DNA of 64,000 nt from Streptomonospora nanhaiensis (GTDB lineage Bacteria; Actinomycetota; Actinomycetes; Streptosporangiales; Streptosporangiaceae), in the NCBI RefSeq assembly GCF_013410565.1, contig NZ_JACCFO010000001.1, positions 4,278,001-4,342,000 of the forward strand, written 5' to 3'. A model generated the notes under the pieces. The model was not told the DNA's origin. It saw only the letters and a list, made by a program, of their open reading frames with translations, and made no database searches. A program made the translations under genes and the position numbers. How positions within the stretch are numbered: position 1 is the first letter of the stretch; every line of letters starts with the position of its first letter. This document shows, piece after piece, positions 1 through 64,000 of the stretch.

Positions 1-1
1 G

Positions 2-199
2 GCGTGGGCCGCCTACACCGTGCACGGCGAGGACGCCGACGGCCGCGCCTACCGCGCGATGGCCGAACTGCTGGCCTGGGCGCGGGAGCGCGGCGTCACC
101 CTGCGTCGGCTGGAGCTGCGCGGCGCCTCGCTGGAGGACGTGTTCCTCAGCGTCGCCGAGGGCGCGGCCGACGCCGTGGCGGGCGGCACCCGCGCCTGA
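2..199 (+). CDS. ABC transporter ATP-binding protein, C-terminal end only (5' truncated by window)
   Basis: Open from the window edge to a TGA at 197-199. The 65 visible residues end in the motif LRGASLEDVFLSVAEG. The SLEDVFL string is typical of the C-terminus of DrrA/CcmA-like ATPases that power ABC-2 type exporters. The nucleotide-binding motifs lie outside the window, so ATP binding is inferred from family and context. The next gene is an ABC-2 permease on the same strand, so the two probably form an efflux pump. Confidence 0.8.
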   Translation, partial: AWAAYTVHGEDADGRAYRAMAELLAWARERGVTLRRLELRGASLEDVFLSVAEGAADAVAGGTRA

Positions 200-277
200 C
201 CGGGGCGGGGCGCCGTGGCGCCGGTCTCCCGGGCGCCCGGTCCGCGGCCGCCCGGCCGCACGCCTCTTGCGGCCACC

Positions 278-313
278 GCCCCGGCCGGGGCCGCACCCGG
301 CCCCGGCCGGGGC
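278..313. repeat. Two direct copies of a 14-bp perfect palindrome
   Basis: GCCCCGGCCGGGGC occurs at 278-291 and again at 300-313, a 22-bp period. Each copy is a perfect palindrome. They sit in the 242-bp gap between the ABC ATPase end and the permease start. They could form RNA hairpins that tune permease expression, or be chance structure in very GC-rich DNA. The following stretch (about 365-440) is strikingly C/A-rich and G-poor. Confidence 0.45.
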
Positions 314-441
314 CGCGCCTCCCGCACGCACCCGCAGCCGGTGCACGTGCCCGCATCCGCGCCGCGCGCCCCCCTCCCCACACGGCACACCCCACTCCAC
401 ACCCGACTCCACACACCGACCCCAGCAAAGGACCCCCTGCC

Positions 442-1296
442 ATGACCGCCACCGAAACCGCGGCAGCGGCCGCCACCCGCCCGGCGGCGCGCCGGCCCGT
501 CGGGGTGGCGCGGCAGACGCTGCGCCTGACCCGCACCGAGTTCACGCTCATCTACCGGTACCGCACGGCCCTGTTCTTCGTGCTGTTCCCCCTGGTCTTC
601 GTCGCGCTGGCGGCCGCGGGCCAGGGGCCGTCGCTGCTGGAGGGCGTGTCGGCGGCCGAGTTCTCGGTCGCCGGAACCCCCGCCGCCATCGCGATGATGA
701 TCGGGATCATGCACGTCTCCAACGCCTACGCGGCCCGGCGCGAGCAGTTGATCCTCAAGCGCTACCGCGCCAGCGGCGTCTCGCCCTACGCCATGTTCGG
801 CGCGACGACGCTGTCGGTCGTCGCGGTCACCGCCGCGCTGACCCTGGTCGCCGGCGCGGTGATGGCCGGGATGTACGGAACCCTGCCCGCCGATCCGGTG
901 CTGGTGGCGGCGGGCGTGCTGCTGACGGCGGTGACCATGTCGCTGCTGGGCGCGGCCATGACGCGGCTGGCGGCCAACGCCGAGAGCGCGCAGATGCTGA
1001 GCATGGTGCCGTTCCTGGGCCTCTACGCCTCCGGCGGGCTGATGATCCCGCTCGACGTCTTCCCGGAGGGGGTTGCCACGGTGGGGCGGCTGCTGCCGAT
1101 GGCCCCGGCCGTCGACCTCGTGCGGGCGGGCTACTTCGGCCGCGACCTCTTCGGCGGTGTCGACGGCGCCGAGGCCGCCACGGGCCTCAACCTGTGGGCC
1201 GCCGCCCTGCCCGCGCTGGGCGTGTGCGCGGTGTGGGTGGGGATCGCGGTCTTTTCGCTGCGCTACTTCCGCTGGGACCCCCGCCAGCCGAAGTAG
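442..1296 (+). CDS. ABC-2 type transporter permease
   Basis: Encodes 284 residues. The N-terminus is a short Ala-rich cytoplasmic segment, followed by the start of an ABC-2 domain (LRLTRTEFTLIYRYRTALFF). About six hydrophobic segments follow, spread to the C-terminus, ending in a basic tail. The internal sequence AARREQLILKRYRASGVSP matches the conserved cytoplasmic region of DrrB-like permeases (REQ..LKRLRATP). The ATG at 442 is preceded by AAAGGA with about 9 nt spacing; in-frame codons further upstream are not protein-like. It would form the membrane part of an exporter with the ATPase just upstream. The substrate cannot be read from sequence. Confidence 0.88.
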   Translation: MTATETAAAAATRPAARRPVGVARQTLRLTRTEFTLIYRYRTALFFVLFPLVFVALAAAGQGPSLLEGVSAAEFSVAGTPAAIAMMIGIMHVSNAYAARREQLILKRYRASGVSPYAMFGATTLSVVAVTAALTLVAGAVMAGMYGTLPADPVLVAAGVLLTAVTMSLLGAAMTRLAANAESAQMLSMVPFLGLYASGGLMIPLDVFPEGVATVGRLLPMAPAVDLVRAGYFGRDLFGGVDGAEAATGLNLWAAALPALGVCAVWVGIAVFSLRYFRWDPRQPK

Positions 1297-1630
1297 GCGT
1301 TGGAGAACCCGCCGGAGGAGCAGGGCGCGCGTCCTCCGGCGGCGCGGGCGCGGAGGCCGTCTCGGGCCGCCGCGCCCGCACCCGCGTGGGGACCGCGCGG
1401 GTGCGGCGGCGGGCCGGTGGGCGGCGGGCCGGCCAAAGCCGGACGGGGCGTGGCCGGGGGCTGTGGACAACGAGATCGCGGGCAGGGGCGCCGCACTAGG
1501 CTTGGCGCCAGGCGTGGTGGGCGGGTGTCCGGGCGGGCTGAACGGCGCGGGCGGGGGGCGGACCTCGAACAGTCCGACCGTGAAGAAGGCCGAAGAGGGT
1601 GCGGAGCGCGAAGGGACGGAGGGCGGACGC
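1297..1630. other. Intergenic region upstream of the histidine kinase
   Basis: 334 bp without a convincing gene. It has a direct repeat of GGCGGCGGGCCGG around 1400-1430. The last 20 bp carry a GGAGGGCGG ribosome-binding site for the kinase. I see no clear promoter hexamers or terminator. Confidence 0.4.
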
Positions 1631-3058
1631 ATGGCCGGAGCGGCCACGGGCGAACAGCGGCGGGGCCGACCCCGCGACGGCCTCCAGCGGAGGCTGAACA
1701 CGGCGCGGCGTGCCGTGCTCGCGATGTCCCTGACCACGCCCACGTTCTCCGTGCTCACCGCCATGGCGGCGGTGCCCAACATGGGCTTCGGCGTGGATGC
1801 CGTGGAGACCTTCGCCAGCCGCGCGCCGGGCGCGCTCGCCCCGGCGCTCGCGGGCGTGGGCGTGCTGTTCTCCCTGGTCCAGGGCTACTTCTCGATGCGG
1901 GTGATCCGCACCCGCATCGACCGGCCCGCCACCACGCTGGACCGCGACGTCGTCCTGTCCTACCTCGCGCTGGTGGTCAGCATGGCCCTGCTGGGCCCCA
2001 ACCCCTACGCGCTGGCCAGCTCCCAGTTCTGGGGCGCGAGTGTGTGCATCACCGGCACCCGGCGGCGCAAGGCGCTCTACGCCGTGCTGATGCTGCTCGC
2101 CTCGATCGTCCCGCTGGTGATCGCGCTGCGCGGCGAGCCGCTGATCGTGCCGGTGTTCGTCACCCTGTACTCGGTGGTCGTCTACCTGATCGTCTGGGGC
2201 GTCATGCTCGCCAGCAACGCCGCGATCATCGTGCTGTGGGACATCGTCACCGAGGCCCACGCGGCCCGCGACGCCCAGGCCCGGCTCGCCGTCTCGGAGG
2301 AGCGGCTGCGCTTCTCCCGCGACATGCACGACCTTCTGGGGCACAGCCTGTCGGCGCTCGCCGTCAAGAGCGAACTCGCCGCCCGGCTGGCCGAGCGCGA
2401 TCCCCAGCGCGCCGCGAGCGAGATGACGGCCGTGCAGCACCTGGCGCGCGACGCCCTGCGCGAGGTCCGGGCGGCGGTGAGCGGCTACCGCGAGGTCGAC
2501 CTGGCCGCCGAGGCCGCGAGCGTGCAGGCGGTGCTGACCGCCGCCGGTGTCCGCTGCACGGTCACCGGGGCCGACCTCGACCTCCCCTCGGCGCAGCGCG
2601 CCGTGGCCTCGTGGGTGGTGCGCGAGGGCACCACGAACGTGCTCCGGCACAGCTCCGCCCGGTCCTGCTCGGTGGTGCTGCGTCGCGGCGCCGACACCCT
2701 GGTGGTCGAGGTCCACAACGACGGCGTGCCCAACGGCGCGAACCAGGGCGCGAACCGCGGTCAGGGCGGGAGCGCGCCGGAGTACGGAAACGGCCTGTCC
2801 GGGCTGACCGAGCGGGTCGCGGCGGCCGGCGGGGCGCTCACGGCCACCCACACCGGGGGCGGCGGGTTCCTGCTCCGGGCGGTGCTGCCGCTGCCCGCGT
2901 CCCGGGCGCCGAGCACGGGAGCGGTAGAGGACGGCACCGGCGGGGGCGAGGGCGACCGCCCCCGCGGCGGAACCGACGGCCGAGTGGGCCGGCCGGGCCA
3001 TCGGGGGCCCGGTACCGGCGGAGACGACAGAGGGGGCAGAGAGGACGTGACCGCGTGA
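1631..3058 (+). CDS. Sensor histidine kinase, NarL/DesK class (HisKA_3)
   Basis: Encodes 475 residues. The N-terminal half (about 28-205) is hydrophobic, with several membrane segments. The dimerisation/phosphoacceptor helix follows with motif SRDMHDLLGHSLS and predicted phospho-His 233. A small HATPase_c domain lies at about 320-440: its N-box is degenerate (REGTTNVLRHS), and the G-box reads GNGLSGLTERV. The C-terminal 40 residues are a low-complexity Gly/Arg tail. The ATG at 1631 follows GGAGGG. The stop overlaps the GTG of the next gene (GTGA), indicating translational coupling to its response regulator. With the upstream ABC exporter genes this is the common actinomycete arrangement of an exporter plus a DesKR-like system; the signal is unknown. 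Confidence 0.92.
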   Translation: MAGAATGEQRRGRPRDGLQRRLNTARRAVLAMSLTTPTFSVLTAMAAVPNMGFGVDAVETFASRAPGALAPALAGVGVLFSLVQGYFSMRVIRTRIDRPATTLDRDVVLSYLALVVSMALLGPNPYALASSQFWGASVCITGTRRRKALYAVLMLLASIVPLVIALRGEPLIVPVFVTLYSVVVYLIVWGVMLASNAAIIVLWDIVTEAHAARDAQARLAVSEERLRFSRDMHDLLGHSLSALAVKSELAARLAERDPQRAASEMTAVQHLARDALREVRAAVSGYREVDLAAEAASVQAVLTAAGVRCTVTGADLDLPSAQRAVASWVVREGTTNVLRHSSARSCSVVLRRGADTLVVEVHNDGVPNGANQGANRGQGGSAPEYGNGLSGLTERVAAAGGALTATHTGGGGFLLRAVLPLPASRAPSTGAVEDGTGGGEGDRPRGGTDGRVGRPGHRGPGTGGDDRGGREDVTA

Positions 3059-3660
3059 TCCGCATCGTGCTCGCCGACGACGAGCACCTGGTGCGCGGGG
3101 CCATCGCCGCGCTGCTGGGGTTGGAAGAGGACCTGGAGGTCGTCGCCGAGGTCGGCCGAGGCGACGCGGTGGTCGACGCGGTCGTGGGCAAGGACGCCGA
3201 CATCGCCGTGCTCGACATCGAGATGCCGGGCGGCAGCGGCCTGGAGGTCGCGGGCGACCTTCGCAAGGCCGCCCCCGGGTGCGGGGTCCTCATCCTCACC
3301 AGCTTCGGCCGCCCCGGCTACCTGCGCCGCGCCCTTGCGGCGGGCGCGCGCGGTTTCCTCGCCAAGGACGCGCCTGTGGACCAGTTGGCCGGAGCCATCC
3401 GCAAGGTCCACGCGGGCGGCCGCTACATCGACACCGAACTCGCCGCCACCGCTATGGCGGCGGGCGAGAACCCCCTGACGGCCCGCGAGGCCGAGGTCCT
3501 CCGCGCGGCGTCGGAGGGCAAGGCGGTGGGCACCATCGCCCGCACCCTCCACCTGTCGGAGGGAACCGTGCGCAACTACCTGTCCAGCGCCATCACCAAG
3601 ACGGGCGCCGACAACCGCATGTCCGCCATCCGCACCGCCCAGGAGATGGGCTGGCTGTAG
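3055..3660 (+). CDS. NarL/FixJ-family response regulator
   Basis: Encodes 201 residues from a GTG that overlaps the kinase stop codon. The receiver domain (1-120) has acidic residues D8-D9 and phosphoacceptor D54 in VLDIEMPG, plus the conserved Lys in FLAKDAP. A LuxR-type helix-turn-helix occupies about 138-200 (LTAREAEVLRAASEG, LSEGTVRNYLSSAITK). It is the partner of the kinase encoded immediately upstream and is likely to control the ABC exporter genes before it. That target is inferred from position only. Confidence 0.94.
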   Translation: MIRIVLADDEHLVRGAIAALLGLEEDLEVVAEVGRGDAVVDAVVGKDADIAVLDIEMPGGSGLEVAGDLRKAAPGCGVLILTSFGRPGYLRRALAAGARGFLAKDAPVDQLAGAIRKVHAGGRYIDTELAATAMAAGENPLTAREAEVLRAASEGKAVGTIARTLHLSEGTVRNYLSSAITKTGADNRMSAIRTAQEMGWL

Positions 3661-3877
3661 CCGGTACTGGCGTCGGCGCCCCGTTGCAGCATCGGCCGTG
3701 CGCCGCCGAACCGGTGGGTGCGGGCCGAACCCCCTGGTTGCCGCCGCCGCCCCGTCGCCACCCCAGCAGTCCGCTCACAGGCCCGGTGCCCGCCCGCCGG
3801 ATGGACCCGGATGGACGCGGGGACCCGCTAAGGGACCCTTGACAGGAATGGACGTGGGGACTCTCCAAAGGAACCCT

Positions 3878-6067
3878 CTACAGGAAGCGCAGCACCAGCA
3901 TCGCCGTGTCGTCCGTGTGGCCGCCCGGGGCGAACTCCTCCAGGTCGCGGTCGATGCGGACGATGACCGCCTGGGCCGTCAGGCCCGAGCAGTTGGCGAA
4001 GATGCGGGTCAGGCCCTCGTCGCCGAGCATCTCCGTGCCGCTGCGTCGCTCGGTCACGCCGTCGGTCACGGCCAGGAGCACGTCGCCCGAGTGCACCTCG
4101 ATGGTCTCGGTGAAGAAGTCCACGTCCTCGAAGGCGCCCAGCAGCGGCTGGGAGGTGCCCAGGGAGTCGACCTCGCCCTTCTGGTTCAGGCGCAGGGGGA
4201 GCGGGTGGCCCGCCGACACCATGCGGATGCGCATGCCGCCCTCGTCGCCGCCCAGCGGCGTCATCTCGCCGTAGAGCATGGTCAGGAACCGGGTGCTGGT
4301 GTTCTCGTCCAGGATGGCCTTGTTCAGCCGGTCCATGATGTGCGCGGGCGAGAACCCCTCGCGCGCCAGCGCGCGCAGGGTGTGGCGGGCCAGGCCGGTG
4401 ACGGCGGCGGCCGCCGGGCCGGTGCCGCAGACGTCGCCGATGGCGAAGCACCAGCGGCCGTCCGTGGCGAACATGTCGTAGAAGTCGCCGCCGACCACCG
4501 TGCGCTCGTCGGCCGAGCGGTAGAACACCGCGTGGTCGACGCCGGGGATGTCGGGCTCCTTCTCCTTGGCCGGAAGCAGGCTGCGCTGCAGCGCCTCGCT
4601 CATGGAGGTCTGCCCCGCGTACAGCCGCGCGTTCTCCATGGCCGAGGACACCCGCTGGGCGAGGTCGTCGACCACGTCCACGTCGTCGCGGGTGAAGTCG
4701 GCGCCGGCGTCCTTGCCCAGGGTCATCCGCCCCAGGGTCTGCCCGTGCGCCACCAGCGGCACGCTGATCCCCGGCCCCTCGGCCAGCTCCAGCAGCAGTT
4801 CGTCGTCCATCCCGGCCAGCGACAGCATGTCGCGGTTCCACAGTGGCCGGGGCTCGCGCTGCTCGGGCGGCGGCAGCTCCGTCAGCAGGGTGCGCAGGAC
4901 GTCGTTGTAGTTCTCGTTGCGGTGCATCACGTGCATCAGCCGCGAGGTGCCCAGGTCGCTGATGGAGTGCACCGCGCACCAGCTGCCCAGCCGCGACGCC
5001 ACGAGCTGCGCCGCCAGTGCGGCGGTCATCTGCTCGTTCAGCGTTCCGGTGAGCAGGTCGCTGGCCTCGGCCAGGAAGCTCAGGCTCGCCCGCCGCGCCA
5101 GCTCCACCTCGGCCAGACGGGCGCGCTCGATGGGCAGGGCGATCCGGTCGGCGCCGTCCTGCAGCCGCTGCGCCGCGGTGTCGCCGAAGTGCCGGATGCG
5201 CCGCGAGGCGACCCCGATCAGCCCGGTGATGCGCCCGTCGACGATGAGCGGCGCGGTGACCAGCGAGCGCATGCCCGCCCGCGCCAGCTTGCCCCGGTGC
5301 GCGCGGGCGATCATCAGGTCGTCGTTGATGACCGCGCCCGGCGCCGGCGCCACCGACGGGAAGGTCTCCTCGGTGCGGCTGCGGAACGGCCGCCAGGGCC
5401 CGGACGACAGCCCGGTGGCCGCGCGCATGTCCCACTGGGTCTCGTCGGTGGTGGCCAGCGCGATGTAGGCGGCGTCACCGCCCAGCGCCGAGCGGGCGTA
5501 CTCCACCGTGCGGTCCAGCAGGTCGGGCAGCGCCAGCCGCGCCGACAGCGCGGCGTCCAGCGCCGCCCACGGACTGGGTCTGGGCGGGCGGCGGCGCTGC
5601 GGGCGCACCGGCAGCGGCGGCGCCAGGGCCGGGCCGTCGGCCTCCGTCGGCGCGTCCTCCTGCATGCGGAACCAGACGGCCTTGTCGTCCTTGCTGTAGC
5701 TGACGCCCCAGCTGGTGGCGAGCGCCGCCGCCAGCGCCAGGCCCAGGCCGCCGCTGCGCCCGGGGTCGGCGGAGGGCGAGGTGTCCACGGCCAGCGGGCC
5801 GGCCTGCGGCACGGCGCGCTCGGGCACGCGGTCGGCCACGACCACCTCGACGGCCGAGGGGAGGCGCCGGACCACCAGCTCCAGCACGCTCTCGGCGTGC
5901 ACCACCGCGTTGGTGACGAGTTCGCTGACCAGCAGGATGATGTCGTCGGCGGAGCGTTCGGCGCCCCAGGACGCCAGGGTCTCGCGGACGAACTCGCGGG
6001 CTTCGCCCGCGGTCTCGGGTGTGGGGGAGAACTCGCGGCGGGCTGTCTTCAGCGTTTCAGGTGGCAT
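3878..6067 (-). CDS. SpoIIE/RsbU-type PP2C phosphatase with HATPase and GAF sensory domains
   Basis: Encodes 729 residues. Residues 1-135 resemble an RsbW/SpoIIAB-like ATPase (LVSELVTNAVVHAES is the N-box; a glycine-rich GGLGLALAAAL box follows). Two GAF-like regions occupy roughly 190-480. The C-terminal PP2C/SpoIIE domain (about 500-729) carries metal-binding motifs GGDFYDMF, AIGDVCGTGP and LLAVTDGVTERR. Such proteins dephosphorylate anti-sigma-factor antagonists in partner switching; the fused kinase-like ATPase is common in actinomycetes. No Shine-Dalgarno sequence is evident before the ATG at 6067. It is divergent from the multi-HAMP kinase, the arrangement I recall next to osaAB in Streptomyces. 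STAS and HATPase proteins elsewhere in the window are possible partners. Confidence 0.9.
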   Translation of the reverse strand: MPPETLKTARREFSPTPETAGEAREFVRETLASWGAERSADDIILLVSELVTNAVVHAESVLELVVRRLPSAVEVVVADRVPERAVPQAGPLAVDTSPSADPGRSGGLGLALAAALATSWGVSYSKDDKAVWFRMQEDAPTEADGPALAPPLPVRPQRRRPPRPSPWAALDAALSARLALPDLLDRTVEYARSALGGDAAYIALATTDETQWDMRAATGLSSGPWRPFRSRTEETFPSVAPAPGAVINDDLMIARAHRGKLARAGMRSLVTAPLIVDGRITGLIGVASRRIRHFGDTAAQRLQDGADRIALPIERARLAEVELARRASLSFLAEASDLLTGTLNEQMTAALAAQLVASRLGSWCAVHSISDLGTSRLMHVMHRNENYNDVLRTLLTELPPPEQREPRPLWNRDMLSLAGMDDELLLELAEGPGISVPLVAHGQTLGRMTLGKDAGADFTRDDVDVVDDLAQRVSSAMENARLYAGQTSMSEALQRSLLPAKEKEPDIPGVDHAVFYRSADERTVVGGDFYDMFATDGRWCFAIGDVCGTGPAAAAVTGLARHTLRALAREGFSPAHIMDRLNKAILDENTSTRFLTMLYGEMTPLGGDEGGMRIRMVSAGHPLPLRLNQKGEVDSLGTSQPLLGAFEDVDFFTETIEVHSGDVLLAVTDGVTERRSGTEMLGDEGLTRIFANCSGLTAQAVIVRIDRDLEEFAPGGHTDDTAMLVLRFL

Positions 6068-6409
6068 CGTGCGGCCGTACGGTTTCCTCGGCGTAGTCCC
6101 CCGCGATTGCCCCGGTGCCGGCGGCGGCGCGGCCCGAGCGGCGCGCCTCGGGTGGGGTGGTAACGGGAAAGGGTGACGAAGTCATGATGTCAGAACGTTC
6201 ATCCATAGCGCGGGCAGGCCGCATAACCTGAAGCATCGCGTCCATCTCGGCCGATGTCTGGTGGGGCCTCCACGCATCACGGTACGGTGCGTCGACGGCC
6301 GCCCGCCACGACGATACTGCCAGGCGGGAACCGCCGCCCGTGCGTGCGGCACCCGGCAGCCCCCGCCCGAGATGCCGCGCTGAGCCGTAGAGGCCAAGAG
6401 GAGGGGACG
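6068..6409. promoter_or_regulatory. Divergent promoter region between the PP2C phosphatase and the multi-HAMP kinase
   Basis: 342 bp between two genes transcribed away from each other, so it must hold at least two promoters. It includes a less GC-rich patch around 6170-6240 with TATGGA- and TAACCT-like hexamers. I cannot assign start sites. The right edge has the strong site AGAGGAGGGG before the kinase ATG at 6410. Confidence 0.4.
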
Positions 6410-10150
<3,741 letters not shown>

Positions 10151-10183
10151 CAGCCCGAGCCCGAGGCCGCGCAGGAGCCCGCC

Positions 10184-10687
10184 GTGCCGGTGCTGGCCCA
10201 GCCCGCGGAGGGCGCGGGGGCCGGCGCCGAGGAGTCGGCCGAGGCCGCCGACGACCCCGCGCGCGACGCCGCGCTGGCCGGCCGCGAGGTGCTGATCGTC
10301 GACGACGACATCCGCAACGTCTTCGCGCTGACCAGCGCGCTGGAGGCGCACGGGCTGAAGGTGCACTACGCCGACAACGGCCACGCCGGCATCGAGAAGC
10401 TGGAGGCCAACGAGAACGTCGAGCTGGTGCTGATGGACATCATGATGCCGGAGCTCGACGGCAACGCCACCACCCGCGCCATCCGCGAGATGCCGCAGTT
10501 CGCCGACCTGCCGATCATCTCGCTGACCGCCAAGGCCATGCAGGGCGACCGGGAGCGCAGCCTCAAGGCGGGCGCCTCCGACTACGTGACCAAGCCGGTC
10601 AACCTCGACCACCTGCTCAACGTCATCCGCAGGTGGTTGGATGGTGGCGGTTCCCCGCAGAGCACGGACAAGGAGCAGGAGCAGTAG
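10184..10687 (+). CDS. Stand-alone receiver domain, the severed C-terminus of the OsaA-like hybrid kinase
   Basis: Encodes 167 residues from a GTG in the same frame as the kinase, 33 bp after its TAG. Residues 35-155 form a full receiver domain: DDD at 40-42, phosphoacceptor D85 in LVLMDIMMPE, Thr in SLTAKAM and Lys in DYVTKPVN. A CAGGAG sequence upstream of the GTG could act as a ribosome-binding site, so the module may be made as a separate protein. Alternatively the TAG is a sequencing error, is read through, or marks a broken gene. The intact acidic pocket argues that the domain is under selection. It lies 2 bp before the next regulator. Confidence 0.75.
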   Translation: MPVLAQPAEGAGAGAEESAEAADDPARDAALAGREVLIVDDDIRNVFALTSALEAHGLKVHYADNGHAGIEKLEANENVELVLMDIMMPELDGNATTRAIREMPQFADLPIISLTAKAMQGDRERSLKAGASDYVTKPVNLDHLLNVIRRWLDGGGSPQSTDKEQEQ

Positions 10688-10689
10688 AC

Positions 10690-11328
10690 GTGCCGCAGAA
10701 GGCCAACATCCTCCTCGTGGACGACCGCGACGAGAACCTCACGGCCCTGGAGGCGATCCTGACCTCCCTGGACCAGAACCTGGTGCGCGCCAACTCGGGC
10801 GAGGCGGCCCTGAAGGCGCTGCTGGAGGACGAGTTCGCGGTCATCCTGCTCGACGTCGTGATGCCGGGGATGGACGGTTTCGAGACCGCCTCCCACATCA
10901 AGCAGCGCGAGAAGACCAAGGACGTGCCGATCATCTTCCTCACCGGCGTGGGGATCGACCGGCACCGGGTCTTCCGGGGCTACGCCGCGCGGGCCATCGA
11001 CTACCTCACCAAGCCGTTCGACCCGTGGGTGCTGCGGTCCAAGGTCGAGGTGTTCGTGGAGCTGCACCATGTCAAGCAGCGGCTGCGCACCCAGTCGCTG
11101 ATGCTGCAGCGCGACCTCGCCGCCGAGACCGGGGAGTCCGCCGCCCCGGTGGTGGCGCAGCTCTCGCGGCGGGTGGCCGACCTCAACTCCAGCCTGGAGA
11201 CCCTGCGGGAGCGGATCGTCGCCGACGAGCTGGACTCCGACCCCCGCACGGTCGAGGCCGTCCGCGACCTCGACCGCTCGCTGGCCCAGCTCACCACGCT
11301 CGTGGACGCCCTGCGCGGCCCGGAGTAG
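10690..11328 (+). CDS. osaB: OsaB-like response regulator with C-terminal coiled coil
   Basis: Encodes 212 residues from a GTG 2 bp after the preceding stop. The receiver domain (1-125) has DD at 11-12, phosphoacceptor D55 in VILLDVVMPG and Lys in DYLTKPFDP. The C-terminal 80 residues are a predicted coiled coil (LSRRVADLNSSLETLRERI) with no recognisable DNA-binding fold. This architecture and the position after a multi-HAMP kinase match Streptomyces OsaB, reported to be needed for osmoadaptation. Output is probably through protein-protein contact. A strong hairpin follows at 11339-11371. Confidence 0.85.
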   Translation: MPQKANILLVDDRDENLTALEAILTSLDQNLVRANSGEAALKALLEDEFAVILLDVVMPGMDGFETASHIKQREKTKDVPIIFLTGVGIDRHRVFRGYAARAIDYLTKPFDPWVLRSKVEVFVELHHVKQRLRTQSLMLQRDLAAETGESAAPVVAQLSRRVADLNSSLETLRERIVADELDSDPRTVEAVRDLDRSLAQLTTLVDALRGPE

Positions 11329-11338
11329 CCGCGCGGCC

Positions 11339-11371
11339 CCGGCCCGGTCCCCGCATCGGGGGCCGGGCCGG
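11339..11371 (+). terminator. Hairpin terminator after the osaAB-like operon
   Basis: A 15-bp stem (11339-11353 with 11357-11371) with one T-G pair and a 3-nt loop starts 11 bp after the osaB-like stop codon. There is no T-tract, which is normal for actinomycetes. Confidence 0.75.
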
Positions 11372-11855
11372 CGCGTGTCCGGCCCCCGGCGCCCGGCCGG
11401 ACGCCCCGCCGGCCTTCGGCGGCCGACGCCGCCCGCCGCGGCCGCACCCCGCTGACCTGCGGCGGGGCCGGTGGGGCGGGGGTGCGGCCGGCTCCGCGGG
11501 CGAACCCCGCGAATCCGGGGGAACCGGACCCCGCGGGGCGGCGTCCTATCTGCCAGAGATGGGGCCCGAAGGGGCGCTACTCAGCGGCGATGCTGTACCC
11601 AGGCGGTCTCGTGTGTGTAACAAAGGGTGAATCCTCCCAGTTGGGGGCATTCGGTTCATCTAGCATGTTGCTGCACATCGATGAGCCGCATGGCCCGCTG
11701 CGAAGCGCGCGGTAGCTTCCCGGACGCCCTCGCATCGATAAATCCCCTATCCGCGACAGCGGCCCCCGAGACTCCGGCCCCCGACTCCGGAATCCGCCGC
11801 CGTCCCGCGCAAACCGCACATGCCCTCATCCACCGGACTCCTTGGAGCGACAACC
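11372..11855. other. Intergenic region before the secreted protein gene
   Basis: About 480 bp, GC-rich at first. From about 11570 to 11770 it is less GC-rich and holds possible promoter elements, for example TTGGGG at 11641 and TAGCAT at 11661 with a short 14-bp spacer. A GGGTGAATCC string near 11625 recalls part of the c-di-AMP riboswitch, but I could not build the rest of that fold. The long leader suggests post-transcriptional control. Confidence 0.35.
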
Positions 11856-12608
11856 GTGTCCCGTACGATGTCCCGCACGGCTTTCGGCCTCGCCGCGATC
11901 AGCTTGGGCCTGGGATACTCCCTCAGCACTACGGCCGTGTGGGCGGACACGGTCGACGGCACCTCGGCCACCTACAGCTACACCTGCACCGACCAGGACG
12001 ACTCCACGCTCACCGAGACCATGGACATCAACGTCTGGGTCGGGGCGCAGCCCGAGGCGGAGGTCGGCCAGGAGGTCCAGTTCCAGGTCGAGCCGGACAA
12101 CTACAACTACTACATGTACACGTCCGGCGGTGAGGTCACCGAGGGCACCCTGACCGCCGAGGTCCAGCTCGGCGGCGAGGCCGCCCCGTCCTCCACCGCC
12201 AGCGCCGAGATCGACGCCGCCGGCCCCTTCGGTGAGAACAACGAGGAGACGTTCGACGAGACCGCGCTCACGGGCACGTTCACGCCGACCGCCCCCGGCG
12301 AGATCACCGTCGCCCCGGGCAACATCACGATCTACGTGAACCAGAGCATGGGCCCCTCCACCACTGTGTGCGTGCCCGACGTCACCACCGACGCCCTGGC
12401 CACCGTGACCGTGACCGGCGAGGCCGCGCCCACCGAGGCGCCGACCGACAGCGCCACCGACCCCGGCGCCGAGGCCCCGCCCTCCACCGGCGTCGCCGAG
12501 GAGGGCGGCCAGACCATGATCGTGATCGCGGCCGTCGTCGGCGGTGTGATCCTCATCGGCGCCATCGCCATGATCGGTCTGCTGGTCTACTTCATGCGCC
12601 GCTCCTAG
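11856..12608 (+). CDS. Secreted, C-terminally membrane-anchored protein of unknown function
   Basis: Encodes 250 residues from a GTG preceded by GGAG (start by ribosome-binding site; an in-frame ATG at 11820 is a longer option). Residues 1-31 look like a signal peptide ending near AVWADT. The extracellular part (32-205) is acidic and rich in Thr, Glu and Tyr, with two cysteines (YTCTDQ, TTVCVPD) that could pair, and looks like a beta-sandwich. A Pro/Thr/Glu spacer leads to PPSTG, a degenerate LPXTG-like motif, then a 25-residue membrane helix and RRS. This layout suggests a sortase-like or simple membrane anchor. I do not recognise the family. It converges on the hydrolase gene, with a shared hairpin between. 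Confidence 0.75.
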   Translation: MSRTMSRTAFGLAAISLGLGYSLSTTAVWADTVDGTSATYSYTCTDQDDSTLTETMDINVWVGAQPEAEVGQEVQFQVEPDNYNYYMYTSGGEVTEGTLTAEVQLGGEAAPSSTASAEIDAAGPFGENNEETFDETALTGTFTPTAPGEITVAPGNITIYVNQSMGPSTTVCVPDVTTDALATVTVTGEAAPTEAPTDSATDPGAEAPPSTGVAEEGGQTMIVIAAVVGGVILIGAIAMIGLLVYFMRRS

Positions 12609-12614
12609 CGGCCC

Positions 12615-12652
12615 TCCGGTCCGGGCGCGGCACCCGCCGCGCTGGGACCGGA
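12615..12652. terminator. Bidirectional hairpin between convergent genes
   Basis: TCCGGTCC (12615-12622) pairs with GGACCGGA (12645-12652), and an inner GCGCGGC/GCCGCGC stem extends the structure. It lies between convergent genes ending at 12608 and 12690 and can serve both strands. Confidence 0.65.
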
Positions 12653-12689
12653 CACGACGCGGGGCGGCCCGCGTGCGCCGCGGCGCCGC

Positions 12690-14300
12690 TCAAGCGGTGG
12701 GGACCGTCAGCGTGGCGGGGTCGCCCTCGGGCGAGCCGAGCACCACCTGGTCGCCCGAGGCGGTCTCGTTGACGTAGCGCGCGTCCCGGGTGTCGACCAC
12801 CAGGGCCAGCCGGTGCCCGGCGGGGACGTCCCACACCACCGGCTCCAGTTCCACGTCCACGGTCACCGGCTCGCCGGGCCGCGCCTCGCGCAGGGTGTAG
12901 GGCTCGTGGGTGATCAGCGCCCCGGTGCCCCGGGAGTTCACCGCGTAGAGGTAGACGTAGAGCGACTGCTCCTCGGCGGTGGGCGTGACCGTCAGGTGGG
13001 CGCGCGGCGAGCCGCTGACCCGCACGCCGTCGGCGTGGGGATCGCCCGTCCACACTCCGGCGTTCCTGCGGTTGACCAGCGGCAGCGACACCCCGGTGGG
13101 GATGTCGGCGAACTGCTGGAGGGCGCCCGAGAGGAACAGCGTGCCGCTCTCGGCGGTGGTGCCGGCTCCGGCGTTGACCGTGTACTCCCAGCCGTCCTCG
13201 GGCGCGGTCTCCAGCCCGCCGGTGGACTGCCAGTTGGTCCAGGTGCGCTCCGGCCGGCCCAGGTGCAGGGTGGTCTCCTCGGCGGTGACCGACTCCCAGT
13301 CGGGGTAGGCCGCCCAGTCGCCGCGTCCGTTGTTGGGCTTGACGCGGACGGGCGCCTCGGTGTCCACGCCGTTGTCGACGCCGCGCAGGTGGTGGTCGAA
13401 CCACCGGGTCAGCGACTCCCAGGTCTCGTTGGGCAGGCCGAACGCGCCGAACGCCTCGGGCGTGGCGTGGTCGCCGGGGGAGAGCATGAGGCGCTTGGGG
13501 CCGGTCAGGTCGGTGTAGAAGTCGGTGAGCTGGCCGGGCGGGAAGATGCCGTCGTTCCAGGCGTGGCCGATCATGACGGCCGTGCCGTTGGCGTTGATGG
13601 CCTCGATCTTGGTGGCGGCCGACCGCTCCGGGGCCAGTTCCAGCGCCGGCTGCACGTTGCCCCGGCGGTACTCCTCCTCCATCTCCCGCAGCGCCGCGCC
13701 GGGGCGCCCGGTGAGCCGGGCCGAGCCCAGCAGCAGCTCCACGGCCTGGTAGCTGATGGTCTCGTTGGAGTAGATCGACTCGGCGAGGTCGGACCAGCCG
13801 CTCATGGCGCCGACCGCGCGCACGCGGTCGTCGGCCGCGGCGGTGAGGAGGCTGATCCCGGCGCCGTAGGAGATCCCGGCCATGCCGATCCGCTCGGGGT
13901 CGGCGTCGGTGTTGGCCAGGGCCCAGTCGATCACGGCGCGGGCGTCGGCGACGTCCTCGGGACCGGCGACCTCCACCTCGCCGCCGGAGTCCCAGAAGCC
14001 GCGGGAGGTGTAGCTGACCACCTGGTAGCCGGACTCGTAGGCCAGCCGGTAGGCGGCGCCCACGTACAGCAGGTTGCTGGTGGACCAGGCGGCGGGCATG
14101 ACCAGCAGCGGGTGCGGGCCCTCGCCGGGCGGGGTGATCACCATGGCGGCCAGGTTCACCCCGCCGGAGCCGGGGAGGGGTCGGTAGTCCACGTCGACCC
14201 CGGCGGGGGCCTGGGTGTCGGCGTGCGCGGGCAGTGCGGGGGAGGACACGAGGAGTAGTGCGGCGAGCGCGCTCGCCGCCAGGGCACGGGTGGAGGGCAT
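12690..14300 (-). CDS. Secreted CocE/NonD-type alpha/beta hydrolase (peptidase S15-like)
   Basis: Encodes 536 residues. A signal peptide covers about 1-27 (ALLLVSSPALPAHA, cleavage before DTQ). The alpha/beta-hydrolase core follows, with nucleophile elbow GISYGAG (predicted Ser144), an acid in HAWNDGIFPP and a His in LSPGDHATPEAFG. A C-terminal jelly-roll region (about 340-536) is typical of the X-Pro dipeptidyl-peptidase/CocE group. Members hydrolyse esters or X-Pro peptides outside the cell; the substrate cannot be told. It lies downstream of the TetR gene on the same strand, with its own upstream region holding a TACC-N4-GGTA inverted repeat. Confidence 0.88.
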   Translation of the reverse strand: MPSTRALAASALAALLLVSSPALPAHADTQAPAGVDVDYRPLPGSGGVNLAAMVITPPGEGPHPLLVMPAAWSTSNLLYVGAAYRLAYESGYQVVSYTSRGFWDSGGEVEVAGPEDVADARAVIDWALANTDADPERIGMAGISYGAGISLLTAAADDRVRAVGAMSGWSDLAESIYSNETISYQAVELLLGSARLTGRPGAALREMEEEYRRGNVQPALELAPERSAATKIEAINANGTAVMIGHAWNDGIFPPGQLTDFYTDLTGPKRLMLSPGDHATPEAFGAFGLPNETWESLTRWFDHHLRGVDNGVDTEAPVRVKPNNGRGDWAAYPDWESVTAEETTLHLGRPERTWTNWQSTGGLETAPEDGWEYTVNAGAGTTAESGTLFLSGALQQFADIPTGVSLPLVNRRNAGVWTGDPHADGVRVSGSPRAHLTVTPTAEEQSLYVYLYAVNSRGTGALITHEPYTLREARPGEPVTVDVELEPVVWDVPAGHRLALVVDTRDARYVNETASGDQVVLGSPEGDPATLTVPTA

Positions 14301-14592
14301 CGGCTACCTCGGACGCGACGTCCGGCCCCGAGGGCGGGCCGGAGGGGTGAACGGGGGATCGGGGGCGGGGGAGGGCAGGCGGTCGCGGGGGCGGTCGCGC
14401 CTCCGCCGTGGTCCGCGCGCCTACCAATCGGTAAGTTACTGAGACGTTAAGTTAGCCCGCGGGCCGCGCCGTGTAAAGAGGGCGGCGGCCTCGTCGGAGC
14501 CGCCGCGGGCGGCGTCCGGTCGGCCGGCGGCGCGGCGGCGCCCTTTCGCGCCAGCGGTTCCCTGCCGCCGCCCGGTCCGGTACCGGCCGGGG
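14301..14592 (-). promoter_or_regulatory. Promoter region of the secreted hydrolase with candidate operator
   Basis: An AT-richer island at 14420-14455 contains the inverted repeat TACCAATCGGTA (TACC-N4-GGTA). It overlaps a direct repeat of TAAGTTA separated by 9 bp. This sits about 120 bp upstream of the hydrolase start on the minus strand and has the look of a TetR-type operator overlapping a promoter. It differs from the triple operator beside the neighbouring TetR gene. Confidence 0.45.
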
Positions 14593-15216
14593 TCAGTCGC
14601 CGCCGGGCGGCAGGCCCAGCGCGGGCAGGATCGCCTGGTCCACGACGGCGTCGATGTAGGCGTCGTCGGGCGGCACGGAGTGGTCGTGGTCGAGGCCGTA
14701 CTTGATGATCAGCGCCTCGCCGATGTCGAGGACCACCGGTGTGAGCCGCGCGGGGTCGACCACCCCGTGCTCGGCGTAGTGGAGCAGGACGGTCTGGGTG
14801 AAGCGGCCGCCGCGCTCGCCGAAGACGCGGGCGTACACGGCCTCGACCAGTTCGGGGTGGCGGTCGCGCGCGGTCACGACTTCGGCCACCGCGCGGGCTC
14901 CCAGAGTGGACATCCAGTCGCGCATCATCCGCAGCGCCCGCACCAGGTCGCCGCGCAGGTCGTCGGTCGACGGCGAGGGCTCCTCCTGGGGGAAGACGCG
15001 GAGGAAGGCGTCGACGAGGACCTCGTGCGGCGACGGCCAGCGCCGGTAGAGGGAGGTCTTGGCCGTGGCCGCCCGCCGGGCGATGCCCTCCATCGTCATC
15101 CGGTCGACGCCGACCGCGAGCAGTTCCTCGATCGCCGCGTCGTGGATGGCGTGCACCAGCTCCTCACCGCGCCGCCGGGTCGCACCGGGGCGCCGCGCCT
15201 CGCCGTCGTCACTCAC
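14593..15216 (-). CDS. TetR/AcrR-family transcriptional regulator
   Basis: Encodes 207 residues. The N-terminal helix-turn-helix (about 18-65) shows IHDAAIEELLAVGVDRMTM and GIARRAATAKTSLYRRW, the classic TetR signature. The C-terminal ligand domain includes a TetR_C-like segment with a trailing helix. It is divergently transcribed from a DUF418 membrane protein. The 147-bp gap carries three near-identical palindromes, so the protein very probably represses both itself and the membrane protein. The inducer is unknown. Confidence 0.92.
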   Translation of the reverse strand: MSDDGEARRPGATRRRGEELVHAIHDAAIEELLAVGVDRMTMEGIARRAATAKTSLYRRWPSPHEVLVDAFLRVFPQEEPSPSTDDLRGDLVRALRMMRDWMSTLGARAVAEVVTARDRHPELVEAVYARVFGERGGRFTQTVLLHYAEHGVVDPARLTPVVLDIGEALIIKYGLDHDHSVPPDDAYIDAVVDQAILPALGLPPGGD

Positions 15217-15234
15217 CTGTCCGCCACTCTCCTG

Positions 15235-15315
15235 GATACGTGAACGTATCTTATGATGCCGCCTTGAGATACGCGAGCGTTTCTTATGATGCTATGTTAG
15301 ATACGTCAGTGTTTC
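15235..15315. promoter_or_regulatory. Triple TetR operator array in the divergent promoter
   Basis: Three 16-bp sites lie at 15235-15250 (GATACGTGAACGTATC, a perfect palindrome), 15268-15283 (GATACGCGAGCGTTTC) and 15300-15315 (GATACGTCAGTGTTTC). They are spaced 33 and 32 bp apart, close to three helical turns, so bound dimers would face the same side of the DNA. Each is followed by TTAT; the first two are followed by TTATGATG. A TTGAGA/TATGAT pair (15264-15269 and 15285-15290, 15-bp spacer) on the plus strand encloses the middle site. Confidence 0.85.
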
Positions 15316-15363
15316 TTATTACCGGTCCGCCGTCCCGCGGACACCCCGGAAAGGTACCCCCGC

Positions 15364-16560
15364 ATGCCTCCCACCTCCGTCGCGGCCCCCCGAGGAGCCG
15401 TGACCGCCGCCGAGAGGTCCCTCGCCCCCGACCTGGCCCGCGGCGTCATGCTGCTGGTCATCGCCGTCGTGCACGCCCACATTCTGCACGGCCTCGCCCA
15501 CGGCGGCGCCGCCCCGTCGAGCGCGGTCGACACCGTCACCTCGGTGGCGGTCCTCGCCTTGGGCGAGGGCCGCGGCTACCCGATGTTCGCCGCCCTCTTC
15601 GGCTACGGACTGGCCAGCGTCCACGCGCGCCGGGCCGCCCAGGGCGACTCGTGGCCGACCGCCCGCTCGCTGATCCGCCGCCGGGGGCGCTGGCTGTTCG
15701 TGTTCGGCATCCTGCACACCCTCCTGCTGTTCTTCGGCGACATCCTCGCCGTCTACGGCCTCATCGCGATGATGTTCGCCGGGATGCTCGTCCGCGGCGA
15801 CCGCCGCCTCCTCGCCTGGGGCGCCGTGTGGGCCGTCGCCGGAACGGGCGTCTACACACTGGTCAACAACCTGCTGGTGGCCGACGTCGAGGGCGAAACC
15901 CAGGTCCTGGCGCACCCCCTGACCGACATCGCCACCCGGGCGATGACCTGGCCGGCCATGGCCCCGCTGCTGCTCGTCACGTCGGTGTTCCCCTTCCTCG
16001 TCGGCGTATGGGCGGCGCGCCGCGGCGTGCTGACCGCGCCGGAGCGCAACCGCGCGCTGCTGGTGCGCACGGCCGCCATCGGCATCCCGGTCGGCGTCGT
16101 CGGCGGCCTGCCCTACGCGCTCATCTCGGCGGGCGTGTGGGCCGGCGGGCCCGGTGCGGCGGCGGCCACCGGGTGGGCGTTCATGCTCACCGGCTACGCG
16201 GGCGGGTTCGGCTACGCCGCCCTCATCGCCCTGGTAGCGGCCCGGGTGGGCGAGCGGCGCGGGCCGGTGGTCACGGCGCTGGCCGCGTGCGGGGAGCGGT
16301 CGATGACCTCCTACCTGCTGCAGTCCGTCGCCTGGATCGTGCTCTTCGCCCCCTACATGCTCGACCTCGCGGTGCGCGTCAACGGGACGGCGGCGGTCGC
16401 GATGGGCGCCGGCGTCTGGGCGGCGACGGTGGTCCTCGCCGACGTGCTGCGCCGGGCCGGGATCCGCGGCCCCGCGGAGTCGGCGCTGCGCCGCCTCACC
16501 TACGGCCCGCGGCACACCGCCCGCGGCGCGGCGGCCGGTCGCCCGGCGGCGCGCCGGTAG
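15364..16560 (+). CDS. DUF418-family membrane protein
   Basis: Encodes 398 residues with about ten hydrophobic segments. The N-terminus (LAPDLARGVMLLVIAVVHAH) and the C-terminal stretch (ACGERSMTSYLLQSVAWIVL) match the DUF418/YeiB-like family, which is related to acyltransferase-3 membrane folds. Its biochemical role is unknown; members often sit beside regulators of drug or stress response. It is divergent from the TetR gene, and the three operators lie at 49-129 bp upstream of its ATG. A weak hairpin follows at 16595-16631. Confidence 0.85.
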   Translation: MPPTSVAAPRGAVTAAERSLAPDLARGVMLLVIAVVHAHILHGLAHGGAAPSSAVDTVTSVAVLALGEGRGYPMFAALFGYGLASVHARRAAQGDSWPTARSLIRRRGRWLFVFGILHTLLLFFGDILAVYGLIAMMFAGMLVRGDRRLLAWGAVWAVAGTGVYTLVNNLLVADVEGETQVLAHPLTDIATRAMTWPAMAPLLLVTSVFPFLVGVWAARRGVLTAPERNRALLVRTAAIGIPVGVVGGLPYALISAGVWAGGPGAAAATGWAFMLTGYAGGFGYAALIALVAARVGERRGPVVTALAACGERSMTSYLLQSVAWIVLFAPYMLDLAVRVNGTAAVAMGAGVWAATVVLADVLRRAGIRGPAESALRRLTYGPRHTARGAAAGRPAARR

Positions 16561-16594
16561 GCCGGGTCCACACAGCCGCGGGCGGCACCCGACC

Positions 16595-16631
16595 CCGGTG
16601 AGGGGCGTGGAGGACGGACGCTCCTCACCGG
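16595..16631. terminator. Inverted repeat between convergent genes
   Basis: CCGGTGAGG (16595-16603) and CCTCACCGG (16623-16631) form a 9-bp stem with a 19-nt loop. It lies between the DUF418 gene and the convergent PAS-GAF gene. Confidence 0.45.
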
Positions 16632-16663
16632 AGGGACACGGCCGCGCCCTGCCGCCGCGCGCC

Positions 16664-17836
16664 CTACTCGGCGACGCGCGGCGGCAGGGCCAGGCCGATG
16701 TGCTCGCCGATCTCCTCGATGAGCCCCAGGTCGGCGAGCCGGAACGACCCCCGGTTGCTGCGCCGGATCAGGGTCAGCGCGCCCCGCACGCCCCGGCTGC
16801 CGCGCAGCGGCACGCACATCATGGAGCCCGCCCCCAGCGCGCTGAGCACCGGCGCGCCGGTGCGCGCCCGGCCCAGCACGGTCTCGTCCTCGATGAGCTG
16901 GTTGAGCACGGACTTGCCGCTGGCCAGCACCGTGCCGGGGATCTCGGAGTCGCGCGGGTCCAGTGCCGCGAGCAGGTCGTGCTGGGCGTCCTCGCCGGGC
17001 GGCCCCGACACCACGGCGCGGCGCGGCCGGTCGGCGCTGTCGGGCAGGTCGCAGACGTCGACCACCACCCAGTCGGCGTAGGAGTCGGCCAGCAGCGCGG
17101 CCGCCTCCTCCAGCGCCAGCGGGCCCTTGCCGCCGCCCGGCCCGGCGCTGGCCAGCAGCAGCCGGGTCATCCGGGTCAGCACGTCCAGCCGCCGCGCCGC
17201 CAGCACCACCACCTGGTCCTCGACCTCGGCCTCCAGGGGCGCGGGGCCGTTGTCGTCGGCGCCGTCCAGCGGCGGCGACATCACCACCAGCACCATCGGC
17301 GCGGCCTCGGTGGAGACCTCCAGGCGGGTCAGCGTCACGTGCACGTCCTCGGCCCATCCGCGCTGGGCCAGCCGGGAGTCGAACGACGCCGACTCCCCGT
17401 TGCGCAGCACCGCCGCCAGCCACGAGCGCATCGCCGCGCGGCGGCGCAGGTCGACGAAGTTGGAGAACGGCTTGCCCGACAGGTAGCCGGGCGTGCTGCC
17501 CAGCCGCTCGGCGCCGATGGTGTTGATGCGCCGGATGTAGCCCTCGTGGTCCAGCAGCACCACCGGCACGGTCAGCTCGCTGAAGACCGCCCGCAGCAGG
17601 GCGCGCTCGTCGTCGCCGCCGCCCCGGCGCGGCGCGGCGGTCTCGGCGGCCTCGGCCAGCCGGCGGCCGCAGTCCTTGAGCAGCTCCTCGGCGAACCCGA
17701 GTTCGGCCAGCACGGCCTCGGCCGTGCTGGCGGCGTCGCCGGGGTACATGGCCTGCGTGCTGCGCAGCGCCGCGACGCGGTCGCTCAGTTCGCTGATCTC
17801 GCGCTGCAGGTCGGCGAGGTTCTCCGGCACGCTCAC
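16664..17836 (-). CDS. PAS-GAF sensory protein
   Basis: Encodes 390 residues. A short N-terminal coiled coil (LADLQREISELSDRVAAL) is followed by a PAS domain (about 88-200: PVVLLDHEGYIRRINTIG). An acidic linker leads to a GAF domain (about 225-385: CVPLRGSRGVRGALTLIRRS). No kinase, phosphatase or DNA-binding domain is present. It is divergent from the GAF-ANTAR gene. PAS-GAF proteins of this shape are common in actinomycetes and usually feed partner-switching or two-component pathways; the signal is not readable. Confidence 0.8.
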   Translation of the reverse strand: MSVPENLADLQREISELSDRVAALRSTQAMYPGDAASTAEAVLAELGFAEELLKDCGRRLAEAAETAAPRRGGGDDERALLRAVFSELTVPVVLLDHEGYIRRINTIGAERLGSTPGYLSGKPFSNFVDLRRRAAMRSWLAAVLRNGESASFDSRLAQRGWAEDVHVTLTRLEVSTEAAPMVLVVMSPPLDGADDNGPAPLEAEVEDQVVVLAARRLDVLTRMTRLLLASAGPGGGKGPLALEEAAALLADSYADWVVVDVCDLPDSADRPRRAVVSGPPGEDAQHDLLAALDPRDSEIPGTVLASGKSVLNQLIEDETVLGRARTGAPVLSALGAGSMMCVPLRGSRGVRGALTLIRRSNRGSFRLADLGLIEEIGEHIGLALPPRVAE

Positions 17837-18042
17837 TCCTGACTGACGGTGGCGGGGCGCGCGGGCGGTGTACGGGCCGCCGGCCCCGGGACGACGCTAA
17901 CGCATGGACCGCTCCCCCGGGATCAGGGCTACCGTGGAGACGTGCGGTGGCCGCGCGGGGTTCCGCCGCGCGCCGTGCCGCCTGTGCGCCGCGAAAGGCC
18001 GCGCACCCGACCGCGCCGACAGCCGAAAGGGGGAGTCCGCCC

Positions 18043-18804
18043 ATGTGGGTCGACCGCCTCGCGCGCGAGATCGGCGCCCTGGGGCAGGCCGAGACCGCCA
18101 CCCCGGAGCGGGCGCTGGACCAGATGAGCGCCGCCGCCGCCCGCGCCGTGCCCGGCTGCTCGGCCGCGCTGGTGGTGATCTGGCGCGACGTCGGCGCCGG
18201 CGGAGGCGCCGCCGAGGACACCGCGCGCGCGGCCGGGCGGCACGTGGTGGTCGACTACGGCGCCTCGCACCCCGACCTCGCCACCGCCTTCGAGCACCAG
18301 TACACCACCGACGAGGGGCCCGCCGTCGAGGCCGTGCGCGAGATGCGGCCGGTGGCCGTGGGAGACGTCCTGCGCGAGGACCGCTGGCCCGCCTACACCA
18401 GCATGGCCGTGCAGTGCGGCGACCGCGCCTCGGTGACCTTCCCCTCCGAACTGGAGGGCGAGGTCGTGACCTTCGGGGTGCACGCCGTGCGCCCCGACGC
18501 CTTCGACGAGGCGGTCGTCACACCGGTGGTGGCGCTGCTGGCCGAGCACGCCGCGGCGGCCCTGCACAGCGCCGGCCGCTACACCGACGTCGCCCGCGAG
18601 GCCGCGCACATGCGCCGCGCCATCACCGTGCGCGCGGTGATCGACCAGGCCAAGGGCATCATCATGCACGCGCGGGGGTGCGACGCCGCCGAGGCGTTCG
18701 AGGAGCTGCGCCGGGTGGCCCAGCGCAACCGCCTCAAGGTCGCCGACGTCGCCCGCAGCCTGGTGGCCGAGCACGCCCAGCACGCCGAGACGGGCGGCCG
18801 CTAG
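18043..18804 (+). CDS. GAF-ANTAR transcription antitermination regulator
   Basis: Encodes 253 residues. A GAF domain spans about 15-180. The C-terminal ANTAR domain (about 190-245) shows RRAITVRAVIDQAKGIIM and the conserved Ala/aromatic pattern of RNA-binding ANTAR helices (CDAAEAFEELRRVAQRNR). ANTAR proteins bind dual-hairpin RNA to allow transcription past terminators; the GAF domain is likely the signal sensor. The ATG at 18043 follows AAGGGGGA; a longer frame upstream is not protein-like. It may act on distant targets, since I do not see a matching dual hairpin nearby. Confidence 0.9.
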   Translation: MWVDRLAREIGALGQAETATPERALDQMSAAAARAVPGCSAALVVIWRDVGAGGGAAEDTARAAGRHVVVDYGASHPDLATAFEHQYTTDEGPAVEAVREMRPVAVGDVLREDRWPAYTSMAVQCGDRASVTFPSELEGEVVTFGVHAVRPDAFDEAVVTPVVALLAEHAAAALHSAGRYTDVAREAAHMRRAITVRAVIDQAKGIIMHARGCDAAEAFEELRRVAQRNRLKVADVARSLVAEHAQHAETGGR

Positions 18805-19169
18805 AGGCGCGGGCGGCGGCCGCGTGCGCGCCGCGCGGGCCCGCGTGCCGAGCCCCTGGCCGGGACCTTCGTCCCGGGCCGGGCGCGCGGGCGTGACCGG
18901 GACCGCATCGGCCGCGCACGGGGCGTATCAGTGTGGTCAAGGCCGGAACCGCATCCTGTATCGCCTACTGTTGTGCCGCTAGTGTTGACCGCAGCGGATC
19001 GCCCCCGTGTGAGCGCACCGGCGCGTGCGTTCGGGGGCTGACCCGGTCCTGCCCCGCCTCGCGTGGAGCGGCCGGCGGTCCGGCGCGCAGCGCTTCCGAA
19101 CCAGGGAGCTGGGCGGCGAGTGAGCGGATCCTCCGCGGCGCGCAGCGCCCCCCGGCGAGATCGAGGAGC
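18805..19169. other. Intergenic region upstream of the STAS gene
   Basis: 365 bp without a gene. A less GC-rich patch at 18920-18990 holds TGTATC and TAGTGT hexamers that could be -10 elements. The end carries GAGGAG just before the STAS start. I cannot assign the sigma-factor class. Confidence 0.35.
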
Positions 19170-19526
19170 ATGACTGTGGCATCGGATATCCCGGTGCGGG
19201 CCGAGGGCGACGTGGTCGTCGTCTCGCCCGCGGGCGAACTGGACGCGGTGACGTCCCCGGGGCTGGCCGACGTGCTGAACGACATCCTGGGCGACCCCGA
19301 CTCCTGCCGGGGCGTCGTGATCGACCTCTCCCAGGTGACCTTCTGCGACTCCCGCTGCATCGGCGTGCTGGTGTCGTCCTACCGGCAGGCCCGCGACAAC
19401 GGCATGGGCCTGGCCCTGTCGGCGCCGCAGCGGGCGGTGCTGCGGCTGTTCATGATCGCCGGGATCGACCAGGTCATCCCGATCGAGGAGGACACCGGCC
19501 ACGCGGTGGAGTCGGTCCTGGCCTAG
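19170..19526 (+). CDS. STAS-domain anti-sigma factor antagonist (RsbV/SpoIIAA-like)
   Basis: Encodes 118 residues that form a single STAS domain. The phosphorylation loop reads VTFCDSRCIGVLVSSY, with predicted phospho-Ser 61, where family members have DS(T/S)G. In partner switching the unphosphorylated form captures an anti-sigma kinase and releases the sigma factor; PP2C phosphatases reactivate it. The GAGGAG site lies 5 nt before the ATG. The MEDS-HATPase protein encoded convergently next door is a natural partner, and the PP2C protein at 3878-6067 is a candidate phosphatase. Confidence 0.92.
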   Translation: MTVASDIPVRAEGDVVVVSPAGELDAVTSPGLADVLNDILGDPDSCRGVVIDLSQVTFCDSRCIGVLVSSYRQARDNGMGLALSAPQRAVLRLFMIAGIDQVIPIEEDTGHAVESVLA

Positions 19527-19612
19527 GGCGCGGTGTATGGAGAATCCCTGCCCGGGGCGCCGCGCAGTCGGGCGAGTGTCCGTAGAACCCGTGCCAGCCG
19601 CCCCCGCCCGGC

Positions 19613-20575
19613 TCAGCCGCGCAGGTGCAGCCGGATCAGCGTGCCCTGCGCGGTCGCGCGGATCTCCATGAAGTCGCACAGCTGGCGGGTGATCCACAGG
19701 CCGTAGCCGCGCGGGCTGTAGGGGTCGGCCGGGTGGTAGCCGCTGAGCGGGTCGCGCAGCTCCCCGCCGTGGTCCAGCACGTCGCACACCACCCAGCCGG
19801 GCCGGCGCCACAGCGCGACCACGCCCGATCCGCCGCCGTGCTCGACCACGTTGGCGGCCAGTTCGTTCACGGCCAGCACGAGGTCGTCGCGGCGCTCCCC
19901 GGGTACGTCGGCACGGGCCGCCAGGTCGGCGAACCGGCCGCGCAGCGCGCCCAGGTCGGCGGTGATGTCCATGCGCAGTTGGGCCCCGGTGGGGGCGGGC
20001 AGCGGGCGGGCGAGGTCGGCGGCGCTGAAGACGGCGGGGTCGGTGTAGTCGGGGCTGGCCAGCTCCCGGTCGGGGGTGAGCAGGACCGGGTGGGTGCGGC
20101 GCACGGTGCGGACCACGACCTCGGGCAGGCCCCGGACGTCGTGCAGGCACAGCATGCCCAGCCGGGTCTCGGCCAGGGCGCCGGCCAGCGCGGAGTCCAG
20201 GCGGTGCCACTCGCGCAGCGGCATGGGCTCGCTCAGCGGCAGCGGGGGCTCGCCCACCACCAGCACCCGGCGCGGGTGCTCGGCGCGCGCCCGCCGGTGC
20301 AGGGCCGCGAGCGTGCGGCCCGGGGCGTCGTAGAACCCGGCGTGGTCGGCCACGTGCACGCGCGCCGCGTCGGCGGCGCCCAGGCCGGCCAGCAGGACGT
20401 CGCGCGTGGGGTCGGCCACGGCCAGCACGGCGTGCTCGCCCCGCCGCAGAGCGGAGCGCAGGCGGGGCACGGCGGTGCGGCGAAGGTGCTCGGCGGAGTC
20501 GAACAGGACCGCGTGGTGCTCGAACTCCCGGAGGTCGTCGCGGTCCAGCCGCGCCGACTCCACGTGCGACGTCAT
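19613..20575 (-). CDS. MEDS-domain/HATPase anti-sigma regulatory protein (RsbA-like)
   Basis: Encodes 320 residues. The N-terminal part (about 10-180) is a MEDS/DcmR-type sensory domain (FEHHAVLFDSAEHLRRTAVP) with a RecA-like look. The C-terminal 130 residues are an RsbW-like HATPase_c_2 domain: LVLAVNELAANVVEHGGG is the N-box, VCDVLDHGGEL and GYGLWITRQLCD are the G-boxes. It probably phosphorylates or binds a STAS antagonist such as the one encoded convergently. I chose the ATG at 20575 behind GGGGTGAGG; a GTG at 20593 would add six residues. Confidence 0.85.
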   Translation of the reverse strand: MTSHVESARLDRDDLREFEHHAVLFDSAEHLRRTAVPRLRSALRRGEHAVLAVADPTRDVLLAGLGAADAARVHVADHAGFYDAPGRTLAALHRRARAEHPRRVLVVGEPPLPLSEPMPLREWHRLDSALAGALAETRLGMLCLHDVRGLPEVVVRTVRRTHPVLLTPDRELASPDYTDPAVFSAADLARPLPAPTGAQLRMDITADLGALRGRFADLAARADVPGERRDDLVLAVNELAANVVEHGGGSGVVALWRRPGWVVCDVLDHGGELRDPLSGYHPADPYSPRGYGLWITRQLCDFMEIRATAQGTLIRLHLRG

Positions 20576-20709
20576 AACCTCACCCCGGGCCACCCTCCCA
20601 GCCTGGACGCGCGGCGGCGTACCGGCTGCTCCGTCTGGTCGGACCGCTCCGGTCCCGTCGGCGGGCCGGGGCGCCTCCCGCTGTCCGGCCCCGCCCGCCG
20701 GAACGGGCT

Positions 20710-21954
20710 CTAGTGTGCATCATCACCGGCGGCGCGGGGGAGTTCGGCCTCGCGCTCGGGGCACACGCGCCGGTAGACCTGCTCGGTCTCCACGGCCACG
20801 CGCTCCCAGGCGAAGCGGGAGGACGCGCGGTCGACACCGGCGATCCCGTAGGCCGTGGACATCGTGGGCTCGCCCACCATGGCGCGCACGGCGCGGGCGA
20901 CGGCGTCGGGCCGGGAGACCCGCAGCAGGGTGCCGGTGGTGCCGTGCAGCACCGCGCTGCTGGCGCTGCCGGTGCCGCGGGCGATCACGGGCAGACCGCA
21001 GGCCATCGCCTCGACGACCGCGCCGCCGTAGGGCTCGTAGGCGGCCCCGGAGACGAAGACGTCGGCCGAGCGCAGCAGGCGCGGCAGCTCCTTGCGGGCC
21101 AGCGGCCCGGTCAGGGCGACGCGGTCCTCGACCCCCGCCTCCTTGGCGTACAGCTCCAGCCGGCGGGCGTCCTCGTTGAGCGGGACCTCCACCTGCGCCG
21201 GGCCGGCCACGATCGTCAGCTCAGCCTCGGGCAGCCGGCGCAGCGCGTCGATCAGCACCTCGGCGCCGCCGTGGGAGAGGTCGGCCACGGTGACCACGCG
21301 GGTGCTCCCCTTCTTCCGGGGGCTCCAGGTCTCGGCGGCGGTGGCGCCCTCGGGGCCGAACTGGTCGGGGTCGACGCCGAAGGGCACCACGCTGACGCGG
21401 GGCCGCGGCACGCCCATGCGGGCGAGTTCGAAGCGCTGGTCGTCGGAGTTGACCACCACCGCGTCGGCGCGCCCGGCGATGGCGGCCTCGATGCGGGCGC
21501 GGTCGGGGCGCGCGGTCAGGCCCGCGCGGCGCTCGGCGACGTTGAGGGAGTGGAAGGTCTGCACGACCGGCAGCGGCTCGGGGGTGTCGACCCCGCCGGC
21601 CGCGGTGATCGCCGCCAGGCCGCTGGTCCAGCCGACGGCGTGCAGGACGTCGGGGGTGTCCTCGGCGATCCGCTCGGACAGCAGCGCCGCGAAGGCGCCG
21701 GTGTGCTCGGCGGCGTTGTCCTCGGACAGGGGCCGCGCCTCTCCGGCCGCGAGGTGTTCGACGTGCACGCCGCGCCCCATGCGGGCGCGCTCGGGCTGCT
21801 CGGGGTCCTGGCGGCGGACGTAGACGGTGACCCGGTGGCCGAGCTTGGCCAGGTGGCGGGACAGCGCGGCGATGTGGACGCTGTCGGCGCCGGTGGGCTC
21901 GCCCTTATGGGCGGGAAGCGGGTTGGCGTGCTCTACGACCATGGCGATCTTCAC
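20710..21954 (-). CDS. GT4-family glycosyltransferase
   Basis: Encodes 414 residues from a GTG behind GAGGAG with 6-nt spacing; upstream in-frame codons are low-complexity. The N-terminal GT-B half starts with KIAMVVEHANPLPAHKGEPTGADSVHIAALSRHLAKLGHRVTVYVRR, shown here only in part (ALSRHLAKLGHRVTVYVRR). The C-terminal half has the nucleotide-sugar binding motif YEPYGGAVVEAMACGLPVI, the E-x7-E pattern of GT4 retaining enzymes. Donor and acceptor are unknown; related actinomycete proteins are annotated as mannosyl- or glucosyltransferases. It appears to stand alone, with a 580-bp upstream region. Confidence 0.86.
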   Translation of the reverse strand: MKIAMVVEHANPLPAHKGEPTGADSVHIAALSRHLAKLGHRVTVYVRRQDPEQPERARMGRGVHVEHLAAGEARPLSEDNAAEHTGAFAALLSERIAEDTPDVLHAVGWTSGLAAITAAGGVDTPEPLPVVQTFHSLNVAERRAGLTARPDRARIEAAIAGRADAVVVNSDDQRFELARMGVPRPRVSVVPFGVDPDQFGPEGATAAETWSPRKKGSTRVVTVADLSHGGAEVLIDALRRLPEAELTIVAGPAQVEVPLNEDARRLELYAKEAGVEDRVALTGPLARKELPRLLRSADVFVSGAAYEPYGGAVVEAMACGLPVIARGTGSASSAVLHGTTGTLLRVSRPDAVARAVRAMVGEPTMSTAYGIAGVDRASSRFAWERVAVETEQVYRRVCPEREAELPRAAGDDAH

Positions 21955-22534
21955 GTGTGGCTCCTCATGGCGAGACGACGACCCGGAACGAAGGCGGGTG
22001 CTGGGCCGCTGGTGTGCGGTGCCGCGCAGGGCGCGGCGGAGCCGACGTGCGCGGCGCACAGGCGCGGCACCGGCCGCCGCGGGGCGCGGCGGAGGGCGCG
22101 GCGCGTGACACCGGGCACGCGGCGGGAGGGGGTGGAGGAAGGGAGTCGGGACTCCGAGGGGAGTGGCTGCTCCGGAAAAAGAAAAAGTCGGGCCAGACGC
22201 ATGGGAATCACACCTTGAGCGTTCGCGGGAGGAAACGACAAAGCGCTCGCAAGTCCGCGGACACCACGAGGTGGCCCGGCGCGAGCGCGCGAACGTCGGT
22301 GTGTCTGCGTCTTAGACACCCAACGCGGCCGATTGTGCCAGACGTCGGCGGCTTGGTGCAACCCCTGGCTTACGTGCGCCGACGCCGCCGGGGGCCGCCG
22401 CGCCGCGTTTGGCCCCCGGCGGCAGGGGCAGGGTGGGCGCGTAGGCGAACGGCGGTTGACCACCGCCCCACTCCGCCCGCCTTGACACCGCACAGGTCCG
22501 GGCCCCCGCGGCCGGACCGGAGACGGAGGCCCCC
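21955..22534 (-). promoter_or_regulatory. Long upstream region of the glycosyltransferase gene
   Basis: 580 bp without a credible gene on either strand. A purine-rich AT patch lies near 22175-22190. Inverted repeats include GGAGTC-GG-GACTCC near 22140 and GTGTCT-N7-AGACAC at 22301-22319; the latter looks like an operator. The promoters of both the minus-strand glycosyltransferase and the plus-strand SDR-like gene must lie here. Confidence 0.4.
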
Positions 22535-23362
22535 ATGATCGCGCGGCCACCGCGGCGGCGCCCCCCGGTTCCCCACCGGCGGGCCGGACCGCGCGCGGAC
22601 TCCCGAGACCCCGCCGACCCCCTGCCCGGCTACACCGGAACGGGGCGGCTGGCCGACCGCCGCGCCCTGGTGGTCGGCGGTGTCACCGAGGGAGGCCCGG
22701 GCGCGGCCGTGGCCGCGGCCCTGGCCAAGGAGGGCGCCGCCGCGGTCGCCGTGGCCGACCGCGCGCCCGGCGGGCACCGCGAGGCCGGGGCCGTGCCGGC
22801 GGCCGGGGCGGGCGACGGCCCTCTCGCCGACCTGGCGCGCGTGCTGGCGTCCCTGGGCGCCTGGGCCCTGCCGATCCACTGCGACCCCCGCGCCGAGCGC
22901 GACGTGCGCGCCGCCGCGGCGCACACCCTGCTGGAGTTCGGCGCCGTGGACGTGGTGGTGGTGTGCGAAAGCCCCCCCGCGCCGCCCGCCGGCCCCGCGC
23001 CCGCCCCGCGCGCGGCCGTGTGGGACAGCCTGCTGAGCGGCGGCCTGCGCCTGGTGCGCGGCGTCCGAGGGCTGCTGGGAGAGGGGGCCTCGGCCGTGGT
23101 GCTGGCCGAGCCGGGGCCCGCCCGCCCCGCCGGGGCCGAGGCCGGAGCGGGCACCGCGATCACGGTGAACGGGGGCGTCCGCGCGGCGGCGGCGCCGCTG
23201 GCCGCGGCCCTGCGCCGCCGGGGCGTGCGCCTCACCGGACTGCTGGCCGGCCGCCGCGACAGCGACGCGGAGGTGGCGGCGGCTGTGGTGCGGCTCGCCG
23301 CCGGGGCGGCGCGCACCGGTGACGTGCTGGATGTGGCGCAGGTGCTCGGCGCCCCGGCCTAG
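22535..23362 (+). CDS. Degenerate short-chain dehydrogenase/reductase-like protein
   Basis: Encodes 275 residues. The N-terminal string LPGYTGTGRLADRRALVVGG mirrors a subfamily of SDRs in which it is followed by a TGxxxGIG cofactor motif. Here the glycine motif reads GGVTEGGPG, so the fold entry is kept but the NAD(P) signature is altered. The VDVVVVCES beta-strand replaces the usual NNAG. I find no YxxxK catalytic pair. The protein is 35% or more Ala, with Arg-rich ends. It is either a decaying gene or a non-catalytic Rossmann-fold protein. It lies 264 bp before the PP2C gene on the same strand. Confidence 0.65.
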   Translation: MIARPPRRRPPVPHRRAGPRADSRDPADPLPGYTGTGRLADRRALVVGGVTEGGPGAAVAAALAKEGAAAVAVADRAPGGHREAGAVPAAGAGDGPLADLARVLASLGAWALPIHCDPRAERDVRAAAAHTLLEFGAVDVVVVCESPPAPPAGPAPAPRAAVWDSLLSGGLRLVRGVRGLLGEGASAVVLAEPGPARPAGAEAGAGTAITVNGGVRAAAAPLAAALRRRGVRLTGLLAGRRDSDAEVAAAVVRLAAGAARTGDVLDVAQVLGAPA

Positions 23363-23626
23363 CCCAAAACGACGGAAACGGCGGCCGGAAGGGCCCGGGC
23401 GGGCCGGATGCTCGCCTCAGGAGCCGAGGAAACCGTACTTTGGAGGCGGGAACCGGAACAGGAACTGCGTATGGGGGCGATTTCCGCCATGATGTACGCG
23501 GATTTTGACCACGATCAGCGGTCCCCCGATACGGTTGCTTGATCAACGCGCCTTGGCCGCGGTCCGGCTTGGCGCCGCTTGGGACTGTTCGGCAGGTACT
23601 GCCGTTGAAACAGGAGGTTAGGGCGC

Positions 23627-24388
23627 ATGGGTGTCGCCGGCGGGGAAGTCACTGTCACAGCCCTCACGCACCGGGGCGCTGTTCGCTCGGCCAACGAGGA
23701 CGCCGTGGTCATGGGTGCGCTCACCATCGCCAGCGCCAACATGACGATGCCGGTGCGGTGTGTGCTCCCACTCACCGAACCGGTGGTCATCGCCGTGGCC
23801 GACGGCCTGGGCGGCCACGCCGCGGGCGAGATCGCCTCCGAGCACGCCGTGCACCGCATGGCCGAGATGAGCCCGCGCCTGCTCAGCCCCGACGACGTCG
23901 ACGTGCTGCTGAAGAACATCGACGAGGAGATCAAGGACCACGCCAACCAGCACACCGAGTTCTCCGGCATGGGCACCACGGTGGCCGGGCTGCTGCTCAA
24001 CAGCGACGGCAACTTCTGGTTCAACGTGGGCGACTCCCGCACCTACCGGCTGGAGGGCACCCGGCTGCGCCAGCTCTCCCAGGACGACTCCCCGCCGCTG
24101 CCCCCCTCCGACGACGGCAAGCCGGTGACCACCAACTTCATCACCCAGTCGCTGGGCGGCAGCGGCAGCACCGCGATGGTGCCGCACGTGGGCCGCGACC
24201 ACGAGCCCGACCCCGGCACGTGGCTGATGTGCAGCGACGGCCTGAGCGACCTGGTGGCGCTGGAGGACATGGAGCGCATCATCGCCGAGGCCGGCAGCGA
24301 CGAGGCCGCGGTGCACGCGCTGTGGCAGGCCGCCATGGACGCCTCGGGCCGCGACAACATCAGCATCCTGCTGGCCCGCCGGATCTAG
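23627..24388 (+). CDS. PP2C-family serine/threonine protein phosphatase
   Basis: Encodes 253 residues that form one PPM/PP2C catalytic domain. Metal-binding and catalytic motifs are in order: THRGAVRSANEDAV, VIAVADGLGGHAAGE, GMGTTVAGLLL, WFNVGDSRTYRL, LMCSDGLSDLV and ASGRDNISILL. It lacks a membrane segment, unlike mycobacterial PstP, and so is a cytosolic Stp-like phosphatase. It would oppose Ser/Thr kinases, none of which is in the window. GAGG lies close before the ATG (AGGAGGTTAGGGCGC). A perfect hairpin follows the gene. Confidence 0.92.
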   Translation: MGVAGGEVTVTALTHRGAVRSANEDAVVMGALTIASANMTMPVRCVLPLTEPVVIAVADGLGGHAAGEIASEHAVHRMAEMSPRLLSPDDVDVLLKNIDEEIKDHANQHTEFSGMGTTVAGLLLNSDGNFWFNVGDSRTYRLEGTRLRQLSQDDSPPLPPSDDGKPVTTNFITQSLGGSGSTAMVPHVGRDHEPDPGTWLMCSDGLSDLVALEDMERIIAEAGSDEAAVHALWQAAMDASGRDNISILLARRI

Positions 24389-24403
24389 CCGGCCCCGCGC
24401 GCA

Positions 24404-24437
24404 GCGGCCCCCGGAGCCTTCGGGCTCCGGGGGCCGC
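24404..24437 (+). terminator. Hairpin with TTCG tetraloop after the PP2C gene
   Basis: A perfect 15-bp stem (24404-24418 with 24423-24437) is closed by the extra-stable TTCG loop, 15 bp after the phosphatase stop codon. It also lies downstream of the convergent CopC-domain gene. Confidence 0.85.
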
Positions 24438-24509
24438 CGTGTGCGCGGGGATGAGGGGGTGCGAAGTGCCGGGCGAGCCGTGCGCCGGGTGCCGCCGGGA
24501 CGGCCGGGC

Positions 24510-25172
24510 TCAGCGCCCGCCCTGGTCCGGAGGGCCGGGGCGGCGGCGCAGCCGCACCAGCAGGATGACGATCAGCGCCACGATCGCGATGCCGCCGACC
24601 ACGGCGCCCACGGGGCCGTACGCCGCCAGGGGGTCGGCGGGCTCGGGCGAGGCGGAGGGCTCCTCGGCGGGGGAGTCGGCGGACTCCCCGTCCGGCGCGG
24701 CCGCGGGGTCCTCCTCCGAGGGGCTGGGCTCGGGCACGGCCTCCTCGGTCAGGGTGAACGTGAGGTCGTCCTCAAGGATGTGGCCGTCGGCCGACACGAT
24801 CCGGTAGGCCACGGTGTACTCGCCGGCGGCGTCGAGTTCGCGCAGCGGCACCGACGCCTCGGCGCCCTCGATCGCCACCTCGCCGTCCTCGTAGGTGTCC
24901 CCGCCCTCGGGCCCGGTCACCACGATCGCGTTGGCGCCCTCGCCGACGTCGGCGTTGAAGGTGAGCACGACCTCCTCGGGCGCGGTGTCCAGTTCGGCCT
25001 CGTTCTTGGGCGAGGAGTCGATGAGGGTGTTGTGGGCCAGGGCGGCGGGCGCGGCGCCGACGCCGAGCGCGAGGGCGGCGCCCAGGGCGGAGGCGAGCAC
25101 GGCCAGGCGGCGGGCGGCGCGGCGCGGGGGCGCGGCCGCAGGGGCGGAGGCGGGCGGGGCTGCTGGGGTCAT
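24510..25172 (-). CDS. CopC-domain membrane-anchored protein
   Basis: Encodes 220 residues. A long signal peptide (to about 46, ending AAPAALA) leaves an N-terminal His (HNTLIDSSPKNEAEL) on the mature protein, the copper(II)-binding His of CopC/YobA domains. The CopC domain runs to about 140 and includes YRIVSADGHILEDDLTF, whose internal His is also a known ligand position. A Pro/Glu/Ser linker and one membrane helix (about 185-208) follow. A role in periplasmic-side copper handling is inferred. The ATG at 25172 follows GGAAGGTG. No CopD or DUF1775 gene is adjacent. Confidence 0.9.
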   Translation of the reverse strand: MTPAAPPASAPAAAPPRRAARRLAVLASALGAALALGVGAAPAALAHNTLIDSSPKNEAELDTAPEEVVLTFNADVGEGANAIVVTGPEGGDTYEDGEVAIEGAEASVPLRELDAAGEYTVAYRIVSADGHILEDDLTFTLTEEAVPEPSPSEEDPAAAPDGESADSPAEEPSASPEPADPLAAYGPVGAVVGGIAIVALIVILLVRLRRRPGPPDQGGR

Positions 25173-25426
25173 CGGGTCGGCACCTTCCGGGCGGGGGTGT
25201 GCGGCCCGGCCGGCGCGGGCGGGCGCACACCGGTTGTTCCCCGTGCGGCGCGCGGCCGTGGGCGGGGCGGTGTTTCGTGTGCGGCGCGCGGTACGCGGTG
25301 GGGCGGGCGGAGCGGACCGGGTGCCGGCGCGCCGCCGTGCCGGGTGGCGCACGCCGCGCCGCACGGATCCGAACCTAACCGAGCCCCCGTGCCCGGCGCA
25401 CGCCGCACCCCTGCGGGCGCGGCCTT

Positions 25427-25693
25427 TCAGGAGGCGGCGGGCAGCAGGTCGCGGCGCAGGTAGCGGCGGTCCTCGGGGGTGGTGCCGCCCCAGACGCCGT
25501 GCGGCTCGCCCGCACGCAGCGCCCAGTTCAGGCACTCCTGGCGGACGCGGCAGGTGCGGCACACGGCCTTGGCCAGTTCGGCGTCGGCGCGTCCGGGCCC
25601 GGTGGTGCTGACGGGGAAGAAGAGTTCGGGGTCGTACTGGCGGCACGCGCCCTGCTCGACCCAGTCCTCGCTTTCGTGGTAAAGGCGGTTCAC
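25427..25693 (-). CDS. WhiB-family iron-sulfur transcriptional regulator
   Basis: Encodes 88 residues from a GTG behind GGAGG. Four cysteines have Wbl spacing: ACRQYDPELFFP, then AVCRTCRVRQEC. They are followed by the GVWGG turn and a basic tail (RRYLRRDLL). Wbl proteins hold a 4Fe-4S cluster and bind the housekeeping sigma factor to alter transcription. Which Wbl subgroup this is cannot be settled by eye. Its promoter region contains paired GTACTAC motifs at 25820-25845. Confidence 0.93.
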   Translation of the reverse strand: MNRLYHESEDWVEQGACRQYDPELFFPVSTTGPGRADAELAKAVCRTCRVRQECLNWALRAGEPHGVWGGTTPEDRRYLRRDLLPAAS

Positions 25694-26365
25694 CAGGAGC
25701 CTCCGTTCCCTGGCCGGTCCGCTCGGCGGGGGCGGGCGGATGGCCGCGGCCGCGCGAGGGACGACATGTGGACGCGGCAGTGGCCGGGATCCGGCTTCGT
25801 CGCCGCTGTTGCGACCTATCGTAGTACTACGAGCGGTCGTACTACAGTGAGTCTGCCAAATTCGGAGGCGCCGGATCAACCCGGTGGCCGTGGTGCGGGC
25901 CACGCCGCGGGGCGGGGTGGGGCGGCCGCGTTCGCCATGGTCGCGGCGCCGCTACCCCGAATCCGCCGGGATTCCCGCGAATGCCGGCACGCGTTTTGGG
26001 ACCGCTTCACCCGGGGTTTATGTCGCCTGGTGGGAATGTCGCGAGGATTCACCCGAATTGGTGTGACGTACGACACCCTTAAGATTCGCTGGGACAGCCC
26101 CTATGTTTGGCTGTTGCCAGGCACGACGGCCGCGCGGAACCCGCCGCCGGGGCCCGCGCGAGGCCCCCGCCGCGAGGAGGCGGAACCCCCTGGTGGCACC
26201 CGCGTGTCGGGTCCCTCTCCCGCGCCGCCCGCGGCGCCCGCGCCGACCACCCAAGGTGACGGCCCGCGGCCAAATCCCGTGACCTACCCGGCGCAACATG
26301 GTCGAAACATTTGCGACGAATCAGCAGAAAACGCTGCTCAGGAACGTTCGCTATGTTCCGACAAC
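25694..26365. promoter_or_regulatory. Divergent region between whiB-like gene and ectA, with palindromes and candidate promoter
   Basis: 672 bp without a credible gene. CGTAGTACTACG (25820-25831) is a perfect 12-bp palindrome, and its half GTACTAC recurs at 25839-25845. This is about 125 bp upstream of the WhiB start and resembles BlaI-type operators. Towards ectA, TTGGTG (26058-26063) and TAAGAT (26080-26085), 16 bp apart, form a plausible promoter about 280 bp before ectA. GGAAC-N9-GTTCC (26341-26359) is an inverted repeat just before the ectA start. Base composition is AT-richer than the flanks at 25960-26110. Confidence 0.5.
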
Positions 26366-26971
26366 GTGCCTCACCAACAGAGCCATGTGCCTCACGGAAC
26401 ACGCGACGACCAGACGGGCGCGCCCGCGCCGGCCGCGCCGGAACCCGCTGTAGCCGAGGGCGCCGACTCCGGCGTCCGCCTGGCCGCGCCGGTCCTGGGC
26501 GACGGTCCGGACCTGTGGCGCCTGGCCCGCCTCGCCGGCCTGGCCCTGAACTCGCCCTACTGCTACACGCTGTGGACCCGGGACTTCGCGGCCACCAGCG
26601 TGATCGCGCGCGACTCCGGCGGGCAGGCCCGCGGCTACATCATCGGCTACGTGCGGCCCGACGCGCCCGACACCTACTTCCTGTGGCAGGTCGGGGTGGA
26701 CCCGGCGTTCCGCGGGCGGTGCCTGGCGCGCCGGATGATCGACCACGTCGGCGACCGCATCACCCAGCGCGGGCTGACCCACCTGGAGGCGACCGTCACC
26801 CCCGACAACGCCGCCTCCCGCGCGCTGTTCGCCTCCTTCGCCCGGTCCCGGGGCTGCGAGGCGGTCTGGTCGCCGCTGTTCGGACCCGAGCACTTCCCGG
26901 CCGAAGCCGCGGAGGACGACGAGCACGAGGACCTGGTCCGCATCGGCCCGCTGGGACGGGCGGGCACCTGA
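26366..26971 (+). CDS. ectA: L-2,4-diaminobutyrate N-acetyltransferase (EctA)
   Basis: Encodes 201 residues if the GTG at 26366 is used, or 194 from the GTG at 26387; no in-frame ATG exists and no clear ribosome-binding site precedes either. The first 40 residues are a poorly conserved leader. The GNAT fold follows, with NSPYCYTLWTRDFAATSVIA, a motif characteristic of EctA, and the acetyl-CoA loop VDPAFRGRCLARRMIDHV. It acetylates diaminobutyrate, step two of ectoine synthesis. It heads ectABCD; a TATGTT element 8 bp before 26366 would allow a leaderless transcript. Confidence 0.92.
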   Translation: MPHQQSHVPHGTRDDQTGAPAPAAPEPAVAEGADSGVRLAAPVLGDGPDLWRLARLAGLALNSPYCYTLWTRDFAATSVIARDSGGQARGYIIGYVRPDAPDTYFLWQVGVDPAFRGRCLARRMIDHVGDRITQRGLTHLEATVTPDNAASRALFASFARSRGCEAVWSPLFGPEHFPAEAAEDDEHEDLVRIGPLGRAGT

Positions 26972-27077
26972 CCGCAGCGGATCCACTCCGGTAACGACAC
27001 ACGATCCCGACAACCCCGTGCGTCATTCGCCCGGAACCCGCGACCCGGGTCCGGGGAAAGGAATGAAGGAAGCCACC

Positions 27078-28343
27078 ATGGAGATCTTCGACCGCCTCGA
27101 ATCCGAAGTCCGCAGCTACTGCCGCAGTTGGCCGGTCGTCTTCAACGAGGCGCGGGGCAGCCACCTCTACGACGAGACAGGGCGGCCCTACCTCGACTTC
27201 TTCGCCGGCGCCGGCTCCCTGAACTACGGGCACAACAACCCGGTGCTCAAGACCAAACTCATCGAGTACCTGATGGCGGACTCCGTCGTGCACAGCCTCG
27301 ACGCATACTCGGTGGCCAAACGGGAGTTCCTGACCGCCTTCGGCGACATCGTGCTGGGCCCGCGCGGGCTCGACTACAAGGTGCAGTTCCCCGGCCCGGC
27401 CGGCAACAACGCCGTCGAGGCGGCCCTCAAGCTCGCCCGCAAGTACACCGGCCGCGAGACCGTCATCAGCTTCACCAACGGCTTCCACGGCATGACCCTG
27501 GGCGCGCTCGCCGTCACCGGCAACTCCATGAAGCGCGGCGGCGCGGGCGTGCCGCTCAACCACGCGGCCACGATGCCCTTCGACGGCTACATGGACGGCC
27601 AGACGCCCGACTTCCTGTGGCTGCGCAGCCTGCTGGAGGACAGCGGCAGCGGCCTGGACGCCCCGGCCGCCGTCATCGTGGAGACGGTCCAGGGCGAGGG
27701 CGGCATCAACGTCGCCGGCGCCGAGTGGCTGCGCGGGCTTGAGGCGCTGTGCCGCGAGTACGACATGCTGCTCATCGTCGACGACATCCAGATGGGCTGC
27801 GGGCGCACGGGGCCGTTCTTCAGCTTCGAGCACGCCGGCATCACCCCTGACATCGTCACGGTGTCCAAGTCCATCAGCGGCTACGGCCTGCCACTGGCCC
27901 TCACCCTGTTCAAGCGCGAGCTGGACGTGTGGGAGCCCGGCGAGCACAACGGCACCTTCCGCGGCCCCAACCCGGCGTTCGTCACCGGCACCGCCGCGCT
28001 GGAGCACTTCTGGCGCGACGACGCGCTGGCCCGCTCCACCGCCGCCAAGGGCGCGCTGATCGAGCGCCGGCTGCGCGAGGTCGCCGACGAGCTGGGCGCC
28101 GACGAGGCCCACGTCCGCGGCCGCGGCATGGCCTGGGGGCTGGTCCTGCAGCGCGAGGGCGCGGCCAAGGCCCTCAGCCGCGAGGCGTTCGAGCGCGGCC
28201 TGCTGCTGGAGACGTCCGGACCCGAGGACGAGGTCGCCAAGCTGCTGCCGCCGCTCACCACCACCGAGGAGGAGCTGGAGCAGGGCCTGGCGATCATGGC
28301 CGAGGCCGCCCGCGCCGTCATGAAGGAGCCCCTTCCGGCGTGA
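27078..28343 (+). CDS. ectB: L-2,4-diaminobutyrate transaminase (EctB)
   Basis: Encodes 421 residues, normal for EctB. It is a class III PLP aminotransferase: GPAGNNAVEAALKLARK binds the cofactor phosphate, IVDDIQMGCGRTGPFF holds the conserved Asp, and the PLP Lys is K264 in TVSKSISGYG. The C-terminal part keeps RGRGMAWGL-like sequence. It converts aspartate semialdehyde to diaminobutyrate using glutamate, the first step of the ectoine branch. GAAGGAA precedes the ATG at 27078; an in-frame ATG at 27063 is less well placed. It lies 106 bp after ectA. Confidence 0.96.
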   Translation: MEIFDRLESEVRSYCRSWPVVFNEARGSHLYDETGRPYLDFFAGAGSLNYGHNNPVLKTKLIEYLMADSVVHSLDAYSVAKREFLTAFGDIVLGPRGLDYKVQFPGPAGNNAVEAALKLARKYTGRETVISFTNGFHGMTLGALAVTGNSMKRGGAGVPLNHAATMPFDGYMDGQTPDFLWLRSLLEDSGSGLDAPAAVIVETVQGEGGINVAGAEWLRGLEALCREYDMLLIVDDIQMGCGRTGPFFSFEHAGITPDIVTVSKSISGYGLPLALTLFKRELDVWEPGEHNGTFRGPNPAFVTGTAALEHFWRDDALARSTAAKGALIERRLREVADELGADEAHVRGRGMAWGLVLQREGAAKALSREAFERGLLLETSGPEDEVAKLLPPLTTTEEELEQGLAIMAEAARAVMKEPLPA

Positions 28344-28460
28344 TCGCGCCCGGTCAAAGCGGGTAGTCCACCCTCACAGCGGCCGGATGGAGCACCGGTG
28401 CCCGGCGCCCGCCGGGCACCGCCTTCGGGCCCACAGCACCAACCAGGAGGAGTAAGCACC

Positions 28461-28868
28461 TTGATCGTGCGCAGCCTGCAGGACGTCGACGGAACCGACG
28501 CCGATGTCAGGACCGAGACCTGGCGCAGCCGCCGCATCGTCCTCGCCAAGGACGGTGTCGGGTTCTCGTTCCACGAGACCGTCCTCTACGCCGGCACCGA
28601 GACCAGCATGTGGTACGCCAACCACATCGAGCTCGTGCACTGCATTGAGGGCGAGGCCGAGGTCACCAACGACGACACCGGCGAGACCTTCCTCATCACG
28701 CCGGGCACCCTGTACCTCCTCAACGGCCACGAGCACCACACCGTGCGGCCCAAGACCGACTTCCGGGTCCTGTGCGTGTTCAACCCTCCGGTGACGGGCC
28801 GCGAGGTGCACGACGAGAACGGGGTCTACCCGCTGCTGACCGAGGACGGCGAGGAGGCGACGAAGTAG
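28461..28868 (+). CDS. ectC: L-ectoine synthase (EctC), TTG start
   Basis: Encodes 135 residues, the usual EctC length. The start is TTG, placed 8 nt after AGGAGGAG and giving the conserved N-terminus (M)IVRSLQD. The cupin fold shows [21 protein letters not shown], split here as [14 protein letters not shown], and [16 protein letters not shown], with the metal ligands and the conserved [18 protein letters not shown] tail. It cyclises N-gamma-acetyl-diaminobutyrate to ectoine. It lies 117 bp after ectB. A large palindrome follows it before ectD. Confidence 0.96.
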
Positions 28869-28899
28869 GACCGAGGCGGGCGCGGCCGCGGTGCCGCGC

Positions 28900-28955
28900 C
28901 CGCCCCGTCCCCGGCCGGCCGCCCCGCGCGGGGCGGCCGGCCGGGGACGGGGCGG
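28900..28955. terminator. Perfect 56-bp palindrome between ectC and ectD
   Basis: The two 28-base arms (28900-28927 and 28928-28955) are exactly complementary, with no loop bases at the centre. It starts 31 bp after the ectC stop. As RNA it would form an extremely stable hairpin and so could terminate or attenuate transcription before ectD, partly uncoupling hydroxyectoine from ectoine production. Confidence 0.8.
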
Positions 28956-29115
28956 CGGAACCCAACCCGGGGGCGGGCGCCCCCGGCGGGACGGGGGAAC
29001 ACGGGGGCACTGGACAACCGGCGGAACACCCAGCGACCAGAGGACCAATGGCCCGCCGCACGGCGGGCCGCACTCCGCAGCAGACCGAAGGAGCGAATCC
29101 CTCAGGGGTAAGGCC

Positions 29116-30024
29116 ATGAGTGTGTTGACCACCGAATTCGAGCAGCCGACCATGGACGACTACCCGTCCCGCAAGCACCACACGCCCGCGCTGATCTACC
29201 GCCGGGACCGCACCGTCTGGGGCGGCGCCGACTCCGGCCCCCTGGACGACGCCGCGCTGCGCGGCTACGACGACCGGGGCTACCTGCAGATCGAGCAGCT
29301 GATCACGCCGGCGGAGGTGGAGTCCTACACCGCCGAGCTGGAGCGGCTGAGCGCCGACGCCCGGCTGAAAGGGGACGAGCGCGTCGTCGTGGAGCGCGGC
29401 TCCGAGGAGGTCCGGTCCATCTTCGAGGTGCACCGCATCAGCGAGGTGTTCGCCGAGCTGGTGCGCGACCCGCGGATCGTGGACCGCGCCCGCCAGATCC
29501 TGGGCTCCGACGTCTACATCCACCAGAGCCGGGTCAACAACAAGCCGGGGTTCTCGGGCACCGACTTCTTCTGGCACTCCGACTTCGAGACCTGGCACGC
29601 CGAGGACGGCATGCCCCGGATGCGCGCGGTCAGCATCTCCATCGCGCTCACCGAGAACCACGTCCACAACGGCTCGCTGATGATCATGCCGGGCTCGCAC
29701 CGGACCTTCGTGTCCTGCGTGGGCGAGACCCCCGACGACCACTACCGCGAGTCGCTGAAGCGCCAGGAGGTGGGCACGCCCGACCAGGGCAGCCTGTCCA
29801 TCCTGGCCGAGCAGCACGGGATCGACGTGCTGACCGGTCCGGCCGGCGGCGCGATCATGTTCGACTCCAACTGCATGCACGGCTCCAACGGGAACATCAC
29901 GCCCTACCCGCGCGCCAACGTGTTCGTCGTCTACAACAGCGTCGAGAACACGTGCGTGGCGCCGTTCGCGGCGGCCAAGCCGCGCCCGGCGTTCCTGGGG
30001 GCGCGCGATTTCACCGCGGTGTGA
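29116..30024 (+). CDS. ectD: Ectoine 5-hydroxylase (EctD)
   Basis: Encodes 302 residues, the usual size. It is a non-haem Fe(II)/2-oxoglutarate dioxygenase with the EctD signature FFWHSDFETWHAEDGMPRMR: iron ligands are H154 and D156, and the distal ligand is H255 in NCMHGSNGN. It converts ectoine to 5-hydroxyectoine. AGGGGTAAGG precedes the ATG. The 247-bp gap after ectC, with its 56-bp palindrome, suggests separate control within the cluster. It is followed by the ehu uptake genes on the same strand. Confidence 0.96.
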   Translation: MSVLTTEFEQPTMDDYPSRKHHTPALIYRRDRTVWGGADSGPLDDAALRGYDDRGYLQIEQLITPAEVESYTAELERLSADARLKGDERVVVERGSEEVRSIFEVHRISEVFAELVRDPRIVDRARQILGSDVYIHQSRVNNKPGFSGTDFFWHSDFETWHAEDGMPRMRAVSISIALTENHVHNGSLMIMPGSHRTFVSCVGETPDDHYRESLKRQEVGTPDQGSLSILAEQHGIDVLTGPAGGAIMFDSNCMHGSNGNITPYPRANVFVVYNSVENTCVAPFAAAKPRPAFLGARDFTAV

Positions 30025-30387
30025 TCCCACCGCAACCGCCGGTCAATCAAGATCACGAAGGTGGAACCAGGACAAACCGGGCCGCTCCGTGGCGCGATCG
30101 TTACGGGGCCGGTCCCGGCCAGGTGGCGGGGTAACCAGTGCATAACGTGCTATTCCGCCGCAGTTAGTCCGAAGCGATCATGGGCACGGAGTTCGCAGCA
30201 ACTGTCCTTGCACCGCGACCCGCGTGACCGGGGGTACTGAGACGCCCTGCTCCACGCCCCGACCAGGGCCGTCTCTGGGCCACGCAACGTCCGTGTACCG
30301 ACGGAAAGTGGCGCTTCCTCCCCACCCGGGGAGGGAGCGCCGCGCCGTCCGCCAACCCTGGTTTCACGATGAGGAGACGAGAAGACG
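30025..30387 (+). promoter_or_regulatory. Region between ectD and ehuB, with a leader hairpin
   Basis: 363 bp without a gene. An AT-richer patch (30135-30185) has CATAAC- and TATTCC-like -10 candidates. A hairpin with a 14-bp stem (30310-30323 with 30328-30341, one T-G pair, 4-nt loop) lies 46 bp before the ehuB start. A separate promoter for the transporter operon is therefore likely, with a structured 5' leader. Confidence 0.5.
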
Positions 30388-31302
30388 ATGACGAACACCA
30401 ATCCCCTTGGTCGCCTGGGCCGCCGCGACGCGCTGCGCGTCGGCGGCGTCACCGCCGCCGCCCTCGTGGCGGTGCCCGGCCTGGCCGCGTGTTCGCGGAC
30501 CGAGCCCCGTGAGGGCCAGTCCACGCTGGACGCGCTGCGCGAGCAGGGCTTCATCCGCGCCGCCATCAACAACGAGCCCCCCTTCGGATTCATCGACGAG
30601 GAGGGCAACGTCACCGGCGAGGCCCCTGAGCTGCTGCGCGCCATCGCCAAGGAGATGGGGATCGATGAGGTCCAGGCCGAGACGGTGGCCTGGGACGGGC
30701 TGATCCCGGGGCTCAAGGCCAACCGGTTCGACGTCGTGGCGGCCGGCATGTACATCACCCCCGAGCGCTGCGCGGAGGTCGCGTTCGCCGAGCCCGACTA
30801 CAAGGTGCTCCAGGCGTTCATGGTGCCCAAGGGCAACCCCGACAACATCGAGACCTTCGAGACCTTCGCCGAGAACCCCGACCTGAAGGTGGCGGTGCTC
30901 AACGCCTCGGTCGAGCAGGAGTACGCCGAGGGCGCCGGCGTGCCCGCCGAGCAGATGGAGCTGGGCGACAACGCGGTCGGCATGATCGAGCTGCTGGAGA
31001 AGGGCCGCGTCAACGCGGTGGGGCTGAGCACCTTCTCGCTGAACTACCAGCTCAAGCAGCGCAACATGGGCGACGAGTACGAGGTCACCGAGGGCTTCAC
31101 CCCGGTGGTCGACGGCGAGGAGGTCAAGCCGGCCGGCGCGTTCGCGTTCCGCAAGGGCGACACCGATTTGCTCGACGCGTTCAACGAGGTCCTGGCCGAC
31201 TTCAAGCAGAACGGCCGGCTCACGGAGATCGGCGAGCCGTTCGGCTTCGACGAGACCGCCCACCCCGGGGACCTGACCACCGAAGAGCTGTGCTCGGAGT
31301 AA
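30388..31302 (+). CDS. ehuB: Ectoine/hydroxyectoine ABC transporter substrate-binding lipoprotein (EhuB)
   Basis: Encodes 304 residues. The N-terminus has a twin-arginine motif (LGRRDALRVGG) and a lipobox (GLAAC, lipidated Cys at about 35), so a Tat-exported lipoprotein is likely. The rest is a family 3 solute-binding fold (NNEPPFGFIDEEGNVTGEAP). The position right after ectABCD and the downstream permeases identify it as EhuB. It captures released ectoines. The ATG is preceded by GATGAGGAGACGAGAAG, with AGGAG as the ribosome site. Confidence 0.93.
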   Translation: MTNTNPLGRLGRRDALRVGGVTAAALVAVPGLAACSRTEPREGQSTLDALREQGFIRAAINNEPPFGFIDEEGNVTGEAPELLRAIAKEMGIDEVQAETVAWDGLIPGLKANRFDVVAAGMYITPERCAEVAFAEPDYKVLQAFMVPKGNPDNIETFETFAENPDLKVAVLNASVEQEYAEGAGVPAEQMELGDNAVGMIELLEKGRVNAVGLSTFSLNYQLKQRNMGDEYEVTEGFTPVVDGEEVKPAGAFAFRKGDTDLLDAFNEVLADFKQNGRLTEIGEPFGFDETAHPGDLTTEELCSE

Positions 31303-31324
31303 CAGGTAAGGCAGAGGTTTCCCC

Positions 31325-32053
31325 GTGGATTTCTTCGTCTCGACGTTCCCGATGTACCTGGCCGGGGCCGGTATCACGCTCCTGCTCACGGTCGCCGGTT
31401 CCGCGCTGGCCTTCGTGCTGGCGATGGCGATCGGCATCCTGGGCACGCTGCGCAACCCCGTGGCCCGGGGCATCGCGACCTTCTACACCGAGGTCTTCCG
31501 GGGCGTGGCCGCGCTGGTCGTGATGTTCTGGCTGGCGTTCGCGATCCCGCAGATCACGCCCTACCAGCTCGACATCAACTTCGCCGCGATCCTGGCCCTG
31601 GGCCTGAACGTCGGCGCCTACGGCGCCGAGGTCGTGCGCGCATCGATCAACGCGGTGCCCCGGGCCCAGACCGAGGCCACCGTCGCGCTCAACATGTCGT
31701 GGGCGCGGCGCACCTGGCGGGTGATCCTGCCGCAGGCGTGGGCGCAGATGCTGCCGACCTTCGGCAACCTGGTCATCGAGCTGATGAAGGCGTCGGCGAT
31801 CGTGTCGCTGGTCGGCGTGGCCGACCTGACCCAGATCGCCAACCAGCAGCGCGCCGCCACCGGTGACACGGTGATGGCGTTCACCAGCGCGCTGGTCATG
31901 TACTTCGTCCTGGCCCAGCTGCTGGTGCTGGGCGTGCGGCTGCTGGAGCGCCGGGCCAACCGCCGACTGGGCCGGGCACCGGCCGGCGGCGGCCTGCTGG
32001 GCCTGCTGCGGCCGCCCTCGCCCTCGACCGGAGCGAAGGTGACCGCCCTATGA
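31325..32053 (+). CDS. ehuC: Ectoine/hydroxyectoine ABC transporter permease (EhuC)
   Basis: Encodes 242 residues from a GTG. Typical HisM/GlnP-type permease: four to five membrane segments, an N-terminal TLLLTVAGSALAFVLAMAIG segment and an EAA loop (QTEATVALNMSWARRTWRVI, ending in the conserved hydrophobic patch). It ends with a basic tail. Its stop codon overlaps the ehuD start (ATGA), so the genes are translationally coupled. It forms the channel with EhuD. Confidence 0.92.
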   Translation: MDFFVSTFPMYLAGAGITLLLTVAGSALAFVLAMAIGILGTLRNPVARGIATFYTEVFRGVAALVVMFWLAFAIPQITPYQLDINFAAILALGLNVGAYGAEVVRASINAVPRAQTEATVALNMSWARRTWRVILPQAWAQMLPTFGNLVIELMKASAIVSLVGVADLTQIANQQRAATGDTVMAFTSALVMYFVLAQLLVLGVRLLERRANRRLGRAPAGGGLLGLLRPPSPSTGAKVTAL

Positions 32054-32674
32054 TGTGGGACACCGAGTTCGCCGTCGGGATCCTGCCCCAGCTGCTGGAG
32101 GGCCTGGTCGTCACCGTCCAGGCGACCCTGCTGGGGTATGCGGTCGCGCTGGTGCTGGGCCTGGCCGTGGCGCTCGTCCGCCGCGTGCGCGTGGTGGGGC
32201 CGATCGTGTTCGCGGTCTTCGAGTTCATCCGCTCCACGCCGCTGCTGGTCCAGCTCTTCTTCGTCTTCTACCTGGCGCCGGCCAACCTCACGCCGCTGAC
32301 CATCGGTGTGGCGGTGCTGGGCGTGCACTACGCCGCCTACACCGCCGAGGTCTACCGCTCGGGCATCGAGGGGGTGGCCAAGGGCCAGTGGGAGGCGTGC
32401 CGCGCGCTGAGCCTTCCCCCGCTGCGGGTGTGGGGCGCGGTGGTGCTGCCGCAGGCCATCCGCAAGGTCATCCCCGCCCTGGGCAACTACCTCATCGCCA
32501 TGTTCAAGGACACGCCGCTCCTGTTCGCGATCACCGTCCACGAGATGATGTTCGTCGCGGACACCATCGGCAGTGAGACCTTCCGCAGCATGGAGGCCTA
32601 CACCCTGGTCGGCCTGCTGTTCCTCCTGGTGAGCGTGCCGTCCGCCATTGTGATCCGACGTTTGGAGCGCCGTT

Positions 32675-32688
<14 letters not shown>
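32050..32688 (+). CDS. ehuD: Ectoine/hydroxyectoine ABC transporter permease (EhuD)
   Basis: Encodes 212 residues. HisM-type permease with about five membrane segments, FIRSTPLLVQLFFVFYLAP (conserved in polar amino-acid permeases) and the EAA loop GQWEACRALSLPPLRVWGAV. It overlaps ehuC by 4 nt and ehuA by 14 nt. Its close similarity in design to EhuC implies a heterodimeric channel. Confidence 0.92.
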
Positions 32689-33499
<811 letters not shown>

Positions 33500-33524
33500 G
33501 GCCCGCGCCCGCGCGGGCGCCGAA

Positions 33525-33563
33525 CGGCGGCGGGGCGGCTCCGGGGGAGCCGCCCCGCCGCCG
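33525..33563 (+). terminator. Terminator hairpin after the ehu operon
   Basis: A perfect 18-bp stem (33525-33542 with 33546-33563) and 3-nt loop starts 26 bp after the ehuA stop codon. Confidence 0.85.
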
Positions 33564-33673
33564 CCGTCGGCCAGCGTTAGGTAAAAAAACGGAGAGTAAC
33601 GACATACCGTTGCCATTGCGTCACCTTTTCCTGTCTTCAGGAGAGACTGAGGTCCTGACCTGGGGGGAGGCCG

Positions 33674-34588
33674 GTGGCGAAGGAGTACGGACGGGCGCTG
33701 AGGTGGGGGCTCGCCGTCGTGGTGACGGCAGCCGCCCTCGTCGTCGTCCTCTTGCCGGGCCTGCCGGCGCTGGGCTGGTGGCGCGGCGCGCCCCTGTTCG
33801 CCAGCGTGCTGGTGCCCATCCCGGTGACCATGGCCGTGGCCGCGCTGGTGACCGACCACCGCAGGCGCGAGGCACTGGACCGGCGGGCGCGGGCCGCGCT
33901 CGACGGGCACTCCATGCGCTACGAGCTGTCGTGGCTGATGGCGCTGCTCGCGGGCTTCACCGCGGCCACGGTGGCGGTCTCCCACTTCGCCGCGGCGCTG
34001 TTCCACGGGGTGTCGTGGGAGATCCTCATGCCGCCGGTGCGGATCCTGTTCCTGTTCGTGCTGCCGCTGCTGGTGGTGGACCGGGGCGGGTTCACCACCT
34101 TGGGGCACGGCACGGTGATGCCGCGCGTGGCCATGCGGGTGACCGACCGCTGGCGCTGGACCGGGCTCTTCCCGGTCGGGGTGAACCTCGCGCTGATCGC
34201 CGCCGCGCTGTTCCCGGCGCCGCCCGTCCCGGCGGGCCTGGTGGTGGGCGCCGCGCTGGCCATCTTCGCCGCGGTGGCGGTGCCCGAGGAGATCTTCTAC
34301 CGCGCGCTGGTGCAGACCCGGCTGGAGCGGCTGCTGGGCCGGTGGGGCGGGATCCTGGCGACGTCGGCGCTGTTCACCGCGGTCAGCGTGTTCCTGGCCG
34401 CCTACGGCGACTCCACCACCGAGGCGGCGACGGTCTCGGCCGGCGTGCTGGAGTCCGTGGTGGTCTACGGGGCGGCGGGGATCGTCTACGGCTACGTCTG
34501 GTCGTGCTACCGCAACATCTGGCTGAGCATCCTCTTCCGCGGCGGCTCCCTGCTGCTCACCGTCATCCCGGAGCTCCGGCTGCTCTGA
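33674..34588 (+). CDS. CPBP-like intramembrane protease family protein, incomplete active site
   Basis: Encodes 304 residues from a GTG close behind GGGGGGAGG. About eight membrane segments. Motif 1 of CPBP/ABI proteases is present (VPEEIFYRALVQTRL, the EExxxR pair). The His positions of motif 2 (FxxxH) and motif 3 are not evident: the corresponding stretches read LFTAVSVF and ILFRGGSLL. It may therefore be a non-proteolytic relative. It follows the ehu terminator and has its own AT-rich leader (33580-33600, with an A7 run), so it is likely expressed separately. Confidence 0.7.
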   Translation: MAKEYGRALRWGLAVVVTAAALVVVLLPGLPALGWWRGAPLFASVLVPIPVTMAVAALVTDHRRREALDRRARAALDGHSMRYELSWLMALLAGFTAATVAVSHFAAALFHGVSWEILMPPVRILFLFVLPLLVVDRGGFTTLGHGTVMPRVAMRVTDRWRWTGLFPVGVNLALIAAALFPAPPVPAGLVVGAALAIFAAVAVPEEIFYRALVQTRLERLLGRWGGILATSALFTAVSVFLAAYGDSTTEAATVSAGVLESVVVYGAAGIVYGYVWSCYRNIWLSILFRGGSLLLTVIPELRLL

Positions 34589-34890
34589 GGGTGCCGGGCC
34601 GGCCACGGGGCGAAGCGCCCTCCGCCCGGCCCCGGCCACCCCGGCCCCCTCCGTGCGTGTCCGGTTTGGGAAGCTGGGCGGTGTACGGGGTGTTGCGGGG
34701 GATCTGCGGGCGCCCACGGGGAACACCCTGATTGGGGCCGCCGCGCGGACGGGTCCGGAGCGGTCCCGCGCCCGGGTGCCCGCGGGCGCGGCGGTATCCC
34801 GGTATCTCCCGGTACCTCCCGACGCCGCCATTAACCGCGGGCTCACCGGCGCGCCGGACGTCGTTCACACGGATGGGGGACTCTGCGACC
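34589..34890. other. Intergenic region upstream of ppk
   Basis: 302 bp. GC-rich, with imperfect GGCCGG-based inverted repeats near 34595-34650 that may terminate the preceding gene. GGTATCTCCCGGTACCTCCC near 34800 is a short direct repeat. No clear promoter is visible. Confidence 0.35.
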
Positions 34891-36978
34891 GTGACACTTG
34901 AATCGGTGGTTCCTGGGCAAAGCGGGCCAAACCTTCCGCCGGACCGCTTCCTCGACCGCGAGGAGGGCTGGCTGCGGTTCAACCAGCGGGTCCTCGAACT
35001 CGCCGAGGACGTCGACACCCCCCTGCTGGAGCGCGCCCGCTACCTCGCGATCTTCTCCAGCAACCTGGACGAGTTCTTCATGGTCCGCGTGGCCGGCCTC
35101 AAGCGGCGCCTGGCCACCGGCGTGGCCGTCACCGCCTCCACCCGCCACCATCCGCGGGCGCTCCTCCAGCGCATCTCCGACGTCTCGCGCGAACTGATGC
35201 TGCGCCAGGCCCGCTGCTTCCACGAGTCGGTGGCGCCCGCGCTGGCCGAGGCGGGCATCAGCATCGTGCGCTGGGACCAGCTCGACGACACCGAGCGCCG
35301 CCGCATGCACCGGTTCTTCCACGGCTCGATCTACCCCGTGCTCACCCCCTTCGCCGTCGACCCCGCCCACCCCTTCCCCTACATCTCCGGCCGCTCCCTC
35401 AACCTGGCCGTCACCGTGCGCGACCCCGAGAACGGGCGCACCATGTTCGCCCGCGTGAAGATGCCCTCGGCGCTGCCCCGGTTCATCGACCTGGGCCGCG
35501 AGCGGTTCGTCCCGGTCGAGGACGTGGTGGCCGGCCACCTGTCGGTGCTGTTCGAGGGCATGGAGGTGCTGGAGCACCACGCCTTCCGGGTCACCCGCAA
35601 CGCCGACCTGGAGGTGGACGAGGACGAGACCGACGACCTGGTGACCTCCCTGGAGAACGAGCTGCTCCGGCGCCGGTTCGGCCCGCTGGTGCGGCTGGAG
35701 GTCGAGGAGACGATCTCCGAGGACGTGCTGGCCATCCTGCGCCGCGAGCTGGGCGCCGACGACGAGGAGGTCTACCGGGTCCCCGGCCCGCTCAACCTCG
35801 CCGGCCTCCACCAGATCGCCGACCTCCCGCGCCCCGAGCTGCGGTTCAGCCCGATGGTGCCGGTCGAGCCGCAGGTGCTGTCCCAGGACGACTTCTTCGA
35901 CGCCGTGCGCCGGCGCGACCTGCTGGTCCACCACCCCTACGAGTCCTTCACCACCACCACCGAGCGGTTCCTCGCCATGGCCGCGGCCGACCCCCGGGTG
36001 GTCGCCGTCAAGCAGACCCTCTACCGCACCAGCGGCGACTCCACCATCGTGGATGCGCTGATCGACGCCGCCCGCGTGGGCAAGGAGGTCGTGGTGCTGG
36101 TGGAGATCAAGGCGCGCTTCGACGAGCAGAACAACATTTTGTGGGCCCGCAAGCTGGAGGAGGCGGGCTGCCACGTCGTCTACGGCGTGGTGGGGCTCAA
36201 GACCCACTGCAAGCTCGCCCTCGTCGTGCGCCAGGACGACGACGGCGTGCTGCGCCGCTACTGCCACGTGGGCACCGGCAACTACAACCCCAGCACCGCC
36301 CGGATCTACGAGGACTTCGGCCTGTTCTCGGCCGACCCCGAGGTCGGCGAGGACCTCAGCGGCCTGTTCAACCACCTCACCGGGTTCTCCCGCAAGTCCG
36401 AGTACCGTCGGCTGCTGGTGGCCCCCGCCGCGCTGCGCGACGGCCTCATGCACCGCATCCGCCGCGAGGTCGAGAACCACGAGAACGGCCTGCCCGCGCG
36501 GATCCGCATCAAGGTCAACTCGCTCGTGGACGAGGACGTCATCGACGGCCTCTACGCCGCCTCGCGCGCGGGCGTGCCCGTGGACCTGTGGGTGCGCGGC
36601 AGCTGCGTGCTGCGCCCCGGAGTGGACGGCCTGTCGGAGAACATCCGGGTACGCAGTATCCTCGGACGGTTCCTGGAGCATTCCCGGATCTTCGTCTTCG
36701 AGAATGGAGGGGAACCGCAGGTGTGGCTCGGCAGCGCCGACCTCATGCCGCGCAACCTGGACCGCCGAGTCGAGGCGCTGATCCGTGTCGCCGACCCCGA
36801 CCAGCGCCGCCGCCTGGTCGACCTGATGGACCTCGCCATGGCCGACACCACCACCTCCTGGCGCATGGCCGCCGACGGCGAGTGGACCCGCGTCACCCGC
36901 GACTCCGACGGCGGCTACCTGCTCGACATCCAGAACGCGCTGCGCAGCGACCGCCACCTGCGGGTCGTCGATGGCTGA
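34891..36978 (+). CDS. ppk: Polyphosphate kinase (PPK1)
   Basis: Encodes 695 residues from a GTG behind GGGGGA; an ATG at 34873 would add six residues but lacks a ribosome site. PPK1 domain order is clear: N-terminal helical domain ([19 protein letters not shown]), head domain, and two phospholipase-D-like C domains. The predicted phospho-His 439 is in [12 protein letters not shown], and [19 protein letters not shown] and [14 protein letters not shown] are conserved active-site segments. It makes polyphosphate from ATP reversibly. It overlaps the Nudix gene by 8 nt, an arrangement also known from mycobacteria (ppk next to mutT1). Confidence 0.95.
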
Positions 36979-37966
36979 GAACCCAGAGCACCCGATCACG
37001 ATCACCAGTGCCTTCCCGCCGCGCGAGACCGCGCCCAGCGGCTACCTCGAACCGATCCGCTCGGCGGGCGGGGTGCTGTGGCGCGGCGACCCCGACACCG
37101 TCGACACCGACCCCGCCTCCCGCGAGGTCCTGCTCGTGCACCGCCCCGACCGCGACGACTGGTCGCTGCCCAAGGGCAAGGTGAAGAACCGCGAGCACCT
37201 GCTGTGCGCCGCCGTGCGCGAGGTCACCGAGGAGACCGGCCTGGCGCCGGTCCTGGGCCGCCGGGTGCCGCCGCAGCGCTACCTCAAGGAGGGCTGGCCC
37301 AAGCAGGTGGAGTGGTGGGCCGCCACCGCCGAGGGGGAGTCCGCCTTCGCGCCCAACGACGAGATCGACCGGGTGGAGTGGCTGCCGCTGGAGAAGGCCC
37401 GGCGGCGGCTCACCTACGGCCACGACATCCAGGTCGTCAACAACTTCGCCAGCGGTCCCGCCCGCACCTTCCCGATCGTCCTGCTGCGGCACGCGGCGGC
37501 GGGCGACAAGAGCTCCTGGGACGACGACCTGCTGCGCCCGCTGGACCCCGCCGGAAGGGCCGACGCCCAGGAGCTCGCGCCGGTGCTGGCGGCCTTCGGC
37601 GCCCCGCGCGTGGTCAGCTCGGCGGCGGCGCGCTGCACCGAGACGATGCTGCCCTTCACCGTGGACAGCGGCGCCGACATGCGCACCGAGCGCGCGTTCA
37701 CCGCGCAGGTGGTGGGCGCCGACACCGCCGCCTTCGACCGCGAGGCGGCCGCCGAGGCGTTCGTCACGCTGCTGGAAGAGGGCCGCCCCACGGTGGTCTG
37801 CACCCACGGCGAGCTGATCCCGTTCCTCATGCGCGAGGCGCTGGGCCGGCTCGGCGCGCCGGTCACCCAGCAGTTGTCCCTGCGCAAGGCCGCTTTCTGG
37901 GTGCTGCACATCGCCCAGGCCGACCGCGCGCTCGCCGCGGTGGAGCGCCACGCGGTCCGGGTCTAG
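36971..37966 (+). CDS. Nudix hydrolase fused to a histidine phosphatase domain (MutT1-like)
   Basis: Encodes 331 residues. The N-terminal Nudix domain (about 25-165) has a complete box: [16 protein letters not shown] then REVTEETGL. The C-terminal histidine-phosphatase domain (about 170-331) begins [13 protein letters not shown], with a second active-site His in [11 protein letters not shown]. The fusion matches mycobacterial MutT1, which removes 8-oxo-GTP/dGTP and diadenosine polyphosphates. Overlap with ppk suggests co-expression. Confidence 0.92.
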
Positions 37967-38035
37967 GCGGGGCCCGCGTCCTTGCGGAGTGGGCGATTGG
38001 CACCTGGTGCGGCACGTGTTGAGAGAATTGGGCGC

Positions 38036-38488
38036 ATGGACAAGAACCGAGTCTCGCGCAGTGTCGTGATCGACGCCCCCGCCGAGAAGATCTTCGACAT
38101 CATCGCCACCCCCGGGCGCCACCACGAGTTCGACGGATCGGGCACCGTGGTCGGCCTCCACGAGGGCGACGAGCGGCTGGGGCCGGGCTCGCGCTTCGGC
38201 ATGAGCATGCGCATGGGCCTGCCCTACCGCACCGCCAACCGGGTGGTGGAGTACGTCGAGAACCGCCGCCTGGCCTGGCGCCACATCGGCCCGCACATCT
38301 GGCGCTGGGAGCTGGAGCCGCAGGAGGACGGCACCACCAAGGTCACCGAGACCTTCGACTACTCCGTCGGCGCCTTCGCCTACATCCTGCTGGGCTACCC
38401 CGCGCGCAACGCCCGCGGCATCGAGGAGACCCTGCCCCGGCTCAAGCGCCTCGCCGAGGCCGAGGCGGGCACCGCCGACCCCGCATGA
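38036..38488 (+). CDS. SRPBCC (START-like) domain protein
   Basis: Encodes 150 residues. The N-terminus SRSVVIDAPAEKIFDIIATP and the C-terminal helix (YPARNARGIEETLPRLKRLAE) are typical of polyketide-cyclase/dehydrase-like SRPBCC proteins with a hydrophobic ligand cavity. No catalytic residues can be named. The ATG at 38036 is chosen because upstream codons are unlike protein; the GAGAG before it is a weak ribosome site. It lies 69 bp after the Nudix gene. Confidence 0.83.
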   Translation: MDKNRVSRSVVIDAPAEKIFDIIATPGRHHEFDGSGTVVGLHEGDERLGPGSRFGMSMRMGLPYRTANRVVEYVENRRLAWRHIGPHIWRWELEPQEDGTTKVTETFDYSVGAFAYILLGYPARNARGIEETLPRLKRLAEAEAGTADPA

Positions 38489-38496
38489 GGGGCGCC

Positions 38497-38527
38497 GGCC
38501 GGGACCGCCGCGCGGGCGGCCCCGGCC
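38497..38527 (+). terminator. Hairpin after the SRPBCC gene
   Basis: A 13-bp stem with one A-C mismatch (38497-38509 with 38515-38527) and 5-nt loop starts 9 bp after the stop codon. Confidence 0.6.
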
Positions 38528-38629
38528 AGGGGAGCCGGAGCGGCCGCAGGCGTCCGGCCCCGCCACCGGCGCCCGGCCCGCACCGGTCTGCGCGCACCCC
38601 CTCCGCGCGCGCGTGCCAGACTGGACGGC

Positions 38630-39751
38630 ATGCCATCCTCGTTCGCCGAAGCCCGCGTTGACCTGGGCGCCATCAGTGAGAACACCGCCACCCTGGCGCG
38701 CCGCGCGGCCGGCGCCCAGGTGATGGGCGTGGTCAAGGCCGACGGATACGGCCACGGCATCCTGCCCGCCGCGCGCGCCATGCTCGCGGGCGGGGCGACC
38801 TGGCTGGGCACCGCCATCATCGAGGAGGCGCTGGAGCTGCGCGGTGCCGGCATCACCGCACCGCTGGTCTCCTGGATCGTGCCGCCCGGCGCCCCGCTGG
38901 CGGCGGCGCTGGCCGCCGACATCGACCTGGGCCTCAGCGACCCGCCGCTCATCGCCGCCGTGGCCGCGGCCGCCCGCGAGACCGGGCGGCGGGCGCGCGT
39001 GCACCTCAAGGCCGACACCGGCCTGAACCGGGGCGGGGTCACCGCCGACCAGTGGCCCGCGGCGGTCGCGGCGGCGGCCCGCGCCGAGGCCGACGGGCTG
39101 ATCCGCGTCGTCGGGGTCTTCTCCCACTTCGCGTGCGCCGACGAGCCCGGCCACCCCTCCATCGCGGCGCAGACCGCAGCCTTCCACGAGGCGCTGGAGG
39201 TCGCCGCCAAGGCCGGACTGCGGCCGGAGGTGCGCCACATCGCCAACTCCGCCGCCACGCTCACCCTGCCCGAGACCCACTTCGACCTGGTACGGCCGGG
39301 GATCGCGAGCTACGGCATCAGCCCCATCCCCGGCCTGACCGGCACCGGGCTGCGCCCGGCCATGACCCTGCGCGCCCGGATCGCCCTGGTCAAGCGGGTC
39401 CCGGCGGGCAGCGGGGTGTCCTACGGGCACCGCTACACCACCGACCGCGCCACCAATCTGGCCCTGGTGCCGCTGGGCTACGGCGACGGGATCCCGCGCG
39501 CGGCCACCAACACCGGCCCGGTGTGGGTGGCGGGCCGGCGGCGGACGGTCGCGGGCACGGTGTGCATGGACCAGTTCATGGTCGACATCGGCGACGACAC
39601 CGCCGAGGAGCACCCCGACGCGGTGCTGTTCGGCCCCGGCGACGGCGGGGAGCCCACCGCCCAGGACTGGGCCGACGCGCTGGGGACCATCCCCTACGAG
39701 ATCGTCACCCGCATCAGCCCGCGGGTGCCCCGCGTCTACGTCGGGGGCTGA
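38630..39751 (+). CDS. alr: Alanine racemase
   Basis: Encodes 373 residues. The PLP-binding Lys is K36 in VVKADGYGHG. The catalytic Tyr is in GVSYGHRYTT, and GTVCMDQFMVDIGD marks the C-terminal beta domain. It supplies D-alanine for peptidoglycan. It lies upstream of the tsa genes, as in other actinomycetes, with a 262-bp gap that shows no gene. Confidence 0.95.
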   Translation: MPSSFAEARVDLGAISENTATLARRAAGAQVMGVVKADGYGHGILPAARAMLAGGATWLGTAIIEEALELRGAGITAPLVSWIVPPGAPLAAALAADIDLGLSDPPLIAAVAAAARETGRRARVHLKADTGLNRGGVTADQWPAAVAAAARAEADGLIRVVGVFSHFACADEPGHPSIAAQTAAFHEALEVAAKAGLRPEVRHIANSAATLTLPETHFDLVRPGIASYGISPIPGLTGTGLRPAMTLRARIALVKRVPAGSGVSYGHRYTTDRATNLALVPLGYGDGIPRAATNTGPVWVAGRRRTVAGTVCMDQFMVDIGDDTAEEHPDAVLFGPGDGGEPTAQDWADALGTIPYEIVTRISPRVPRVYVGG

Positions 39752-40013
39752 CGCCCGCGGGGGCAGCCGTAGAACTCCGCCCGGCGCCTGCGCTCCTCGG
39801 CGCGGGCGCGCTCGGCCGCCTCGGCGCGCGCCTGGGGGCGGCGGCCTCCGCCTCCGGCGCGGTCCGCCGCACCGGGCGGGCCTCCTCCGGCGTCCGCGAC
39901 CGACGGCGTCACCGGGGCGTCCCAACACGCCTACCCTGGTAACAAGGGCGGACCCACCACCGCGCCCCGCCCGACATCCACGAGACAGCCCGTCGACACA
40001 GCGCTGTGAGCCC

Positions 40014-40538
40014 ATGACCGAGACCACCCGTCCCGCCGCGGACGCCGCCGCCGACCCCGGCGCGCGCGCCCCCGCCGGCACCGCCTTCGTCACCGCCGAC
40101 ACCGACGCCGCCATGCGCGCCCTCGGGCGGCACATCGCCGGCCTGCTGCGCCCCGGCGACCTGCTCATCCTCAGCGGCCCGCTGGGCGCGGGCAAGACCA
40201 CGCTCACCCAGGGCATCGGCGAGGGGCTGGGCGTGCGCGGCCCGATCACCTCGCCCACCTTCGTCATCTCCCGCGTGCACCCGCCGCTGGCCGGCGGCCC
40301 GCCGCTGGTCCACGTCGACGCCTACCGCCTCGGCGGCTCCGCCGAGGTCGACGACCTCGACCTGGACAGCTCCCTGGCCGACTCCGTGACCGTGGTGGAG
40401 TGGGGGGAGGGCGTGGCCGAGGAACTGGCCGAGGACCGCCTGGAGATCACCATCGCGCGCCACCCCGACGACACCCGGGGGATCACGCTCACCGGTATCG
40501 GCGCGCGGTGGGCCGATGTCGCGCTCCGGCCGGAATAG
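40014..40538 (+). CDS. tsaE: tRNA t6A synthesis ATPase TsaE
   Basis: Encodes 174 residues. Walker A LSGPLGAGKTTLTQGI, then the family-specific SPTFVISRVH and VHVDAYRLGG, and VVEWGEGVAEEL near the C-terminus. TsaE binds the TsaB-TsaD pair and drives cycles of t6A37 formation on ANN-decoding tRNAs. It heads tsaE-tsaB-rimI-tsaD, with 11 bp to tsaB. Confidence 0.94.
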   Translation: MTETTRPAADAAADPGARAPAGTAFVTADTDAAMRALGRHIAGLLRPGDLLILSGPLGAGKTTLTQGIGEGLGVRGPITSPTFVISRVHPPLAGGPPLVHVDAYRLGGSAEVDDLDLDSSLADSVTVVEWGEGVAEELAEDRLEITIARHPDDTRGITLTGIGARWADVALRPE

Positions 40539-40549
40539 GCTGGCCAACT

Positions 40550-41227
40550 GTGCTGATTCTGGCTTTCGACACCGCAACCCCGGCCGTCACCGCCGCCCTG
40601 TGCCAGTCCGACGACTCCGGCGGGGTCCTGGTGCGGGCCGACGCCTCCACCGTCGACGCCCGGCACCACGGGGAGCTGCTGACCCCCCAGATCCGCGACG
40701 TGATGGCGCGGGCGGGCGCGGAGCTGACCGAGGTCACCCACATCGCGGTGGGGATCGGCCCCGGCCCCTACACCGGGCTGCGGGTCGGGCTGGCCACCGC
40801 CCACGCGCTGGCCGACGCCCTGGGCGTGCCCTGCCACGGGGTCGCCACGCTGGACGCCCTCGCCCTGGCCTCCGGCCGCGACGAGCCGTTCATCGCGGCC
40901 ACCGACGCCCGCCGCAAGGAGGTGTTCTGGGCGCGCTACGCCGACAGCCGCACCCGCACCGGCGAGATCTCCGTGGACCGGCCCGCCGACATCGACACCG
41001 GGGGGCTGCCGGTCATCGGCCACGGCGCGCGGCTCTACACCGAGGTCTTCGGCGCCGCCGCGGCAGACCCCGAGCCGCTGTACCCCACCGCCGCCGCGAT
41101 CGGCGAGGTCGCCCTGCGCCGCCTGGCGGCGGGCGAGCCGCTGCCCGAGCCCCGGCCGCTCTACCTGCGCCGCCCCGACGCCGTCCTGCCGGGGGCGCCG
41201 AAGAAGGTGCGGCAGTGGCAGGCGTGA
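40550..41227 (+). CDS. tsaB: tRNA t6A synthesis protein TsaB
   Basis: Encodes 225 residues from a GTG. ASKHA fold with ILAFDTATPAVTAAL at the N-terminus and the hallmark VGIGPGPYTGLRVGLATAHA. It is the non-catalytic partner of TsaD. Its stop overlaps the next gene's GTG (GTGA). Confidence 0.94.
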   Translation: MLILAFDTATPAVTAALCQSDDSGGVLVRADASTVDARHHGELLTPQIRDVMARAGAELTEVTHIAVGIGPGPYTGLRVGLATAHALADALGVPCHGVATLDALALASGRDEPFIAATDARRKEVFWARYADSRTRTGEISVDRPADIDTGGLPVIGHGARLYTEVFGAAAADPEPLYPTAAAIGEVALRRLAAGEPLPEPRPLYLRRPDAVLPGAPKKVRQWQA

Positions 41228-41931
41228 ACCGCGGCTTCCACGTCCGGCCGATGACGGAGTACGACATCGGGCCGATCATGGCCCTGGAGAACGACCTGTT
41301 CGGGGCCGACGCCTGGAGCGAGTCCATGCTCCGCTCGGAGTTCGCCGAACCCACCCGGCACTACGTCGTCGCCTGCCGCGACGACACGGCCGAGGGCGGC
41401 GCCGGGACGGGTTCGGACGGCGGGGGGCCGGTGCTGGGCTACGCCGGGCTGCGCTCGGTGCCGCCCGAGGGCGACGTGCAGACCATCGCCGTGGACCGCG
41501 CCTGGTGGGGGCGGGGCATCGCCACCGCGCTGCTGACCGAGCTGCTGACCCGGGCCTACTCCCAGGAGGTCACCGACGTGTTCCTGGAGGTCCGCTCGGA
41601 CAACCGGCGCGCCCAGGAGCTGTACCGGCGCTTCGGCTTCGTCGACATCGGGGTGCGCCGCAACTACTACCGCGACGCCGACGCGATCGTGATGCGCTGC
41701 TCGCAGGTGGCGAGCGCGCTCGTCCAGACGGGCGGGGGCGAGGTCGGCGAGGCACCGGAGGCCGGCTCCCCCGACGACCCCCTTGAGGGCACCGAGCCGC
41801 TGCCCGGCGCCCGCGCGAGCGGACCGGTCGGCTTCGGCGCCGCGTTCGCCGACTCGCACGACGGCGGCATGACCGACACGACGGACCCGGCGGGCGGCCG
41901 CGACGCGGCGCCGGGTGAGGAGAAGGCGTGA
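41224..41931 (+). CDS. rimI: Ribosomal-protein-alanine acetyltransferase RimI with C-terminal extension
   Basis: Encodes 235 residues from the GTG overlapping the tsaB stop (GTG at 41215 and ATG at 41251 are alternatives). The GNAT core (1-165) has [16 protein letters not shown], the acetyl-CoA loop [16 protein letters not shown] and [17 protein letters not shown]. Typical RimI is about 150-165 residues; here a further 70 residues of low-complexity Gly/Pro/Asp sequence follow, and the loop at 55-68 is Gly-rich. The position between tsaB and tsaD is conserved. The stop overlaps the tsaD start. Confidence 0.9.
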
Positions 41932-42971
41932 TGAGTTCGATGGACCAGCCCCTGATCCTGGGCATCGAGACCTCCTGCGACGAGACCGGAGTGGGCCTCG
42001 TCCGGGGCTGCGAACTGCTCGGCGACGAGGTCGCCTCCAGCGTCGACCAGCACGCCCGCTTCGGCGGGGTGGTGCCCGAGGTCGCCAGCCGGGCGCACCT
42101 GGAGGCCATGACGCCCACCGTGCGCCGCGCCCTGGACTCCGCCGGGGTGAAGCTGGCCGACGTGGACGCGATCGCGGTCACGGCCGGCCCCGGCCTGGCG
42201 GGCGCGCTGCTGGTGGGGGTGTCGGCGGCCAAGGCCTATGCCATGGCGCTGGGCAAGCCGCTGTACGGGGTGAACCACCTGGTGGGGCACGTCGCGGTGG
42301 ACCAGCTGGAGCACGGGCCGCTGCCCAAGCCCGCCATCGCGCTGCTGGTGTCGGGCGGCCACACCTCGCTGCTGCTGGTGCGCGACCTGGCCACCGACGT
42401 GCAGTCGCTGGGCGACACCGTGGACGACGCGGCGGGCGAGGCCTACGACAAGGTGGCGCGGCTGCTCAACCTGCCCTACCCGGGCGGCCCGCCCATCGAC
42501 CGCGCCGCCCGCGAGGGCGACGCGCGGGCGATCCGCTTCCCGCGCGGCAAGTGGGGGGACGGCACCTACGACTTCTCGTTCTCCGGGCTGAAGACCGCGG
42601 TGGCGCGGTGGGTCGAGGACAGCGTCCGCGACGGCCGCGAACTGCCCGTCAACGACATCGCGGCGGGCTTCCAGGAGTCGGTGGTGGACGTGCTGACCCG
42701 CAAGGCCGTGGACGCCTGCCTGGAGCACGGCGTCGAGCACCTGGTGATCAGCGGGGGCGTGGCGGCCAACTCCCGGCTGCGCGCCCTGGCCGAGCAGCGC
42801 TGCGCCGAGGCCGGCGTCCACCTGCGCGTGCCGCGACCGCGCCTGTGCACGGACAACGGCGCGATGATCGCCGCCCTGGGCGCCGAGATCGTCGCCGCCG
42901 GCCTCCCGCCGTCGAGCCTCACCCTCGCCACCGACACCTCACTGCCGGTGGACCGCCCGCTGGCCGCCTAG
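41931..42971 (+). CDS. tsaD: tRNA N6-threonylcarbamoyltransferase TsaD
   Basis: Encodes 346 residues (GTG at 41928 is an equally possible start). Kae1 family: [16 protein letters not shown], metal-binding [45 protein letters not shown] and [13 protein letters not shown]. It transfers the threonylcarbamoyl group to A37. Ribosome site GAGGAGAAGG. It is followed by a perfect 36-bp palindrome. Confidence 0.96.
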
Positions 42972-42982
42972 AAGCAGCCGGC

Positions 42983-43018
42983 GGGCCCGGAGCGGCGGCG
43001 CGCCGCCGCTCCGGGCCC
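42983..43018. terminator. Perfect 36-bp palindrome between convergent genes
   Basis: Arms 42983-43000 and 43001-43018 are exactly complementary. It lies between the convergent tsaD and DinB/MDMPI-like genes and can act on both. Confidence 0.8.
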
Positions 43019-43054
43019 CGGTGCGGAGGATGGCCCGATCCCGCCGGACCGGAC

Positions 43055-43711
43055 TCAGCGCACCCGGCCGTCCCACTGCCAGGACGTCCGCCGGGCCAGG
43101 CCCGGCAGCGCCGCGCGGCCCGTGCACCACAGCAGGGTCGCGGCCGGGGCGTGGCCGCCGGGGGCGTCCGGGAAGAGGCGGGCCAGTGCCGCCGCGCCGA
43201 GGTCGCCCGGCATGGTCCAGGCCAGGCCGAGCGACCGGCCGATGTCGTGGGTGTGCACGAGCAGTTCGACCACCCCCATGGCCGCGAACCCGGCCGCGTC
43301 GGCGTGGCCCCAGGGGTGCCACGCTCGGACCTCCTCGGGCGTGTCCCGCACCGTCGTGGTGAGCAGGGACGCGGCGATCCGCAGCCCTTCCACGCAGTCG
43401 GCGATCGGTGCCTGGGGGTCGAGCGAGCCGAAGAGGGTGATGTAGCGGTCGCGCGGCCGGGCGATGAGCAGCCCGGCGTAGCCCAGCAGCCCGAGCGCCA
43501 GGTGGTCGAGCGTCTGCCGGCAGGACCAGTCCAGGCCGTGGGCCGGGCGCGACCAGTCCCGGTCGGCGGCCGCCAGCAGGGCGTCCAGGCAGGTGTCGGC
43601 GGCGGTCGTGAGCAGGCGGGGCCACGTCCGGACCGCGTCCGCGGGCCGTCCCGGGGCCGCGGCCGGGGAACGGGCGGCGGTCGGGGAGAGGGGGCCGGAT
43701 GCGGAGGTCAC
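43055..43711 (-). CDS. DinB/maleylpyruvate-isomerase-like (mycothiol-dependent type) protein
   Basis: Encodes 218 residues. MDMPI-type four-helix fold: a His in the first helices (CRQTLDHLALGLLGYAG) and the C-terminal metal motif VVELLVHTHDIGRSLG, typical of mycothiol-dependent enzymes of the DinB superfamily. The exact reaction is unknown. Its ATG overlaps the TGA of the upstream gene remnant (ATGA), showing it was once the second gene of a coupled operon with an imine-reductase-like enzyme. Confidence 0.83.
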   Translation of the reverse strand: MTSASGPLSPTAARSPAAAPGRPADAVRTWPRLLTTAADTCLDALLAAADRDWSRPAHGLDWSCRQTLDHLALGLLGYAGLLIARPRDRYITLFGSLDPQAPIADCVEGLRIAASLLTTTVRDTPEEVRAWHPWGHADAAGFAAMGVVELLVHTHDIGRSLGLAWTMPGDLGAAALARLFPDAPGGHAPAATLLWCTGRAALPGLARRTSWQWDGRVR

Positions 43712-43965
43712 CGCGCCTCCACCGGCGCGCGCAGGACCTCGACCACTCCGGCGAAGCTGTCGGCGCCGTGCCCGGCCGCGGCGGCCCGCTCCATCAGGCC
43801 CTTGAGCAGTTCGGGCAGGCCGGTGTCGATCCCGCGCGTCCGGGCCGCGTGGACGAGGTGGTCCACGGCCGCGATCTGCACGTCCACCGTGGCGTCGTCA
43901 CCGGGGTAGCGGCCGGCGTCCACCTGGGACGCGTTCGCGCCTGAGCGGTGGTTGCGGAGGACCAC
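43708..43965 (-). pseudogene. C-terminal remnant of an imine reductase/6-phosphogluconate dehydrogenase-like gene
   Basis: The last 85 codons before a TGA encode a recognisable C-terminal helical domain of NADP-dependent beta-hydroxyacid-dehydrogenase-like or imine-reductase proteins (VDAGRYPGDDATVDVQIAAV, GLPELLKGLMERAAAAGHG). Full-length members are about 290 residues; the Rossmann half is missing. The GTG at 43965 has no ribosome site. The break point is near 43960, right where the CDPS side begins, so truncation probably accompanied insertion or rearrangement there. Confidence 0.75.
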
Positions 43966-44105
43966 GTTCGCAGGGTGCCGCCCGCCGGAGCAGTGACAGC
44001 GGTGACGGTCTTCGCCAAATTCCTGCCACCCCCGCCCGGGGGCGGACCGGGGGAGCCGCGCGCCTCGCGCGCCGCGCCCCCGGCCGGGGCCGGTGTGCGG
44101 GGCCG

Positions 44106-44828
44106 TCAGGCCGGGTCCGCGGCGGGGGCCGCGGGGCGGATGGTGGCATAGCCCTGCCAGGGCGGGGCCTGGAGCACGGACTTTCCGGCGAAGACCAGTT
44201 CGGCCAGGGGCAGCCGCTGGTGGTAGAAGTTCAGCGACGAGGGCGCGCCGAACACGTCGGCGGACGCCAGGAAGAACGGCAGTTCGGCGATGAGGTAGCG
44301 CATGGCCCGTTCGACGCGGTCGGGGGTGAGCGGGCCGTCGTACCCCCGGCCGAGCAGGACGGCGCCGCTCATCTCCGCGCAGGTCTCCCACAGGAGGTCG
44401 TCCGCCTCCAGCGCCTGTTCGCACTCGGCGAGCCTTTCCTGGTAGACCGCGTTGTCCGCCAGGTCCGACATCCGGTGCAGGCCGTCGTCCTTCCGGGGCC
44501 CGCCGCTGCTTTCCCAGGCCCGCGCCACCCTGTTGCGCAGTACGTTGGTCTCGCCGCGCGCCTTCTTTTCCGCCCGGCGGTCGTCGTAGCCGAGCGCGCG
44601 GAAGGTGTGCGCCAGCGCCGAGTTGGGAACGACCACGTCCACGCGGGCGAATTCCGCGCACAGCCAGCGCAGCAGTTCCGCCATCAGTTCGGTGCGGAAA
44701 TAGCTGTTTCCGGGACTCACCCCGAAAACGACGTGCTGCCGCTGCTGCCAGACCGTTTGGCACGTTTCCGTGAACGGTTCCACGGTGAAGGGAGCCGGGC
44801 GGTGTCCGGCTTTTTCGTTCCTGTCCAC
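44106..44828 (-). CDS. tRNA-dependent cyclodipeptide synthase (NYH subfamily)
   Basis: Encodes 240 residues from a GTG behind GGAGG (4 nt). It aligns with AlbC-like CDPSs by motif: FGVSPGNSYF gives nucleophile Ser38 and Asn41, MRYLIAELPFF gives Tyr178 and Glu182, and FYHQRLP gives Tyr202-His203. The Asn/Tyr-His pattern places it in the NYH subfamily. CDPSs use two aminoacyl-tRNAs to make a 2,5-diketopiperazine; the amino acids cannot be read by eye. The basic helix (DDRRAEKKARGETNVLRNRV) would bind tRNA. It lies 20 bp after an AMP-ligase gene on the same strand, clearly one operon. No cyclodipeptide oxidase, P450 or methyltransferase is adjacent. Confidence 0.94.
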   Translation of the reverse strand: MDRNEKAGHRPAPFTVEPFTETCQTVWQQRQHVVFGVSPGNSYFRTELMAELLRWLCAEFARVDVVVPNSALAHTFRALGYDDRRAEKKARGETNVLRNRVARAWESSGGPRKDDGLHRMSDLADNAVYQERLAECEQALEADDLLWETCAEMSGAVLLGRGYDGPLTPDRVERAMRYLIAELPFFLASADVFGAPSSLNFYHQRLPLAELVFAGKSVLQAPPWQGYATIRPAAPAADPA

Positions 44829-44848
44829 TGCGCCTCCGTGTGTCGTGC

Positions 44849-46462
44849 CTACGTCCAGCGGCCGGTGCCGGGGCGCTCGGCCTCGCCGAGGTGCCGGCGG
44901 CGCAGTTCCTCCCGGCGGACCTTGCCGGTGCCGGTGCGGGGCATGTCCGCGAGGGCGATCACGACGGGGTCGGCGAGGTCGGGCAGGCCGCGCGCCGCCC
45001 GCCGCCACACCTCGGGGTCGAGCCGGCCGTCGGGCGTGGCGACGACGGGCACCGGCGGACCGCCGCTGACCGCCAGCAGCGCGACGTCGTGCCGCGGGGG
45101 CAGGTGGTCGACGAGGACGTCCTCCAGTTCCAGGCAGCTCAGGCCGGGCGTGTGGTTGACCTCCCGGTCGAGCAGCTTGACGCTTCCGGTGCGGGTCCTG
45201 ATCCCGATGTCGCCGGTGTTCCACCACTCGCCGACGGCCTTCTCCCGCCAGCGTTCCGGTTCGCCGTAGTAGCCGACGCAGCGCGCCTTGGTGCGGGCGA
45301 ACACCAGGCCGGGCCGGCCGTCGGGCACCGGTTGGAAGGTCTGCGGGTCCACCACCTTGATCTGGACGAAGGTGGGCATCGGGCGGCCCACCGTGCGCGG
45401 GCCGGGCTCCTCGTCGCGGCGGCGGTTGGCGGTGCGGCGGGTGATGAACGTCATCCCCAGGCCGCCGGTCTCGGACTGGCCGTATCCGTACCGCCACAGG
45501 GGGAACGGGTGTTGGGAGGCGTTCAGGAAGGACCGGATCGTCGACCAGTACACGGCGTCGAACGTGCTCGCGAACATCCGGACGGAGGAGAACACGTTGC
45601 TGGCGCGCTCGCGGGCGAGGTCCTCCAGGTTGGTGAAGTCGATCGGCAGCGCCTCGATCACGGTGGGCGGGTGCTCGCGGAACAGCGGCCGGACGGTCGC
45701 GGGGTCGCTGTCGCTCATCAGCAGGACCTTGGCCGGCGCCAGGGTCAGCACGGAGTAGATCCAGGTGAAGGCGCGGGCGTGGACGTAGGGCATGAACACG
45801 GCCACCGTGTCGGAGCGGCGGAACGTGATCGGCGGCAGGTGGCGGCACTCCAGCCGGGCCATCTGGCCCTGGAGCTTGGCCGGCGTGTACATGATGAGCT
45901 TGGGCACGCCCGTGGTCCCCGACGTGTGGGTGAGCATCATCAGCTCGTTGTTGGGGCGCGGCGCCGGCGCGGGCTCGGGGGCGCCCTCCAGTTCGGCCAG
46001 GGTGAGGGCGCCGGGCACGCCGCCGTCCAGCGACAGTGTGCGGTCGGCGAAGGACGCGAGCGGCTTCCCGTCGCCGTCGGCGGGGGTCAGCCGCCGCCGG
46101 TCGCTGATCAGCAGCGCGGGCTCCACCCGCTGGAGCAGCGCCCGCACCGCGTCGTCGGGCAGCAGGCCCGAGAGCATCACCGGAACCGCGCCGATCCGGC
46201 TCGCCGCGGCGGCCAGCAGCACGCAGTCGAAGTGGTTGTCCTTGAACACGGCGACCCGGTCGCCGGAGCGGACCCCGGCCGCGTGCAGGGCCGCCGCAGT
46301 GCCGCGCACGCAGTCGGCCATTTCGCCGATGTCGAGGAGGGTGCGGCCCCGCGGGTCGATGTCAAGCGGCCGGCTGAGGCGGAAGACCATGGGCTTGCCC
46401 GTTCGCGCCCTGCGGTCGAAGAGGAGTCCTAAATTGGATTTCCAGAGTTGGTTGTTGCGCAT
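44849..46462 (-). CDS. AMP-forming acyl/aryl-acid ligase encoded with the cyclodipeptide synthase
   Basis: Encodes 537 residues, the length of a full ANL adenylation enzyme. Core motifs: THTSGTTGVPK (178-188, ATP P-loop), YGYGQSETGG (325-334), WWNTGDIG (413-420) and the C-terminal catalytic Lys514 in PRTGTGKVRREEL. The hinge region (LLDREVNHTPG) departs from the usual R-D-x-I-K pattern. There is no carrier-protein domain. The ATG follows GGGAGAA; a TTGACG/TTGTCT promoter lies 70-98 bp upstream. It activates a carboxylic acid, possibly to acylate the diketopiperazine or make a CoA thioester; the substrate is unknown. Confidence 0.9.
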   Translation of the reverse strand: MRNNQLWKSNLGLLFDRRARTGKPMVFRLSRPLDIDPRGRTLLDIGEMADCVRGTAAALHAAGVRSGDRVAVFKDNHFDCVLLAAAASRIGAVPVMLSGLLPDDAVRALLQRVEPALLISDRRRLTPADGDGKPLASFADRTLSLDGGVPGALTLAELEGAPEPAPAPRPNNELMMLTHTSGTTGVPKLIMYTPAKLQGQMARLECRHLPPITFRRSDTVAVFMPYVHARAFTWIYSVLTLAPAKVLLMSDSDPATVRPLFREHPPTVIEALPIDFTNLEDLARERASNVFSSVRMFASTFDAVYWSTIRSFLNASQHPFPLWRYGYGQSETGGLGMTFITRRTANRRRDEEPGPRTVGRPMPTFVQIKVVDPQTFQPVPDGRPGLVFARTKARCVGYYGEPERWREKAVGEWWNTGDIGIRTRTGSVKLLDREVNHTPGLSCLELEDVLVDHLPPRHDVALLAVSGGPPVPVVATPDGRLDPEVWRRAARGLPDLADPVVIALADMPRTGTGKVRREELRRRHLGEAERPGTGRWT

Positions 46463-46840
46463 CCGTTCTCCCGCATTCCTTCGTTGGACTGGGATAACCG
46501 GTTCACAATCCCTGGGATGAGACCAGGGGCCAGACAACCAACCGCTTTTTCGCGCGTCAAGCTCACTTTTCACTTATGTCACATTGGCCGGATGTGGCCT
46601 TTGTGGGGAATTCTCAAACCAGTGCCCGGCGGTTAATCCGGGCGGTTTTCCGGTACCGTCCTTTCCAGGGATTCAACGGCTGGAAACGGGAGGTAGGCCG
46701 CATTCGGGTCCGGCGTGCGAGGGTGTCCCCACGCGCGCCGCGCCGGCGCGCGGAACACGGCGGGGCCGACCGCCGGAACGGCGGTCGGCCCCGACCACTC
46801 ACCGGGCCCGCGGGCGGCGTCCGCGCGCGGAGACGGGCGG
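46463..46840 (-). promoter_or_regulatory. AT-richer promoter region of the ligase-CDPS operon
   Basis: 378 bp. Minus-strand elements TTGACG (46555-46560) and TTGTCT (46532-46537) are 17 bp apart. AACCGGTT (46496-46503) is a small palindrome. The stretch 46430-46680 is visibly less GC-rich than the flanks, consistent with acquired DNA. A terminator for the next gene occupies 46762-46792. Confidence 0.55.
46762..46792 (-). terminator. Terminator of the coiled-coil gene
   Basis: A perfect 13-bp stem (46762-46774 with 46780-46792) and 5-nt loop lies 48 bp downstream of the coiled-coil gene stop on the minus strand. Confidence 0.8.
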
Positions 46841-49219
46841 CTACTCCTCGTCGTCCTCGTCGAGGTCGCGGCGGCGGCGCTTCTTGCCGTCGCGGCCGGG
46901 CCGCAGCAGGGCCTCGGCCAGGGCGAACATGGTCTCCTCCAGCGCGGCCAGGCGCTTGGTGACGTCGTCGTGGGAGGTCTCGACCGCCTCGGTGATGACC
47001 TCCTCGAACTCGTGGCGGTCGGGGCGGGCCTGGACCTCGCGCAGCAGCGGGTCGACGCTCTCGCTGAGGCGGCTGCTCAGGCTCTCCAGGCGGTCGGTGG
47101 GGTCGATGACCGGGCGGTCCACCAGTTCGCCCAGGCGGCGGTGCACCTCGCTGAACTCCAGTGTGGCCGGCAGCTGGGCCAGGCGCTGGTTGAGCGCCTC
47201 CAGGCGGTCGTCGACGGCCTCCAGGCGGCCGTCGACACCGTCGATCTGGCCGTTGACGCCCTCGAACTGGCCCTCGACGCCGTTGACCCGGCCCTCGATG
47301 CCGTCCAGGCGCCCGTTGATGCCGTCGATGCGGCCGTCCACGCCGTCGATCTTGCCCTCGACGCCTTCGAAGCTGCCCTCGAAGTGACCCTCGAAGGTGT
47401 CGAACCGGTCGGCCAGCCGGCCCAGGCCGTGCTCGAACTGCGCGGTGATGGACTCCAGGTGCCGGTCGACGCGCTCGGCCAGCTCCCTGCGGCTCTGCTC
47501 CAGGCGGCCGTCGATGGCCTCGCGCTGCTCCTCGACCAGGTTGGTCAGCGCGCTGTGCCGGTCGTCGCCGCTCTGCTGGAGGGCGCCGGTGCGCTCCTCG
47601 ACCGAGGCGCCCAGCTCCGTGATGCGGGTGTCGACCGACTCCCGCAGCTCGCCGATGCGCTCCTCGACGCCGTCGCGCAGCGCGGCGACCCGCTCCTCGA
47701 CGGCGGTGCGCAGCTCGCGCAGCGCGGCGAGGGCGGCGGTGTGGTCCTCGTCGAACTTCGCGCGCAGGCCCCCGGCGGTCTCCTCCAGGCGGGCGGCGAG
47801 GTCGGTGCGCTGCTGGTCGTCGCGCTCGCGCAGCTCGGCGCGGTGCAGCTCCAGCTGCTCGTGCAGCTCGGTGAGCCGGTCGCGCACGTGGGCGCGGATG
47901 TCGGCCAGGCGCTCCTCGGTGTCCTCGGCCAGCTTGACGACGGCGCTGTTGGCGTCGGCGACGGCGGCGGTGGCCTCGGCGTGGTTCTCCTCGGCCTGGG
48001 TGCCCAGGGTGGTGAAGCCCTCGCCGACCTGCGCGGCCAGGGCGGTGTGGCGTTCGTCGGCGCGGGTCTCCAGGCGCTCGACGCCCTCGGTGAGGGCGGT
48101 GCGGTGCTCGTCGGCGCGGGAGTCGAGGCGCTCGATGCCCTCGGTGAGGGCGGTGTGGCGTTCGTCGGCGCGGGAGTCGAGGCGCTCCACGCTCTCGGTG
48201 AGGGCGGTGCGGTGCTCGTCGGCGCGGGTCTCCAGGCGCTCGACGCCTTCGGTGAGGGCGGTGTGGCGTTCGTCGGCGCGGGAGTCGAGGCGGTCGATGC
48301 CCTCGGTCAGCGCGCTGTGGTGCTCGTCGGCGCGGGTCTCCAGGCGTCCGATGCCCTCGGTGACGGCGGTGTGCTGCTCCTCGGCGGTGCCGCGCAGGGA
48401 GTCGGCCGCGGTGTCGATCCTGCCGCCCAGCGACCCGGCCTCTTCGCGCACCGCCGACTCCAGGGCCTCGCGGCTCTCGGCGATCGAGGCGGCCAGGGAC
48501 TCGCGGCCCTCGGCCACGGCGGTCTCGACGGAGGCGCGGCCCTCGGTGATGGCCTCGGCCAGGGCGGCGCGGCCCTCCTCGACCGCCGCGGCCAGCGCCT
48601 CGCGGTGCTCGGCGGCGGCGCCCATGGCGGTCTCGTGCTGCTCGGCCATGCGCTCGCCCACCTGCGCCAGCGAACCGCTCAGCGACTCGGCCTGGCCGCG
48701 CAGGCCCTCGACCGCCTCGTCCAGGCGGGCGAACCGCGCCTCGGCGCCGGCGGCCAGTCCCTCCAGGCGCTCGGTGAGGGTGTCCAGGCGCGCCGAGTGC
48801 TGCTCACCGGACTCGCCCAGCGCCCGCAGCCGCGTCAGCACGGAGTCGAGGTGCCCGGTGATCCCCCGGATGTCGGCGCGCAGCGCCGCCATCTCGGCCA
48901 GCGGCTTGACGCGCTCGCCCACCAGCGCGATGTGCTCGGCGAGGGTCTCGGCCCACTCCGGGGGCCGCGAGGTCAGCTCGTCGACCCGCGCCTGGACGCC
49001 GGCGACCGACTCGGCGAGGGTGGCGAACTCGCGCTCGCGGAACTCGCGCAGCAGCCACTCCATGCCTTCGAGGCGCTGGCGCATCTCCTCGTTGACCGCG
49101 CTCTGGGACTTCTGCTCGGACAGCTGGTCCTGGGCTGCCCGCGACAGCAGCTCCCGCATGCGGTCGGAGACTCCGGCCTGACCTCCTCCGTTGAGGAAGT
49201 CGTGGTTGGGCTGTTCCAC
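46841..49219 (-). CDS. Long repeat-rich coiled-coil protein of unknown function
   Basis: Encodes 792 residues from a GTG behind AAAAGGAG. Almost the whole chain is charged, helical and Ala/Glu/Arg-rich. The N-terminus (PNHDFLNGGGQAGVSDRMRE) is the only non-repetitive part. Six tandem 18-residue repeats (consensus GIERLDSRADERHTALTE) lie in the middle. Near residues 610-680 about nine heptads of the form VDGRIDG/VEGQFEG follow, and the tail is basic then acidic (KKRRRRDLDEDDEE). No signal peptide or membrane segment. It may be a cytoskeletal, chromosome-associated or scaffold protein; I recognise no named family. Confidence 0.85.
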   Translation of the reverse strand: MEQPNHDFLNGGGQAGVSDRMRELLSRAAQDQLSEQKSQSAVNEEMRQRLEGMEWLLREFREREFATLAESVAGVQARVDELTSRPPEWAETLAEHIALVGERVKPLAEMAALRADIRGITGHLDSVLTRLRALGESGEQHSARLDTLTERLEGLAAGAEARFARLDEAVEGLRGQAESLSGSLAQVGERMAEQHETAMGAAAEHREALAAAVEEGRAALAEAITEGRASVETAVAEGRESLAASIAESREALESAVREEAGSLGGRIDTAADSLRGTAEEQHTAVTEGIGRLETRADEHHSALTEGIDRLDSRADERHTALTEGVERLETRADEHRTALTESVERLDSRADERHTALTEGIERLDSRADEHRTALTEGVERLETRADERHTALAAQVGEGFTTLGTQAEENHAEATAAVADANSAVVKLAEDTEERLADIRAHVRDRLTELHEQLELHRAELRERDDQQRTDLAARLEETAGGLRAKFDEDHTAALAALRELRTAVEERVAALRDGVEERIGELRESVDTRITELGASVEERTGALQQSGDDRHSALTNLVEEQREAIDGRLEQSRRELAERVDRHLESITAQFEHGLGRLADRFDTFEGHFEGSFEGVEGKIDGVDGRIDGINGRLDGIEGRVNGVEGQFEGVNGQIDGVDGRLEAVDDRLEALNQRLAQLPATLEFSEVHRRLGELVDRPVIDPTDRLESLSSRLSESVDPLLREVQARPDRHEFEEVITEAVETSHDDVTKRLAALEETMFALAEALLRPGRDGKKRRRRDLDEDDEE
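48032..48355 (-). repeat. Six tandem 54-bp repeats coding 18-residue units
   Basis: Consecutive units read GIGRLETRADEHHSALTE, GIDRLDSRADERHTALTE, GVERLETRADEHRTALTE, SVERLDSRADERHTALTE, GIERLDSRADEHRTALTE and GVERLETRADERHTALAA. The DNA copies are nearly identical, so copy number may vary between strains. An 18-residue period fits a right-handed or straight coiled coil rather than a simple heptad coil. Confidence 0.9.
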
Positions 49220-49635
49220 CGAGGTGCTCCTTTTCGGATCGGGCGCCCCACCCGGTTCGGCCGTGGATGGGCGGTGGGCTCCTGGGGGTTCCGGCGTGGC
49301 TCTGGCACGGTGTCCGGCGGGGGACGCGCCCGCGACGCGCCGCACACGGACGGGGGCTCGATGGTCACGCGGGGTGATGGTCGGGGTCGCGGTGGACGGG
49401 GGCAACCGGCCGACCGGCGACCGACCTGTGCGCTTCGCCGGGGGAGCCCAGGAAAGGACGGATTCAGCGGTGGCCAGTCTAACGACTCGCGCCTGTTCAC
49501 CGTGTTAGAAGCGGCAAAGGAGAGGTGCGGACGGAAGTGGTCTGGAGCGTCACGCTAGTACCGATCGCCGCGTTAGTCACCCCTTGTGGCAGTGGGCGGT
49601 GAATGGCGGTGGTTTGTCCGATGAGTGTGTTTTGT
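49220..49635. other. Intergenic region upstream of the coiled-coil gene
   Basis: 416 bp between two minus-strand genes. A less GC-rich part at 49470-49640 has several candidate hexamers on the minus strand (for example TAGACT near 49475 and a TACTAG near 49555), but none forms a convincing pair. No gene is visible. Confidence 0.35.
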
Positions 49636-50907
49636 TCATTCCGTGCCCGTGACCTCGGAACATACGAGCGAAATCGGGCGATCCCCCACGCGGGTGAGCA
49701 CGACGACCGCCGATTCCGGACCCGCGGGCCGCAGGTCGCGGCGGAGTTTCTCCACGTCGACCGCTGATCCGCGTTTCTTAATCGTTACCCGGCCCACCCC
49801 GCGATCGCGCAGCGCGGCGCGCAGCCGCTTCAGCGAGAACGGCAGCACCTCGCGTACCTCCAGCGCCCGGCAGAAGGGGGTGGCCACCAGCCGGTCGGCG
49901 GTGATGTAGGCGATGTTGGGGTCCAGCAGCGCCCCGCCCACCAGCGCGGCGGCCTCGGCCACCAGGTGCGCGCGCACCACCGCGTTGTCGGGCTCGTAGA
50001 GGTAGCGCCCCGGCGGCGCCACCGGCGCCGGCCCGGCGCCGGGGTCGGCGGTCAGCGTGGCCGCGGTGCCGCCCGCGCCGCGCAGCAGCGTGGCGCGCCG
50101 GCCGCCCGGCGCGCCCGCGCCCCGCCACAGCGCGGTCTCCTTCAGGTCGCCGTCGACCGAGATCCACTCCGCCTCGGCGTCGGCGGGGATGGCCTCGTGG
50201 GGGATGCCCGGCGCGGCCTTGACGCACGAGACCGGCGCGCCGGCCGCCGCCGCCAGGACCGCCGACCACGGCGGGGAGTAGGCGGCGGGGTCGAAGACCC
50301 GGCCGCGCGCGTTGCGCCGCGCGGGGTCGCAGAAGACGGCGTCGAAGGCGCGGGTGTCGACGGCGGCGTCGCCCACGCGCGCCCGCGCGCGTTCGGCCAG
50401 GTCCAGTTCGGCGAGGTTGGCCGCCGCCACGGCCGCGGTCAGCGGGTCGGCGTCGACGCCCTCGACGCGCAGGCCGGCCTCCGCCATGGCGATCATGTCC
50501 GCGCCGATCCCGCAGCACAGGTCGGCCACGCGCGCGCCCGGCGGCAGCGCCGCGGCGAGCCGGCGGGCGCGGTAGGCCGCGACGGGCGACCTGGTGGCCT
50601 GCTCCAGGCCCTGGGGGGTGAAGTACATCCGCCCGGCGCGGGCGCCGAACTTCTCCCGGGCCCGGCCGCGCAGCCGCGCCTGGGTCAGCGCGGCGCCGGC
50701 CAGCGCGTCGGCGGGCACCGGGGGCGCGCCCTCGGCCGCGGCCTCGGCCGCCGCCTCCTCGGCCACCGCGCGCAGCGCCGTGGCGGCCTTCAGGGGGTCG
50801 GCGGCGACCTCGTCGGGATCGGCCGCCCGGAGGACCCGGCGACCCGCCGGAGAGAGCAGCGCGCGGAACACCGAGTCGGGCGTGGTTCGCCCGCTGGACA
50901 CCGACAT
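49636..50907 (-). CDS. Class I SAM-dependent methyltransferase with THUMP-like C-terminal domain
   Basis: Encodes 423 residues. The N-terminal 95 residues are helical. The methyltransferase core has motif I VADLCCGIGADMIAMAEAG, an acidic loop (VEGVDADP) and AVFCDPARR, a DPPR-like motif. The C-terminal part (about 330-423) matches the THUMP-like domain of actinobacterial proteins (FSLKRLRAALRDRGVGRVTIKKRG). An RNA substrate is likely from the domain make-up. It is divergent from groES; the shared 187-bp region holds the CIRCE-controlled promoter. Confidence 0.85.
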   Translation of the reverse strand: MSVSSGRTTPDSVFRALLSPAGRRVLRAADPDEVAADPLKAATALRAVAEEAAAEAAAEGAPPVPADALAGAALTQARLRGRAREKFGARAGRMYFTPQGLEQATRSPVAAYRARRLAAALPPGARVADLCCGIGADMIAMAEAGLRVEGVDADPLTAAVAAANLAELDLAERARARVGDAAVDTRAFDAVFCDPARRNARGRVFDPAAYSPPWSAVLAAAAGAPVSCVKAAPGIPHEAIPADAEAEWISVDGDLKETALWRGAGAPGGRRATLLRGAGGTAATLTADPGAGPAPVAPPGRYLYEPDNAVVRAHLVAEAAALVGGALLDPNIAYITADRLVATPFCRALEVREVLPFSLKRLRAALRDRGVGRVTIKKRGSAVDVEKLRRDLRPAGPESAVVVLTRVGDRPISLVCSEVTGTE

Positions 50908-50927
50908 GTTCCCCCGTGACCTGTTGT

Positions 50928-50956
50928 TTGACGGGCACTATGGGCCCGGCTAATGT
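50928..50956 (+). promoter_or_regulatory. groES-groEL promoter
   Basis: TTGACG (50928-50933) and TAATGT (50951-50956) are separated by exactly 17 bp, a good vegetative sigma-factor promoter. The predicted start site falls at the left edge of the CIRCE operator. Confidence 0.8.
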
Positions 50957-50962
50957 TCAGTA

Positions 50963-50989
50963 CTGGCACTCTCAAGGGTAGAGTGCTAA
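50963..50989. promoter_or_regulatory. CIRCE operator (HrcA binding site)
   Basis: CTGGCACTC-N9-GAGTGCTAA. The right arm is a perfect match to the CIRCE consensus and the left arm matches 7 of 9. HrcA bound here would block groES-groEL transcription until heat shock. Confidence 0.93.
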
Positions 50990-51094
50990 TCGCGACGAGG
51001 CCGGTCTGGCACCCGCGACGGCAGGCCGCCGTGCTCGCCCCTTTACCAAGCATGCCGTTTCGAATCCTCGAACCTGAAGGGGGAGGTCACAACC

Positions 51095-51406
51095 GTGTCG
51101 ACCGCCACCAAGACTGTGCTTAAGCCGCTTGAGGACCGCGTTGTCGTCAAGACGCTTGAGGCCGAGCAGACCACCGCCTCCGGCCTCGTCATCCCCGACA
51201 CCGCCAAGGAGAAGCCGCAGGAGGGCGAGGTCCTGGCGGTGGGTCCCGGCCGCTGGGACGAGGACGGCGAGAAGCGCATCCCGCTGGACGTCAAGGTCGG
51301 CGACATCGTGCTGTACAGCAAGTACGGCGGCACCGAGGTCAAGTACAACAACGAGGAGTACCTCGTCCTCTCCGCCCGCGACCTGCTCGCGGTCGTCGAG
51401 AAGTAG
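51095..51406 (+). CDS. groES: Co-chaperonin GroES
   Basis: Encodes 103 residues from a GTG behind GGGGGAGG. The mobile loop ([20 protein letters not shown], 20 residues) and the roof-forming segment [20 protein letters not shown] are both present. It caps GroEL during folding. Controlled by the CIRCE element 105 bp upstream, and co-transcribed with groEL. Confidence 0.97.
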
Positions 51407-51523
51407 TTCTCCTCGGCCCGCGCGCGGTATCCGCGACGCCGACACCTCCCGCCCCGGCCGGCGCCCTGCCGGGCGGGGCGGTTTTCATGTCCGCCGTACC
51501 TGTACGGATTGAGGAAGACCCAC

Positions 51524-53137
<1,614 letters not shown>

Positions 53138-53182
53138 CACCCGCGCCGGCCCCGGCGGCCCCTCCGCCGCCGGCCGGCACCG

Positions 53183-53212
53183 CGCGCCGCCGCCCCCCGG
53201 GGCGGCGGCGCG
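53183..53212 (+). terminator. First hairpin after groEL
   Basis: A 14-bp perfect stem (53183-53196 with 53199-53212) separated by two bases, 46 bp after the groEL stop codon. Confidence 0.8.
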
Positions 53213-53226
53213 AGCGCATTACCACC

Positions 53227-53253
53227 GCGCCCCGGGCACCGCGCCCGGGGCGC
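53227..53253 (+). terminator. Second hairpin after groEL
   Basis: An 11-bp perfect stem (53227-53237 with 53243-53253) with a 5-nt loop, followed by a GGGCTTTTTGGG stretch with a T5 run at 53270. The tandem arrangement should insulate the next gene. Confidence 0.75.
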
Positions 53254-53345
53254 GCCTGACTTACCGGGCTTTTTGGGCAAATGTGATCATTCTGTATCCG
53301 CGCTTGGTGAAGTGTAAGTAGCCGAGGCGGGGCATCATTCGATAC

Positions 53346-53969
53346 GTGACGGATCTACGCGCAGCGGGGGGCACGCGCGCGAACCGAGCGGACGCCCTGC
53401 GCGGAGCGAAGGACACGGAACTCAACGACCTCACCTCGCTGGCGGTCCAGGGCGACCACGGCGCGGTCGACACGCTGCTGCGCGAGGTCCGCCCGATGGT
53501 GGTGCGCTACTGCCGCGCCAAGCTCTCCCGGGTCGCCGGCTACGTCCACTACTCCGACGACGTCGCCCAGGAGGTCTGCATCGCGCTGCTCGCGGCGCTG
53601 CCGCGCTACGAGGACATGGGCCGCCCCTTCGCCGCGTTCGTGTTCGGGATCGCCGCGCACAAGGTCGCCGACGCGCTGCGCCGCTCCACCCGCGCCGACC
53701 TGCCCACCGACGCCGTGCCCGACCGCCCCGACGACGACCCCGGGCCCGAGGAGTCGGCCGTGCGCGTGGCCGAGGCCGAGCGCGCCCGCGCCCTGCTCAA
53801 CCAGCTCCCCGAACAGCAGCGGCGCCTGGTGCTGCTGCGGGTGATCCGGGGGCTGTCGGCCGACGAGACCGGCCACGAGCTGGGCATGTCGCCGGGCGCG
53901 GTGCGCGTGGCCCAGCACCGGGCGCTGGCCCGGCTGCGCAAGGCCGCCGCGGCCGAGCGCTCGGCCTGA
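53346..53969 (+). CDS. shbA: ECF-type sigma factor, ShbA/SigD-like
   Basis: Encodes 207 residues from a GTG with no good ribosome site. Region 2 (about 50-110) has [20 protein letters not shown]. Region 4 (about 145-200) has [20 protein letters not shown] and the helix-turn-helix [18 protein letters not shown]. Its position between groEL and guaB matches ShbA of Streptomyces, which drives hrdB transcription, and SigD of mycobacteria. No anti-sigma gene is adjacent. The AT-richer 53260-53345 region must contain its promoter. Confidence 0.87.
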
Positions 53970-54097
53970 CCGCGCCGCGCCCGCCCGCCGCCGCGCGCCT
54001 CCGCGCCCCCCTCGGCGCCCGGCCCCGCACGTCTCCCCGGCGGTGTGAGCCTGCCCACGGCCGGACCGCGGCCCCGGGTGAACGGGCCGGTCCGGCG

Positions 54098-55650
<1,553 letters not shown>

Positions 55651-55675
55651 GGCGCCGGGCCGCGCGCGGCGCGCC

Positions 55676-55697
55676 GGTCGGCGCGGCCGCGCCGACC
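55676..55697 (+). terminator. Perfect 22-bp palindrome after guaB
   Basis: Arms 55676-55686 and 55687-55697 are exactly complementary, 26 bp after the guaB stop. It lies between guaB and guaB3 and could partly terminate the guaB transcript. A TAAACT hexamer near 55731 may be the -10 element of guaB3. Confidence 0.6.
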
Positions 55698-55792
55698 GCC
55701 CCGGCGCGGCACTGCGGGCGGCGGTAAACTCGCCGTTCGGCATCGTGCGCCGGTGACGGATCCGGCGCGGCACGCGAGAGGGGATCGAAGCG

Positions 55793-56908
55793 TTGGCTCA
55801 GGTGGAGATCGGGCTGGGCAAGAACGGGCGGCGCGCCTACGAACTCGACGAGATCGGGATCGTGCCGGCCCGCCGTACCCGGGACCCCGAGGAGGTGTCC
55901 CTCACCTGGCAGATCGACGCCTACCGGTTCGAGACACCGCTGGTGGGCAGCCCCATGGACAGCGTGGCCTCGCCCGAGACCATCATCGCGCTGGGGCGCC
56001 AGGGCGGACTGGGCGTGCTCGACCTCGAAGGGCTGTGGACCCGCTACGAGTCCCCCGAGCCGCTGCTGGCCGAGATCCGGGAGCTGGACGACCCCGCCGC
56101 CACGCGGCGGCTCCAGGAGATCTACGCCGAGCCGATCAAGGAGGAGCTGATCGGCCGGCGCATCGAGGAGATCCGCCAGGCCGGGGTGGTCACCGCGGCC
56201 CGCCTCTCCCCGCAGAACACCGCGCAGTACCACAAGGCGGTCATCGACGCCGGGGTCGACATCTTCGTCATCCGCGGCACCACCGTCTCGGCCGAGCACG
56301 TCTCGGGCCGCGCCGAGCCGCTGAACCTCAAGCAGTTCATCTACGACCTCGACGTCCCGGTCGTGGTCGGCGGCTGCGCCACCTACACCGCCGCCCTGCA
56401 CCTCATGCGCACCGGCGCGGCCGGCGTGCTGGTCGGGTTCGGCGGCGGCTCGGGCCACACCACGCGCTCGGTGCTGGGCGTGGCCGTGCCCATGGCCAGC
56501 GCCATCGGCGACGTCGCCGCGGCCCGCCGCGACTACCTCGACGAGTCGGGCGGCCGCTACGTGCACGTCATCGCCGACGGCGGCATGACCCGCAGCGGCG
56601 ACATCGCCAAGGCACTGGCCTGCGGCGCCGACGCCGTGATGATCGGCTCGCCGCTGGCCCGCGCCGCCGAGGCGCCCGGCGGCGGCTACCACTGGGGCAG
56701 CGAGGCCCACCACCACGACCTGCCGCGCGGCGAGCGGCTGCGGGTGGGCACGATCGGCACGCTGGAGTCGATCCTGCACGGGCCCTCATCCACCAGCGAC
56801 GGCTCGATGAACCTGATGGGCGCCCTGCGCCGCACCATGGCCACCTCGGGCTACACCGACCTCAAGGAGTTCCAGCGCGTCGAGGTCGTCGTCAACCCGC
56901 ACCGGTGA
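55793..56908 (+). CDS. guaB3: GuaB3-family IMP dehydrogenase-related protein
   Basis: Encodes 371 residues from a TTG behind GAGAGGGGA. Single barrel domain without CBS modules; N-terminus VEIGLGKNGRRAYELDEIGI and VGSPMDSVASPETIIALGRQ are typical of the actinobacterial GuaB3 group. Where IMPDH has the Cys loop (GSICTT) this protein reads GGGSGHTTRSVLG, so the nucleophilic Cys appears absent. The phosphate-binding ADGGMTRSGDIAKALACGAD is kept. Linked to guaB as in mycobacteria and Streptomyces. Activity is therefore uncertain. Confidence 0.9.
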   Translation: MAQVEIGLGKNGRRAYELDEIGIVPARRTRDPEEVSLTWQIDAYRFETPLVGSPMDSVASPETIIALGRQGGLGVLDLEGLWTRYESPEPLLAEIRELDDPAATRRLQEIYAEPIKEELIGRRIEEIRQAGVVTAARLSPQNTAQYHKAVIDAGVDIFVIRGTTVSAEHVSGRAEPLNLKQFIYDLDVPVVVGGCATYTAALHLMRTGAAGVLVGFGGGSGHTTRSVLGVAVPMASAIGDVAAARRDYLDESGGRYVHVIADGGMTRSGDIAKALACGADAVMIGSPLARAAEAPGGGYHWGSEAHHHDLPRGERLRVGTIGTLESILHGPSSTSDGSMNLMGALRRTMATSGYTDLKEFQRVEVVVNPHR

Positions 56909-57149
56909 TCGTGAGGCGGCGAGGCGCCGCCCTGCGCCCGCCGGTCCGGCCGGGCGCCCCGGCGCGCCGCCGCCGCGGCGGCACAGGGGGCGCCCCCCGG
57001 AATTTCCGGAGGCGTCCTCCCGCCGGGCGGGCGCAGCGGGTACCTTTGTTCACCGGCCGTAGGCGTCCCGCGGCGCCGCGACGACGAACGCGACCACCCA
57101 CCCACGCACTCCCTGGCCGACTGCGTCCGTTGACGAAGACGAGGTTTCC

Positions 57150-58028
57150 GTGAGCGGTCCCCCCACAACCGGTCCGGAGGCTCCCCCCGCCTCCCCGACA
57201 CCCACGCCCGCACAAGCCCCGCGGTGGCGGCCCGCCGTCGCGGCCCTGGCCGCCGTGGTGACCACGGTCGGGGTGGCCGCGGGCGTCGTCGGCGCCGTCC
57301 GTGCCCTGGAGCCCGACTCCCCGCCGGCGCTGCCGCCCGGCGCCGGGCAGGCCGCCGGAAGCATCGACACCGTCCCGGCCACCGGGGCCTCCGCGTCGGG
57401 CGGGCCCGACCTCTCCGCCGACGACCGCCCCTCTCCCGACCCCGACGCGGCCCCCGCCGAGCCCAGCCCGCAGTGGCTGGCCACCGTCTCCGAGGCCACC
57501 GGGGTGCCCGAACGCGCCCTGGAGTCCTACGCCCGCGCCCAGCTGCGGCTCAGCGCCGAGCAGCCCGCGTGCATGGTCTCCTGGCCGACCCTCGCGGGCA
57601 TCGGCGAGGTGGAGTCCGTCCACGGCACCATCTTCGGCGGCGAGATCGGGCCGGACGGCCGCACCACCGAGGAGATCATCGGCATCCCGCTGGACGGCAG
57701 CAACAACACCCGCACCATCCGCGACTCCGACGGCGGCCGGCTCGACCGCGACACCGAGTGGGACCGCGCGGTGGGGCCGATGCAGTTCATCCCCACCACG
57801 TGGGCGCGCTGGGGCGCCGACGCCGACGGCGGCGGCGCCGACCCCCACGACCTCGACGACGCCGCCCTGGCCGCCGCGCGCTACCTGTGCGCCGACGACC
57901 GCGTGCTGACCACCGACTCCGGCTGGTGGGAGGCCATCCTCGAGTACAACGAGTCCCGCGACTACGGCGAGGACGTCCTGGCCGCCGCCGACCGCTACGC
58001 CAACGACGCCGCCGGCGCGCTGGGCTAG
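57150..58028 (+). CDS. Lytic murein transglycosylase, membrane-anchored
   Basis: Encodes 292 residues from a GTG. A Pro-rich cytoplasmic N-terminus precedes one membrane helix (about 29-52, AALAAVVTTVGVAAGVVGAV), then a disordered Pro/Asp linker to about 110. The catalytic domain is SLT-like/MltB-like: WPTLAGIGEVESVHG holds the catalytic Glu, and RAVGPMQFIPTTWARWG and ILEYNESRDYGEDVL follow. It cleaves peptidoglycan glycosidic bonds outside the cell. The ACGAGG site is 6 nt before the GTG. Confidence 0.92.
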   Translation: MSGPPTTGPEAPPASPTPTPAQAPRWRPAVAALAAVVTTVGVAAGVVGAVRALEPDSPPALPPGAGQAAGSIDTVPATGASASGGPDLSADDRPSPDPDAAPAEPSPQWLATVSEATGVPERALESYARAQLRLSAEQPACMVSWPTLAGIGEVESVHGTIFGGEIGPDGRTTEEIIGIPLDGSNNTRTIRDSDGGRLDRDTEWDRAVGPMQFIPTTWARWGADADGGGADPHDLDDAALAAARYLCADDRVLTTDSGWWEAILEYNESRDYGEDVLAAADRYANDAAGALG

Positions 58029-58091
58029 GCGGCGGACCGCGCGGGCGGCCCGGTTCGCGCGGTTCCCGCGGTTCGCCCCGCTCGCGCCCTG

Positions 58092-58113
58092 TGACACGCT
58101 CGTCGCCGTGTCA
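58092..58113. promoter_or_regulatory. Inverted repeat upstream of glpD
   Basis: TGACACG (58092-58098) and CGTGTCA (58107-58113) are perfect inverted 7-mers with an 8-bp spacer, about 87 bp before the glpD ATG. The form fits a repressor dimer site, possibly for glycerol control. TAGCCT at 58140 may be the -10 element. Confidence 0.5.
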
Positions 58114-58199
58114 GCGGAATGCCCGGGACGTGTGGGGTTAGCCTGGCCAGGGGACGATCCGGGACGTACCCGGTAGAGGCTTTGGTCGGAAGGCGTGAG

Positions 58200-59930
58200 A
58201 TGACAGCAGCGCGGATGGGCCCGGACCAGCGAGCCGAGGCGCTGGCCGCCATGGCGGGCGGCGAGCTGGACGTACTGGTGGTGGGCGGCGGGATCGTGGG
58301 CGCCGGCGTGGCGCTGGACGCGGTGTCGCGCGGGTTGTCGGTCGGCCTGATCGAGGCCCGCGACTTCGCCTCGGGCACCTCCAGCAGGTCCAGCAAGCTG
58401 ATCCACGGCGGCCTGCGCTACCTGGAGCAGATGGACTTCGAGCTGGTGCGCGAGGCGCTGGTGGAGCGCGGCCTGCTGCTGCACCGCATCGCGCCGCACC
58501 TGGTGCGGCCGGTGCCGTTCCTCTACCCGCTCACCAAGCACTGGGAGCGGCCCTACGTCGGCGCCGGGGTCACCCTCTACGACGTCCTGGCCACGTCCAT
58601 GGGCAACACCCGGGGCCTGCCGCACCACCGCCACCTCACGCGCGGCGGGGCGCTGCGGGTCTTCCCCGCGCTGCGCCGCGACGCGCTGGTGGGCGCGGTG
58701 CAGTACTGGGACGCCCAGGTCGACGACGCCCGCTACGTGGTCACGGTGCTGCGCACCGCCGCCACCTACGGCGCGCACATCGCCTCGCGCGTGCAGGCGG
58801 TGGGCTTCCTGCGCGAGGGCGAGCACGTCACGGGCGCCCGCGCCCAGGACCTGGAGACCGGCGAGTCGATCGAGATCCGCGCCAAGCAGGTGGTCAACGC
58901 CGCCGGGGTGTGGACCGACGACATCCAGGAGATGGTCGGCGGGCGCGGGCAGATCCACGTGCGCGCCTCAAAGGGCATCCACCTGGTGGTGCCGCGCGAC
59001 CGCATCCAGGCGTCCTCGGGCCTGATCCTGCGCACCGAGAAGAGCGTGCTGTTCGTGATCCCGTGGGGCCGGCACTGGATCATCGGCACCACCGACACCG
59101 ACTGGGACCTGGACAAGGCGCACCCGGCGGCCAGCCGGCGCGACATCGACTACGTGCTCGACCACGTCAACCAGGTGCTGCGGGTGCCGCTGACCCGCGA
59201 CGACGTCGAGGGCGTGTACGCGGGGCTGCGCCCGCTGCTGTCGGGGGAGTCCGACGACACCTCCAAGCTGTCGCGGGAGCACACCGTGGCCCACCCGGTG
59301 CCGGGCCTGGTGCTGATCGCGGGCGGCAAGTACACCACCTACCGGGTGATGGCCAAGGACGCCGTGGACGCGGTCGCCCACGGCCTGGACGGCCGCATCC
59401 CGGAGTCGGTCACCGACCGGGTGCCGCTGGTGGGCGCCGAGGGGTACGCGGCGCTGTGGAACCAGCGCGGCAAGCTGGCGCGCGACTCCGGGCTGCACCG
59501 CTCGCGGGTCACCCACCTGCTGCGGCGCTACGGCACGCTGGTCCACGAGGTCCTGGCGCTGATGGAGGCCGACCCCGGCCTCAAGGAGCCGCTGAGCGGG
59601 TCCGACGACTACCTGCGGGCCGAGATCGTCTACGCCGCGCAGTGCGAGGGCGCCCGCCACCTCAACGACGTGCTGGCGCGGCGCACCCGGATCTCCATCG
59701 AGACCTGGGACCGCGGCATCGCCGCCGCCGAGGAGGCCGCCCGGCTGATGGCCGGGCCGCTGGGGTGGACCGAGGAGCAGATCGAGCGCGAGGTCGCCTA
59801 CTACCGCAAGCGCATCGAGGTCGAGCGCTCCGCCCAGGAGCAGGACAACGACAACGAGGCCGACGCCATCCAGCACGGCGCGCCCGAGATCGTGCCGCCC
59901 GCCCAGGTGGCGGCGGCGAGCGTGAAGTAG
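58200..59930 (+). CDS. glpD: Glycerol-3-phosphate dehydrogenase (GlpD)
   Basis: Encodes 576 residues. FAD Rossmann motif VLVVGGGIVGAGVALDAVSR, then RDFASGTSSRSSKLIHGGLR and NAAGVWTDDI, all typical of GlpD. The C-terminal cap domain (from about 410) is present. A flavoenzyme that oxidises glycerol-3-phosphate to dihydroxyacetone phosphate at the membrane, feeding electrons to quinone. The ATG at 58200 follows GGAAGG. No glpF or glpK is adjacent. Confidence 0.95.
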   Translation: MTAARMGPDQRAEALAAMAGGELDVLVVGGGIVGAGVALDAVSRGLSVGLIEARDFASGTSSRSSKLIHGGLRYLEQMDFELVREALVERGLLLHRIAPHLVRPVPFLYPLTKHWERPYVGAGVTLYDVLATSMGNTRGLPHHRHLTRGGALRVFPALRRDALVGAVQYWDAQVDDARYVVTVLRTAATYGAHIASRVQAVGFLREGEHVTGARAQDLETGESIEIRAKQVVNAAGVWTDDIQEMVGGRGQIHVRASKGIHLVVPRDRIQASSGLILRTEKSVLFVIPWGRHWIIGTTDTDWDLDKAHPAASRRDIDYVLDHVNQVLRVPLTRDDVEGVYAGLRPLLSGESDDTSKLSREHTVAHPVPGLVLIAGGKYTTYRVMAKDAVDAVAHGLDGRIPESVTDRVPLVGAEGYAALWNQRGKLARDSGLHRSRVTHLLRRYGTLVHEVLALMEADPGLKEPLSGSDDYLRAEIVYAAQCEGARHLNDVLARRTRISIETWDRGIAAAEEAARLMAGPLGWTEEQIEREVAYYRKRIEVERSAQEQDNDNEADAIQHGAPEIVPPAQVAAASVK

Positions 59931-59937
59931 GCGCACC

Positions 59938-59963
59938 GGGGGCGGCGGCCGACCGCCGCCCCC
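59938..59963 (+). terminator. Terminator hairpin after glpD
   Basis: A perfect 11-bp stem (59938-59948 with 59953-59963) with a 4-nt loop begins 8 bp after the glpD stop codon. Confidence 0.8.
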
Positions 59964-60066
59964 GCCGCCGCGTCGGGGGCCGGGGCGCGGCGGACGTCCC
60001 GGGTGTTTGTCCACAGGCGGGAAAAAGGACTCGAACCGCGGCGGGTCGCTGCACCACACTGGGGCC

Positions 60067-61626
60067 GTGCTACTGACGATCACCACCACGCGCCCGCCGG
60101 CCACCGACCTCGGCTTCCTGCTGCACAAGCATCCCGACCGCGTGCAGCGCTTCGAGCAGTCCTACGGCACCGCGCACGTCTTCTACCCCGAGGCGAGCGC
60201 GGACCGCTGCACGGCGGCGCTGCTGCTGGAGGTCGATCCCCAGGCGCTCCTGCGCACCCGCAGGGCCGGGGCGAACAGCCCCGACTTCTCCCTGGCGCAG
60301 TACGTCAACGACCGCCCCTACGCCGCCTCCTCCCTGTTCGCGGTGGCGCTGGGCGACGTCTTCCGCAGCGCCCTGCGGGGGCGCAGCGCGGCCCGGCCCG
60401 ACCTCGCCGACTCCGCGCTGCCGCTCACCCTGGCGCTGCCCGCGGTGCCCTGCCGGGGCGGCCCCGATCTCGCGCGGCGGCTGTTCGAGCCCCTGGGCTG
60501 GCGGGTCGACGCCGAGCCCGTCGCCCTCGACCCCGGCCTGCCCGACTGGGGCGACTCCCACTACATCGGCCTGACCCTGACCGGCCACCTCCGGCTGGCC
60601 GACGCGCTCAGCCACCTCTACGTCCTGCTGCCGGTCCTCGACGGCCACAAGCACTACTGGGTCAGCGGCGACGAGGTCGACAAGCTGCTGCGCGCGGGCG
60701 AGGGCTGGCTGGCCGCCCACCCCGAACGCGCCTGGATCACCCGGCGCTACCTGGCCCGGCGCACCCAGTTGTTCCGCGCCGCGCTGGCGCGGCTGAGCGA
60801 ACTCGACGACCTCGCGGCCGACGGCTGCGACCCCCTCGCCGCCCTCCCCGACACGGTCGCCACCGAACCCGCCGAGGAGGAACCGCCGGTCCCCGACCAC
60901 CCCGCCCCCTCCGGCTCCGGCGGGTCCGGGGAGCCCGGGGAGTCCAAAGCGCCCGCGGCGGGGCACGGCACCCCCGCGCCTGCGGCCGCCGCCCACGGCG
61001 GTGCCGAGCCGCCCGGCGAGCGCGGACCCTCGCTGGCCGAGCGCCGGGCCGGCGCCGTGCTGGCCGTGCTCCAGGCCGAGAACGCGCGGTCCGTCCTCGA
61101 CCTCGGCTGCGGGCCCGGACGGCTGCTCGCGCGGCTGCTGGACCACCCCGGCTTCGACACCGTGGCCGGCACCGACGTCTCGGCGGCGGTGCTGGAGCAG
61201 GCCCGGCGGCGGCTGCGGCTGGACCGCCGGCCCGAGCACCACCGCCGGCGGCTGACCCTGTTCGCGGCGTCGGCGCTCTACACCGACCCCCGGTTCCGGG
61301 GCTATGACGCCGCCGTGCTGATGGAGGTCATCGAGCACGTCGACCCGCCCCGGCTGCCCGCGCTGGCGCACGTGGTGTTCGGCGACGCCGCACCGCGCAC
61401 CGTGGTCGTCACCACGCCCAACGTCGAGTACAACGTCCGCTACCCCACGCTGCCCGAGGGCGCGCACCGCCACACCGACCACCGGTTCGAGTGGACCCGC
61501 GCCGAGTTTCGCGCGTGGGCCGACGACACCGCCGCCACCTACGGCTACCGGGTGCGCTACCTGCCCGTCGGCCCCGAAGACCCCGAGGTGGGGGCCTCCA
61601 CCCAGATGGGAGTGTTCACCAGATGA
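60067..61626 (+). CDS. hen1: 3'-terminal RNA ribose 2'-O-methyltransferase Hen1
   Basis: Encodes 519 residues from a GTG, giving the conserved N-terminus LLTITTTRPPATDLGFLLHK. The N-terminal half (1-240) is the bacterial Hen1-specific domain that works with Pnkp. After a Pro/Gly linker (about 280-335) the methyltransferase domain has motif I VLDLGCGPGRLL, the metal-binding EVIEHVDPPRL (E420, E423, H424) and a distal HRHTDHRFEWTR. It methylates the 2'-OH at the broken tRNA 3' end so that the repaired site resists re-cleavage. Its stop overlaps the pnkp ATG. Confidence 0.95.
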   Translation: MLLTITTTRPPATDLGFLLHKHPDRVQRFEQSYGTAHVFYPEASADRCTAALLLEVDPQALLRTRRAGANSPDFSLAQYVNDRPYAASSLFAVALGDVFRSALRGRSAARPDLADSALPLTLALPAVPCRGGPDLARRLFEPLGWRVDAEPVALDPGLPDWGDSHYIGLTLTGHLRLADALSHLYVLLPVLDGHKHYWVSGDEVDKLLRAGEGWLAAHPERAWITRRYLARRTQLFRAALARLSELDDLAADGCDPLAALPDTVATEPAEEEPPVPDHPAPSGSGGSGEPGESKAPAAGHGTPAPAAAAHGGAEPPGERGPSLAERRAGAVLAVLQAENARSVLDLGCGPGRLLARLLDHPGFDTVAGTDVSAAVLEQARRRLRLDRRPEHHRRRLTLFAASALYTDPRFRGYDAAVLMEVIEHVDPPRLPALAHVVFGDAAPRTVVVTTPNVEYNVRYPTLPEGAHRHTDHRFEWTRAEFRAWADDTAATYGYRVRYLPVGPEDPEVGASTQMGVFTR

Positions 61627-64000
61627 GCGCCGTCGATCCCTCCTCGGCGCCGCGCGGCGCCGACAACCCCGCCGGCCGCCCCGCCGACCCCCGCGACCCC
61701 GCCCCCGCTCCCCGGGTGCTGGGCGTCCCCGAGATGGGCCTGGTGGTGCTCATCGGCGTGTCCGGCTCGGGCAAGTCCACCTTCGCCGCCCGGCACTTCC
61801 GGCCGACGCAGGTGGTCTCCTCCGACCACTGCCGGGGCATGGTCAGCGACGACCCCAACGACCAGAGCGCCAGCGCCGACGCGTTCGCGCTGCTGCACCA
61901 CATCGTCGCCACCCGGCTGCGCCGGGGCCTGCTCACCGTGGTCGACGCCACCAACGTCCAGCAGGCCGCGCGCGCCGAACTCGTGCGCATCGCCAAGGAC
62001 CACGACGTCCTGGCCACCGCGATCGTGCTCGACATCCCCGAACGCCTCGCCCACGACCGCAACGCCGCCCGCCCCGACCGCGACTTCGGTCCGCACGTGG
62101 TCGCCCGGCAGCGCCGCGAGCTGCGGCGCGGGCTCAAGCGGCTCGACAAGGAGGGCTTCCGCCGCGTGCACGTGCTGCGCGGCAGCGCCGAGATCGACTC
62201 CGCCACCGTCGAACTGGAGCCCGGCTGGACCGACAAGCGGCACCTCACCGGCCCCTTCGACATCGTGGGCGACGTCCACGGCTGCCGTGCCGAACTGGAG
62301 GAGCTGCTCGACCGCCTCGGCTACGTCCTCGACCGCGACCCCGAGGGCCGCGCGGTGGGGGCCCGCCACCCCGAGGGGCGCACCGCCGTGTTCGTCGGCG
62401 ACCTCGTCGACCGCGGGCCCGACACCCCGGGCGTGCTGCGGCTGGTCATGGGCATGGTCGCCGCCGGCGACGCCCTGTGCGTGTCCGGCAACCACGAGAA
62501 CAAGCTGGTGCGCGCCCTCAAGGGGCGCAAGGTGCAGGTCACCCACGGGCTGGAGGAGTCGCTGGCCCAGCTCGGCGCCGCGCCCGACGACTTCCGCGCC
62601 CGCGTCCTGGAGTTCTGCGACGGCCTGCTCAGCCACTACGTGCTCGACTCCGGGCGGCTCGTCGTGGCCCACGCCGGGCTCAAGGAGGAGTACCACGGCC
62701 GCGCCTCGGGCCGGGTGCGCTCCTTCGCGCTCTACGGCGAGACCACCGGCGAGACCGACGAGTTCGGCCTGCCGGTGCGCCACCCGTGGGCGCACGAGTA
62801 CCGGGGGGCGGCCACGGTCGTCTACGGCCACGTGCCCACCCCCCGGCCGGAGTGGGTGAACAACACCATCTGCCTGGACACCGGGTGCGTGTTCGGCGGC
62901 CGGCTCACGGCGCTGCGCTACCCCGAGCGCGAACTCGTGGCGGTCGACGCCCACCGGGTCTGGTACGAACCCGCCCGCCCGTTCCCCGCCGCCGAGGGCG
63001 CCGCCGCGCACGGCACCGGCGGCACCGCCGGCACCGCCGCCCCCGCCGGGGTGGTGGCCCTCGGCGACGTCCTCTCCGACGAACCGGTGACCCGCATCGC
63101 CACCCGGTACGGCACGGTAGGGGTGCCGCGCGACAACGCCCTCGCGGCGCTTGAGGCCATGAGCCGGCACGCGGTCGACCCCCGCTGGCTGCTGTACCTG
63201 CCGCCGACCATGGCGCCCGCGCCCACCTCGGCCGACCCCGGCCTCCTGGAGCACCCCGACGAAGCCTTCGGCGCGTTCCTCGACCAGGGCGTGGCCCGGG
63301 TCATCTGCCAGGAGAAGCACATGGGCTCGCGCGCGGTGGCCGTGGTCTGCCGCGACCCCGACGCCGCCGCGCGGCGGTTCGTGCCCGGCGCGCTGGGCGC
63401 GGTCTTCACCCGCACCGGCCGGCCGTTCTTCACCGACCCCCGGGTGGAGTCGGCCGTGCTGGCCGAACTGCGCGCGGGCATCACCGCGGCCGGGCTGTGG
63501 GAGCGGCTCGACACCGACTGGGTCGCCTTCGACGGCGAACTCCTGCCGTGGTCGGCCAAGGCCGAGGGCCTGATCCGCGACCAGTACGCGGCCGTGGGGG
63601 CGGCGGCCCGCGCCGCGCTGCCCGCCGCCGAGGGCGTGCTGGCGGCTGCGGCCGCGCGCGGCCTGGACGTCGCCGACCTCACCGAGCGCACCGTGCTGCG
63701 CGCCCGCGAGATCGAGGCGTTCAGCACGGTCTACCGGGGCTACACCTGGCCCACCGACGGCGCCGCCGGGCTGCGCTTCGCGCCGTTCGCGGTGCTGGCG
63801 GCCGAGGGCGCGCACTTCGCCGACCGGGACCACCTGTGGCACATGGGCGTGGCCGAGAAGCTGGCCGACCACTGCGCCATGGTGCGCACCACCCGCTACC
63901 GCGTGGTCGACACCACCGACCCCCAGGCCACCGCGGCGGCGGTGGGGTGGTGGCGCGAACTGGTGGGCGCGGGCGGCGAGGGCATGGTGGTCAAGCCGCT
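61623..64000 (+). CDS. pnkp: Polynucleotide kinase-phosphatase Pnkp (3' end beyond window)
   Basis: 792 residues visible; open to the window end. Three modules: 5'-kinase with P-loop GVSGSGKSTFAARHF (about 44-58); binuclear metallophosphatase with DIVGDVHGCRAELEEL, FVGDLVDRGPD and SGNHENKLV (about 213-500); and ATP-dependent ligase-like domain with the adenylated Lys565 in CQEKHMGSRAV and GEGMVVKP at the very end. It heals and seals cleaved RNA with Hen1. Related Pnkps are about 850 residues, so the last tens of residues are missing. The ATGA overlap with hen1 gives coupling. Confidence 0.96.
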   Translation, partial: MSAVDPSSAPRGADNPAGRPADPRDPAPAPRVLGVPEMGLVVLIGVSGSGKSTFAARHFRPTQVVSSDHCRGMVSDDPNDQSASADAFALLHHIVATRLRRGLLTVVDATNVQQAARAELVRIAKDHDVLATAIVLDIPERLAHDRNAARPDRDFGPHVVARQRRELRRGLKRLDKEGFRRVHVLRGSAEIDSATVELEPGWTDKRHLTGPFDIVGDVHGCRAELEELLDRLGYVLDRDPEGRAVGARHPEGRTAVFVGDLVDRGPDTPGVLRLVMGMVAAGDALCVSGNHENKLVRALKGRKVQVTHGLEESLAQLGAAPDDFRARVLEFCDGLLSHYVLDSGRLVVAHAGLKEEYHGRASGRVRSFALYGETTGETDEFGLPVRHPWAHEYRGAATVVYGHVPTPRPEWVNNTICLDTGCVFGGRLTALRYPERELVAVDAHRVWYEPARPFPAAEGAAAHGTGGTAGTAAPAGVVALGDVLSDEPVTRIATRYGTVGVPRDNALAALEAMSRHAVDPRWLLYLPPTMAPAPTSADPGLLEHPDEAFGAFLDQGVARVICQEKHMGSRAVAVVCRDPDAAARRFVPGALGAVFTRTGRPFFTDPRVESAVLAELRAGITAAGLWERLDTDWVAFDGELLPWSAKAEGLIRDQYAAVGAAARAALPAAEGVLAAAAARGLDVADLTERTVLRAREIEAFSTVYRGYTWPTDGAAGLRFAPFAVLAAEGAHFADRDHLWHMGVAEKLADHCAMVRTTRYRVVDTTDPQATAAAVGWWRELVGAGGEGMVVKP

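What the first reader, a model, noticed from the sequence alone, without database searches (positions are those of the whole stretch)
44106..46462. Cyclodipeptide synthase in an operon with an AMP-forming ligase
Seen: a complete CDPS (Ser38, Asn41, Tyr178, Glu182, Tyr202-His203) lies 20 bp after a complete ANL adenylation enzyme (P-loop 178-188, Lys514), same strand, with one clear promoter upstream of the ligase. Known: characterised CDPS clusters usually carry cyclodipeptide oxidases, P450s, methyltransferases or prenyltransferases; I do not recall an adjacent stand-alone adenylating enzyme. Inference: the ligase activates an acid that is attached to the diketopiperazine, or opens/modifies it, giving an undescribed tailoring route.
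Basis: partly seen in the sequence, partly recalled or inferred. Interest (0 to 1): 0.85.

Follow-up and report, generated by a model that had tools for sequence, protein, structure and literature searches.

The report
Cyclodipeptide synthase with partner adenylating enzyme
A small, mobile pair of bacterial genes makes a ring-shaped two-amino-acid compound, probably from tryptophan, and probably attaches something to it with an enzyme whose job is unknown; the gene neighbourhood itself was already described in 2010.

Summary
The two genes are real, intact and on the same strand, 20 bp apart; the promoter was not confirmed. The pair is not peculiar to this strain. In 11 genomes from 11 genera and 3 families, each close relative found of the ligase (at least 67% identical) has the CDPS next to it (11 of 11). 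None of 28 other CDPS loci read has this ligase. One of the 11 is Actinosynnema mirum, identified by its exact genome length. Its only CDPS should be Amir_4627, reported to make only cyclo(Trp-Trp), followed by the N-methyltransferase Amir_4628. The window CDPS has the same first-pocket motif (8 of 8), so tryptophan is likely there.

The CDPS/acyl-CoA-ligase neighbourhood was published in 2010, so the association is not new. What the ligase does is unknown. It is in all 11 loci, the methyltransferase in 6. It groups with nitrite-activating enzymes (Tri17, CmaA6), away from CoA ligases, and its shortened hinge loop lacks the glycine found in 6 of 6 CoA- or carrier-type references, so direct transfer of the adenylate to an acceptor is more likely than CoA thioester formation. 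In the window the pair is a 2.8-kb insert, absent from five of five congeners. Acid and product remain unknown.

The parts
44106..44828 (-). Cyclodipeptide synthase (NYH subfamily, 240 aa, GTG start); P1 pocket motif VGVPMFFN, P2 MAVGQLP
44849..46462 (-). Stand-alone adenylate-forming (ANL) enzyme, 537 aa, orthologous to the ligase beside the CDPS in 10 other genomes
44829..44848 (-). 20-bp gap with Shine-Dalgarno-like GGAGG (44833-44837) in front of the CDPS start; in 7 of the 10 relatives the two genes overlap by 10 nt instead (by my own start calls)
44030..46829 (.). Inserted segment that holds exactly these two genes; in the closest congener (L130) 95 bp stand here
   Evidence: blastn; outer limits approximate because the flanking terminator-like stretch also differs
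46463..46829 (-). Upstream region of the ligase (GC 0.66); promoter expected here but no sigma-70 consensus found
43708..43965 (-). Remnant (C-terminal 85 aa) of an imine-reductase/reductive-aminase-like gene; the gene is whole (295 aa) in the closest congener

Best explanation
A laterally acquired two-gene biosynthetic module. The CDPS takes two aminoacyl-tRNAs and makes a tryptophan-containing cyclodipeptide, most likely cyclo(Trp-Trp) (inferred from A. mirum). The ligase adenylates a small acid that any host has (inferred) and passes the activated group straight onto the cyclodipeptide, at an indole or ring nitrogen (inferred), with no CoA or carrier protein in between. Shown: the two intact genes, the linkage in 11 of 11 genomes, the insertion, the conserved catalytic residues, the missing CoA-type hinge glycine and the clade with non-CoA relatives. 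Not shown: the acid, the acceptor atom and the product.
For: (1) The 11 ligase orthologues found in 342, 396, 394 and 54 genomes searched (samples overlap) are each followed directly by this CDPS; none of 28 other CDPS loci read has it. (2) Of 167 predicted proteins around the 11 loci, only ligase and CDPS are shared by all; next come a methyltransferase in 6 loci, then DUF3050 in 3 and an ABC-ATPase-like protein in 3; no acyltransferase or carrier recurs. (3) The window insert holds only the two genes and is absent from 5 of 5 congeners, so the module must run on host metabolites. (4) A. mirum (G1431, 8,248,144 bp as in the abstract of PMC3035213) has one CDPS only; Amir_4627 makes only cyclo(Trp-Trp) (PMC4159871); its P1 motif equals the window's. 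(5) The ligase groups 100/100 with Tri17, CmaA6 and 9xb8, apart from CoA ligases and an NRPS-type adenylation domain, and shares His179 and Asp302 with them alone. (6) The hinge-loop glycine is present in 6 of 6 CoA- or carrier-type references and absent in the 3 Tri17-like references and in the 9 members of this ligase family on that alignment.
Against: No substrate or product has been measured. The ligase also scores highly against fatty-acid CoA ligases (FadD5 3e-40, TtFACS 6e-38), and fold scores hardly separate the classes (Z 38.5 for CmaA6, 37.0 for MenE, 34.8 for McbA). The hinge loop is shortened, so its alignment is ambiguous: most family members have a Pro-Gly two columns before the missing glycine. 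The window P2 motif (MAVGQLP) differs from that of A. mirum (MEVLRLP), so the second amino acid may not be tryptophan. Asn at P1 position 8 is the tyrosine marker of Rv2275 (PMC5816076), which would argue for tyrosine if A. mirum were not known. The two protein trees differ on the place of G177 (with the window in the ligase tree, 98/98; outside the other linked CDPSs, 95/83 and 83/87), so the pair may not always have moved as one. Methylation of the ring nitrogens in A. mirum would compete with conjugation at the same atoms.
Confidence: 0.45

Rival explanations
1. The ligase is an ordinary acyl- or aryl-CoA ligase whose thioester is used by an acyltransferase encoded elsewhere in the genome.
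For: The best scores with a profile of the family are FadD and FadD5, and the best NCBIfam hits are acyl-CoA ligases.
Against: It reaches none of the curated cut-offs of the 25 NCBIfam models shown, of 80 matched; the hinge glycine of CoA ligases is missing; no acyltransferase recurs around the 11 loci; the transferred unit has only two genes. An unlinked acyltransferase was not searched for.
Confidence: 0.2
2. The ligase activates nitrite (nitrous acid) and nitrosates the cyclodipeptide, as its relatives Tri17 and CmaA6 do with hydrazones and aryl amines.
For: 100/100 clade with Tri17 and CmaA6, with His179 and Asp302 shared; CmaA6 and Tri17 take ranks 1-3 in the structural comparison, though nearly tied with the next rows. 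About half of the ava-type clusters lack nitrite-making genes of their own (PMC10777205, passages read), so their absence here would not exclude it.
Against: Arg230, Glu270 and Phe301, invariant in this family, are not in Tri17, CmaA6 or 9xb8, so the acid pocket differs; score far below the 3-aminoavenalumate diazotase model NF058622 (66 of 975 bits); cyclo(Trp-Trp) has no aryl amine; I noticed no nitrite-making gene pair in the gene lists of the loci (read by eye, no family search).
Confidence: 0.12
3. The ligase makes aminoacyl-CoA that the CDPS uses instead of aminoacyl-tRNA (the 2010 proposal in PMC2922099).
For: Proposed from the gene neighbourhood (passage read).
Against: The A. mirum CDPS has cyclo(Trp-Trp) as its single product and is described as tRNA-dependent (PMC4159871, section 9 read). 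The window CDPS keeps all six catalytic residues of tRNA-using NYH enzymes.
Confidence: 0.05
4. The two genes are neighbours by descent but work in unrelated pathways.
For: The substrate of the ligase is unknown, and the two trees differ on the place of G177.
Against: 11 of 11 linkage over 3 families, gene overlap in most loci, a two-gene insert in the window.
Confidence: 0.05

Closest known systems
Actinosynnema mirum Amir_4627/Amir_4628 cyclo(Trp-Trp) cluster
   Same: Same CDPS subfamily (63% identical, identical P1 motif) and the same ligase in front of it (69%)
   Different: A. mirum also has the N-methyltransferase downstream (found in 6 of 11 loci, not in the window); the text of PMC4159871 section 9 covers only the CDPS and the methyltransferase (its figure was not seen)
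CDPS plus acyl-CoA ligase neighbourhood of PMC2922099 (2010) and 'ACS' in the cluster figure legend of PMC4159871 (2014)
   Same: Same gene association
   Different: The passages read give no function test of the ligase; the 2010 proposal (aminoacyl-CoA for the CDPS) is not favoured here
ATP-dependent diazotases and N-nitrosylases (CmaA6, Tri17)
   Same: Same ANL subclade, His before the P-loop, Asp302, no CoA-type hinge glycine
   Different: Arg230, Glu270, Phe301 and the shortened hinge loop are found only in the present family on that alignment; sequence identity 19-21%
Diketopiperazine-terpene loci of the dmt type (PMC6173783, passages read)
   Same: The nearest unlinked CDPSs (L039, L040; P1 motif VGVPMFFC) branch next to this CDPS clade and have phytoene-synthase-like neighbours, as the dmt loci do
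   Different: No ligase; in L039 an Asp/Glu racemase instead. That these are dmt-type loci is a resemblance, not a test

Membership tests
Cyclodipeptide synthase, NYH subfamily | PF16715 fold and catalytic Ser37, Asn40, Tyr178, Glu182, Tyr202, His203 (AlbC numbering) | tested here: met
cyclo(Trp-Trp)-synthesising CDPS group (A. mirum type) | Pocket motifs P1 and P2 like Amir_4627 | tested here: inconclusive
   P1 identical in 8 of 8; P2 differs at 3 of 7 (MAVGQLP against MEVLRLP)
cyclo(Trp-Trp)-synthesising CDPS group (A. mirum type) | Product cyclo(Trp-Trp) | not testable with these tools
   Needs expression and mass spectrometry
Cyclodityrosine synthase (NF052540) | Curated model cut-off of 300 bits | tested here: not met
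   158 bits
ANL adenylate-forming superfamily | PF00501, P-loop, TGD motif, catalytic Lys of the C-terminal domain | tested here: met
Acyl- or aryl-CoA ligase | Glycine of the A8 hinge loop that lines the pantetheine tunnel (role recalled) | tested here: not met
   Absent in the 9 family members aligned; present in 6 of 6 references; the shortened loop makes the alignment ambiguous there
3-Aminoavenalumate diazotase (NF058622) | Curated model cut-off of 975 bits | tested here: not met
   66 bits
ATP-dependent diazotase / N-nitrosylase in general | Activation of nitrite | not testable with these tools
   Only the clade and shared residues were tested
Amide bond synthetase (McbA type) | Close sequence or structural kinship | tested here: inconclusive
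   E 2e-24 and Z 34.8, below CmaA6 and Tri17 but not clearly apart; McbA was not in the tree

The most novel reading that the evidence does not exclude
The pair encodes a hitherto unseen type of cyclodipeptide tailoring: an ANL enzyme of the nitrite-activating subclade that nitrosates, or otherwise conjugates without CoA, a tryptophan cyclodipeptide made by its partner CDPS, giving an N-N- or N-acyl-modified diketopiperazine. The published cyclo(Trp-Trp)/N-methylation pathway would then lack its most conserved enzyme.
Probability: 0.3. Interest if true: 0.8.

Novelty: new member of a known kind. Interest (0 to 1): 0.5.

Why it matters
In the A. mirum cluster the CDPS and methyltransferase were characterised, as the text of the 2014 review PMC4159871 tells it, yet the ligase is the partner kept in 11 of 11 related loci while the methyltransferase was found in 6. 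If the ligase conjugates the cyclodipeptide directly, the real end product may have been missed, and ATP-driven N-acylation or nitrosation would join the list of cyclodipeptide modifications. A two-gene, self-contained cassette found in three families is also an attractive biocatalysis tool.

Tried and rejected
Rejected: cyclo(Tyr-X) as the product. I first read Asn at P1 position 8 as the Rv2275-type tyrosine marker; the A. mirum orthologue with the identical P1 motif, reported to make only cyclo(Trp-Trp), overturned it.

Rejected: the pair as a strain-specific accident (11 genera), and the pair as vertically inherited in this genus (absent from 5 of 5 congeners).

Led nowhere: the first CDPS reference was out of frame (44109-44829), so (its first protein; its first protein) returned nothing for the CDPS and were repeated in frame. 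Plasmid records with a match (23) all had their best place under 60% identity. Paper searches joining CDPS with an adenylating enzyme showed no functional study of this ligase among the papers listed (several lists were capped, e.g. 30 of 232, 30 of 64, 12 of 98, 15 of 123); most subscription papers are not held, and I did not see the 2013 A. mirum paper. Limits of the genome searches: only the best 3 or 4 first-look candidates of each genome were scored (27), so orthologues may have been missed; and one search found CDPS matches in 53 genomes, of which I read the surroundings of the best ones only. Rows dropped before counts: L018 from the CDPS tree (its catalytic columns did not align); L010 and L011 as duplicates of L036 and L009, while L012 and L038_G175 (identical rows) both stayed in the CDPS tree. 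The split ligase of G175 (two contig ends, C43 and C44) is counted as one gene and was left out of the 10-row alignment. In the ANL tree two reference rows have long branches that meet. Amide bond synthetases such as McbA were listed below CmaA6 and Tri17.

Full report
What is there. The window holds a complete CDPS (44106-44828, minus strand, GTG start, 240 aa) and, 20 bp upstream on the same strand, a complete ANL enzyme (44849-46462, minus, 537 aa). A good ribosome-binding site (GGAGG) precedes the CDPS. A sigma-70-type promoter was not found. The genome has no second CDPS.

How general the pair is. I searched for the ligase in 342 genomes of the order, 396 of the phylum, 394 of the family of G057 (the family that holds Kitasatospora, G865) and 54 of the family of G1303 (the samples overlap in part, and only the best few candidates of each genome were scored). 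Orthologues at 67% identity or more were found in 11 genomes: window G000, G177, G109 (Marinactinospora thermotolerans, L009), G175, G865 (Kitasatospora sp. MAP5-34, L008), G877, G968, G808, G1303, G1432 and G1431. In all 11 the CDPS lies directly downstream on the same strand. The next ligase relatives listed are at 51% or less; of the 19 context loci compared, most sit in a different conserved cluster. Conversely, of 39 CDPS loci read, the 11 with CDPS identity of 62% or more have this ligase and the 28 with 57% or less do not. The 39 were picked from the top of the hit lists, not at random. Two of the 28 have an NRPS-type adenylation gene several kb away.

Trees. The linked ligases form one clade at 100/100 (8 rows, 10 rows). 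The linked CDPSs form one clade at 100/99 (9 rows, two of them identical) and at 98/94 with all 11. The trees agree on the group of the seven Streptomycetaceae-family and G1303-family rows and on G1303 with A. mirum. They disagree on G177, which joins the window in the ligase tree (98/98) but lies outside the other linked CDPSs (95/83, 83/87).

Neighbours. Of 167 predicted proteins around the 11 loci, only ligase and CDPS occur in all 11; a methyltransferase occurs in 6 (L008, L108, L110, L150, L170, L171), a DUF3050 haem-oxygenase-like protein in 3 (L008, L108, L110) and an ABC-ATPase-like protein in 3; no acyltransferase or carrier protein recurs (Pfam names for the first two). Some of these loci are cut by contig ends (L036, L038/L084). 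DUF3050 was not found anywhere in 5 of the 8 genomes searched for it, the window's among them; the other three genomes were not searched whole.

Prior knowledge. G1431 has a contig of 8,248,144 bp, the published length of A. mirum 101T (abstract of PMC3035213), and one CDPS only. That CDPS should therefore be Amir_4627, which makes only cyclo(Trp-Trp); Amir_4628 then methylates the ring nitrogens (PMC4159871, section 9 read). [quoted passage not shown] mirum and Streptomyces sp. AA4 was reported in 2010 (PMC2922099, passages read), and an acyl-CoA synthetase appears in the abbreviations of a CDPS cluster figure in 2014 (PMC4159871, passage read). I saw no functional study of the ligase among the papers listed by the searches; several lists were capped, and I did not see the 2013 A. 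mirum paper.

What the CDPS makes. With the pocket positions of PMC5816076 (passages read), all 11 linked CDPSs have P1 = [VL]GVP[MI]FFN; the three nearest unlinked ones (L151, L039, L040) have VGVPMFFC. The window P1 equals that of A. mirum (8 of 8), so tryptophan in P1 is the best call. P2 differs at 3 of 7 positions, so the second residue is less sure. Asn at position 8 taken alone would have suggested tyrosine.

What the ligase is. A structure model (mean pLDDT 86.9) is a normal ANL fold; its best structural match is CmaA6 (Z 38.5, rmsd 3.2, 495 aligned), with Tri17 third (37.8), and FadD13, MenE and McbA close behind. Sequence profile searches give FadD, FadD5 and TtFACS first, then Tri17 and CmaA6. 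In a tree with six PDB chains and three other actinobacterial ANL proteins, the ligase family, Tri17, CmaA6 and 9xb8 form a 100/100 group; two of the other rows have long branches. Shared by that group and absent from the other six rows: His179 before SGTTG and Asp302 in the loop that carries GG or GA in most CoA ligases. Present in this family (22 of 22 rows) and in none of the other rows: Arg230, Glu270, Phe301 and Glu434. The hinge (A8) loop is three or four residues shorter, so the glycine present in 6 of 6 CoA- or carrier-type rows is missing; Tri17, CmaA6 and 9xb8 have another residue there. The alignment of the shortened loop is ambiguous. That this glycine lines the pantetheine tunnel is recalled from work on acetyl-CoA synthetase. 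Tri17 and CmaA6 use nitrite with ATP, with adenylation of nitrite as the proposed mechanism (PMC11705231 and PMC10777205, passages read).

How it got here. Five of five congeners have tsaD, the coiled-coil gene and groES in the same order without the pair. In the nearest one (L130) an intact reductive-aminase-like gene stands there. The window matches it up to 43934, again from 43936 to 44029, and again from 46830, so 684 bp of that gene are gone and about 2.8 kb with exactly two genes have come in. A unit of two genes that moves between hosts can rely only on aminoacyl-tRNA and common metabolites (inference).

Mechanism proposed. CDPS: two aminoacyl-tRNAs to cyclo(Trp-Trp) or cyclo(Trp-X) (inferred from the orthologue). 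Ligase: ATP plus a common small acid to the adenylate (inferred from the intact ANL motifs), then direct transfer to the cyclodipeptide (inferred from the clade, the missing glycine and the lack of any recurrent carrier or acyltransferase). Nitrite is a possible acid but not favoured, since the acid pocket differs from that of the nitrite users. The 2010 idea that the ligase feeds the CDPS is disfavoured, because the A. mirum CDPS is described as a tRNA-dependent enzyme with cyclo(Trp-Trp) as its single product.

Verdict. A good, testable open question inside a known type of gene cluster; not a new type of cluster.

Noticed in passing
window 43708-43965 (minus): C-terminal 85-aa remnant of an imine-reductase/reductive-aminase-like gene that is whole in the closest congener (L130 2184-3071); the truncation lies next to the insertion of the CDPS pair.
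   Followed up: yes
G000:C1:4462000-4478000 (L068) and paralogue loci L070-L083: Relatives of the ligase (about 41-49% identical) sit in another conserved and, to me, unknown biosynthetic cluster: two DegT aminotransferases, UbiA, FAD amine oxidase, CoA-transferase III, a second adenylating enzyme and a methyltransferase. Of 19 context loci (four of which are of other kinds), 15 have the UbiA gene and 14 the DegT genes.
   Followed up: partly
L008 8854-9777, L108 about 4561-5427, L110 6640-7449: DUF3050 (haem-oxygenase-like) gene directly after the CDPS in three genomes of the Kitasatospora family; function unknown.
   Followed up: partly
L039 5592-7342, L040 6261-7253: CDPS next to a phytoene-synthase-like gene and, in L039 by Pfam, an Asp/Glu racemase; possibly a diketopiperazine-terpene locus with a stereoisomerase.
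   Followed up: partly
PDB 9xb8: An entry named fatty-acid-CoA ligase FadD groups with the nitrite-activating Tri17 and CmaA6 and shares their Asp-Ala-x-His loop; its name may be wrong.
   Followed up: no
window 46841-49405 (minus): Repeat-rich 854-aa coiled-coil-like protein (apolipoprotein-type Pfam match), kept in all five congeners between tsaD and groES.
   Followed up: no
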